From Nitrospirota bacterium (GTDB lineage: Bacteria; Nitrospirota; Nitrospiria; Nitrospirales; UBA8639): a DNA stretch of 35,308 nt. The DNA is taken from positions 1 to 35,308 of the forward strand of contig JAOTTP010000028.1 in NCBI GenBank assembly GCA_029864405.1, read 5' to 3'. The position numbers and the translations under genes were made by a program. The stretch's first letter is position 1. The number at the start of each line of letters is the position of its first letter. The notes beneath the pieces were generated by a model that did no database searches, was not told the DNA's origin, and saw only the letters and a list, made by a program, of their open reading frames with translations. Below, one piece after another: positions 1 through 35,308 of this stretch.

Positions 1-52
1 GTAGACAGCACCTCGGGTCCGCTTGAGACTCATACATCGAAGAATACCAAAT

Positions 53-721
53 TCAGCCCGCTCCGCGGGCTTGCTCCTTTCCTCCCCCCAGCAAGCTGGG
101 GGGTATCCAGGAGCAGTATTTTATGAATGCGTAATCAATGTGGTATGGTTTCTCAGGTTTTCTATACATATAGAATGTTGGCTGTTTCTCTTTGCCTTGT
201 TCTTCTCCAGTTTGAGCGTGGTAAAGACTGACTATTCCCAAATCTTCCAATTCTCTTACTACATCTGAATGGTTCCACCAGCGATCCCATGCATCCCAGC
301 ATGAGTTGCTGTTAAAGTCTCCAATTATGACAGTATCTTGATTTGAAAAATGGCTTTTATTTTGCTGGAGGTACTTCCACATTTGACCAATGTACTTAAA
401 GGTCGGCGAATTAGCCTCTCTTGTCCATACGGCTAAAAGGAAAAAACTGTTATTGACTAAACAAGGCAAAAAAGACTCAAGTCGCCCAGAATCTAACGTC
501 ATCAGTTCTAAGTAGACATCTTGCTTGGCAAATATTCCTATCCCCCTGCTCTTATTGTTTCCTATCCATAAATAGTTCTTGCACCAATCCTTGTATTTTT
601 GAACGGGCGTTTGCTTTGGATCTTCGCATTCTTGAATGACACATATGTCAGCCTCTAATGTTGAAAGCAGTTGAAACTTTTTTCTCAGTGCGCCATTACA
701 GTTCCAGCTGACTATTTTCAT
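53..721 (-). CDS. Endonuclease/exonuclease/phosphatase family protein, C-terminally altered
   Basis: A 222-residue protein of the EEP fold (exonuclease III / DNase I-like metal-dependent phosphodiesterases). Visible motifs are the N-terminal SWNCNG with the metal-site Asn near residue 7, the catalytic Glu in IQECED (about residue 31), GDFN at 134-137 and HIDY at 194-197. The family normally ends 30-50 residues after HIDY with an Ser-Asp-His motif carrying the catalytic His. Here that part is missing, and the last 20 residues are encoded by a palindromic repeat at 56-115. The enzyme is therefore probably truncated and inactive or impaired. The start is the ATG at 719-721 with a weak AGGG upstream. 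The gene is clearly more AT-rich than the DNA to its right, which suggests acquisition by transfer. The substrate cannot be told. Fold assignment is confident; activity is doubtful. Confidence 0.75.
   Translation of the reverse strand: MKIVSWNCNGALRKKFQLLSTLEADICVIQECEDPKQTPVQKYKDWCKNYLWIGNNKSRGIGIFAKQDVYLELMTLDSGRLESFLPCLVNNSFFLLAVWTREANSPTFKYIGQMWKYLQQNKSHFSNQDTVIIGDFNSNSCWDAWDRWWNHSDVVRELEDLGIVSLYHAQTGEEQGKEKQPTFYMYRKPEKPYHIDYAFIKYCSWIPPSLLGGGKEQARGAG
56..115. repeat. Palindromic REP-like element, two hairpins
   Basis: Two adjacent inverted repeats. The first is GCCCGC/GCGGGC (56-61 with 65-70, 3-nt loop). The second is CCCCCCAGC/GCTGGGGGG (84-92 with 95-103, 2-nt loop), flanked by a further pairing TGCTCC/GGAGCA (72-77 with 110-115). 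The composition is very GC-rich compared with the surrounding AT-rich gene. The element forms the 3' end of the EEP reading frame, whose stop codon lies just outside it. Either it is a mobile REP-type palindrome that inserted into the gene, or a terminator-like structure that became coding. Confidence 0.7.
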
Positions 722-1356
722 AACAACTAACCCTAATCAGATTGATTCGTCTAGAATGCGGATTATTGTTTCCCTGGGGACTTATTAGGTCTTTCGAATA
801 CTAATCCAATGCTAGCGAATTCTTTTTTCTTCAATTGTTTGCATTCCATTCAGCGGATCCACTAAGGCCCTTCACCTGATTCTATTGGTTTTCCAAATAA
901 TATTCCAAGCAGTCATGCCCCTACGGAAAGCCATAATCTCTGCCTATACCCTGAACATCCACGATAACACCAACACAAATTCTAAGGTAACAGAAGGAAT
1001 TACTCAAAGCCCTCATGTCTCTCTCCCTTTCAATTTTCCGACGCCTGCCGCCCGGCTCCAGGGGCGGACGCCCTAATCATTGGGCGGGCCTTGTTTGAGC
1101 CCTTCGACAAAACTCAGGACAGGCTCCGCGAGTTGGTCCGCCCTTCCGTATCCTGCGTCCGTCCCATCCAATGAAGCCGGACGGGGCGTCAATGGTTTTG
1201 GGTCCTTTTGCCGAAACAAAAGGATCGCCCCCCAAGGGGAACACAGGGGACCATGGATAAATTGAAATCACTATGACCCAATTAAATGCGAAACTAATTC
1301 AAATTCACAGGTTGGCAATTCTTCGGCAATCGCCAAAATATGTCAAGGCGATTCTA
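722..1356. other. 635-bp region without a credible gene; holds a dispersed repeat
   Basis: No reading frame here shows a recognisable protein or a good ribosome binding site. The left half (722-1030) is AT-rich and featureless apart from whatever drives the EEP gene. The right half holds the repeat listed at 1035-1260. From 1261 to 1356 the DNA is again non-coding and includes a short TTGGC/GCCAA pairing (about 1312-1336) that could be a weak end structure for the gene at 1357. Confidence 0.6.
1035..1260. repeat. Composite dispersed intergenic repeat
   Basis: GC-rich block of imperfect inverted repeats. A GAGCC/GGCTC pair brackets a GAGCCCTTCGACAAAACTC-type unit at 1097-1126. A second unit has arms GGTCCTTTTG (1201-1210) and CAAAAGGATC (1217-1226). 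GGCGGAC (1063-1069) also pairs with GTCCGCC (1136-1142). Translated on the minus strand it gives a KGPKTIDAPSG-like peptide; from memory, such peptides recur as false ORFs in repeat-bearing genomes. I therefore read it as a non-coding repeat family, not a gene. Confidence 0.6.
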
Positions 1357-3096
1357 TTACATCAAGGGTTCGCTGGTGAGGAGAGAAAAGCCACCGTGGT
1401 CCAGGACGACTGTCCAATCGGACATGGACTCGGGTAGTTGTCCGCGAAGCGGGGTTTGAATGATGGCCATTTTGCGGCCGGGAGCGGAAAGATGTTGAGG
1501 GAGATCTTCGTCATTCAGGTCGAGAAAATAGACTTTGCGTTTGGCATAAAAACTGAGGGATGGGCGTTTCCTGCCAATTTGAATCAATCGGTCATCTTGG
1601 CCTAAGTTATAGCCGGCGATGACAGCTAATTCCTGCGGGGGTCCAATGAAATACTGTTGGTAAATAGATAGTCCTCCTCGCGCGACCAATACCGTAAAGA
1701 TCAGCATCATGCCGCCTCCCACCCATAAGGCCAGATGGCGCTTGGTATCAGATCGCATGCACTGACGCATGAGCATGGTACCCACCACGATGACGAGGCC
1801 TACGAGCGACGGGAGCCAGGCCAGGTCCACGTGGACAGCGGCCGGGAATTCTTTGGCAATTTGCTTCATGAACAACTGAAAGACCGCCGGCAAAAACATC
1901 ATCGCGATGCCCAATAGGTATCCCACCCCGATGAGTATTCGGGTAGAAGCGGTTAATCCAACAGGGAAATCTTCTTTCAAAAATCGCTGCCACCAGACGG
2001 CAACCAGGACCGCTGCTGCCGGAAATGCCGGATAGATGTAATGCGGCAGACGCGTGGCCGAGAAGGTAAAGAACAATAGCAATCCCACCACCCAGAAGCT
2101 CAGGAAACACTCCAGATGTTGTTCCTGTGACGCAAGGCCTTGTCCCTGCCAGTAGGCTTTCGAACGTTTTAACGCGTGATACAACACGGAAGGGAGACAG
2201 GCACTCCATGGGAAAAATCCCACCAATACCACCGGAATATAAAAAAAGAGCGTCCCCCCATGACCTTCCATAGGATTCATGAAACGGCCGGTGGTATTCG
2301 CTTGTGCCGCGGCCCAATAGGCGTCTCCATGAATGTGAAACATCATCAAATACCAGGGAGCGGCCACCACCGTGACCAAGAGCATTCCAACAAGCGGGAA
2401 CCCCCGTTGCCAGAATGTTCCCCATTGCCGTGTGAGAGTGAGATACGGGATCACGCCCACCAGCGGAATGATGATACCCACTGGTCCCTTGACCAACATG
2501 CCGAATCCCATGGCCAGATAAAAGACGGCGAAGAGCCATCGCTTGGCCTGCTCATGATGCAACGCATGCCAAAAGCTATAGCCCGCCAGGGTGGTGAACA
2601 CGACCAACTCCGGATCGGTCAGCACCATCCGATTGATGCCCAAAAACTCCAGGTTCAGCAGCAACATGAACGAAGCCCAGATAGCCACCGTGGGGCCAGC
2701 CCACCTTCGAACGAACAGATATTGGAGCAACAGCAGGCAGAGACCGGACAAAGCCGAAGGCAGCCGCGCGGCAAATTCATTGATGCCAAACACGGTATAT
2801 GCCCCGCTGATGAGCCAATACACAAAGGCCGGTTTGGCATAACGAGGTTCATAGTTAAGGGTGGGGGAAATCCAATCGCCGGTTTCGAGCATTTCCCTGG
2901 CCGCTTCCGCATTGCTGCCCTCATCCCGATCCGTTAACCCGAGTGCGCCGAGATCCGGACCAAATAGCCATCCGCCGTCCACTCCCAGCAGCCAGGCGGC
3001 CAAGAGCAGCACACACACCACATGGAAAAGAGGAGAGTGCGTAATCGAAGATCGAGGAGAGGACGGAGAGAGGACTGGAGTGAGAGGGCTAGCCAC
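1357..3096 (-). CDS. GT39/ArnT-like polyprenyl-phosphate-sugar glycosyltransferase
   Basis: A 579-residue integral membrane protein of the PMT_2/ArnT type (GT39/GT83 family). These enzymes move a sugar from a polyprenyl-phosphate carrier onto an acceptor on the outer face of the inner membrane, for example lipid A or another glycan. The DRDEGSNAEAAREM stretch after the first hydrophobic segment carries the acidic pair expected in the first periplasmic loop. It is followed by the typical YAKPAFVYWL and AARLPSAL motifs and about a dozen hydrophobic segments. The start is GTG at 3094-3096, overlapping the upstream gene by 8 bases. The first 20 residues are a Ser/Pro/Thr-rich tail that may not be native. 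Third gene of the operon after GT2 and LAB_N, so the donor is probably the polyprenyl-phosphate sugar made by the GT2. The acceptor is unknown. Confidence 0.85.
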   Translation of the reverse strand: MASPLTPVLSPSSPRSSITHSPLFHVVCVLLLAAWLLGVDGGWLFGPDLGALGLTDRDEGSNAEAAREMLETGDWISPTLNYEPRYAKPAFVYWLISGAYTVFGINEFAARLPSALSGLCLLLLQYLFVRRWAGPTVAIWASFMLLLNLEFLGINRMVLTDPELVVFTTLAGYSFWHALHHEQAKRWLFAVFYLAMGFGMLVKGPVGIIIPLVGVIPYLTLTRQWGTFWQRGFPLVGMLLVTVVAAPWYLMMFHIHGDAYWAAAQANTTGRFMNPMEGHGGTLFFYIPVVLVGFFPWSACLPSVLYHALKRSKAYWQGQGLASQEQHLECFLSFWVVGLLLFFTFSATRLPHYIYPAFPAAAVLVAVWWQRFLKEDFPVGLTASTRILIGVGYLLGIAMMFLPAVFQLFMKQIAKEFPAAVHVDLAWLPSLVGLVIVVGTMLMRQCMRSDTKRHLALWVGGGMMLIFTVLVARGGLSIYQQYFIGPPQELAVIAGYNLGQDDRLIQIGRKRPSLSFYAKRKVYFLDLNDEDLPQHLSAPGRKMAIIQTPLRGQLPESMSDWTVVLDHGGFSLLTSEPLM

Positions 3097-3403
3097 TCAC
3101 GACTCGCTTATTGGCCTGATGCAGCAGCATGATATTGCGGATATACACCACGGTCCCGACGCTTTGGCCGGCCATGAATACCAGGTCGGCTATATGAATG
3201 GCATAGGCTAGCACAATCACACTGCCAACCAGGCTCATGTACCAGAACGACACGGGAATTTGGCTTTCCGCATTGCGTTCCGACACCAACCATTGCACCA
3301 GCCACCGTGAGAAAAAAATGCCTTGCCCCAGAAAACCAAATCCTATCCAGAGGAGTTCCTCAAACGACATAGCAAGGAGTACCTGTTTGAACGATTCGAA
3401 CAT
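3089..3403 (-). CDS. Stand-alone LAB_N (lipid A biosynthesis N-terminal domain) membrane protein
   Basis: About 104 residues with three hydrophobic segments. It carries the signature of the LAB_N domain (first found fused to some LpxB proteins): SRWLVQW, then IPVSFW, then a VFMAGQ...VYIRN ending. Stand-alone copies have no proven reaction. They commonly sit between a GT2 and an ArnT-like gene, as here, so a role in membrane-bound sugar-lipid synthesis or flipping is a reasonable inference. The ATG at 3401-3403 is chosen; a TTG two codons earlier (3409) is also possible. Neither has a good ribosome binding site. A GGGGCT/AGCCCC hairpin (3415-3428) lies directly upstream. The 3' end overlaps the GT39 gene. 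Confidence 0.8.
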   Translation of the reverse strand: MFESFKQVLLAMSFEELLWIGFGFLGQGIFFSRWLVQWLVSERNAESQIPVSFWYMSLVGSVIVLAYAIHIADLVFMAGQSVGTVVYIRNIMLLHQANKRVVSG

Positions 3404-3414
3404 ATTCAATAAGA

Positions 3415-3428
3415 GGGGCTAAAGCCCC
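3415..3428 (-). other. Small hairpin between GT2 and LAB_N genes
   Basis: A perfect 6-bp stem GGGGCT/AGCCCC with a 2-nt loop lies in the 109-bp gap between the GT2 stop and the LAB_N start, about a dozen bases before the start codon. There is no T-run, so it is not a clear terminator. It may be an RNA stability or processing element that sets the ratio of the two proteins. Confidence 0.4.
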
Positions 3429-3518
3429 ATAAGAGTTCCATCTACTTAGAACCCCACTGGTGCGTTGAAGGTTTGTCGTGCATGAATGGGTTCCAGCAAG
3501 ATGGGCACCACAAGGATC

Positions 3519-4280
3519 CTACGGCTCGGATTTTTCGGGTGGGTGGATGCCTTTCACGGTGTAGTTCAAACAGCGTTTCTGCATCCACCTGACTGCGAAG
3601 AGATCATACAGACCGGCAAAAAGCCTGTTGCCAATGCCGTATTTTGATGTCCCATGGGCTCTCGGAAAATGCTGGACGGGGACTTCGGTCACCGTAAACC
3701 CATACATTTTCGCCAGCGCCGGGAAAAACCGGTGCATGTTTTTAAATGGAGGAAGACGTTTGACCACGGCCTGCTTGAAGACCTTCATGGAACAGCCGGT
3801 ATCCGAAATGCCGTCATGCACGGCCCAATTGCGAACCTGATTGGCAATTCTTGACGACCATCGACGGACCAGATTGTCATGCCTGGCTTGTCGTCGCCCA
3901 CACACTAAATCATAGCGTTCTACGAATGGGAGAAGTTTGGCGAAATCATTCGGGTCATACTGCAGATCACCGTCCATCGTCGCAACAAGCTCTCCCCTGG
4001 CATGCCGAAAGCCCGCATCGAATGCCGCCGTTTGCCCATGGTTCCGGTCTAAATGAATCACCCGTATGGCAGAAGACTGAACGGCTAACTGATCCAGCAA
4101 GGGGCCACTCCCGTCAGAACTCCCATCATCCACAAACACGAGTTCAAACGCAGCGGATCCACTTTCAGGCCTGGACTCAAAAAACTTGAGCAATTGGCTC
4201 GCTAATAGCGGGAGGTTCTCCCGCTCATCTTTAATGGGAATGACAACGGAAATCCAATGGGGCGGCGGGTGGAGGCTCAT
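3519..4280 (-). CDS. GT2 family polyprenyl-phosphate glycosyltransferase (DPM1/ArnC-like)
   Basis: A 253-residue GT-A fold transferase. It has the N-terminal VVIPIKDERENL, the nucleotide-binding FVDDGSSDGS and the metal-binding MDGDLQYDP, followed by a TGCSMKVF stretch typical of dolichyl- or undecaprenyl-phosphate sugar synthases. It should transfer a sugar from a nucleotide donor to polyprenyl phosphate at the cytoplasmic face. Unlike ArnC or GtrB it has no C-terminal transmembrane pair, so it may rely on the neighbouring LAB_N protein or on amphipathic contacts for membrane association. The start is the ATG at 4278-4280 with no clear Shine-Dalgarno. First gene of the GT2-LAB_N-GT39 operon, with a good promoter 75-105 bp upstream. 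Sugar identity cannot be told from sequence. Confidence 0.88.
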   Translation of the reverse strand: MSLHPPPHWISVVIPIKDERENLPLLASQLLKFFESRPESGSAAFELVFVDDGSSDGSGPLLDQLAVQSSAIRVIHLDRNHGQTAAFDAGFRHARGELVATMDGDLQYDPNDFAKLLPFVERYDLVCGRRQARHDNLVRRWSSRIANQVRNWAVHDGISDTGCSMKVFKQAVVKRLPPFKNMHRFFPALAKMYGFTVTEVPVQHFPRAHGTSKYGIGNRLFAGLYDLFAVRWMQKRCLNYTVKGIHPPEKSEP

Positions 4281-4354
4281 GGATCGCGAAAACTATGCTA
4301 CAAGTTTCAACATTATGATGGGACACACGCTGCGGACTCTCCAACCCAGGGAAC

Positions 4355-4384
4355 ATTTTACTGAATATCTAAAAAATCGGTCAA
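4355..4384 (-). promoter_or_regulatory. Sigma70-type promoter for the GT2-LAB_N-GT39 operon
   Basis: On the minus strand TTGACC (4379-4384) and TAAAAT (4355-4360) are separated by 18 bp. This puts the transcription start near 4348 and a leader of about 70 nt before the GT2 start codon. Based on motif match only. Confidence 0.55.
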
Positions 4385-4464
4385 ACATCCCTTCATCACG
4401 AGCCGCTCTCCTCGACCTTCTGTGATCTCCTTGCTGCGCGCTCCAGTCATATCGTCACGGAAAG

Positions 4465-4493
4465 TTGACCACGGGAACAGCCGGTTGTAAGGT
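4465..4493 (+). promoter_or_regulatory. Sigma70-type promoter for the small protein gene at 4521
   Basis: TTGACC (4465-4470) and TAAGGT (4488-4493) with a 17-bp spacer lie just upstream of the strong ribosome binding site of the 4521 gene, predicting a start near 4500. It is divergent from the GT2 promoter on the other strand, with about 80 bp between the two -35 boxes. Confidence 0.55.
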
Positions 4494-4520
4494 GGGGGAC
4501 ATTATCAAGGAGGCACATTC

Positions 4521-4775
4521 ATGCAAGAAGACATTTTGCAAGCGTATCTGGAAATAGAGCAAGCCATGCAGCGCTATTCCCTGTTATTACAGGAGCACGT
4601 GAGCCATCTCCAAACACAAACGGACGAGGAATCCAAAAACCGATTCCATAGAATGAAGGCTGGCTCAAAGGCCATGAGAGACAGCAGTCAGATTTATCTC
4701 TCTTATGCGAAATATGTGGCGTATGGGATGCCCGAGGGTGAGGAGCTGGCTGAAGAAGAGGACTTACAAGCCTAG
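4521..4775 (+). CDS. Small acidic helical protein of unknown function
   Basis: An 84-residue soluble protein that I do not recognise. It is predicted to be almost entirely helical, with heptad-like spacing in the first half (EIEQAMQRYSLLLQEHVSHL), and ends in a very acidic tail (EGEELAEEEDLQA). There is no signal peptide, membrane segment or cysteine pair. It is a genuine gene: AAGGAGG lies at a good distance from the ATG, and a well-formed promoter lies just upstream. It stands alone between the divergent glycosylation operon and the convergent tRNA-Pro. A small coiled-coil partner or adaptor protein is possible, but no function can be assigned. Confidence 0.75.
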   Translation: MQEDILQAYLEIEQAMQRYSLLLQEHVSHLQTQTDEESKNRFHRMKAGSKAMRDSSQIYLSYAKYVAYGMPEGEELAEEEDLQA

Positions 4776-4857
4776 CGAGCCTTCGTACTGCCCAACATCA
4801 GCTCCCTTCTGAAGATACAGAGGAGGCGAATTGACCCGCCTTGCCGGCAGAAAAGAA

Positions 4858-4934
<77 letters not shown>

Positions 4935-4984
4935 ACATTGTTCTGACCAGTTGTATTCCCATCAAATCGTCATTGGCCGAATAC

Positions 4985-5335
4985 CTAGACCGTTGCTCGA
5001 CCCAAGATCTTCAGAATACCTTGCAGTTCCACCTTGGCTTTTTCCACACGGTCTTTGGGGACCTGAACGGCTTTTCCTTCTCGTTTTTTGCGATACCAAT
5101 ACCGCTTCAGACCCGCAATCGTATACCCTTCATCATAGAGCATCCGTTTTATTTCAAAGACGGTTTCAATGTCGCCTTTCGAATAGACCCGATGTTTGCC
5201 CTGACTTTTCTTCGGTTTGAGAAAAATGAATTCTGACTCCCAAAACCGTAGGACATACGCCGGAAGATTCGTCAAATCGGCGACTTCCCCTATTTTATAA
5301 AAGTCCTTCTCCTCGTGTTTGAGTCCAACCCCCAT
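4985..5335 (-). CDS. MerR-family transcriptional regulator
   Basis: About 116 residues. An N-terminal winged helix-turn-helix of the MerR type is visible in [21 protein letters not shown], followed by [19 protein letters not shown] and [11 protein letters not shown], and a short helical C-terminus. There is no ligand-binding domain and no cysteine set for metals or redox, so the effector, if any, is unknown. The ATG at 5333-5335 is preferred because GGTGA lies 8 bases upstream; a GTG at 5347 would add four residues. It sits directly downstream of ihfA, with 67 bp between them, and upstream of tRNA-Pro. The same neighbours are seen in many Proteobacteria, where this MerR protein is also uncharacterised. 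Probably co-transcribed with ihfA. Confidence 0.85.
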
Positions 5336-5402
5336 AGCTGCAATCACCCCACGGTGTGTCTAGCAAGAGAATGAACGAGACCGATAGCGGAATTCTTTCC
5401 CG

Positions 5403-5678
5403 TCAAGAATTAACATATTTCTTAAAGAGTTGGCTTGGTCGGAAGGTGACCACTCGTCTGGGCGTAATGGCAATTTCTTCTCCCGTTCTCGGATTCCTGC
5501 CTTTGCGCTCTCCCTTGTTCCGGACAACAAAGTTCCCAAACCCGGCAATTTTGACGACTTCCCCCCGTTGAAGCATGGACTTGATCAAATCCAACACGTG
5601 CTCCACCATTTCCATTGAGTCGGTCTTTTGGATCGCTGCCGTCTCTGTAATGATTTCGGCAATGTCAGCCTTCCGCAT
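5403..5678 (-). CDS. ihfA: Integration host factor alpha-type subunit (HU/IHF family)
   Basis: A 91-residue DNA-bending protein. It has the N-terminal helical MRKADIAEIITE region, the conserved KIAGFGNFVVR strand, and the DNA-intercalating arm GRNPRTGEEIAITPRRVVTF. The arm sequence and the ihfA-merR-tRNA-Pro context favour the IHF alpha label over HU, although in this phylum the protein may act as a homodimer. The start ATG at 5676-5678 has AAGGGGG upstream. In Proteobacteria this gene follows pheT; here it follows the amino-acid operon end by 124 bp and has its own promoter. Confidence 0.9.
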   Translation of the reverse strand: MRKADIAEIITETAAIQKTDSMEMVEHVLDLIKSMLQRGEVVKIAGFGNFVVRNKGERKGRNPRTGEEIAITPRRVVTFRPSQLFKKYVNS

Positions 5679-5749
5679 AAATCAGAACCCCCTTACCAGT
5701 GGTTTCGAACACCGTTATTACGGATTGTGAGTTCACGCCTCTGACCCTT

Positions 5750-5790
5750 GTTGCTGGCAGCAACGTAACGGGCAACGCAGATGATGTCAA
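5750..5790 (-). promoter_or_regulatory. Promoter with overlapping dyad for ihfA-merR
   Basis: On the minus strand TTGACA (5785-5790) and TACGTT (5762-5767) with a 17-bp spacer form a near-consensus promoter, start near 5755. A GTTGCT/AGCAAC inverted repeat with a 3-nt centre (5750-5764) overlaps the -10 box and the start site, as an operator would. Autoregulation by IHF or MerR is possible but not shown. Confidence 0.55.
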
Positions 5791-5802
5791 GAACAGACCT
5801 CT

Positions 5803-7452
5803 TCAGTTGATTCCCCTTTGTGGGCCTGTGATCGGAGAGGCCGCCATCACCCCTGCGGCTTTCTCCTTCATGAGCTTATATTCAATACTGTCGGCCAGGG
5901 CCTGCCAACTGGCTTCAATGATGTTTTCCGATACCCCCACCGTTCCCCATTTCTCTTTGTGATCACCGGACTCGATCAGGACTCGCACGCGAGAACCGGT
6001 TCCATGTCGCCCGGTCAACACACGGACCTTATAGTCCAGAAGCTTCATTTCCTGTAACTGTGGATAAAAATGTTCCAACGCTTTGCGAAGGGCATGATCG
6101 AGAGCATTCACCGGCCCATCACCGACCGCCGCGGTATGTTCAACGACTTCCCCGACTTTGACCATAATCGTGGCCTCGGAAATAGGGTCCTCATTGGTTT
6201 TCCGTTTCTCAACAATGATGCGGCACCCCAGGAGTTCAAACGATGGCGTATACGTCCCCATCGCCTTCCGCACTAACAATTCAAAGGACCCTTCCGCTCC
6301 CTCAAATTGGTAGCCTTCATATTCCAAGGTTTTGAGGGAATCCAGTAATTCGAGCACCTTGGGATTATCCTGAGGAAGATCCAGTCCGAAGGTTTCCATC
6401 TTTCCAAACACGGCACTTCGGCCACTGCTGTCGGAAATCAACACACGGCGATGGTTGCCGACGACATCAGGATTCACATGTTCATAGGTGAGCGGGTTTT
6501 TTTGCACCGCATGAATATGCACCCCCCCTTTATGAGCAAACGCGGTATCGCCCACATAGGGCTGCCGTTTATTGGGAGTCAAATTTGCCATCTCGGCCAC
6601 AAAATGAGAAATGGTGCGGAGGTGTGCTAATCGTCCATCTCCCAGGGCTGTTCGCCCCATTTTCAATTCTAAATTGGCCATGATGGAACACAGGTTGGCA
6701 TTCCCACACCGTTCGCCAATGCCATTAATCGTTCCCTGGACCTGGATCGCTCCGGCTTGCACGGCTATCAACGAATTGGCGACGCCCATCTCCGCGTCAT
6801 TATGCGCGTGAATGCCAAACGGGACAGAACAGTTCTGACGGGCCGCCGCAAAGATCTCACCAATATCCCAGGGCATGGTCCCGCCATTGGTATCGCACAA
6901 TACGATCCGCTCCGCCCCGGCTTCTGCCGCAGCCTGAATGGTTTTCATGGCGTAGTCGGGATTCATTTTATATCCGTCGAAAAAGTGTTCGGCATCGTAA
7001 AACACCTGCCGCCCCCTCGACCGGAGATACGCGATAGAATCGGCAATCAGCTCTAAATTGATGGCCAACGTCGTTTCCAACGCTTCCGTCACATGTAGGG
7101 TCCAACTTTTCCCAAAGATGGTGACAATTTCTGTTTCTGCGGATAAGAGCGCCTCCAACGTCGGATCGGCCATTGCCGTATTTTTGGCTTTTCGCGTCGA
7201 ACCAAACGCCACAATTTTGGCGTGCTGCAATGGAGTCGATTTCATGACTTGAAAGAACTCAATATCCTTCGGGTTGGCTCCCGGCCACCCTCCTTCAATG
7301 AAATGGACCCCCAGCTCATCTAATTTGAGGGCGATACGAACCTTATCCTCGACCGAGAAGCTGACATCTTCGGCCTGAGCCCCATCCCGGAGGGTTGTAT
7401 CGTAGATTTCAATGATCGGAAATTGAGAATTCATGTCACGCATAGGCATCAT
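5803..7452 (-). CDS. cimA: (R)-citramalate synthase
   Basis: A 549-residue member of the LeuA/HCS family. It condenses acetyl-CoA and pyruvate to citramalate, the first step of the threonine-independent route to 2-oxobutyrate and isoleucine. DTTLRDGAQ at 18-26 and the metal-binding HAHND at 215-219 are intact. The GGWPGANPKD stretch and YDAEHFFDGYK are typical of the long CimA subtype (TIGR00977 type) rather than LeuA. A C-terminal LeuA-type regulatory domain follows residue 400, so feedback control by isoleucine is likely. Last gene of the amino-acid operon, 23 bp after lysC. The ATG at 7452 is used; further ATGs follow at codons 2, 4 and 7. A homocitrate synthase is less likely, given the motifs and the neighbours. 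Confidence 0.9.
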   Translation of the reverse strand: MMPMRDMNSQFPIIEIYDTTLRDGAQAEDVSFSVEDKVRIALKLDELGVHFIEGGWPGANPKDIEFFQVMKSTPLQHAKIVAFGSTRKAKNTAMADPTLEALLSAETEIVTIFGKSWTLHVTEALETTLAINLELIADSIAYLRSRGRQVFYDAEHFFDGYKMNPDYAMKTIQAAAEAGAERIVLCDTNGGTMPWDIGEIFAAARQNCSVPFGIHAHNDAEMGVANSLIAVQAGAIQVQGTINGIGERCGNANLCSIMANLELKMGRTALGDGRLAHLRTISHFVAEMANLTPNKRQPYVGDTAFAHKGGVHIHAVQKNPLTYEHVNPDVVGNHRRVLISDSSGRSAVFGKMETFGLDLPQDNPKVLELLDSLKTLEYEGYQFEGAEGSFELLVRKAMGTYTPSFELLGCRIIVEKRKTNEDPISEATIMVKVGEVVEHTAAVGDGPVNALDHALRKALEHFYPQLQEMKLLDYKVRVLTGRHGTGSRVRVLIESGDHKEKWGTVGVSENIIEASWQALADSIEYKLMKEKAAGVMAASPITGPQRGIN

Positions 7453-7475
7453 CTATGTACACACACCTCACCACG

Positions 7476-8711
7476 CTAGGCCTTTTTGGCCCCCGGAGGC
7501 GTTTCTAATTCAAATTCCTGGTGCAAGGCCCGAACAGCTAATTCCATGTATTTTTCTTCCACCACACAAGAGATCTTAATTTCCGAGGTACTGATCATCA
7601 TGATATTAATACCCTCCCGTGAGAGCGTCTGAAACATTCTGGCGGCGACACCGGAATGCGAACGCATCCCCACTCCCACTAATGAGACTTTGGCAATGGC
7701 TTCGTTTACCTCTACCGTCCGTGCTCCCACTGATTTGGCAATATCTCTGACGAGACTCATGCCCCGGGTCAGATCGGCTCTCGGCACGGTAAAGGAAATG
7801 TCCGTCAGGGAATCCTGACTCACATTTTGAATAATCATATCCACATTGATGGCGGCGTCGGCAATGGAGCAGAACAATGTGGCGGCAATCCCAGGTTGAT
7901 CCGGGACCCCGACCACCGTGACCTTGGCTTGATTCCGATCGCCCGTGACTCCGGAGACTAAGACTTGTTCCATATCGACATCCTCTTTTACCACGCGGGT
8001 TCCAGGCCCGTCTTGAAAACTGGATCGCACTTCCACGGGCACCTGATATTTGGCAGCTAACTCCACCGAACGAGACTGTAAGACTTTAGCCCCCAGACTC
8101 GCTAACTCTAACATTTCCTCATAGGAGATTTTATCCAACCGTCTCGCGCCGGGCACAATATTGGGATCGGCCGTGTATACACCATCCACATCGGTATAAA
8201 TAAAGCAGGTATCGGCCTTCAGCGCCGCGGCCAAGACCACGGCCGTCAGATCGGAGCCCCCACGCCCTAACGTCGTCACATCAGACGCGGCGTTAATTCC
8301 TTGAAACCCGGCCACAATGGGAACAATCCCATCACGCAACGCTCCCAGGACCCGGTCCGTATCGACCCGGGAGACTCGAGCTTTGGTATGCACACTATCG
8401 GTGACAATCCCAACTTGACGTCCCGTAAAGGATTGCGCCTTGATCCCAAGACTTTTGAGGGTCATCGCCATCAGCGCAATCGTGACTCGCTCTCCGGATG
8501 ACAGCAACACATCAAGTTCCCGATCATCCGGGTCAATGCTCAAAGTCTTGGCCATTTTCATGAGGCGATCCGTTTCCCCACTCATCGCAGACAACACCAC
8601 GACCAGCTCATGCCCGGCCAGGCAGGTCTGCTCAATAAGCCGAGCTACGTTTTGGATTCGTTCCAGGCTCCCCACTGACGTGCCGCCGAATTTTTGAATA
8701 TACCGCGCCAT
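7476..8711 (-). CDS. lysC: Aspartate kinase, monofunctional
   Basis: A 411-residue enzyme that phosphorylates aspartate, the committed step to lysine, threonine and methionine. KFGGTSVG at 7-14 and TTLGRGGSD at 146-154 mark the kinase domain. [14 protein letters not shown] is the nucleotide-site loop. Two ACT domains occupy about residues 265-405 and predict feedback inhibition by lysine and/or threonine. The length matches single-domain-kinase LysC proteins. It follows the ApgM-like gene by only 5 bp and precedes cimA by 23 bp, so translation is probably coupled. The start is the ATG at 8709-8711. Confidence 0.95.
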
Positions 8712-8716
8712 AGGAT

Positions 8717-9952
8717 TTAGTTCTTGCCCGCAACCCGCTCAAGCAGCTTTGTGGCATCACGGAGTGGACGGTTGGCCACCTCTCGTTCATTCAATCTCAC
8801 CGCATGATCTTCGGGTTTGCCTTTGCGCCCTTCACACACCAGATATGGGGATATAGCCGACACTCCATCCTCCTGCCGGTGCGGACTTGGGGTACATAGT
8901 ACGACGATCCGGAGGGAATCGTTTTTTTCAACAGACTGATGCATAGCTCCGATCACCTGTTCGTCCACCCGCTGAAGATATTCCACTAATTGTGACGGTG
9001 GCACCGCCTGTCCATCCTTCAAGCCCCAGGCGTAAAAGGGAATATGCAGACAGACCAGGTCGTGCGTTTCCAGCACAGGAGACGTTCTGTTGGCTAATTC
9101 CTGCAACCAGGCGACATCTCCCCCTCCCACATTTTCCACCTTCACCGTCTGGAGTCCAGCGGCCATTCCAACACCGACATACGGCCCATCAGGTGAAATA
9201 ACCATACCTTTGACTGGCCACCGTTCTTTTAGATGAGGCAATTCCACAGCCTTGCCGGGGCCCCACAACCATAAACAATTGGCCGGCTTCAGCCCGGCAT
9301 CAAGGCGCTCTTTATTGACAGGGTGATGGCAAAGGATCGCCCTAGAGGCCGCCATGAGTTCACGTAAAATTTGCGATCCGTCGCCGGTTGGCAGAAACGC
9401 CTCGATCGACTGCCCCAGAGCCTCGTGTGGGTTACGACAGGCCACTTTCCCACTCGCGCCCACCCAGACCATCAGATGCCGGTGATGGCTGCCCATGTAA
9501 AAATGAATATTTTCAGATATCAATTGTTCATTGATGGCATCAATGAGTTCTCGGGCCTCTTCAGTTTCGATTCCGCCGCCTAAGGGGTCATCCATGAATA
9601 ACTGGGGCCCAAATTTTTTCCCATCCCCCCAACCGTCCTGCCCACGGAGAGTCACCAAATGACACAGATAGGCGACATCATGGGCATCCAGGACAACCTC
9701 CAACCCTCCTGCCTCAAAGGCACCAGGACCGGTATACCATTTGTGTGGATGGTATCCTAATAAAGCAAGCAGGGCCATTTCCCCGCAAAAGGGACGGGTT
9801 TCTCGGGGAACTCCTAAACGCCCCAGTTCACCATGCCCCGCCAATTCATCCAGGTGCGGTGTCCGAGCCGATTGCAAAACGGTCTGGTTTCCTAATTCTT
9901 GAAATGACTGTCCCGTCAAACCATCGACGTGAATCACGATCGTTTTTCGCAC
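8717..9952 (-). CDS. ApgM / proposed-homoserine-kinase family protein with lost catalytic residues
   Basis: A 411-residue protein that aligns along its whole length with the archaeal-type cofactor-independent phosphoglycerate mutase family, especially the branch proposed as homoserine kinase (TIGR02535) because it clusters with hom and thrC. Shared stretches include VDGLTG..FQELG (9-21), [10 protein letters not shown] (29-38), [12 protein letters not shown] (64-75), HHRHLMVW (156-163), [10 protein letters not shown] (225-234) and KGMVISPDG (248-256). The first metal Asp (D10) remains. Judged from remembered family motifs, the nucleophile Ser site reads CGEMA (56-60, Ser to Gly), the PDEASH metal motif reads PFYAWGL (305-311), and the PDHPTP motif reads CTPSPH (353-358). 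It should therefore not work by the known two-metal phospho-Ser mechanism. The start is GTG at 9950-9952. It sits between thrC and lysC, and no thrB is visible in the window. Confidence 0.8.
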
Positions 9953-10026
9953 GACCTGAGCCTCACTGTGTTGAGTTAAGTTAGTAGTTGAACAAACAAT
10001 CTTGGCTTTCAGAAGGCCATGAGGAA

Positions 10027-11091
10027 TTATGTATTTGTTAATTGCGCTCTGACCGCCTCATGGGTGGCAGGAACGGTGACCGGTCGATACGAGACCGAGA
10101 TGGCCGTATCCGGGTCTTTTAACCCATGTCCGGTTAAGGTACACACAATGACTCCCTCTTTTGGCAACAACCCGGCGCGATTCATTTTGTCAATTCCTGC
10201 GAGAGATGCAGCGGAAGCGGGCTCGCAAAAGACCCCTTCTTCACTCGCCACCATTTGATAAGCCCGAATAATTTCTTCGTCAGTCACCATATCCAGATGT
10301 CCCTGTGATTCCTCTAATGCTTTCAGGGCAAAATTCCAACTGGCGGGATTCCCAATCCGAATGGCTGAGGCAATAGTTTTCGGTGAATCCACCACATGAC
10401 CTCTGACCATGGGAGCCGCTCCTTCCGCTTGAAACCCGAACATTCGAGGCAACCCTTGTGTTTGTCCGGCTTCTTGGTACTCCCGATATCCTCGCCAATA
10501 CGCAGTAATATTCCCGGCGTTCCCCACCGGCAGGGCATGAATGACCGGGGCATACCCCAACTGATCACAAATTTCCATGGCCGCCGTTTTTTGGCCTTCT
10601 ATACGAAACGGGTTAATTGAATTGACTAACTCAATCGCCGTTTCTTGACACAAATCCTTCACGATCGTTAAAGCCTGATCGAAGTTCCCATCGATTTGAA
10701 TGACCTGGGCACCATGCATGAGGGCCTGGGTCAGCTTACCCAATGCAATATTCCCTGCCGGAATGACGACATACACCGGCAAACCCGCTTTCGCCCCATA
10801 GGCCGCTGCCGAAGCGGAGGTATTGCCGGTCGAGGCACACATGAGTCCCCTGGCCTTGTTTTCCACGGCTTTAGAGACCGCCATGGTCATCCCCCGGTCC
10901 TTAAAGGAACCGGTTGGATTGGCCCCTTCTATCTTCAGATACAGACCCAGGCCAGGACAAATTTTCCCGGCTAAGCGCTTTGCTGGAATGAGTGGTGTAT
11001 TCCCCTCCTGTAGTGACACGATCGGGGTCTGCTCTCCCACCGGGAGAAATTTCCGATATTCCTCGATAATGCCACGCCAAGGAATCATCAT
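10027..11091 (-). CDS. thrC: Threonine synthase
   Basis: A 354-residue PLP enzyme that converts O-phosphohomoserine to threonine. The PLP lysine is in SFKDRG (62-67, K64). CASTGNTSAS (85-94) binds the cofactor phosphate and QEGNTPL (28-34) is the N-terminal signature. The length fits the short, bacterial/archaeal class without SAM regulation. Two adjacent ATGs (11091 and 11088) are possible; AAGGGGGA lies 6 bases before the first. It follows hom by 38 bp and precedes the ApgM-like gene by 74 bp, the widest gap in the operon apart from its start. It needs O-phosphohomoserine as substrate, so some homoserine kinase must exist. Confidence 0.95.
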   Translation of the reverse strand: MMIPWRGIIEEYRKFLPVGEQTPIVSLQEGNTPLIPAKRLAGKICPGLGLYLKIEGANPTGSFKDRGMTMAVSKAVENKARGLMCASTGNTSASAAAYGAKAGLPVYVVIPAGNIALGKLTQALMHGAQVIQIDGNFDQALTIVKDLCQETAIELVNSINPFRIEGQKTAAMEICDQLGYAPVIHALPVGNAGNITAYWRGYREYQEAGQTQGLPRMFGFQAEGAAPMVRGHVVDSPKTIASAIRIGNPASWNFALKALEESQGHLDMVTDEEIIRAYQMVASEEGVFCEPASAASLAGIDKMNRAGLLPKEGVIVCTLTGHGLKDPDTAISVSYRPVTVPATHEAVRAQLTNT

Positions 11092-11129
11092 GGCTTGTCC
11101 CCCTTCGTGACGCGATGTGACTTCATGTA

Positions 11130-12440
11130 TTATTCCACCCCTTCCATACGGAGTAACGTCGTCGGCTCTGACACCATGGGCAGTGCATTAATCTCCTGGA
11201 GTGCCGATTGAACCGCTCGCTCTACCGAACGATGCGTCAAGATGACCAACGGTACCGTTTGTCCTTCCTTTCGCCCTTTTTGAAGGACAGAGGAGATGCT
11301 GATCCCACGCTGCCCGAGAATCCCTGATATGGCCGACAGGACGCCGGGTTGATCCTTGACCATGCACCGCAAATAATACCGGCTTTCAATGTCGTCCATC
11401 GGTCTAATGGCAATGGGCACACGCGATTCCCATTGGAATGAGGTCACAGGAACCCGTCCGGCAACCCCGGCTAAGCGATTTCGTGCCAGGTCGATAATAT
11501 CTCCCACGACGGCACTGGCCGTTGGAAGCGACCCGGCCCCTTTGCCGTAGAGAACTACATCTCCAACAGCATCACCAATCAGGTGAATGGCATTGTAGAC
11601 CCCATTCACTTGTGCAATGGGAGATCCGGCCGGCACCAGGGCGGGATGCACTCGTGCCTCAATGGCATTCTCTTGAAGTTTGGCGATTCCCAACAATTTA
11701 ATGGTAAACCCGAGTTCACGGGCAAACTCGATATCCACCGTCGAAATATGAGAAATTCCCTCAGTAAAGATGCCTCGCATGGGCACGGGAGTTCCATACG
11801 CAAGATTGACCATGATGGCCAATTTGTGAGCCGCATCAACGCCATCAACATCCAGTGACGGATCCGCTTCGGCATACCCTTCCCGTTTAGCTTCCTGTAA
11901 AATTTCGTCAAAATCACGGTGCTCGTTGGTCATCCGGGTCAGAATATAATTCGACGTACCATTCATAATCCCCGTAATGGACAACATCCGGTTCGCAGCC
12001 AACCCTTCGGTCAGCGATCGAATGATGGGAATGCCTCCCCCGACGCTCGCTTCAAACCCGAGATCAACGCCGGCCTTGAATGCCGCCTCAAAGATCTCTT
12101 CGCCATGATCGGCCAACAACGCTTTATTCGCCGTCACCACGCATTTTTTGCGTTCAAGCGCCTGAAGAATAAACCGTTTGGCAGGTTCATGCCCGCCAAT
12201 CAATTCCACGACAATATCAATCGCAGAATCATCCAGAATGTCCCGGACATCCGTCGTGAGCACCCCTTGTGGCACCGAAACCCCGCGATCTGTTGTGATA
12301 TCCAAGTCCGCAATCCGCACAAGCGACACGGGAACCCCGACACGTTTCGCGATGAGGTCGGCATTCCCTTGGAGAATCTTCACGACTCCTGTTCCCACGG
12401 TGCCGAACCCGATTAACCCAACCTGGACAGCATTTCGCAT
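11130..12440 (-). CDS. hom: Homoserine dehydrogenase
   Basis: A 436-residue enzyme that reduces aspartate semialdehyde to homoserine. GLIGFGTVGTGV (8-19) is the Rossmann nucleotide loop. The central catalytic domain has GGGIPIIRSL, NGTSNYILT and EADPSLDVDGVDAAHKL, which holds the catalytic lysine region. A C-terminal ACT domain (about 355-430) points to threonine feedback. The start ATG (12438-12440) shares one base with the aminotransferase stop codon, so the two are translationally coupled. Confidence 0.95.
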   Translation of the reverse strand: MRNAVQVGLIGFGTVGTGVVKILQGNADLIAKRVGVPVSLVRIADLDITTDRGVSVPQGVLTTDVRDILDDSAIDIVVELIGGHEPAKRFILQALERKKCVVTANKALLADHGEEIFEAAFKAGVDLGFEASVGGGIPIIRSLTEGLAANRMLSITGIMNGTSNYILTRMTNEHRDFDEILQEAKREGYAEADPSLDVDGVDAAHKLAIMVNLAYGTPVPMRGIFTEGISHISTVDIEFARELGFTIKLLGIAKLQENAIEARVHPALVPAGSPIAQVNGVYNAIHLIGDAVGDVVLYGKGAGSLPTASAVVGDIIDLARNRLAGVAGRVPVTSFQWESRVPIAIRPMDDIESRYYLRCMVKDQPGVLSAISGILGQRGISISSVLQKGRKEGQTVPLVILTHRSVERAVQSALQEINALPMVSEPTTLLRMEGVE

Positions 12441-13624
12441 TACAAATCCCCGTCAAATTTTAAGGCCTGACGGATTCCTCGAACCGCCTGAAAAATCCGG
12501 TGTTCATTTTCGACTAAGGCGAAGCGAACATAGTCATTGCCGCCTTCGCCAAACCCTATTCCAGGTGAAACCGCCACTTTGGCATCCCGTAACAGTAACT
12601 TGGAAAACTCCAATGATCCCATTCCAAGATAGGGTTGTGGGATTTTTGCCCAAGCAAACATGGTCGCGCGAGGATAATCGATCGGCCAACCAATGCGGTT
12701 GAGTCCACGGACCAGGGCATTGCGCCGTCGCTCATATCGCCCCACAATTTCTTTCACGCAATCCTGCGGACCGTTCAAGGCAATAATACTGGCAATTTGA
12801 ATGGGCTGGAACATGCCATAATCCAGATAACTTTTGATCTTGGTCAACGCGCCGATGACTTCACGATTTCCGACGCAAAATCCTACACGCCAACCCGGCA
12901 TGTTATAGCTCTTCGAGAGGGAGTAAAATTCCACGCCAATTTGCTTGGCCTCCGGAATTTGAAGAAGGCTGGGGGCCTTGTATCCATCGAAGACGATATC
13001 GGCATACGCCAAATCATGAATGACCCAGACCTGATGTTCCAGAGCAAACTCCACCACCTTTTTAAAAAACTCCAGATCAACGACGCGAGTGGTCGGATTG
13101 TGCGGAAAACTGATGATCAACGCTCGAGGAGCCGGTTGCGTTTGCTTGAAGGCCTTTTTCAGATTTTCAAAAAAATCCGAATCAGGGCCTAGTTCAACCC
13201 CGCGCACTTCGCCACCCGCGATAATCACACTGTACATATGAATCGGATACGTGGGGGTCGGCGCCAGGACCACATCACCCGGTCCCACCATGGCTAGGGC
13301 CAAATGCGCCAAGCCTTCTTTCACCCCCAAGGTCACAATCGCTTCCGTCTCAGGATCAAGACTAACCTCATAATTTCGTTGATACCAATCACAGATCGCA
13401 TGGCGCAATTTCGTAATACCGCGTGAGGCCGAATAGCGATGATTCCGCCCGAGTCGCGCCGTCTCAATCAATTTGTCCACGATATGACGAGGTGTGGGCT
13501 GGTCGGGGTTACCCATGCCCAAATCAATAATATCTTCTCCCCGCTTCCGTGCTTGGAGTTTTAACTCCTGGACCTGGGAGAAGACGTATCCTGGCAGTCG
13601 TTGAATTCGGTAAAAAGGTTCCAT
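12440..13624 (-). CDS. Class I/II PLP aminotransferase, AlaC-like
   Basis: A 394-residue fold-type I aminotransferase. The PLP lysine is K238 in [24 protein letters not shown] (34-45) and HNPTT (175-179) are the usual substrate and cofactor contacts. The sequence resembles AlaC/YfdZ-type glutamate-pyruvate transaminases, which often precede hom in bacteria. It may also act on aspartate or methionine-pathway keto acids, so the substrate is left open. First gene of the amino-acid operon, with a one-base overlap to hom. The start ATG (13622-13624) has no clear Shine-Dalgarno in its 74-nt leader, which also contains the palindrome at 13679-13692. Confidence 0.88.
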
Positions 13625-13678
13625 TGTTTGTGTAAAATGACGAAACGTCCTTGATGGTTTGGGAAGGAAATGAATTGA

Positions 13679-13692
13679 AAATCGTACGATTT
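13679..13692. promoter_or_regulatory. Perfect 14-bp palindrome, candidate operator
   Basis: AAATCGTACGATTT reads identically on both strands. It covers about +6 to +20 relative to the predicted start of the amino-acid operon, a classic position for a repressor block. It lies in the 252-bp region shared with the divergent pdxJ gene. No binding protein can be named from the window. Confidence 0.55.
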
Positions 13693-13704
13693 AATAGAGA
13701 TTTT

Positions 13705-13733
13705 ATTCTAGATGAGGGGACGCGACCAGTCAA
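13705..13733 (-). promoter_or_regulatory. Near-consensus sigma70 promoter of the amino-acid operon
   Basis: On the minus strand TTGACT (13728-13733) and TAGAAT (13705-13710) have an exact 17-bp spacer. This places the transcription start near 13698 and the first codon of the aminotransferase about 75 nt downstream. It is the only strong promoter I see before the six-gene run ending with cimA. Confidence 0.65.
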
Positions 13734-13801
13734 TTTCAGCGCACAGGAATTTTCAACCAACCTTCCGCAACTCTCTCGCTCCTCACCAGAATTTCCGTTT
13801 A

Positions 13802-13831
13802 TTGCAGGAAGATTTTCCCTTTTGCCATAAT
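13802..13831 (+). promoter_or_regulatory. Putative promoter of pdxJ
   Basis: TTGCAG (13802-13807) and CATAAT (13826-13831) with an 18-bp spacer predict a start near 13838, about 40 nt before the pdxJ ATG. The -10 box lies inside the left arm of a 15-bp inverted repeat whose right arm is in the pdxJ coding region. Confidence 0.45.
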
Positions 13832-13876
13832 GGGGTCTCGTAGGTTCATCACTCATCCAGACCTAAAAGGACTTCC

Positions 13877-14590
13877 ATGGCACGACTCGGCGTGAACATT
13901 GACCATGTGGCGACCCTTCGCCAATCTCGTGGTGGACATGAACCAGACCCCATTATGGCGGCTTCGTTGGCACACCTTGCCGGGGCCGATGGCATTGTGG
14001 TGCACCTCCGGGAGGACCGGCGGCATATTCAGGATCGGGATCTGACCATTTTGCGTGAAATCGTGCAGACTCATCTCAACTTAGAAATGGCCGCGGAAGA
14101 CTCAGTGGCCAAAATTGCCCTGAACATTAAACCCGATCTGGTGACCCTCGTACCTGAACGGCGCCAGGAACTCACCACAGAGGGTGGGCTGGACGTGATC
14201 GAGCACCGGGACCGTATCCAGGCCATGGTGCAATTACTCCATGAAGGAGGCATTCCCGTCAGTCTGTTTATTGATCCTGATGTCAATCAACTTCGCGCCG
14301 CCCACAAGGTTCAAGCAGACTGGGTGGAACTCCATACCGGTCGGTACGCCAATACCCGCCGTCAACAAGAAGAAGATGCTGAATTTGACGCGTTGGTTCA
14401 AACGGCCAAACTTGCGTCGAAATTAGGATTGCACGTGAGTGCGGGACATGGGCTGAATTATCGAAATACTAAACGGCTGACCAGCATAGCTGAAATTGAA
14501 GAATTCAACATTGGTCATAGCATTATCGCTCAGGCGGTGTTTGTCGGACTTGAACGGGCAGTCCGTGACATGAAACACCTCCTGGGTTAG
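13877..14590 (+). CDS. pdxJ: Pyridoxine 5'-phosphate synthase
   Basis: A 237-residue TIM-barrel enzyme that makes pyridoxine 5'-phosphate from 3-amino-2-oxopropyl phosphate and deoxyxylulose 5-phosphate, the last ring-forming step of the DXP-dependent B6 route. The signature [10 protein letters not shown] (7-16) and HLREDRRH (43-50) are intact, as are ELHTGRYA and the C-terminal [10 protein letters not shown] phosphate site. The ATG at 13877 has AAAGGA 7 bases upstream. It is divergent from the amino-acid operon, which uses the cofactor in its aminotransferase and threonine synthase. In many bacteria acpS follows pdxJ; here the next gene is the NAD(P)HX repair enzyme after 174 bp. Confidence 0.96.
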
Positions 14591-14764
14591 GGTCTACGAG
14601 AAGAAACATCATCATCGTCATACACTGGCAATTATCCAGAGACATTCACGACTCAATCCAAGAGAATACTGCAGAAAGCAAATATCGTCCTTGACCCGTC
14701 TACGCATCGTTTGCTGGTGTTCATGCTTTAACCAACCATTTCGCCTGGTTCATGTGATCCGCCT

Positions 14765-16321
14765 ATGTGGGTAGTGACCGCTGCACAAATGCAAACGCTT
14801 GATCGGCGTACGATCCAAGAAGCCAAGGTTTCAGGTCTCACCTTGATGGAACGGGCTGGCAGCGGCGTGGTGACTCACCTCATAGAAGCCTGGGGTCTAC
14901 CTAAAGGGAAAAAGGTCGTCATCCTCTGTGGCAAGGGCAATAATGGTGGAGATGGTCTTGTTGTTGCCCGGCTTATGGCAAAAAAAGGGGCAAAGCTGAA
15001 GGTTGTCTTGATGGCTCCGCTCAAGGAACTAAGTCCCGATGCGAAGATTATGTATCGGCGGCTTAGCAAGATCATCAGACCATCCCTGTTTACCGTCAAC
15101 CCCTCGGAGGAATCGCTGCATTCCCTTACCCAAGACGCCGACCTTCTTGTCGATGCGCTCCTAGGTACAGGCCTCTCTTCTTCGGTTCGCATGCCCTATT
15201 CCTTCGCCATTGAAGCCATGAATGCCTCACGGGCCTTTACCGTGGCCATAGATATTCCGTCCGGATTGGATAGCAATACCGGGGCTACATTGGGAGTCGC
15301 TGTTCAGGCCGATCTCACGGTGACGTTCGGATGCCCGAAACTCGGCCTATATCTGGATTCAGCCATCGACAAAGTGGGAAACATCGAAGTCGTCGATATT
15401 GGTATTCCCCAGGACTTTGTGTTGGATCTGAACCCCCACATTCACCTTCTGTCACAAGAGATGGTTCGCTCACTCATTCCGCCTCGCCCTCCATCCTCGC
15501 ATAAGGGGACCTTTGGACATGCAGGGATTGTGGCTGGTTCACCAGGGAAAACTGGGGCTCCGGCCATGGCCGGCCTAGGGGCGCTTCGTATTGGAACGGG
15601 GCTGGTGACCGTGGCCACTCCTCAGAGCGTTTCCCCCATCTTGGAGTCAAAGCTTCTAGAAGTGATGACAGAGCCCATGCCGGAATCGTCCCAACACCTG
15701 CTGGGAATGGAGGCCTATCCGGTCCTTTTTGCTTTCGCAGCCACAAAATCGGCTCTGGCATTCGGACCTGGTATGGGCATCTCTCCTGAAACAACCGAAC
15801 TCTTGCGTCTTCTCCTTCCTCAACTGGAGGCACCCTGCGTTCTGGATGCCGATGCCCTCAATGGATTAGCGCAACACTGCCAAATATTCTCATCAATGAA
15901 ACGACCGCCTATCCTGACGCCTCATCCTGGAGAAATGGCCAGACTCCTTGCAGCCTCTTCTTCCAAACAGGTCAATGAAGATCGCATCGGCGTCAGCAGA
16001 CAGTTTGCCATGCAACATCAGGTGATCTTGGTACTGAAAGGCGCTCGGACCGTCATCGCCGAACCCGAGGGACAGGTGGCAATTTGTCCAACAGGCAATC
16101 CTGGAATGGCTTCCGCAGGAATGGGAGATGTGCTGACCGGGATGATTGCCGGTTTGTTGGCTCAGGGGCTGAGCGCGTGGGATGCGGCCAGAGCGGGCGT
16201 CTATCTGCATGGGCTGGCAGGCGATCTGGCCGCCGCCACAATCGGTGAACAAGGGCTAATCGCCGGGGATGTGATTACGGCCATACCCCATGCGCTGACC
16301 CATACTCTGTCTCTCCAGTAG
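14765..16321 (+). CDS. nnrD: Bifunctional NAD(P)HX epimerase / dehydratase
   Basis: A 518-residue fusion that repairs hydrated NADH and NADPH. The N-terminal YjeF_N epimerase domain (about 1-215) has the conserved CGKGNNGGDG at 55-64 and IDIPSGLDSNTG. The C-terminal ribokinase-like YjeF_C dehydratase domain (about 225-515) has TPHPGEMARL and the nucleotide-binding GNPGMASAGMGDVLTG at 444-459. The length and domain order are those of the usual bacterial fusion (nnrE+nnrD). The start ATG has no strong Shine-Dalgarno; the 174 bp upstream contain no other credible gene. Probably co-transcribed with tsaE and mutS. Confidence 0.93.
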   Translation: MWVVTAAQMQTLDRRTIQEAKVSGLTLMERAGSGVVTHLIEAWGLPKGKKVVILCGKGNNGGDGLVVARLMAKKGAKLKVVLMAPLKELSPDAKIMYRRLSKIIRPSLFTVNPSEESLHSLTQDADLLVDALLGTGLSSSVRMPYSFAIEAMNASRAFTVAIDIPSGLDSNTGATLGVAVQADLTVTFGCPKLGLYLDSAIDKVGNIEVVDIGIPQDFVLDLNPHIHLLSQEMVRSLIPPRPPSSHKGTFGHAGIVAGSPGKTGAPAMAGLGALRIGTGLVTVATPQSVSPILESKLLEVMTEPMPESSQHLLGMEAYPVLFAFAATKSALAFGPGMGISPETTELLRLLLPQLEAPCVLDADALNGLAQHCQIFSSMKRPPILTPHPGEMARLLAASSSKQVNEDRIGVSRQFAMQHQVILVLKGARTVIAEPEGQVAICPTGNPGMASAGMGDVLTGMIAGLLAQGLSAWDAARAGVYLHGLAGDLAAATIGEQGLIAGDVITAIPHALTHTLSLQ

Positions 16322-16390
16322 GAGCTCCTGAACCTGAATCCCCCTCACACCACGCTTCAGAATTTAAACGACGGTACTCTTCATCTCCAG

Positions 16391-16855
16391 ATGAAATCTG
16401 TCCAGGAGACCATCCAATTCGGAGAACGGTTAGGCCAACAGTTAACCGGAGGAGACGTTCTGGCCTTAACCGGTGACCTGGGAACAGGAAAAACCGTTCT
16501 CACTCGTGGCATCGCGCTGGGGCTAGGAATTCCGATGGATCAAGTCAGCAGTCCCACATTTACGCTTATTCAAGAATATCCCGGCGCTATTCCGCTTATT
16601 CATGTGGATTTATATCGTCTTGAGAGGCCATCCGAAATGTCCACGCTAGGTTTAGAGGAATATTTCACTCCAAACACCATTGTCCTCATTGAATGGGCTG
16701 AGCGGTTCCCTCAGATATTACCCCCCGACCACATAGCTATTTGCTTGGAATATGGCGAGACAGAAGACATCCGCCTGTTGAACGCATCTGGAACTGGCCC
16801 AAGAAGTATCCGCGTGGTGGCCAACATGCAAAGAAATTTGTCAAAGCCACATTGA
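16391..16855 (+). CDS. tsaE: tRNA threonylcarbamoyladenosine biosynthesis ATPase TsaE
   Basis: A 154-residue P-loop ATPase that drives the TsaBCD complex in forming t6A37 on ANN-decoding tRNAs. Walker A GDLGTGKT lies at 28-35. SSPTFTLIQEY (53-63), HVDLYRL and the Walker-B-like VLIEWAERF follow in the usual order. Length is normal. The start is uncertain. The ATG at 16391 has no Shine-Dalgarno, whereas AGGAG at 16320-16324 precedes in-frame CTG codons, and the frame is open back to the nnrD stop with plausible TsaE-like residues (TLHLQ). The gene is in the same frame as nnrD, separated by one stop codon and 69 bp. Confidence 0.92.
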   Translation: MKSVQETIQFGERLGQQLTGGDVLALTGDLGTGKTVLTRGIALGLGIPMDQVSSPTFTLIQEYPGAIPLIHVDLYRLERPSEMSTLGLEEYFTPNTIVLIEWAERFPQILPPDHIAICLEYGETEDIRLLNASGTGPRSIRVVANMQRNLSKPH

Positions 16856-17023
16856 CTCAACTTATCGGCACCGCATACAACGGAACCTTCATTGTCGTGC
16901 TGCCACCCGATCCGAATGAAACAAAGAAACCACTGCATCGACCCACAACTGAAATAGCCAGCGCATGCATTTCAGCCGGTTCCTACCACATCCAACAACG
17001 ATAACCACGAAACAGCCTACCCG

Positions 17024-19669
17024 ATGAAAGACCAAGAACTCTCCCCGCTCATGCGCCAATTTCAGGCTGTGAAGGCTCAACATCCTGATGCCATTGTATT
17101 TTTTCGTGTTGGGGATTTTTATGAAATGTTTTTTGAGGACGCTGAAGAAGCCTCGAAGCTTCTTGGCATCGTGCTAACTGCACGCGGAAAGGCGAAAGGG
17201 GAGGCCATCCCTCTTTGCGGGGTGCCCTATCACACCTCAACCGGGTATATCGCCAAGCTCTTAAAAGCTGGAAGAATCGTGGCCTTATGCGAACAAGTTG
17301 AAGACCCCAAGCTTGCCAAAGGGCTCGTCCGTCGTGAAGTCGTTCGGGTCTATACCCCGGGAACCTTATACGATCACGAATTGCTTCCTGCGCGAGAGGC
17401 CAATTTCCTGTCGGCGCTGTTTTACCACCGAGCATCCTCTCCAGGGGATACCACGCAAGAAGATCGCTTCGGACTGGCCTCCCTGGACCTTTCAACCGGC
17501 GAATTTTGGATTTCCGAATCCTGGATGAAGCATTCGTTACAAAGTATTGTCGATGAACTCGTCCGCTTGGAGCCTAAAGAAGTCATCTTTCCTGCTCAAC
17601 TACAGAAGGAAATAGCATCCGCATTCCAATCCTTGCCCATCGCCCGTATCGTGCCTCGCGATGCCAGCACTTTTGACCTTGAGGCAAGCAAGACGATCCT
17701 TACCAGAATTTTTCAGGTCACCCATGTCGAAGACCTCCAGCTACATGGCCTCCGGCCTGGTCTTCAGGCTGCCGGTGGCCTCTTGCACTACCTGGCCGAC
17801 ACTCAGCCAACACTGGCGCATGCCCATATACGACGGCCATGGATTCGACTCCTCGAACATGAAATGCAATTGGATCAGACGACCCTGCGTAACTTAGAGA
17901 TCCTCAAACCCGTTTCCGACCAGCGCCAAAGCCCAACCTTGCTCAACACCTTAGATGAAACCAAAACCCCTATGGGCACGAGACTCCTGCGGGAGTGGAT
18001 CGTCCGTCCCCTGACCCAAGTCTCCGCCATTCAACTGCGCCAAGACGCGGTAAAGGAGTTGGTCCTCAATCTTGGGGTTCGCATGACGATTCGTGACCAT
18101 TTGAAGTCGGTGCAAGACTTGGAACGACTGAATAGTCGCATCGTCTTGGAGGTGGCCAACCCTCGAGATCTGATGAACCTCCATCGCTCCCTGGAAAATT
18201 TGCTTTCACTCCAGCAACTCGTATCCTCACTCCAATCTTCCATGCTGCAATCCATTCATGCCTCTTGGGATCCTCTCCAGGATGTCTCCTCCTGGATTGC
18301 CGGCGCCATCGTTCCCAATCCACCCCTTTCGGCAAAAGAGGGAGGCATTTTTCGTGAAGGGGTAAATGCGGAACTTGATGAGTTGCGAATTTTGACAAAA
18401 GAAGGAACACGGTTACTAGCCGAAATGGAGACTCGAGAACGCCACCGAACCGGCATCGACTCGCTCAAGGTGAAATTCAATCAGGTCTTTGGCTATTACA
18501 TTGAAATCACCAACCCGAATTTATCGCGAGTCCCTCAGGATTATCACCGAAAGCAAACCCTGGTCAACGCCGAACGCTTTACCACAGGAGAACTCCAGGA
18601 TCTCGAAGGCCGACTCTCCAGCGCAGACCAAAAATTGAAAAACCTGGAATATCAATTATTTAGCGACATCCGTCTTCGGATCGCATCGGCCACCACGAGA
18701 GTCCAGACAATGGCCCAACGTTTAGCCACCCTTGACGTCCTGACAGGTTTGGCGGAAGTCGCCACCATCAACCGGTATCATCAACCAATAGTCCATGAGG
18801 GAGGAACAATTCAGATTACTGAAGGTCGCCATCCGGTCATTGAGCACATCCAACAGACTGAAGGATTTATTCCCAACGATACGACACTGGACTTGGACAC
18901 CAACAGGCTTTTATTGATTACCGGTCCCAATATGGCTGGAAAAAGCACATACTTGCGGCAGGTAGCCCTTATCGTGCTTATGGCTCAAATGGGTAGTTTT
19001 GTGCCGGCTGAATCAGCACGAATCGGCATCGTCGACCGGATTTTTACCAGGGTGGGCGCAGCCGATGACCTCAGCGCCGGCCAGAGCACCTTTATGGTCG
19101 AAATGAGTGAAACAGCCAGAATTTTGGATACGGCGACTTCGCGAAGCCTATTGTTGTTGGATGAAGTTGGCAGGGGAACCAGCACCTATGACGGACTGAG
19201 TATCGCCTGGGCACTAGCGGAATATATCTTAGACCGGGGACATCTCGGAGCCCGAACCCTTTTTGCCACCCATTACCATGAAATGACCCAATTAGAGACA
19301 CTCCGGGAAGGCGTCAAGAACTATACGGTCCTCGTTCAAGAGAAAGGGCAAGATATCCTGTTCCTGAGAAAGATCGTCCCAGGAAAGGCTGATCGGAGCT
19401 ATGGCATCCAAGTCGCTAAGCTGGCAGGAATACCAAAACCGGTGCTAGATCGTGCAAGAAATGTGTTAGCTCAACTGGAACAGGATACGTCCTCTACAAA
19501 TGTGACACCCTCCGATGAGCCGATGAATATCCCTATCGAACATGCCTCTCTTAAACCCCATGTCATTTTAGACGAAGTCAAACAGATGGATCTCTTTTCG
19601 ATGACTCCGCTTGAAGCCCTCAATAGGCTAGCTGACTTCAAAGCTCGATTGAACGAGAACGAGCCTTAA
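17024..19669 (+). CDS. mutS: DNA mismatch repair protein MutS
   Basis: An 881-residue mismatch-recognition ATPase. The mismatch-probing motif VGDFYEMF is at 29-36. The connector, lever and clamp domains follow, then the ATPase with Walker A GPNMAGKST (634-642), Walker B LLLDEVGRGTS (around 713) and THYHE. The C-terminal helix-turn-helix and a short tail ending DFKARL complete a full-length MutS1. It begins 168 bp after tsaE in a gap with no credible gene and ends just before a strong terminator. A partner mutL is not in the window. Confidence 0.97.
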   Translation: MKDQELSPLMRQFQAVKAQHPDAIVFFRVGDFYEMFFEDAEEASKLLGIVLTARGKAKGEAIPLCGVPYHTSTGYIAKLLKAGRIVALCEQVEDPKLAKGLVRREVVRVYTPGTLYDHELLPAREANFLSALFYHRASSPGDTTQEDRFGLASLDLSTGEFWISESWMKHSLQSIVDELVRLEPKEVIFPAQLQKEIASAFQSLPIARIVPRDASTFDLEASKTILTRIFQVTHVEDLQLHGLRPGLQAAGGLLHYLADTQPTLAHAHIRRPWIRLLEHEMQLDQTTLRNLEILKPVSDQRQSPTLLNTLDETKTPMGTRLLREWIVRPLTQVSAIQLRQDAVKELVLNLGVRMTIRDHLKSVQDLERLNSRIVLEVANPRDLMNLHRSLENLLSLQQLVSSLQSSMLQSIHASWDPLQDVSSWIAGAIVPNPPLSAKEGGIFREGVNAELDELRILTKEGTRLLAEMETRERHRTGIDSLKVKFNQVFGYYIEITNPNLSRVPQDYHRKQTLVNAERFTTGELQDLEGRLSSADQKLKNLEYQLFSDIRLRIASATTRVQTMAQRLATLDVLTGLAEVATINRYHQPIVHEGGTIQITEGRHPVIEHIQQTEGFIPNDTTLDLDTNRLLLITGPNMAGKSTYLRQVALIVLMAQMGSFVPAESARIGIVDRIFTRVGAADDLSAGQSTFMVEMSETARILDTATSRSLLLLDEVGRGTSTYDGLSIAWALAEYILDRGHLGARTLFATHYHEMTQLETLREGVKNYTVLVQEKGQDILFLRKIVPGKADRSYGIQVAKLAGIPKPVLDRARNVLAQLEQDTSSTNVTPSDEPMNIPIEHASLKPHVILDEVKQMDLFSMTPLEALNRLADFKARLNENEP

Positions 19670-19672
19670 AAA

Positions 19673-19707
19673 CAGAAAGGCCAGCGTATATTACGCTGGC
19701 CTTTCTG
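19673..19707. terminator. Strong bidirectional intrinsic terminator
   Basis: A perfect 16-bp stem (19673-19688 with 19692-19707) and a 3-nt loop lie directly after the mutS stop. The core is AAAGGCCAGCG/CGCTGGCCTTT. The A- and T-rich flanks allow it to end transcription both from mutS and from the convergent secreted-protein gene at 19739. Confidence 0.85.
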
Positions 19708-19738
19708 TACTACCATTAGTAAACTTAATTTCAGAATC

Positions 19739-20368
19739 TTACTTGTCTGGACTCCAAATCCCCAAACCTTGATCGGAATAAGGAATGACGCCCGCAATCG
19801 CCGGCCCATCAGGAATTAACACGTCATACAACATTTTCCGGTTGTTTGGCCAACTGTCTGCCGCAGTGGCTTGATCAGGCGTAAGTGACCTCAGGCTAAA
19901 AATGCTTCGTGGTTTGCCTGGGGTTCCCGCCACATCAGTGGCCGGCTTAGCTGATGAAGCCACCCGGTGGTTTTGCTCTGTTTCTTGAACCACGATTTCA
20001 ACCATGCCATAGTTCGAAGGCTTTGTGTCCGTCATCACAGCTTGGCTTGAGGAATCTTTACCAGCTGCAACAAGTGTTGCCCAGACTTTGTCGTCCGCCG
20101 GATACACTTTGAGGTTTTTGCCCGGAAAATACTTCTGCCAATAATAACCACTTTCCGCATTACCGCCAAAAACAGCAATATTGATCCATACCGCTTTATC
20201 ATAAGGATCAATCACAGCGACCCTTCCAACCAGAGTCGTCGGCTTGCTTAAGTCACCCCACTCAAACCGCTCTTGGAATGCTTCGATGGCCATCGCACTG
20301 GAGGCCATTGCCCCCACTAGCGCTACGGCTCCAACAAGGGCCAACCCTTTCTTCTTAGCACTTTTCAT
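19739..20368 (-). CDS. Secreted or periplasmic protein of unknown function
   Basis: A 209-residue protein with a clear Sec signal peptide: a lysine-rich start (MKSAKKKG), a hydrophobic core and an AMA cleavage site at about residue 27. There is no lipobox, later membrane segment, haem motif or cysteine pair. The mature part is rich in aromatic residues (GYYWQKYFPG, WPNNRKMLYD, GLGIWSPDK) and looks like a single folded beta-rich domain. I do not recognise a family. A strong GAGGAGGG ribosome binding site supports the start. It follows the other secreted protein (20429-20968) by 60 bp and is probably in the same transcript, which the terminator at 19673-19707 ends. Confidence 0.75.
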   Translation of the reverse strand: MKSAKKKGLALVGAVALVGAMASSAMAIEAFQERFEWGDLSKPTTLVGRVAVIDPYDKAVWINIAVFGGNAESGYYWQKYFPGKNLKVYPADDKVWATLVAAGKDSSSQAVMTDTKPSNYGMVEIVVQETEQNHRVASSAKPATDVAGTPGKPRSIFSLRSLTPDQATAADSWPNNRKMLYDVLIPDGPAIAGVIPYSDQGLGIWSPDK

Positions 20369-20428
20369 AATGGCTTCCCTCCTCGACTAAAATTTTTATT
20401 CTACTCATGAATTATCAGGAAATGTTCA

Positions 20429-20968
20429 CTATTGTAACAATTTAAAGCCGGTCACCGTATGACCGCTTACTTGCACTTCCATGGCCACGAAATCTTGGGC
20501 GGCCTTGGTGATTTGGTCCATTAAGGCTTTGTCCTTGACAGCCAAACGAACAGTCGTCTGAGGAGTATACCATCCTGAATACGGATTGTTCTTTTCGTTT
20601 CCACCCTGGTAACCCCATCCGCAGCAGGAGACCAATGGCTCAGGAAGCGTTTGAATTCGATCATCTGAAGCCCTGCCTGGGGGATTGCCTGTTTCGGCCG
20701 GCGCTGAGGTATTCCAGTACTGAATCCCGAATAAAATTTCTCCCTCAGGGTTGTCTGCCCAATGCCCAAATACACGACCCTTCAAGCTGGTAGCTGCCAC
20801 GCCCTTAAACGAAAGATCACCCTGCATGGTGACATCATTGGGATCCCCCTTCGCCTTAGGGTTTCCTTTCTCAGCTTCATCAGCCAAAACGCCACCCGCA
20901 ACCCCCATGCTGAGCAGGCCAAAAGCACAGAGAGCTACCAATTCACGACGTAGAGATAACTTCTTCAT
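20429..20968 (-). CDS. Secreted or periplasmic protein of unknown function with a Cys-Cys pair
   Basis: A 179-residue protein with a Sec signal peptide (MKKLSLRREL..., cleavage likely after VLA near residue 29). The mature N-terminus is charged and flexible (DEAEKGNPKAKGDPND), followed by a beta-type domain with GRVFGHWADNPEGEILFGIQYW and a vicinal cysteine pair in LVSCCGWGYQGG. There is no lipobox or membrane helix. I do not recognise the family. A very good ribosome binding site (GGAGGGAG) lies before the ATG. It is the first gene of a two-gene unit with the 19739-20368 protein, behind the promoter at 21117-21145. The vicinal cysteines might bind metal or undergo redox chemistry; this is speculation. 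Confidence 0.75.
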   Translation of the reverse strand: MKKLSLRRELVALCAFGLLSMGVAGGVLADEAEKGNPKAKGDPNDVTMQGDLSFKGVAATSLKGRVFGHWADNPEGEILFGIQYWNTSAPAETGNPPGRASDDRIQTLPEPLVSCCGWGYQGGNEKNNPYSGWYTPQTTVRLAVKDKALMDQITKAAQDFVAMEVQVSGHTVTGFKLLQ

Positions 20969-21116
20969 CTGCTCCCTCCTTAACAGTGTTAGAATGACAA
21001 AAATGAAAAACGAACTACTCTTTTATTCTTTGTTTATCTTCACAAACCTTACTTTTCCCAGATTCACCCACCCCTATTCCAAAAAGAAGGAAAAGCCAGG
21101 GTTTCGAGAGGGTCCA

Positions 21117-21145
21117 ATGCTACTCATCCAGGTCATGGTTGTCAA
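21117..21145 (-). promoter_or_regulatory. Sigma70-type promoter for the two secreted proteins
   Basis: On the minus strand TTGACA (21140-21145) and TAGCAT (21117-21122) with a 17-bp spacer lie just downstream of the M16 peptidase stop. The start would be near 21110, giving a 5' leader of about 140 nt before the first secreted protein. The leader is long enough to carry regulation, but I see no named riboswitch. Confidence 0.6.
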
Positions 21146-21161
21146 GCGGAAAAATGTGCTT

Positions 21162-22436
21162 TTAGATTTCCCCCCACATCGGAATTCCTTTTTTCGGGAT
21201 AGGCCCCAATGCCGTGACCACAAACTGCTTGAGATTAAATAATTTCCGGCTTAATTGCCGAATTTGTTCAGGGGTGATCCGATCAATGGCTTTCACGATT
21301 TCATGAAGGGTGACATGACGTCCCTGATACAATTCGTCCTTCGCCAGTTTATTCATCCTCCCGTATGTTCCTTCCAATCCCAACATCAAACTTCCCTTTA
21401 ATTGGGTTTTGGTTCGCTCCAGCTCCTTGCTCACCACATCCCGACGGCACAGTTTGTTGGTCTCTTGACAAATTCGGTCAATCACAGCAGCCACTTCATT
21501 TGGGCGGGTGGCCGCATAGACGGTGAGCGTGCCACCATCCAAAAAACTTGAAAGATGCGAATAAATGGTATAAGCCAACCCGCGTTTTTCCCGGATTTCC
21601 TGGAATAATCGCGAGCTGACTCCTCCACCCAGAATCGTGGTTAAGACATGCGCCGCATACCGATCTGGATGCCCCACCGGCAACCCCTTAAACCCGACAC
21701 ACACATGAACCTGCTCCAACGGTTTGGCGTGAAGACTTTGCCGTTCCTGCGGCTGATCGGGCCAAGGCGTTTCCCGGATTGTTGGCGGAACCTTGCCGTT
21801 CTCGCTCCTCTTCCATTGACCAAAATAAGCATTGACGGTATCAATGATTTCTGGAAATGAAAAGTTGCCGGCTACTGCGACTATCGTGTGTTCAGGGCGA
21901 TAGTGCTGCTGCCTATACTGCATGAGCAATTGGCGGCTGAGTCGCTTCATCGACCGAGGCTCTCCCAAGATCGGACGCCCCAACGGGTGAGAGCCAAAGA
22001 TATCCCTGGCATGCAATTCATGAATATAGTCCTCAGGGTCATCCTGGACGGTACGGATCTCCTCAAGTACGATCTGTTTTTCTTTTGCAATGTCTTTGGA
22101 AGAAAACCGGGAATGGTGGAAGAGATCAGCTAAGAGATCAAAGGCCGACCCCATTTGTTGGTCGAGGACCTTGACGTAAAAAGCGGTGGCCTCATGAGTG
22201 GTAAAGGCATTCATTTCGCCACCCAAAGCATCGATCTCATTGGAAATTTGGAACGCTGTCCGTTTTGGCGTACCCTTGAACATCATATGTTCAATGAAAT
22301 GAGATACGCCACCCTCACCTTTTCCTTCGTTACGGCTTCCGACCGTGGCCCACACCCCTAAGGCAACGGATTTCAATGAAGACATCCGCTCCAGGACAAC
22401 CCGAACCCCATTGTCCAATACCACTTTTTTATACAC
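21162..22436 (-). CDS. M16 family zinc peptidase (processing-peptidase-like)
   Basis: A 424-residue M16B metallopeptidase. The inverted zinc motif HFIEH is at 46-50, with the third ligand Glu near 126 in LEEIRTV. The R/Y region of the C-terminal half (GGGVSSRLFQEIREKRGLAY) is also present, so one polypeptide carries both half-domains and all catalytic residues. There is no signal peptide, so it is probably cytoplasmic. The start is GTG at 22434-22436. It lies 20 bp after pnp in the same direction, an association seen in many bacteria whose meaning is unclear. The substrate is unknown. Confidence 0.9.
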   Translation of the reverse strand: MYKKVVLDNGVRVVLERMSSLKSVALGVWATVGSRNEGKGEGGVSHFIEHMMFKGTPKRTAFQISNEIDALGGEMNAFTTHEATAFYVKVLDQQMGSAFDLLADLFHHSRFSSKDIAKEKQIVLEEIRTVQDDPEDYIHELHARDIFGSHPLGRPILGEPRSMKRLSRQLLMQYRQQHYRPEHTIVAVAGNFSFPEIIDTVNAYFGQWKRSENGKVPPTIRETPWPDQPQERQSLHAKPLEQVHVCVGFKGLPVGHPDRYAAHVLTTILGGGVSSRLFQEIREKRGLAYTIYSHLSSFLDGGTLTVYAATRPNEVAAVIDRICQETNKLCRRDVVSKELERTKTQLKGSLMLGLEGTYGRMNKLAKDELYQGRHVTLHEIVKAIDRITPEQIRQLSRKLFNLKQFVVTALGPIPKKGIPMWGEI

Positions 22437-22456
22437 GTTGCTGCACCAAGGAAGGT

Positions 22457-24562
22457 TTAAGAGGTGAGCTGATCGTTGTCCGTCTGTTCGGCCATGGCGT
22501 CTTTGCGACTCAGACGAATCTTGCCTTGCCGATCAATTTCCAGGACCTTTACAAGAATCTGTTCACCTTCAGAAATTTCGTCCGTGACCGATGCCACACG
22601 GTGAGGAGCCAGTTGCGAAATGTGCACAAGCCCATCCATCCCAGGAAGAATCTCCACAAAGGCGCCAAAATCTACAATCTTTCGCACAGTCCCGAGATAG
22701 ATTTTTCCAATCTCCGCTTCTTCAACAATCCGTAGAACCATATCCATCGCCTTCTGCGCCGACTCTCCGTCTACTGCCGCAATCGTGACCACTCCCGAGT
22801 CATCGACATTCACCTTCACTCCACAGTCTGCAATGATGCTACGAATCATTTTACCCCCAGGCCCAATCACATCCCGGATTTTATCTTGCTTGATCTGAAT
22901 GGTGGTGATACGTGGCGCATAGGCCGCCAACTCGGTACGAGGTACAGTCAAGCATTCATCCATTTTCCCAAGGATGTGCAATCGCCCCTCACGAGCCTGC
23001 GCCAAAGCCTGCCGCATCAGGGCAGGGGTAATTCCCGCAATCTTAATATCCATCTGCAAGGCTGTGACTCCATCTCGTGTTCCTGCCACTTTGAAATCCA
23101 TATCGCCAAGATGGTCTTCCATGCCCAAAATATCTGAAAGAATGGCCACGCCACCCTGTTCCAAAATTAATCCCATCGCAATTCCTGCCACTGGCGTTTT
23201 GATGGGCACTCCCGCATCCATCATGGCTAAGGCGCCGCCACAAATCGTCGCCATTGAGGAGGACCCGTTTGATTCCAGAATATCCGAGACAAGCCGAATG
23301 GTATACGGAAACTCCTCCTTGGAGGGAAGCACTGCCTCTAAGGCCCGTTGGGCCAATTTGCCATGCCCGACTTCCCGCCGTCCGGGACCACGAAGCATTT
23401 TGGCCTCGCCCACGCTAAAAGGCGGGAAATTATAATGCAACAGAAATGACCGGAAATACTCGCCTTCCAACGCATCAATCCGTTGCTCATCATCTGACGT
23501 GCCCAAGGTCACCACAGCCAAGGCCTGGGTTTCCCCCCTGGTAAATAACGCAGAACCATGCGTGCGAGGAAGAAACCCTACCTCAGAGGATATCGGACGA
23601 ATGTCGGATAGACCTCGGCCATCGGCTCTCTTCTTTTTTTCCAGGATCATTCTCCGGACTTCGGAATATTCCAATTTCTCAAACACCTTCTTAACCTTGG
23701 CTTTTCGGTCGGCATCGTCTCCAGCAACTGTCTCAATCGCTTCTTGGAGAATTTTGGCGAACCGATCTTCACGTTCCGCTTTTGCGGGTATATACATCGC
23801 TTCACAAATAGGAGCGGCCGCGACTTTGCGGACGGCTTGCTCAATTTCAGGGTCGATGGCTTCCACCTGCAACACCCGCTTGACTTTCCCCGCCTTTGCT
23901 CGTAATTCCTCAATTTTTGCGACAATATGTTGAATTTCCCGATGGGCCAGTTCGATCGCATCAATCATCATGTCCTCGGAAAGCCCATCTGCACCAGCCT
24001 CAACCATCATCACGGCGTCCTTGGTTCCAGCCACGACAAGATTTAGCTCACTCTCCTCCTGTGCCTTCTTATCTGGATTCACCACAAATTGCCCGTTCAC
24101 CCTTCCAATTCTCACTCCTGCCAGAGGTTCGGAGGCTGGAATGTCTGAGATGGCCATTGCGGCCGACGCGGCGACAATGCCAATCACATCCGAAGACATG
24201 GTCTGATCTATTGAGAGCACCGATACAATGATCTGAGTTTCAAAGAAGTACCCCTCCGGCATTAACGGGCGAATAGGCCGGTCGATGAGCCGGCTGGTTA
24301 ACACCTCTTTTTCGCTGGGTGCCCCTTCCCGTTTAAAAAACCCACCAGGTATTTTCCCAGCTGAGTACGCTTTTTCTTGATAGTTCACAGTGAGAGGCAA
24401 GAAATCAGCGTCAGGTTTTGAGGTCTTTGAGGCTACCGCCGTGGCCAATACCACGGTATCCGCATAGGTCGCCAACACGGCGCCATCCGCTTGCTTGGCC
24501 ATTCGACCAGTTTCCAAACGAAGCGGGCGGCCACCAACTTCCATTTCAACGACATGAATCAT
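22457..24562 (-). CDS. pnp: Polyribonucleotide nucleotidyltransferase (PNPase)
   Basis: A 701-residue 3'-5' phosphorolytic exoribonuclease. Two RNase PH domains (about 1-215 and 310-540) flank a helical domain. A KH domain (VIGPGGKMIRSI) and an S1 domain (GTVRKIVDFGAFVEILPGMDGLVHISQ) follow. Length and domain order are standard. The start is the ATG at 24560-24562 with an AAAGG site. It follows rpsO by 123 bp; in many bacteria this gap carries processing or autoregulatory structures, and here a GAGAA/TTCTC hairpin (around 24628-24644) is visible but weak. Confidence 0.97.
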   Translation of the reverse strand: MIHVVEMEVGGRPLRLETGRMAKQADGAVLATYADTVVLATAVASKTSKPDADFLPLTVNYQEKAYSAGKIPGGFFKREGAPSEKEVLTSRLIDRPIRPLMPEGYFFETQIIVSVLSIDQTMSSDVIGIVAASAAMAISDIPASEPLAGVRIGRVNGQFVVNPDKKAQEESELNLVVAGTKDAVMMVEAGADGLSEDMMIDAIELAHREIQHIVAKIEELRAKAGKVKRVLQVEAIDPEIEQAVRKVAAAPICEAMYIPAKAEREDRFAKILQEAIETVAGDDADRKAKVKKVFEKLEYSEVRRMILEKKKRADGRGLSDIRPISSEVGFLPRTHGSALFTRGETQALAVVTLGTSDDEQRIDALEGEYFRSFLLHYNFPPFSVGEAKMLRGPGRREVGHGKLAQRALEAVLPSKEEFPYTIRLVSDILESNGSSSMATICGGALAMMDAGVPIKTPVAGIAMGLILEQGGVAILSDILGMEDHLGDMDFKVAGTRDGVTALQMDIKIAGITPALMRQALAQAREGRLHILGKMDECLTVPRTELAAYAPRITTIQIKQDKIRDVIGPGGKMIRSIIADCGVKVNVDDSGVVTIAAVDGESAQKAMDMVLRIVEEAEIGKIYLGTVRKIVDFGAFVEILPGMDGLVHISQLAPHRVASVTDEISEGEQILVKVLEIDRQGKIRLSRKDAMAEQTDNDQLTS

Positions 24563-24685
24563 GTTTCAACCTTTCTGATCCTTGAGTGGATTATGATATG
24601 GAGTCTGAGGCTTCGCTTCGCATTGAGAACCGGGCATTCTCACCCATCTCATTGATTCTGCTCACCCTAATATCTGTATTCTGTC

Positions 24686-24955
24686 TTATTTTCGTATGCC
24701 CAGTGCAGCAATCACGGCTTGATATTTTCCCTCGTCTCGACGCCGCAAATAATCTAATAACTTTCTTCGCTTGCTCACCATTCGCAAAAGGCCCCGTCGA
24801 GAATGATGGTCTTTTTTGTGTGTTTTGAAATGTTCGGTCAAACTCGTAATTCTATTTGTTAACAAGGAAATCTGCACTTCAGATGAACCCGTGTCCTTGT
24901 CATGAATCCGATGAGATTCGATTGCCGCCGTTTTTGCTTCTTTCGTTAAGCCCAT
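24686..24955 (-). CDS. rpsO: 30S ribosomal protein S15
   Basis: An 89-residue primary 16S rRNA-binding protein. The conserved [44 protein letters not shown] and short C-terminus are complete. GGAGGAG immediately precedes the ATG at 24953-24955. The order truB-rpsO-pnp matches the usual bacterial arrangement. The 101-bp leader could hold the S15 self-binding structure found in other bacteria, but I cannot define one. Confidence 0.97.
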
Positions 24956-25056
24956 AACTCCTCCTCCATTCCCTCAAGGGTGCATGAGTTCAGTAAGAAA
25001 TTTCTTCTACGAATGTGGTCTTATCCATACTAATCGAGACTCATTGTTCTCATATC

Positions 25057-25998
25057 CTAGGCGAACACCGTTTCAATCGCTAATACCGGACCTCCCTTGC
25101 CTGTCTGAAAAATCGGACCTCTCCCTAAAGCAAGCAATTGCCCATCTTTCTGTTTCACCCTCACCATAATATTAATATTGCCCCCTATGGGTGAAACGCT
25201 TGATTCCAAACCTGAGTTGACCACACGATCCCAGGAGATGGCATTCCCATGGAGTACCTTTCGGGCATCATCCACATCAACCACCACAGCGGGAAACCCT
25301 TCAAGGGCTTGGTCCAAACCCAAAAATGCCCCATCCAGGTGGGAAAATTCAAGTCCTCCCAACAAGGATTCCATCTCAAGGGCCTGATCAACATGGATAG
25401 GCCCGACCCGTCGACGTTGAAGCCATTTCAAATGTCCTCCCACCTGTAACAAGTTCCCAATATCTTCACAAAGAGTTCGAACATAGGTTCCCTTAGAACA
25501 GACGACTCGAAACGCGACCTCAGGGATATCCAGTCTTTGGATTTCTAAATCATGGATCACCACGGTTTTAGCCGGTCGGTCAACCGTTTCGCCTCTCCTG
25601 GCTTTTTTATACAAGGGTTGCCCCTCGATTTTCACAGCCGAGTACATTGGTGGCACTTGTTGGATAGACCCTTGAAACGTCGCAAACACTGACCGGATAC
25701 GATCCTCTGTCAGCGACTCCACTGAGGATTCTTCTAGTACCGTACCCCAAGCATCTTGCGTATCAGTCCGTTGGCCCAATTGAAGCACGGCGGCATACTC
25801 TTTTTCCCATCCCAAAAGATACTGCGCAATTTTGGTTCCTTTTCCAACTAAGACCGGCAATACCCCTGTCGCGTGAGGATCCAGGGTACCCGCGTGCCCA
25901 ACTTTTTGGATACCCAACCCAGACCGGATCCGTTGCACCACATCATGCGATGTCCATCCATCAGGTTTATTCACATTCAGGACTCCGTGTAAGGACAT
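25057..25998 (-). CDS. truB: tRNA pseudouridine-55 synthase
   Basis: About 313 residues. TruB makes pseudouridine 55 in the T loop of tRNAs. The start region GVLNVNKPDGWTSHDVV, the catalytic Asp in GHAGTLDPHATGVLPVL (D40 from the chosen start), KIEGQPLYKKARRGE and GTYVRTLCEDIG are all present, with a C-terminal PUA-like domain. I chose the ATG at 25996-25998 because family homology begins there; a GTG at 26058 would add 20 residues with no visible homology. It is downstream of rbfA and upstream of rpsO, as in many bacteria. Confidence 0.95.
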   Translation of the reverse strand: MSLHGVLNVNKPDGWTSHDVVQRIRSGLGIQKVGHAGTLDPHATGVLPVLVGKGTKIAQYLLGWEKEYAAVLQLGQRTDTQDAWGTVLEESSVESLTEDRIRSVFATFQGSIQQVPPMYSAVKIEGQPLYKKARRGETVDRPAKTVVIHDLEIQRLDIPEVAFRVVCSKGTYVRTLCEDIGNLLQVGGHLKWLQRRRVGPIHVDQALEMESLLGGLEFSHLDGAFLGLDQALEGFPAVVVDVDDARKVLHGNAISWDRVVNSGLESSVSPIGGNINIMVRVKQKDGQLLALGRGPIFQTGKGGPVLAIETVFA

Positions 25999-26079
25999 CC
26001 TCTGCGCTACCTTCCCGGTTTCAGAATGGTCGATGCAAGAAGCCACTGGTGCCATCACAAGCCTACGCTTTCGCTCTTG

Positions 26080-26463
26080 TTAGGGAAGAGAGGATGCCTC
26101 AGATTCCCCGGATTCCTCAGGAAGAGAATCCAACAACCTTTCAATCCGATTGCCATACTCGGCGCTCGTATCACGATAAAAGACTAATTCCGGTGTATAT
26201 CGAAGATTTAACCGTCGGCCCAATTCCGTTCGAATAAACCCCACAGCGCTTTTCAGACCAGGGCCGGTTACCTGATCAAAATGGGCTTGATCCAAAGCAG
26301 TCACGTATACCCGTGCGATTTTGAGATCCGCAGTCATCTTCACGCCTGTCACCGTCACGAATTGGATACGTGGATCTTTCGTTTTTCTGGAAAGGATCTC
26401 TGCCACTTCCATCCGGACCTGATCGGCAACCCGCGTCGCCCGACTGACATTTGGTTTTGCCAT
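26080..26463 (-). CDS. rbfA: Ribosome-binding factor A
   Basis: About 127 residues. A KH-fold factor for late 30S maturation. SRATRVADQVRMEVAEIL, DPRIQFVTVTGVKMTADLKIARVYVT and LNLRYTPELVFYRD are typical. The ATG at 26461-26463 fits the family start; a longer frame from a TTG at 26499 would overlap the DUF503 gene and has no homology. It sits between the DUF503 gene and truB. Confidence 0.94.
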   Translation of the reverse strand: MAKPNVSRATRVADQVRMEVAEILSRKTKDPRIQFVTVTGVKMTADLKIARVYVTALDQAHFDQVTGPGLKSAVGFIRTELGRRLNLRYTPELVFYRDTSAEYGNRIERLLDSLPEESGESEASSLP

Positions 26464-26485
26464 GACGTGAAAAATAAATGGGAGC

Positions 26486-26773
26486 TTACAGGACTTCAAT
26501 CTGAGATCGTAATAGCTCCAGGGAGGGATTCGATCGAATAAGGTTGAGGACCTGGTCTAAGACTTGGTTGACCCTTCCCGTGTCATTCGCCACACACGCC
26601 ACCCCCAAAATGGCTTTTTGCCAAAGGTCATGTTCATCAATTTCAGCAACGGAAACATTAAACCGATTCCGCAATCGGGTAATCAAGCTTGAGAGAACCT
26701 GACGCTTACCTTTCAGCGATTGCACATCAGGAATGCGGAGTTCAAGCGTGCACAACCCCACCATCATCCCCAT
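26486..26773 (-). CDS. DUF503 / YlxP-like small protein
   Basis: A 95-residue protein of the DUF503 family (Bacillus YlxP). It starts with VGLCTLELRIPDVQSLKGKRQVL and ends in an alpha-beta domain with SVAEIDEHDLWQKAILGVACV. The function is unproven. The constant position between infB and rbfA suggests a role in ribosome assembly or translation. Its ATG (26771-26773) has AAGGGAA upstream, and it lies 25 bp after infB. Confidence 0.9.
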   Translation of the reverse strand: MGMMVGLCTLELRIPDVQSLKGKRQVLSSLITRLRNRFNVSVAEIDEHDLWQKAILGVACVANDTGRVNQVLDQVLNLIRSNPSLELLRSQIEVL

Positions 26774-26798
26774 TCAGGATTCCCTTATCGATTCAGCG

Positions 26799-29408
26799 TT
26801 ATAATTTTGTGGCCTCCTCTTCCAATACATAGGCCTCTAACACATCTCCGATTTTTAAATCATTAAAATTCTCAACCCCAATTCCGCATTCATAGCCCTG
26901 CTGAACTTCCCGTGCATCATCCTTAAACCGTCTCAATGATCCAATCTTTCCTTCATAGATGGTCACCTGATCACGAACAACCCTCACTTTGGCATTGGAT
27001 CGGGATATGGACCCATCATTGACGTAACAGCCGGCAATGGTACCCATTTTCGGAACAGAGAATAGTTGCCGAACCTCCGCATGCCCCATCACGCGTTCCT
27101 TGATCGTCGGAGCCAAAAGCCCTTCGGCAGCGGAACGAATATCATCAAGAATATTATAGATGATGGTGTACAATCGAATCTCGACACCTTCACGCTCAGC
27201 AATGGCGGCCGCCTTCGAATCCGGACGAACATGGAATCCAATGATGATCGCTTTTGACGCAGCCGCTAACAACACATCAGTTTCGTTGATGCCTCCCACT
27301 CCACTATGAATGAGCTTCAGCTTGACCGCGTCGGTAGAAATCTTCAGAAGTGCATCGCTTAAGGCCCCCACCGATCCTTGCGCATCCGCCTTGACGAGCA
27401 GGGGCAATTCTTTAATCTCCCCGTCTTTGGATTCTGCATAGAGTTCCTCCAGAGTTCTTCTGGACGAAGACGCAAAGCCAACATCTTTTTGCTTTTGATG
27501 CCGGGCCTGGGCAATTTCCCTCGCGGCCCGTTCATCCTTCACCACGACCAGTTGATCCCCGGCTTCAGGAACCCCCAATAAGCCGATGACTTCAATCGGT
27601 ATCGATGGCCCAGCCTCTTTCAGTCGTTCACCTTTATCCGATGTTAATCCTCGAACCCGGCCACTCACTGACCCCACCACAAACGCATCGCCGATTCGTA
27701 AAGTTCCCGCTTGAATCAACACGGTGGCAACCGGCCCACGCCCCTTATCCAATTTGGCTTCCAACACGACCCCTCGAGCGGGGCATGTGGAATCGCCTTT
27801 CAATTCCATAATTTCTGCCTGAAGTAACAGCATGTCGAGCAGTTGGTCCAACCCCTTGTTTTGCTTGGCCGATACTTCGACAAAAATGGTTTGGCCTCCC
27901 CATGCTTCAGGTTGCAAACCATGCTCCGCTAAGCTTTGTTTGACCCGGTCAGGATTCGCCCCCGGTTTATCCATTTTATTCACGGCCACGATAATTGGCA
28001 CATTGGCCGCTTGCGCATGGTTAATGGCTTCAATGGTCTGAGGCATCGGCCCATCGTCTGCAGCCACTACTAAGACCACAATATCGGTGACCTGAGCCCC
28101 ACGAGCCCGCATAGCCGTAAACGCTTCATGGCCTGGGGTGTCCAAGAAGGTCACACCACGTTCACCAGCTTTCACGAATGACGCACCAATATGCTGAGTA
28201 ATCCCTCCCGCCTCGTGGTCGGTCACCTGGGTCTGCCGAATGGCATCCAACAGCGAGGTTTTCCCATGGTCAACATGTCCCATAACCGTCACAACAGGCG
28301 CGCGAGGCTCTAACGTTCCATGTTCTCCACCCTCGAGCACCTCATCCAAGAGGGCTTCCCCTCCCTTAGCAGCCACGGCTTCAACCACGAGACCATAGCC
28401 ATCCGCAATAAGCACTCCGGCCTCTAAATCCATAGGTTGATTGAGGTTTTTCACAATATTTAAATCCATTAATTTCCGAATAATTTCCGTGGGTTTTTGG
28501 CCGATCACTTCGGCGAAATCTTTCACGGATATGCCAGCAGTAACCTTCATGACTTTTTTCCGGGGTTTGGTGACTTCACCCACCGAAGGCTGTTGAACCT
28601 GACGGGTACGTTCCTCACGTCGCAGCGTTGGCAGTGGTCGAAGATCTTGCCAGACTGCGGCATCTTCAAAACGAGCGGCAAAGACATCTTCGTCTTTTAC
28701 CCGCGCAACCTTTTTGATTTTTTTGCCTTTTTCCTCTGTTGAGACCTCTCGGGATGGAACGACAACTTTCTTGTCGAGTTTCCCCTCGCCTTTCCTGTCT
28801 TTTTCACTAGCCTTCTCAGAGGGAAGAGCCGCAGATTTGCTCTCCTCAAGCACAGGAGAAGGCGCCACAACACCAGGAGGCCCTCCCGCTTCAGTGGACA
28901 ATAAACCAGAGGCCTCTTGGTGAGATTCCAGGACAGATTCGCCCGTGGGGACTCCTAAGACTGTGGTCGTTTCCAATTGAGTCCCTAGCTCTAGGCTTGT
29001 GGACGGTGGCTCCCCTTTTCCCTCCTCTCGGATTGAGGGGAATTCCTCCATCTCAGCCAGGATTTCCTCTTCCGTTTTTTTCTTCTTAATCAGTATGTGT
29101 TTTTTTTCAGCTTTTTTAGGTTCTTCGGTCACCGCCTCAGACCGGTGTTTCCCAGAAGTCGCCGAATCTTTTTTAGGCAGGCGTCCCCCCTCAGAGCTTT
29201 TTGCACCGACATTTCCTGAAACGGCTGACTCCCGCGGCTTGGGCGTTGTTTCAGGAGTTTTTCCGAGGAGAACATTCATGGCCCACTTGGCCATATCGTC
29301 TTCCACTGTATTGCTATGGGTACTGACCTGGATTCCAAGTCGCACCAATTCAGGAATGAGCAAACGGCTCTCCATCCCAAGCTTTTTGGCTATCTCATGA
29401 ACTCTCAT
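26799..29408 (-). CDS. infB: Translation initiation factor IF-2
   Basis: An 869-residue GTPase that places fMet-tRNA on the 30S subunit. A short IF2_N segment opens the protein (VHEIAKKLGMESRLLIPELVRLGI). A long, low-complexity charged linker follows to about residue 270, then a second IF2_N domain. The G domain has GHVDHGKTSLLDAI (around 376), DTPGHEAFTAMRARG and NKMDKPGANP. Domains II, III and IV complete the C-terminus. Length is normal. The ATG (29406-29408) has AAAGGA close upstream and lies 28 bp after nusA. Confidence 0.97.
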   Translation of the reverse strand: MRVHEIAKKLGMESRLLIPELVRLGIQVSTHSNTVEDDMAKWAMNVLLGKTPETTPKPRESAVSGNVGAKSSEGGRLPKKDSATSGKHRSEAVTEEPKKAEKKHILIKKKKTEEEILAEMEEFPSIREEGKGEPPSTSLELGTQLETTTVLGVPTGESVLESHQEASGLLSTEAGGPPGVVAPSPVLEESKSAALPSEKASEKDRKGEGKLDKKVVVPSREVSTEEKGKKIKKVARVKDEDVFAARFEDAAVWQDLRPLPTLRREERTRQVQQPSVGEVTKPRKKVMKVTAGISVKDFAEVIGQKPTEIIRKLMDLNIVKNLNQPMDLEAGVLIADGYGLVVEAVAAKGGEALLDEVLEGGEHGTLEPRAPVVTVMGHVDHGKTSLLDAIRQTQVTDHEAGGITQHIGASFVKAGERGVTFLDTPGHEAFTAMRARGAQVTDIVVLVVAADDGPMPQTIEAINHAQAANVPIIVAVNKMDKPGANPDRVKQSLAEHGLQPEAWGGQTIFVEVSAKQNKGLDQLLDMLLLQAEIMELKGDSTCPARGVVLEAKLDKGRGPVATVLIQAGTLRIGDAFVVGSVSGRVRGLTSDKGERLKEAGPSIPIEVIGLLGVPEAGDQLVVVKDERAAREIAQARHQKQKDVGFASSSRRTLEELYAESKDGEIKELPLLVKADAQGSVGALSDALLKISTDAVKLKLIHSGVGGINETDVLLAAASKAIIIGFHVRPDSKAAAIAEREGVEIRLYTIIYNILDDIRSAAEGLLAPTIKERVMGHAEVRQLFSVPKMGTIAGCYVNDGSISRSNAKVRVVRDQVTIYEGKIGSLRRFKDDAREVQQGYECGIGVENFNDLKIGDVLEAYVLEEEATKL

Positions 29409-29436
29409 GCACGTCCTTTACTGTGAAGCCGTATCC

Positions 29437-30642
29437 TTATAATCCCGAACTCTGCTCTGACTCTGTTGGTACCACCGCTGGATTCTCCACGATTCCATCT
29501 TGTGGGGATTCTTCCGTTTCCTTGGTACTTCCCACCGGCTCTTCTATAACCTGCGCAGCCTCTTCAGCCAAGGCAGCTTTAATCTCTCGGTCTCGCTCAA
29601 GCTTCTGCTTCTCATATTCAGTGGAGCTAATGATATCAATCTTCCAACCCGTCAATTTTGCCGCTAATCGCACGTTTTGCCCATTCTTCCCGATCGCCAA
29701 AGAAAGCTGAGAATCGGCCACCACCACTAATGCCGACTTCTTTTGTTCATCAATCCCAACTTTTTCAATGGAGGCGGGATTCAACGCTTCACCAATAAAA
29801 ACTCGAGGATCGTTGGTCCATGGAATGATATCGATTTTCTCACCATGCAGTTCCCGAACAATGGCCTGAACACGCGAACCTTTGACCCCAACGCACGCGC
29901 CAACCGGATCAACCGCCTTATCGCGTGAGGCCACTGAAATTTTCGTCCGGTCGCCCGGCTCACGAACCACCCCTTTAATTTCAACAATTTTCTCTGTAAT
30001 TTCAGGCACTTCCAGGCCAAACAACTTCACCACAAATTGCGGATGAGCTCGAGATAAAATGACTTGCACATCCTTGGGAGTTCGTCGAACTTCTAGCAGC
30101 AAGGCCCGCACTCGATCACCCCGTCGGTGAGCTTCCCGAGGGATTTGCTCCTGAATCGGCAGAAGGGCCTCTGTTTTTCCAATGTCCACCAGATAATTTC
30201 GACGCTCTTGACCCAAAATCACGCCATGGACTAACTCGCCTTCTTTTTTGGAATATTCGCGTTCAATAGATTCCCATTCGGCCTCTCGAACTTTTTGACA
30301 AATGACCTGCTTCGCGGCTTGTGCGGCTATTCGCCCGAATTCTTCCAAATCAATGAGTGAGCCAATTTCATCTCCCATTTCAGCTTCATCATCAATTTTC
30401 CTGGCATCTTCCAATGAAATCTCTGTTTTGGAATCCAGAACGTTCTCTGCAATGGTCTTTTTCTTCACGATAGAAATTTCACCGGTTTCGGAGTCAATGT
30501 CGACTTGAATATTTTCGCCATGCCCAAATCGTTTCTTCGCCGCCGTGAGAAGAGCTAACTCCAAGGCCACAATGACTTTGGCTTTATCAATGCCTTTTTC
30601 CCGACCAATTTGATCAATGACCAACATGAGTTCACTTTTCAT
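29437..30642 (-). CDS. nusA: Transcription termination/antitermination protein NusA
   Basis: About 401 residues. The N-terminal RNAP-binding domain, an S1 domain (GELVHGVILGQERRNYLVDIGKTEALLP) and two KH domains (GACVGVKGSRVQAIV and LAIGKNGQNVRLAAKL) are present. The C-terminal acidic repeats of the E. coli protein are absent; instead there is a 50-residue Glu/Pro-rich tail. The ATG at 30640-30642 has GAGGA upstream; a TTG at 30657 is less likely. NusA may also control its own operon through the terminator upstream of rimP. Confidence 0.96.
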   Translation of the reverse strand: MKSELMLVIDQIGREKGIDKAKVIVALELALLTAAKKRFGHGENIQVDIDSETGEISIVKKKTIAENVLDSKTEISLEDARKIDDEAEMGDEIGSLIDLEEFGRIAAQAAKQVICQKVREAEWESIEREYSKKEGELVHGVILGQERRNYLVDIGKTEALLPIQEQIPREAHRRGDRVRALLLEVRRTPKDVQVILSRAHPQFVVKLFGLEVPEITEKIVEIKGVVREPGDRTKISVASRDKAVDPVGACVGVKGSRVQAIVRELHGEKIDIIPWTNDPRVFIGEALNPASIEKVGIDEQKKSALVVVADSQLSLAIGKNGQNVRLAAKLTGWKIDIISSTEYEKQKLERDREIKAALAEEAAQVIEEPVGSTKETEESPQDGIVENPAVVPTESEQSSGL

Positions 30643-30713
30643 ATGTATTCCTCGCAAGGCACGATAAGCGGTTCACACGGACATGGGCGGTTGGTGCACA
30701 TTTCCCAAAAACG

Positions 30714-31196
30714 TTAGAACGTAATCTCTAATCTCGCTTTGGCAATATCATCCCATGCCACAGCTACTTCCTGAGGATTCTTGCTCTGGTCATCCATCAA
30801 ATGAATCCCCATTTCTGTGACAGTAATCAATTGCCCCAAGACAACTGATTGTTTTTTCATTGAGTTTTTCAGAGTGACTCGCAGTCGTTCGCCCACCACT
30901 CGTTGATAATCTTTTTGATCCCGGAGCGGTCGATCTAGCCCAGGGGAAGAAATCTCAAACCGGTACGCGGATTGCTCTGGGTGAAGAACCTCCCAGGTTC
31001 GACGCAGGGATTGGTGGAATTGCTCACAATCTTCAATTCCAACTCCCCCCTTTTTATCCAGAGTCAATCGAACCAAAAGGTTGGCGGGTCTCCCAGTGCA
31101 CTGAACCTCGAGAATATCCACTCCTAAGGCTCGAGCAATAGGTTCGCCCACTTGGCGAATAATTTGCTCAAGATTGTCAGCCGTGAAGGCCACCAC
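30714..31196 (-). CDS. rimP: Ribosome maturation factor RimP
   Basis: A 160-residue 30S assembly factor. The N-terminal domain contains VGEPIARALGVDILEVQ and RLTLDKKGGVGIEDCEQFHQSL; the ISSPGLDRPLR motif and a C-terminal SH3-like domain follow. Start codons GTG at 31196 or 31193 follow GAGGA. First gene of the rimP-nusA-infB operon; a terminator hairpin lies 35 nt upstream. Confidence 0.95.
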   Translation of the reverse strand: MVAFTADNLEQIIRQVGEPIARALGVDILEVQCTGRPANLLVRLTLDKKGGVGIEDCEQFHQSLRRTWEVLHPEQSAYRFEISSPGLDRPLRDQKDYQRVVGERLRVTLKNSMKKQSVVLGQLITVTEMGIHLMDDQSKNPQEVAVAWDDIAKARLEITF

Positions 31197-31230
31197 AATT
31201 CCTCACTACGAGCGGCCACGAGCCAAGACC

Positions 31231-31255
31231 AAAAAAAAGTGGGCTCACGCCCACT
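31231..31255 (-). terminator. Intrinsic terminator in the rimP-nusA operon leader
   Basis: On the minus strand AGTGGGC (31249-31255) pairs with GCCCACT (31238-31244) around a 4-nt loop, followed at once by a run of eight T. It lies 35 nt before rimP in the same direction. No minus-strand gene lies within 1 kb upstream, so it probably acts on the operon's own leader rather than ending another gene. Confidence 0.75.
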
Positions 31256-31267
31256 CTACTCAAAAAT

Positions 31268-31296
31268 AACCTAGCATTTTCCATTTTTAAAGGCAA
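31268..31296 (-). promoter_or_regulatory. Possible promoter for the rimP-nusA operon
   Basis: On the minus strand TTGCCT (31291-31296) and TAGGTT (31268-31273) with a 17-bp spacer predict a start near 31261, only a few bases before the terminator. A second, more distant candidate is TTGAGA (31344-31349) with TAAGAA (31320-31325), 18-bp spacer, which would give a leader containing the whole hairpin. Confidence 0.4.
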
Positions 31297-31437
31297 GAGC
31301 TCACCCGATTCACCAAAACTTCTTAGTTAGCGGAGTAAAATTCTCTCAACTGTGCCGCCACCCCGAGCAACCTCGTACCATGGGCATAAGAAAGACCCCA
31401 TGATAAACTATTTGATGAGTAGGATGATACTCACTTC

Positions 31438-32400
31438 ATGGTGGAATCTACGAGAGAGGAGTTCAACCGAATGCCAAGCATAGTCTCTGTGGCCTCCGGT
31501 AAAGGGGGGGTTGGGAAAAGCATGGTCGTCAGCAATCTCGGGCTTCTCCTGGCCAGGAAAGGGCATCGCGTCATTCTGGTCGATATGGACATTGGGGGAG
31601 CCAATCTCCATATCTTGTTTGGAATATTCCACCCCCCAGCCACGCTCACGGATTTCTTGACGAACACTCTCAAAAATTTGAATGAGATCGCCCACCCCAT
31701 CCCCGGCCTCTCTTCACTCAAGCTCATTCCAGGAACTGGGGAAACCCTGATTACCGCAAACTTGCAACATGCCAAAAAAAAACGCCTCATTCGACATTTA
31801 CAAAAACTTGATGCCGATATTATTCTTGTTGATGTCGGAGCAGGCACCAGTTATCACGCACTGGACTTCTTTCTCCTCGCAGACTATTTCCTCGCCGTAG
31901 CCACCCCTGACCCCACTTCGGTCTTAGATCTGTATCGATTCATTAAACTTGCAGCCATTCGCAAGGTCCTTACGGCTTTTTTAGCCCGTGACCCGGTGGC
32001 GGAAGCGCTTTTGGATAAAGACTTTCATAGTGTCACAGCCGTACTGGAAGCCGTAGGGCAAACGAGCGAATCGGGGGTAGCGATCGCGCAACAGGCTCTC
32101 ACAGGGTTTCAACCGGCCCTCATCCTAAACCGAATGACGCCCAAATCAAGGATCAATACCCTGCATTTACAACATCTGCTCAAGCAGTATGTCGGAACCG
32201 ACCTCTCCGTTCTGGGAAATATCCCAGAAGATATTCACGTTCAGCAATCTATCTTGAAATATCTCCCGGTGGTAGAGTTGGCCCCCTCTTCTCCGGCAGC
32301 CATGGCGCTAAACCAACTTGCCGAAAATCTACTCGAAATGATGAGCCGAACTCCTGGAGCACTTGGCCAGATGAAAGAGCCCAGGAAGATCCCGGCATGA
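31438..32400 (+). CDS. MinD/FlhG-like P-loop ATPase
   Basis: A 320-residue ParA/MinD superfamily ATPase. The deviant Walker A SGKGGVGKS (20-28) includes the signature lysine. DMDIGGANLH is the A' motif and DVGAGTSYHALDFFLLADY with TPDPTSVLDLYRF is typical of the FlhG (MinD2) branch. There is no MinC, MinE or flagellar gene nearby, so its cargo is unknown. It could position a flagellum, pilus, chemosensory array or other polar structure. The ATG at 31438 is used; a second at 31471 is close to the start of homology. It diverges from the rimP operon. Confidence 0.88.
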   Translation: MVESTREEFNRMPSIVSVASGKGGVGKSMVVSNLGLLLARKGHRVILVDMDIGGANLHILFGIFHPPATLTDFLTNTLKNLNEIAHPIPGLSSLKLIPGTGETLITANLQHAKKKRLIRHLQKLDADIILVDVGAGTSYHALDFFLLADYFLAVATPDPTSVLDLYRFIKLAAIRKVLTAFLARDPVAEALLDKDFHSVTAVLEAVGQTSESGVAIAQQALTGFQPALILNRMTPKSRINTLHLQHLLKQYVGTDLSVLGNIPEDIHVQQSILKYLPVVELAPSSPAAMALNQLAENLLEMMSRTPGALGQMKEPRKIPA

Positions 32401-32485
32401 AGGATTTACTGCCTCTATTGCCAGGACTTTGTTGAAAGAACCAGACGGCTACTTCGCCAGAAATGACAATTATAAGGAGGCGGCA

Positions 32486-32527
32486 ATGCCATGGCCCCAC
32501 TTTTCACTGATTGTCGCTATCACTTGA
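32486..32527 (+). other. 12-13 codon open frame behind a perfect ribosome binding site
   Basis: AAGGAGG (32474-32480) precedes an ATG whose frame gives MPWPHFSLIVAIT and stops. This is the only strong Shine-Dalgarno in the 167-bp gap between the MinD-like gene and the convergent SWIM gene. It may be a gene remnant, a chance match or a tiny hydrophobic peptide. Low confidence that it is translated for a purpose. Confidence 0.25.
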
Positions 32528-32567
32528 AAGTCAGCTGGCCCACCAGGCCTGCCGCAAACCATCTCAC

Positions 32568-33329
32568 CTAGTTGGAAGTTTTAGAGATTTCCGTCAATGC
32601 GTCTTCCAATTGTTTGACTTTTTTCTCTAACACGCTGCAATTCTGTTGAGCTACCTCGGCTTCCACCTTCAAAACATCCAACTTCTTGGTTAAGACATCG
32701 ATCATGCCTTCGGCTGATTGCAAGTTCCTCAGCGCATCAGATCGATCTTCCTCACTTTCCAACCATTGTGAATTGAGGCGTTCAACCACACCTACCCATT
32801 CTCGAGCAACGCCCCCCAGCGAATCAGGCACTGGAGGCAAGGTGGCCTCCTTACCTAAGAGTCCAACGGCTTTCTGAACCCAATCAATAAACAGGATGGC
32901 TTCCCAAAAATTCAAATCACCCGCACCCTCCGATTCCTCCGCATAGGGCACTGCTGCCCGTCCCCCCGGATCGGAAGGAGGAGCCGGGTCCTTATGAGCT
33001 GCCTTGGCACTCGGCTTGGGTGATGAGCCGTTATGAAATTGATGCAGTAACACCGCAACACAATGACGACAAAAAGGTTGCTCGGTCGATGGGCAGGAAC
33101 ACCTGGTCGACAAGGTCCCCGCTCGCAACTTAATCGTTTGAGCATACACGCCATAGGCACCATTGACCTCGGCCATGATTTGCGTCCCGTCCGCATCAAG
33201 TATCTTGACTCGTTGGGCCGAAAAATATTGATTGCCTTCTTCGAAGACCGTTCCCCCAACCACAGATTGAAGCATGGCAGCATCTAATTGGTTCAGCTCT
33301 TGAGCCGAGCAGGAAATTCTATTTCTCAT
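32568..33329 (-). CDS. SWIM zinc-finger protein with C-terminal coiled coil
   Basis: A 253-residue protein. The SWIM motif CxCx7CxH is C77, C79, C87, H89 within TRCSCPSTEQPFCRHC, preceded by the usual FEEGNQYFSAQRV beta region. A Pro/Ala/Ser-rich linker (100-135) follows, then a helical region that ends in a strong coiled coil (about 195-250). SWIM fingers bind DNA or proteins, often as accessory domains of SNF2 helicases, but no helicase lies nearby. The coiled coil suggests a dimeric adaptor. The start is the ATG at 33327-33329. Confidence 0.85.
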   Translation of the reverse strand: MRNRISCSAQELNQLDAAMLQSVVGGTVFEEGNQYFSAQRVKILDADGTQIMAEVNGAYGVYAQTIKLRAGTLSTRCSCPSTEQPFCRHCVAVLLHQFHNGSSPKPSAKAAHKDPAPPSDPGGRAAVPYAEESEGAGDLNFWEAILFIDWVQKAVGLLGKEATLPPVPDSLGGVAREWVGVVERLNSQWLESEEDRSDALRNLQSAEGMIDVLTKKLDVLKVEAEVAQQNCSVLEKKVKQLEDALTEISKTSN

Positions 33330-33363
33330 GCAGGCACCACCTAATCAAAAAAGGAGTGCGTCA

Positions 33364-33380
33364 TCCCCCTCAGAGGGGGA
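33364..33380. other. Small GC hairpin between SWIM and HDOD genes
   Basis: TCCCCCT/AGGGGGA arms (33364-33370 and 33374-33380) with a 3-nt loop in the 186-bp divergent gap, about 35 bp upstream of the SWIM start. There is no T-run. It may be an operator or RNA element in the SWIM gene leader. The rest of the gap shows no clear promoter to me. Confidence 0.4.
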
Positions 33381-33515
33381 GGATAGTTTAATATTTTGGA
33401 GAATTTTACCAAGAATTAACCTTAGAGCCAACTACTAACGTTACATTTTCATGATTGAAAACTACCACGCCCCAGAATTAACGCCTGGCACTCAACCCTG
33501 CTGGACGATGCCATC

Positions 33516-35084
33516 ATGAAACCCGCAACCTTCACTGGCCCCACCACTCCATCTTCCTTCCTGGAAAGTCTGCTCGAAGAAGCCCCGGAAACATTGCCCA
33601 TCCTCCGGCAAAGTTGCATCCAAGTCTTAAATCTTACTCAGGATAAACGCTCAAATGCCAGCGACATTGGAGAAATCATCATGCGCGATCAAGCCATGAT
33701 GGCGAATGTCATCAAAATCGCTAATAGCCCTGCCTATCATACCCGCACACCAGTCAAAACCCCAACCTATGCGGTGGCCCTTATCGGCTTTGACGTCATT
33801 CGCGCCATGGTGGTCTCTGCGCAATTAATCGAACAAGCCGACACCTTCGGAGCCAACACCGCCAACTTGAAGCATATCTTAGCTCGGGCTCTGGTCGCCG
33901 GAACTCAGGCGCAGGAACTGGGAAAAGCCATGAAGTACGGGGATGCGGGATCCTTATTTACCAATGCCATGCTCTACTCACTAGGAGACCTCATCCTTGC
34001 CCTCTGCCGATCCGATGCGGCCGAACAATTGGAAGCCATACGCCGCGAGAATCCGGCCAACGTCCCTAAAGCCGAATTGGCGCTATTAGGACGACCACTA
34101 CCCGTCATCGCTGCCGCCATGGCTAAACACTGGAACTTGCCGGACAGCCTGGTTCAACTCCTGGAGAAAAAGCCTGTCTGGCCTCAATCACGGCCCGAAG
34201 CAGATCAACAGATTATGGGAAGCATCGTCCGAGCCGCTAATGAACTCAGCTATTGTCTCCTCAACCCATTGGCTGCCGGACAGGGAGAGGTACTCCAAAG
34301 CCTAATCAAAGAGTTTCTTCCCCCATTTGGCCTCTCAATGATCCAATTAGAACACACCGTGTCCAAAGCCTTTAGCCAAGCCTCAGAAATCGCCTCGGCC
34401 ATCAACATTGATCGACAGCACTTTCTTCCCGCTGCTGATCCTGAACACACACCTATTCACAATCAACACTTACATCGCCTCACCCAAACCATCCGACAGG
34501 CCCTACACCCTGAAGGGACTCCTTTTGCGGAATCGGCAGAACCGGCTCAGCAAGAATCATCTTCTCTCCCCCCCTCACCCACATCAGATAGACCATTGCT
34601 AGATTTCACCATTCAATCCATGAAAATATCTGAACCCTCCTCGCTGCTCACCTTTGCCACCCGAACTCTCTATGCTTCATACGGATTTGAACGAGTCTGG
34701 CTTGCATTGGTGGTACCAGGAAAAGATAAGCTCGAAGCCAAAATCGGCTATGGGCCACATGCGGAAACGATCCAGGACGTGTTTCATTGCTCTCTGACCC
34801 GTGGAAATTTCTGGGACCGACTCCTCCATCAGTTTCACCCTATTCAATATGCTTCACTGGTCAAAGAAGGGGAAGTCGGAGGAATGCCAACTGACTTTCT
34901 GAAATACTGGGGCGATCAACCAGGACTTGCTGGAACCTTATATGCCCCTAATAGACCTATCGGGTTCATCTTGGTGGACCGAGGCTCTACGGGGCATCCA
35001 TTGACCGACACGGATTTTGCCGCCTTCGCATTGGTGTTATCCCAAACCAACGCCAACCTGGCTCGATTAGCCAACAAGCACTAA
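33516..35084 (+). CDS. HDOD domain signalling protein with C-terminal GAF-like region
   Basis: A 522-residue cytoplasmic protein. The HDOD domain spans about 15-225 (LPILRQSCIQVLNL, ANVIKIANSPAY, YAVALIGFDVIRAMV) and lacks the metal His-Asp pair of true HD-GYP phosphodiesterases, as is normal for HDOD. A helical middle part and a Pro/Ser-rich linker (about 335-360) lead to a C-terminal region (about 365-515) with GAF-like features (FERVWLALVVPG, IGFILVDRGS, DTDFAAFALVLSQTNANL). HDOD proteins act in signal output linked to motility, biofilm and cell-cycle control; the partner here is unknown. The start ATG lacks a clear Shine-Dalgarno. Confidence 0.82.
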   Translation: MKPATFTGPTTPSSFLESLLEEAPETLPILRQSCIQVLNLTQDKRSNASDIGEIIMRDQAMMANVIKIANSPAYHTRTPVKTPTYAVALIGFDVIRAMVVSAQLIEQADTFGANTANLKHILARALVAGTQAQELGKAMKYGDAGSLFTNAMLYSLGDLILALCRSDAAEQLEAIRRENPANVPKAELALLGRPLPVIAAAMAKHWNLPDSLVQLLEKKPVWPQSRPEADQQIMGSIVRAANELSYCLLNPLAAGQGEVLQSLIKEFLPPFGLSMIQLEHTVSKAFSQASEIASAINIDRQHFLPAADPEHTPIHNQHLHRLTQTIRQALHPEGTPFAESAEPAQQESSSLPPSPTSDRPLLDFTIQSMKISEPSSLLTFATRTLYASYGFERVWLALVVPGKDKLEAKIGYGPHAETIQDVFHCSLTRGNFWDRLLHQFHPIQYASLVKEGEVGGMPTDFLKYWGDQPGLAGTLYAPNRPIGFILVDRGSTGHPLTDTDFAAFALVLSQTNANLARLANKH

Positions 35085-35103
35085 TTTAAATTGGACGAAA
35101 TGT

Positions 35104-35131
35104 GGCACTCTTCTTTTTTGAGAAGGGTGCC
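35104..35131 (+). terminator. Terminator-like hairpin after the HDOD gene
   Basis: GGCACTCTTC (35104-35113) pairs with GAAGGGTGCC (35122-35131), with one G-T wobble and an 8-nt T-rich loop, 20 bp after the stop codon. The T-tract after it is short and broken, so termination may be partial. Confidence 0.6.
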
Positions 35132-35247
35132 TGCACGATTTTGTTCTAAGGATTATTATGGGCAATTTTCTCATACCCACGAGATATGTAAACCGTGTTC
35201 TGACTGGATTTTTGAGGGGAGCGGGAACAAAAACTACGTAATATTTC

Positions 35248-35308
35248 TGGTGAGCCGCGTGCGGCTCGAACGCACGACCCTCGCCTTAATAGGGCGATGC
35301 TCTACCAA
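35248..35308 (-). tRNA. Partial tRNA, anticodon ATT (Asn codon AAU), cut by window edge
   Basis: The 3' 61 nt of a minus-strand tRNA. It has an encoded CCA (35248-35250), discriminator A (35251), the acceptor 3' strand GCGGCTC, a T arm GTGCG/CGCAC with loop TTCGAGC, and an anticodon stem TCGCC/GGCGA with loop CTATTAA. The anticodon is therefore ATT at 35288-35290. U36 and A37 fit an ANN-decoding, t6A-modified tRNA. Bacterial tRNA-Asn normally has GTT and discriminator G, so this is either a diverged extra copy or a tRNA of unusual function. The 5' acceptor strand and part of the D arm lie outside the window. Confidence 0.7.

Follow-up and report, generated by a model that had tools for sequence, protein, structure and literature searches.

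Threonine operon and its degenerate gene

The window, which is the whole stretch of 35,308 nucleotides that we analysed, carries a threonine operon on its minus strand. The gene under study is buried in this operon:

12440–13624, minus strand: AlaC-like aminotransferase, start of the conserved block (best match NF006033, 639.5 bits, just below the cut-off of 647)
11130–12440, minus strand: hom, homoserine dehydrogenase (NF004976, 548.2 bits; cut-off 205)
10027–11091, minus strand: thrC, threonine synthase (TIGR00260, 309.4 bits; cut-off 167.1)
8717–9952, minus strand: degenerate ApgM/TIGR02535-like gene, 411 amino acids, GTG start, matched in 48 of 59 genomes (counting the window's own)
7476–8711, minus strand: lysC, aspartate kinase (NF005155, 609.9 bits; cut-off 346)
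5803–7452, minus strand: cimA, citramalate synthase (TIGR00977, 771.6 bits; cut-off 450)

The open reading frame starts with GTG at 9952 and its stop codon ends at 8717, on the minus strand, which corrects the strand of the original prediction. The gene follows thrC after 74 bp and is separated by 5 bp from the ATG of lysC at 8711. The operon order is AlaC-like aminotransferase, hom, thrC, degenerate gene, lysC, cimA. The aminotransferase also comes first in the relatives, which have the same gene order. An intact frame, a 5-bp gap to lysC and a fitting position between thrC and lysC had been predicted. All are borne out: the 411-residue frame has no internal stop, and the intact TIGR02535 genes of the phylum also adjoin thrC or lysC.

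Downstream of cimA lies a tRNA-Pro (ggg) at 4858–4934, which adjoins an open reading frame that is MerR-like by eye (4985–5347). On the other side, positions 14765–16321 encode a YjeF_N/Carb_kinase fusion (NAD(P)HX repair), past a PdxJ-like frame (13877–14590, by eye) divergent from the threonine operon. The layout in the relatives appears similar by eye.

Family membership

The protein resembles the ApgM and TIGR02535 families along nearly its full length, yet it falls under each curated full-length cut-off. It scored 251.4 bits with TIGR00306 (cut-off 320), 245.1 bits with NF003242 (cut-off 426) and 241.7 bits with TIGR02535, the "proposed homoserine kinase" family (cut-off 446.3); by score it is not a member of the last. 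The sole profile passed is that of the PF10143 lid domain (124 bits, cut-off 21.5). The Metalloenzyme core, PF01676, stays below its cut-off (19.7 vs 24.3 bits). The nearest solved structures are those of archaeal-type ApgM proteins, with PDB ID 2zkt in first place (E = 4.7e-28). The full-length kinship claimed originally thus stands, with scores below the cut-offs. An AlphaFold2 model built from seven close sequences had a mean pLDDT of 36 and was left unused.

Loss of the metal and nucleophile site

The iPGM of C. elegans binds two metals through seven residues: Asp, His and His for one, and Asp, Ser (the nucleophile), Asp and His for the other, as given in the available text of PMC5382265. 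We carried this ligand set over to the TIGR02535 positions by motif and alignment. The alignment comprised 47 full-length proteins of the order, the window's included, and 30 canonical TIGR02535 proteins from its phylum. The latter are the best-scoring 30 of 56 proteins over the TIGR02535 cut-off, a choice that favours intact ones. From the 48 matching genomes, three fragments (G011, G042, G045) and a pseudogene (G030) were left out of the 47 rows, and three further genomes of the order (G139, G150, G155) were added. Families are labelled f1 to f4 and genera g1 to g19; the window's family is f1. The relevant parts of the window protein, as placed by the alignment and the lid profile, are:

9923–9925, minus strand: Asp10, the sole metal/nucleophile residue kept of seven
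9782–9784, minus strand: Gly57, in place of the Ser nucleophile
9314–9841, minus strand: PF10143 lid domain, residues 38–213, the better conserved part of the protein
9476–9481, minus strand: Arg158-His159 of the YRHLM-type motif (window numbering), kept in all 27 f1 proteins
9008–9031, minus strand: residues 308–315, lost PDExxH-type metal motif (A308, Q315)
8864–8893, minus strand: residues 354–363, lost DH pair and third-His ligands (T354, P355, G363)

The seven positions read D10, G57, A308, Q315, T354, P355 and G363, where the canonical proteins have D, S, D, H, D, H and H. The window protein therefore keeps one of the seven residues of the two-metal site and its serine nucleophile. This is the catalytic loss, with D10 left, that had been predicted from family motifs, and alignment with 30 intact TIGR02535 proteins confirms it. 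All seven residues are present in 30/30 canonical proteins (the best 30 of 56) and in none of the 47 proteins of the order.

The loss is old and graded over the order, and it is not confined to the window's genome. The f2 proteins (n = 6) keep five or six of the seven residues; Asn replaces the Asp of the DH pair in all six, and the Ser nucleophile position is Gly or Thr in four. In f3 (n = 14) two to five are kept, with an uncertain alignment of the last His (a gap in eight proteins). The f1 proteins (n = 27) retain none to three. All 17 aligned proteins of the genus, including the window's, keep the first Asp only. When three f2 proteins were scanned, two scored over the TIGR02535 cut-off and the third just missed it, which, together with the five or six residues kept, suggests that the f2 proteins may still be active. 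The f2 proteins (L157, at 4222–6027 of G050; L151, L167, L168, L169 and L170) resemble a half-way stage of decay.

Two findings would have spoken against this loss, namely the same residues at shifted positions or close relatives with intact motifs. Neither was found among the aligned proteins. Shifted motifs are ruled out, the residue preceding G57 being variably C, S, W, F, A or T in members of the genus. The f1 alignment also showed no newly conserved His, Asp or Cys from which another metal site could arise, and Glu42, Glu85 and Glu142 are its only derived acidic residues.

Relation to threonine-operon proteins

The degenerate proteins are related to the threonine-operon proteins both by neighbourhood and by tree. 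Among the canonical TIGR02535 genes, 29 of 30 are flanked by thrC and/or lysC at no more than 1.5 kb, and nine by both; the flanks read are shorter at contig ends, and the one exception (L045) has neither neighbour on its short stretch. In the f2 and f3 genomes that were read, the block has the same genes as the window's. In a tree of 56 rows, which omits half of the canonical proteins and 13 proteins of the order with near relatives in the set, the threonine-operon proteins group together in a clade apart from the other ApgM type (support 100/100). Within it, f1 and f3 form one clade (100/97). The branching among f2, the canonical proteins and the f1 and f3 clade is not settled, and long branches are present.

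A search of the 59 genomes with TIGR00306 found a second full-length ApgM relative in G009 and G011 only, and it is of another type. A second, intact ApgM, raised in the original prediction, was thereby rejected as a general substitute. Further short TIGR00306 matches in f2 genomes, mostly in frames of 520–631 residues, were taken unscanned as the longer GpmI type. The two extra genes in the genus are L229 (G009:C1:1139525-1140772) and L230 (G011:C395:1835-2962). By eye, the one in G009 keeps DEPGH- and ADHATP-like motifs and is missing the first Asp and the GSD motif.

Presence and loss of the gene

We searched 59 genomes, namely the window's own and others of its genus, family and order. The gene has a match in 48 and carries internal stops in one of these (G030). 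Nine genomes are without it (G020; G022, G029, G032, G035; G038, G041, G044, G047). In all nine, thrC and lysC are adjacent, with 49–185 bp between the aligned ends, and five queries at E 1e-3 found no trace of the gene. The block alaC-hom-thrC-lysC-cimA is complete without the gene in seven of the nine; the contig ends before hom in G041 and before cimA in G047. The gene-less genomes thus retain thrC in 9/9 and hom in 8/9 cases. Two more genomes without a match (G001, G012) do not enter the loss count, since no assembled threonine operon was found in them. A tree built from Hom, ThrC, LysC and CimA resolves the losses into at least four events (f4, g2, g4 and G030).

The gene is dispensable: nine genomes whose stretch from thrC to lysC was read do without it, and a tenth has only a pseudogene. 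The claim that it is fixed in the threonine operon does not hold for the order. Three f4 genomes without an ApgM relative have, between lysC and cimA, an extra open reading frame of 315–328 residues that begins with a signal-like stretch (L144, 6673–7659; L145, 2878–3825; L146, 6977–7948).

Retained lid and selection

Eight residues (canonical numbering) are invariant in 27/27 f1 proteins: Arg150, His151, His202, Asn205, Arg208, Asn217, Trp220 and His295. We also compared whole segments, counting a canonical column as invariant when at least 29 of 30 proteins agree and as kept when at least 90% of the f1 proteins have the same residue. By this count, the N-terminal strand of f1 keeps 8 of its 14 invariant columns, the lid 32 of 67, the hinge 9 of 23 and the C-terminal core 5 of 49.

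dN/dS was calculated by NG86 for 14 close pairs, one of which is saturated and two more of which have dS > 1.5. These are simple pairwise estimates, and the pairs are not independent because they share sequences and history. For the seven finite f1 pairs, dN/dS is 0.07–0.26 over the whole gene, 0.05–0.19 over residues 1–265 and 0.10–0.49 over the remainder. The values for hom, thrC, lysC and cimA in the same pairs (some genes only in part) are 0–0.11. The C-terminal part has the higher value in 12 of 13 finite pairs from all families. In the intact canonical family it is higher in 15 of the 25 pairs listed; dN/dS there is 0.04–0.13, except for two distant pairs at 0.27 and 0.36, and one very close pair also combines a low N-terminal with a higher C-terminal value. 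This comparison indicates much the same constraint on the lid half as the intact enzyme has, and a weaker, though still present, constraint on the catalytic core. The degenerate protein also changes more quickly than the proteins encoded beside it in the operon (83% identity to G018 vs 93–99%). With dN/dS well below 1, the gene is maintained by purifying selection, as the intact frame had suggested. A known enzyme family, lost catalytic residues and purifying selection on the gene together define a pseudoenzyme, and all three are found here.

Search for another homoserine kinase

Nitrospira grow without added amino acids. thrC was found over its cut-off in 57 of the 59 genomes. Neither the GHMP-type thrB (TIGR00191) nor thrB_alt (TIGR00938) was over its cut-off in any of the 59. 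By motif, 28 of 31 GHMP hits resemble IspE or a heptose kinase. Ten hits, among them the three without a motif, were scanned: seven pass the IspE cut-off, and the other three have HddA as their best match but stay below its cut-off. IspE is over cut-off in the gene-less genomes G022, G032, G035 and G041. A GHMP-type thrB elsewhere in these genomes, another possibility raised originally, was thus rejected. An HddA-like heptose kinase (346–347 residues; L038, L079, L093) with weak thrB likeness occurs in members of genus g1 and in G053.

Shikimate kinase has a match in 51/59 genomes and two matches in 11/59, the second mostly weak; one extra hit reaches 105 bits, in G044. Because the extra hits are patchy, a second shikimate kinase was rejected as a general replacement.

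APH-family matches occur in 56/59 genomes, including all nine without the ApgM relative. Some of these places also give weak thrB_alt matches (18.6–43.9 bits in 10 genomes; cut-off 255.9). In the window's genome, the APH protein has AmgK as its best match (152.4 of 550 bits, under cut-off), and its gene adjoins a MurU-like gene (188.3 of 250 bits, under cut-off). A MurU-like start was recognised by eye in nine of ten APH neighbourhoods read, the exception being G053. The AmgK likeness and the MurU-like neighbour point to cell-wall recycling, and the APH-family kinase was rejected as the homoserine kinase.

As a control, we searched 118 genomes of the phylum. Of these, 25 have a thrB match over cut-off, 56 a TIGR02535 match over cut-off, and one (G065) both. 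Outside the order, 80 of 93 genomes have thrB or a canonical TIGR02535 protein; inside it, none of 25 do, these 25 being from f1 and f3 only. The 13 outside genomes with neither are mostly incomplete or fragmented, although G061 and G064 are 97–98% complete. The kinase gap is thus not peculiar to Nitrospirales.

The window's genome (2.9 Mb, 186 contigs) is 66% complete, so its own gene absences weigh little and the argument rests on the relatives, which include the single-contig genomes G018, G029, G035 and G053. That a homoserine kinase appears to be missing is an argument from absence, in which four known types were looked for.

Interpretation

The two-metal phosphotransfer centre is gone, and the window protein is thus very probably unable to make O-phosphohomoserine by the mechanism of the alkaline phosphatase superfamily, in which a phosphoserine forms on two metals. 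We consider the gene to encode a maintained pseudoenzyme derived from the TIGR02535 threonine-operon protein, with a non-catalytic role for the lid and another enzyme phosphorylating homoserine; we put the probability of this reading at about 0.6. Homoserine phosphorylation would have passed early in the order to another, so far unrecognised enzyme. The absence of known kinases and the order of decay support such a replacement. This transfer would have freed the catalytic core to decay, and the lid domain may have kept a non-catalytic job, to which the selection on it points. Most likely, the lid would bind homoserine, phosphohomoserine or a partner (ThrC, LysC or Hom), and so tune or organise the pathway. 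The original prediction named a regulator of homoserine flux and a scaffold among the options, and the retained lid and relaxed core fit either. A more specific version is that a fifth kind of homoserine kinase took over, and that the displaced ApgM-like enzyme became a non-catalytic sensor or scaffold whose lid binds homoserine or phosphohomoserine and whose target is ThrC, LysC or Hom; we offer this tentatively.

Other explanations were weighed against these results. An ordinary active enzyme could seem to lack its motifs through misassembly or a sequencing error, and the window's assembly is indeed fragmented and incomplete. However, the same losses occur in all 16 other aligned members of the genus, including the single-contig genomes G018 and G009. 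An error is excluded for practical purposes, since none of the 47 aligned proteins of the order keeps all seven residues and the loss is graded from f2 to f1. A fading relic, in which the kinase activity was replaced long ago and a functionless gene is on its way out, would explain the absence from f4, g2 and g4 (nine genomes), the stops in G030, the lower identity to G018 and the relaxed C-terminal core. A functionless gene should, however, carry stops at these depths, and only G030 of 48 matching genomes has them. In the f1 pairs dN/dS is also only 0.07–0.26, and the 0.05–0.19 of residues 1–265 is about that of the intact enzyme; the lid residues are invariant in every f1 protein. We therefore think a relic unlikely, though it is the strongest of the alternatives weighed here.

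The protein might still be the homoserine kinase without its metal pair or serine, by direct transfer in the lid or with residues supplied by a partner. The adjoining thrC, the retained lid residues and the lack of any recognised homoserine kinase in these genomes would agree with that. Against it, the gene-less genomes with adjacent thrC and lysC likewise have no recognised thrB, and f1 has gained the three derived glutamates but no new conserved His, Asp or Cys that could form another site. A kinase with a new mechanism, as originally proposed, is disfavoured as the cell's only homoserine kinase by those same gene-less genomes, which keep thrC and hom; we consider it improbable. An AmgK-like, weak shikimate-kinase-like or other promiscuous kinase could instead make phosphohomoserine, leaving the ApgM relative with an unrelated duty. 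APH matches are present in 56/59 genomes, all nine gene-less ones included, and weak thrB_alt hits occur in ten. Yet the window's APH protein resembles AmgK, under cut-off, beside a MurU-like gene, as expected for cell-wall recycling, and two shikimate-kinase-like matches are found in 11/59 genomes only. Such a kinase seems more improbable still.

Comparison with known systems

The window protein shares with TIGR02535, named ThrB2 on genome context (PMC9026213, as far as its text was available), the thrC/lysC neighbourhood (29/30 canonical genes), the clade and the lid motifs. It differs in having lost six of the seven residues and in its score (241.7 vs 446.3 bits). The archaeal-type ApgM proteins (TIGR00306; PDB IDs: 2zkt, 3idd, 3kd8) are homologous, 2zkt being the best solved relative. 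The window protein differs from these by the loss of the nucleophile and of six of the seven residues overall, by a score below the TIGR00306 cut-off, and by its place in the tree apart from the phylum's other ApgM type. HisZ is a catalytically dead HisRS relative that serves as the regulatory subunit of HisG. By analogy, the window protein may likewise be an enzyme fold kept without its chemistry in an amino-acid pathway. HisZ differs in having a known partner and a known effect.

The available text of PMC7311316 reports that Bacteroides BT2402, a TIGR02535 protein, is needed for growth without threonine and did not rescue an E. coli thrB mutant. Phosphohomoserine synthesis by intact TIGR02535 proteins is thus unproven there, and the activity lost in Nitrospirales is only presumed. 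The same text gives homoserine kinase as a low-confidence step in 29 of 148 prototrophs, 15 of the 29 having TIGR02535. It is one of the most frequent steps in amino-acid synthesis for which no gene accounts, and TIGR02535 is a candidate for the kinase, not an established one. That an unrelated family can replace a homoserine kinase has a precedent in the shikimate-kinase-like DvMF_0971 of Desulfovibrio vulgaris, as described in the portion of PMC5764234 available. Nitrospirales differ in having no general second shikimate-kinase-like protein. Our literature search found no report of a degenerate TIGR02535 protein, nor of a Nitrospira homoserine kinase.

Nitrospirales offer a natural experiment, in which the same operon holds a TIGR02535-type protein that is nearly intact, half-dead, dead but kept, or absent. 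If hom and thrC work in all four states, the TIGR02535-type protein is not the sole route to phosphohomoserine, and a screen of these genomes should reveal the real kinase. The order also provides a pseudoenzyme whose decay is traceable stepwise along a tree. Both a missing enzyme and a possible new job of the old one are now testable.

Many of the 59 genomes also encode a second ThrC-like protein over the thrC cut-off. In the four loci read (L153, positions 1582–6939, in G018; L154, L155 and L156), this protein has 411–440 residues and was recognised as ThrC by blastp. By eye, its cluster seems to contain sulphur-carrier, MoeB/ThiF-like, CysM-like and JAMM-like genes. The second ThrC may use phosphohomoserine or phosphoserine together with a protein thiocarboxylate to give homocysteine or cysteine.
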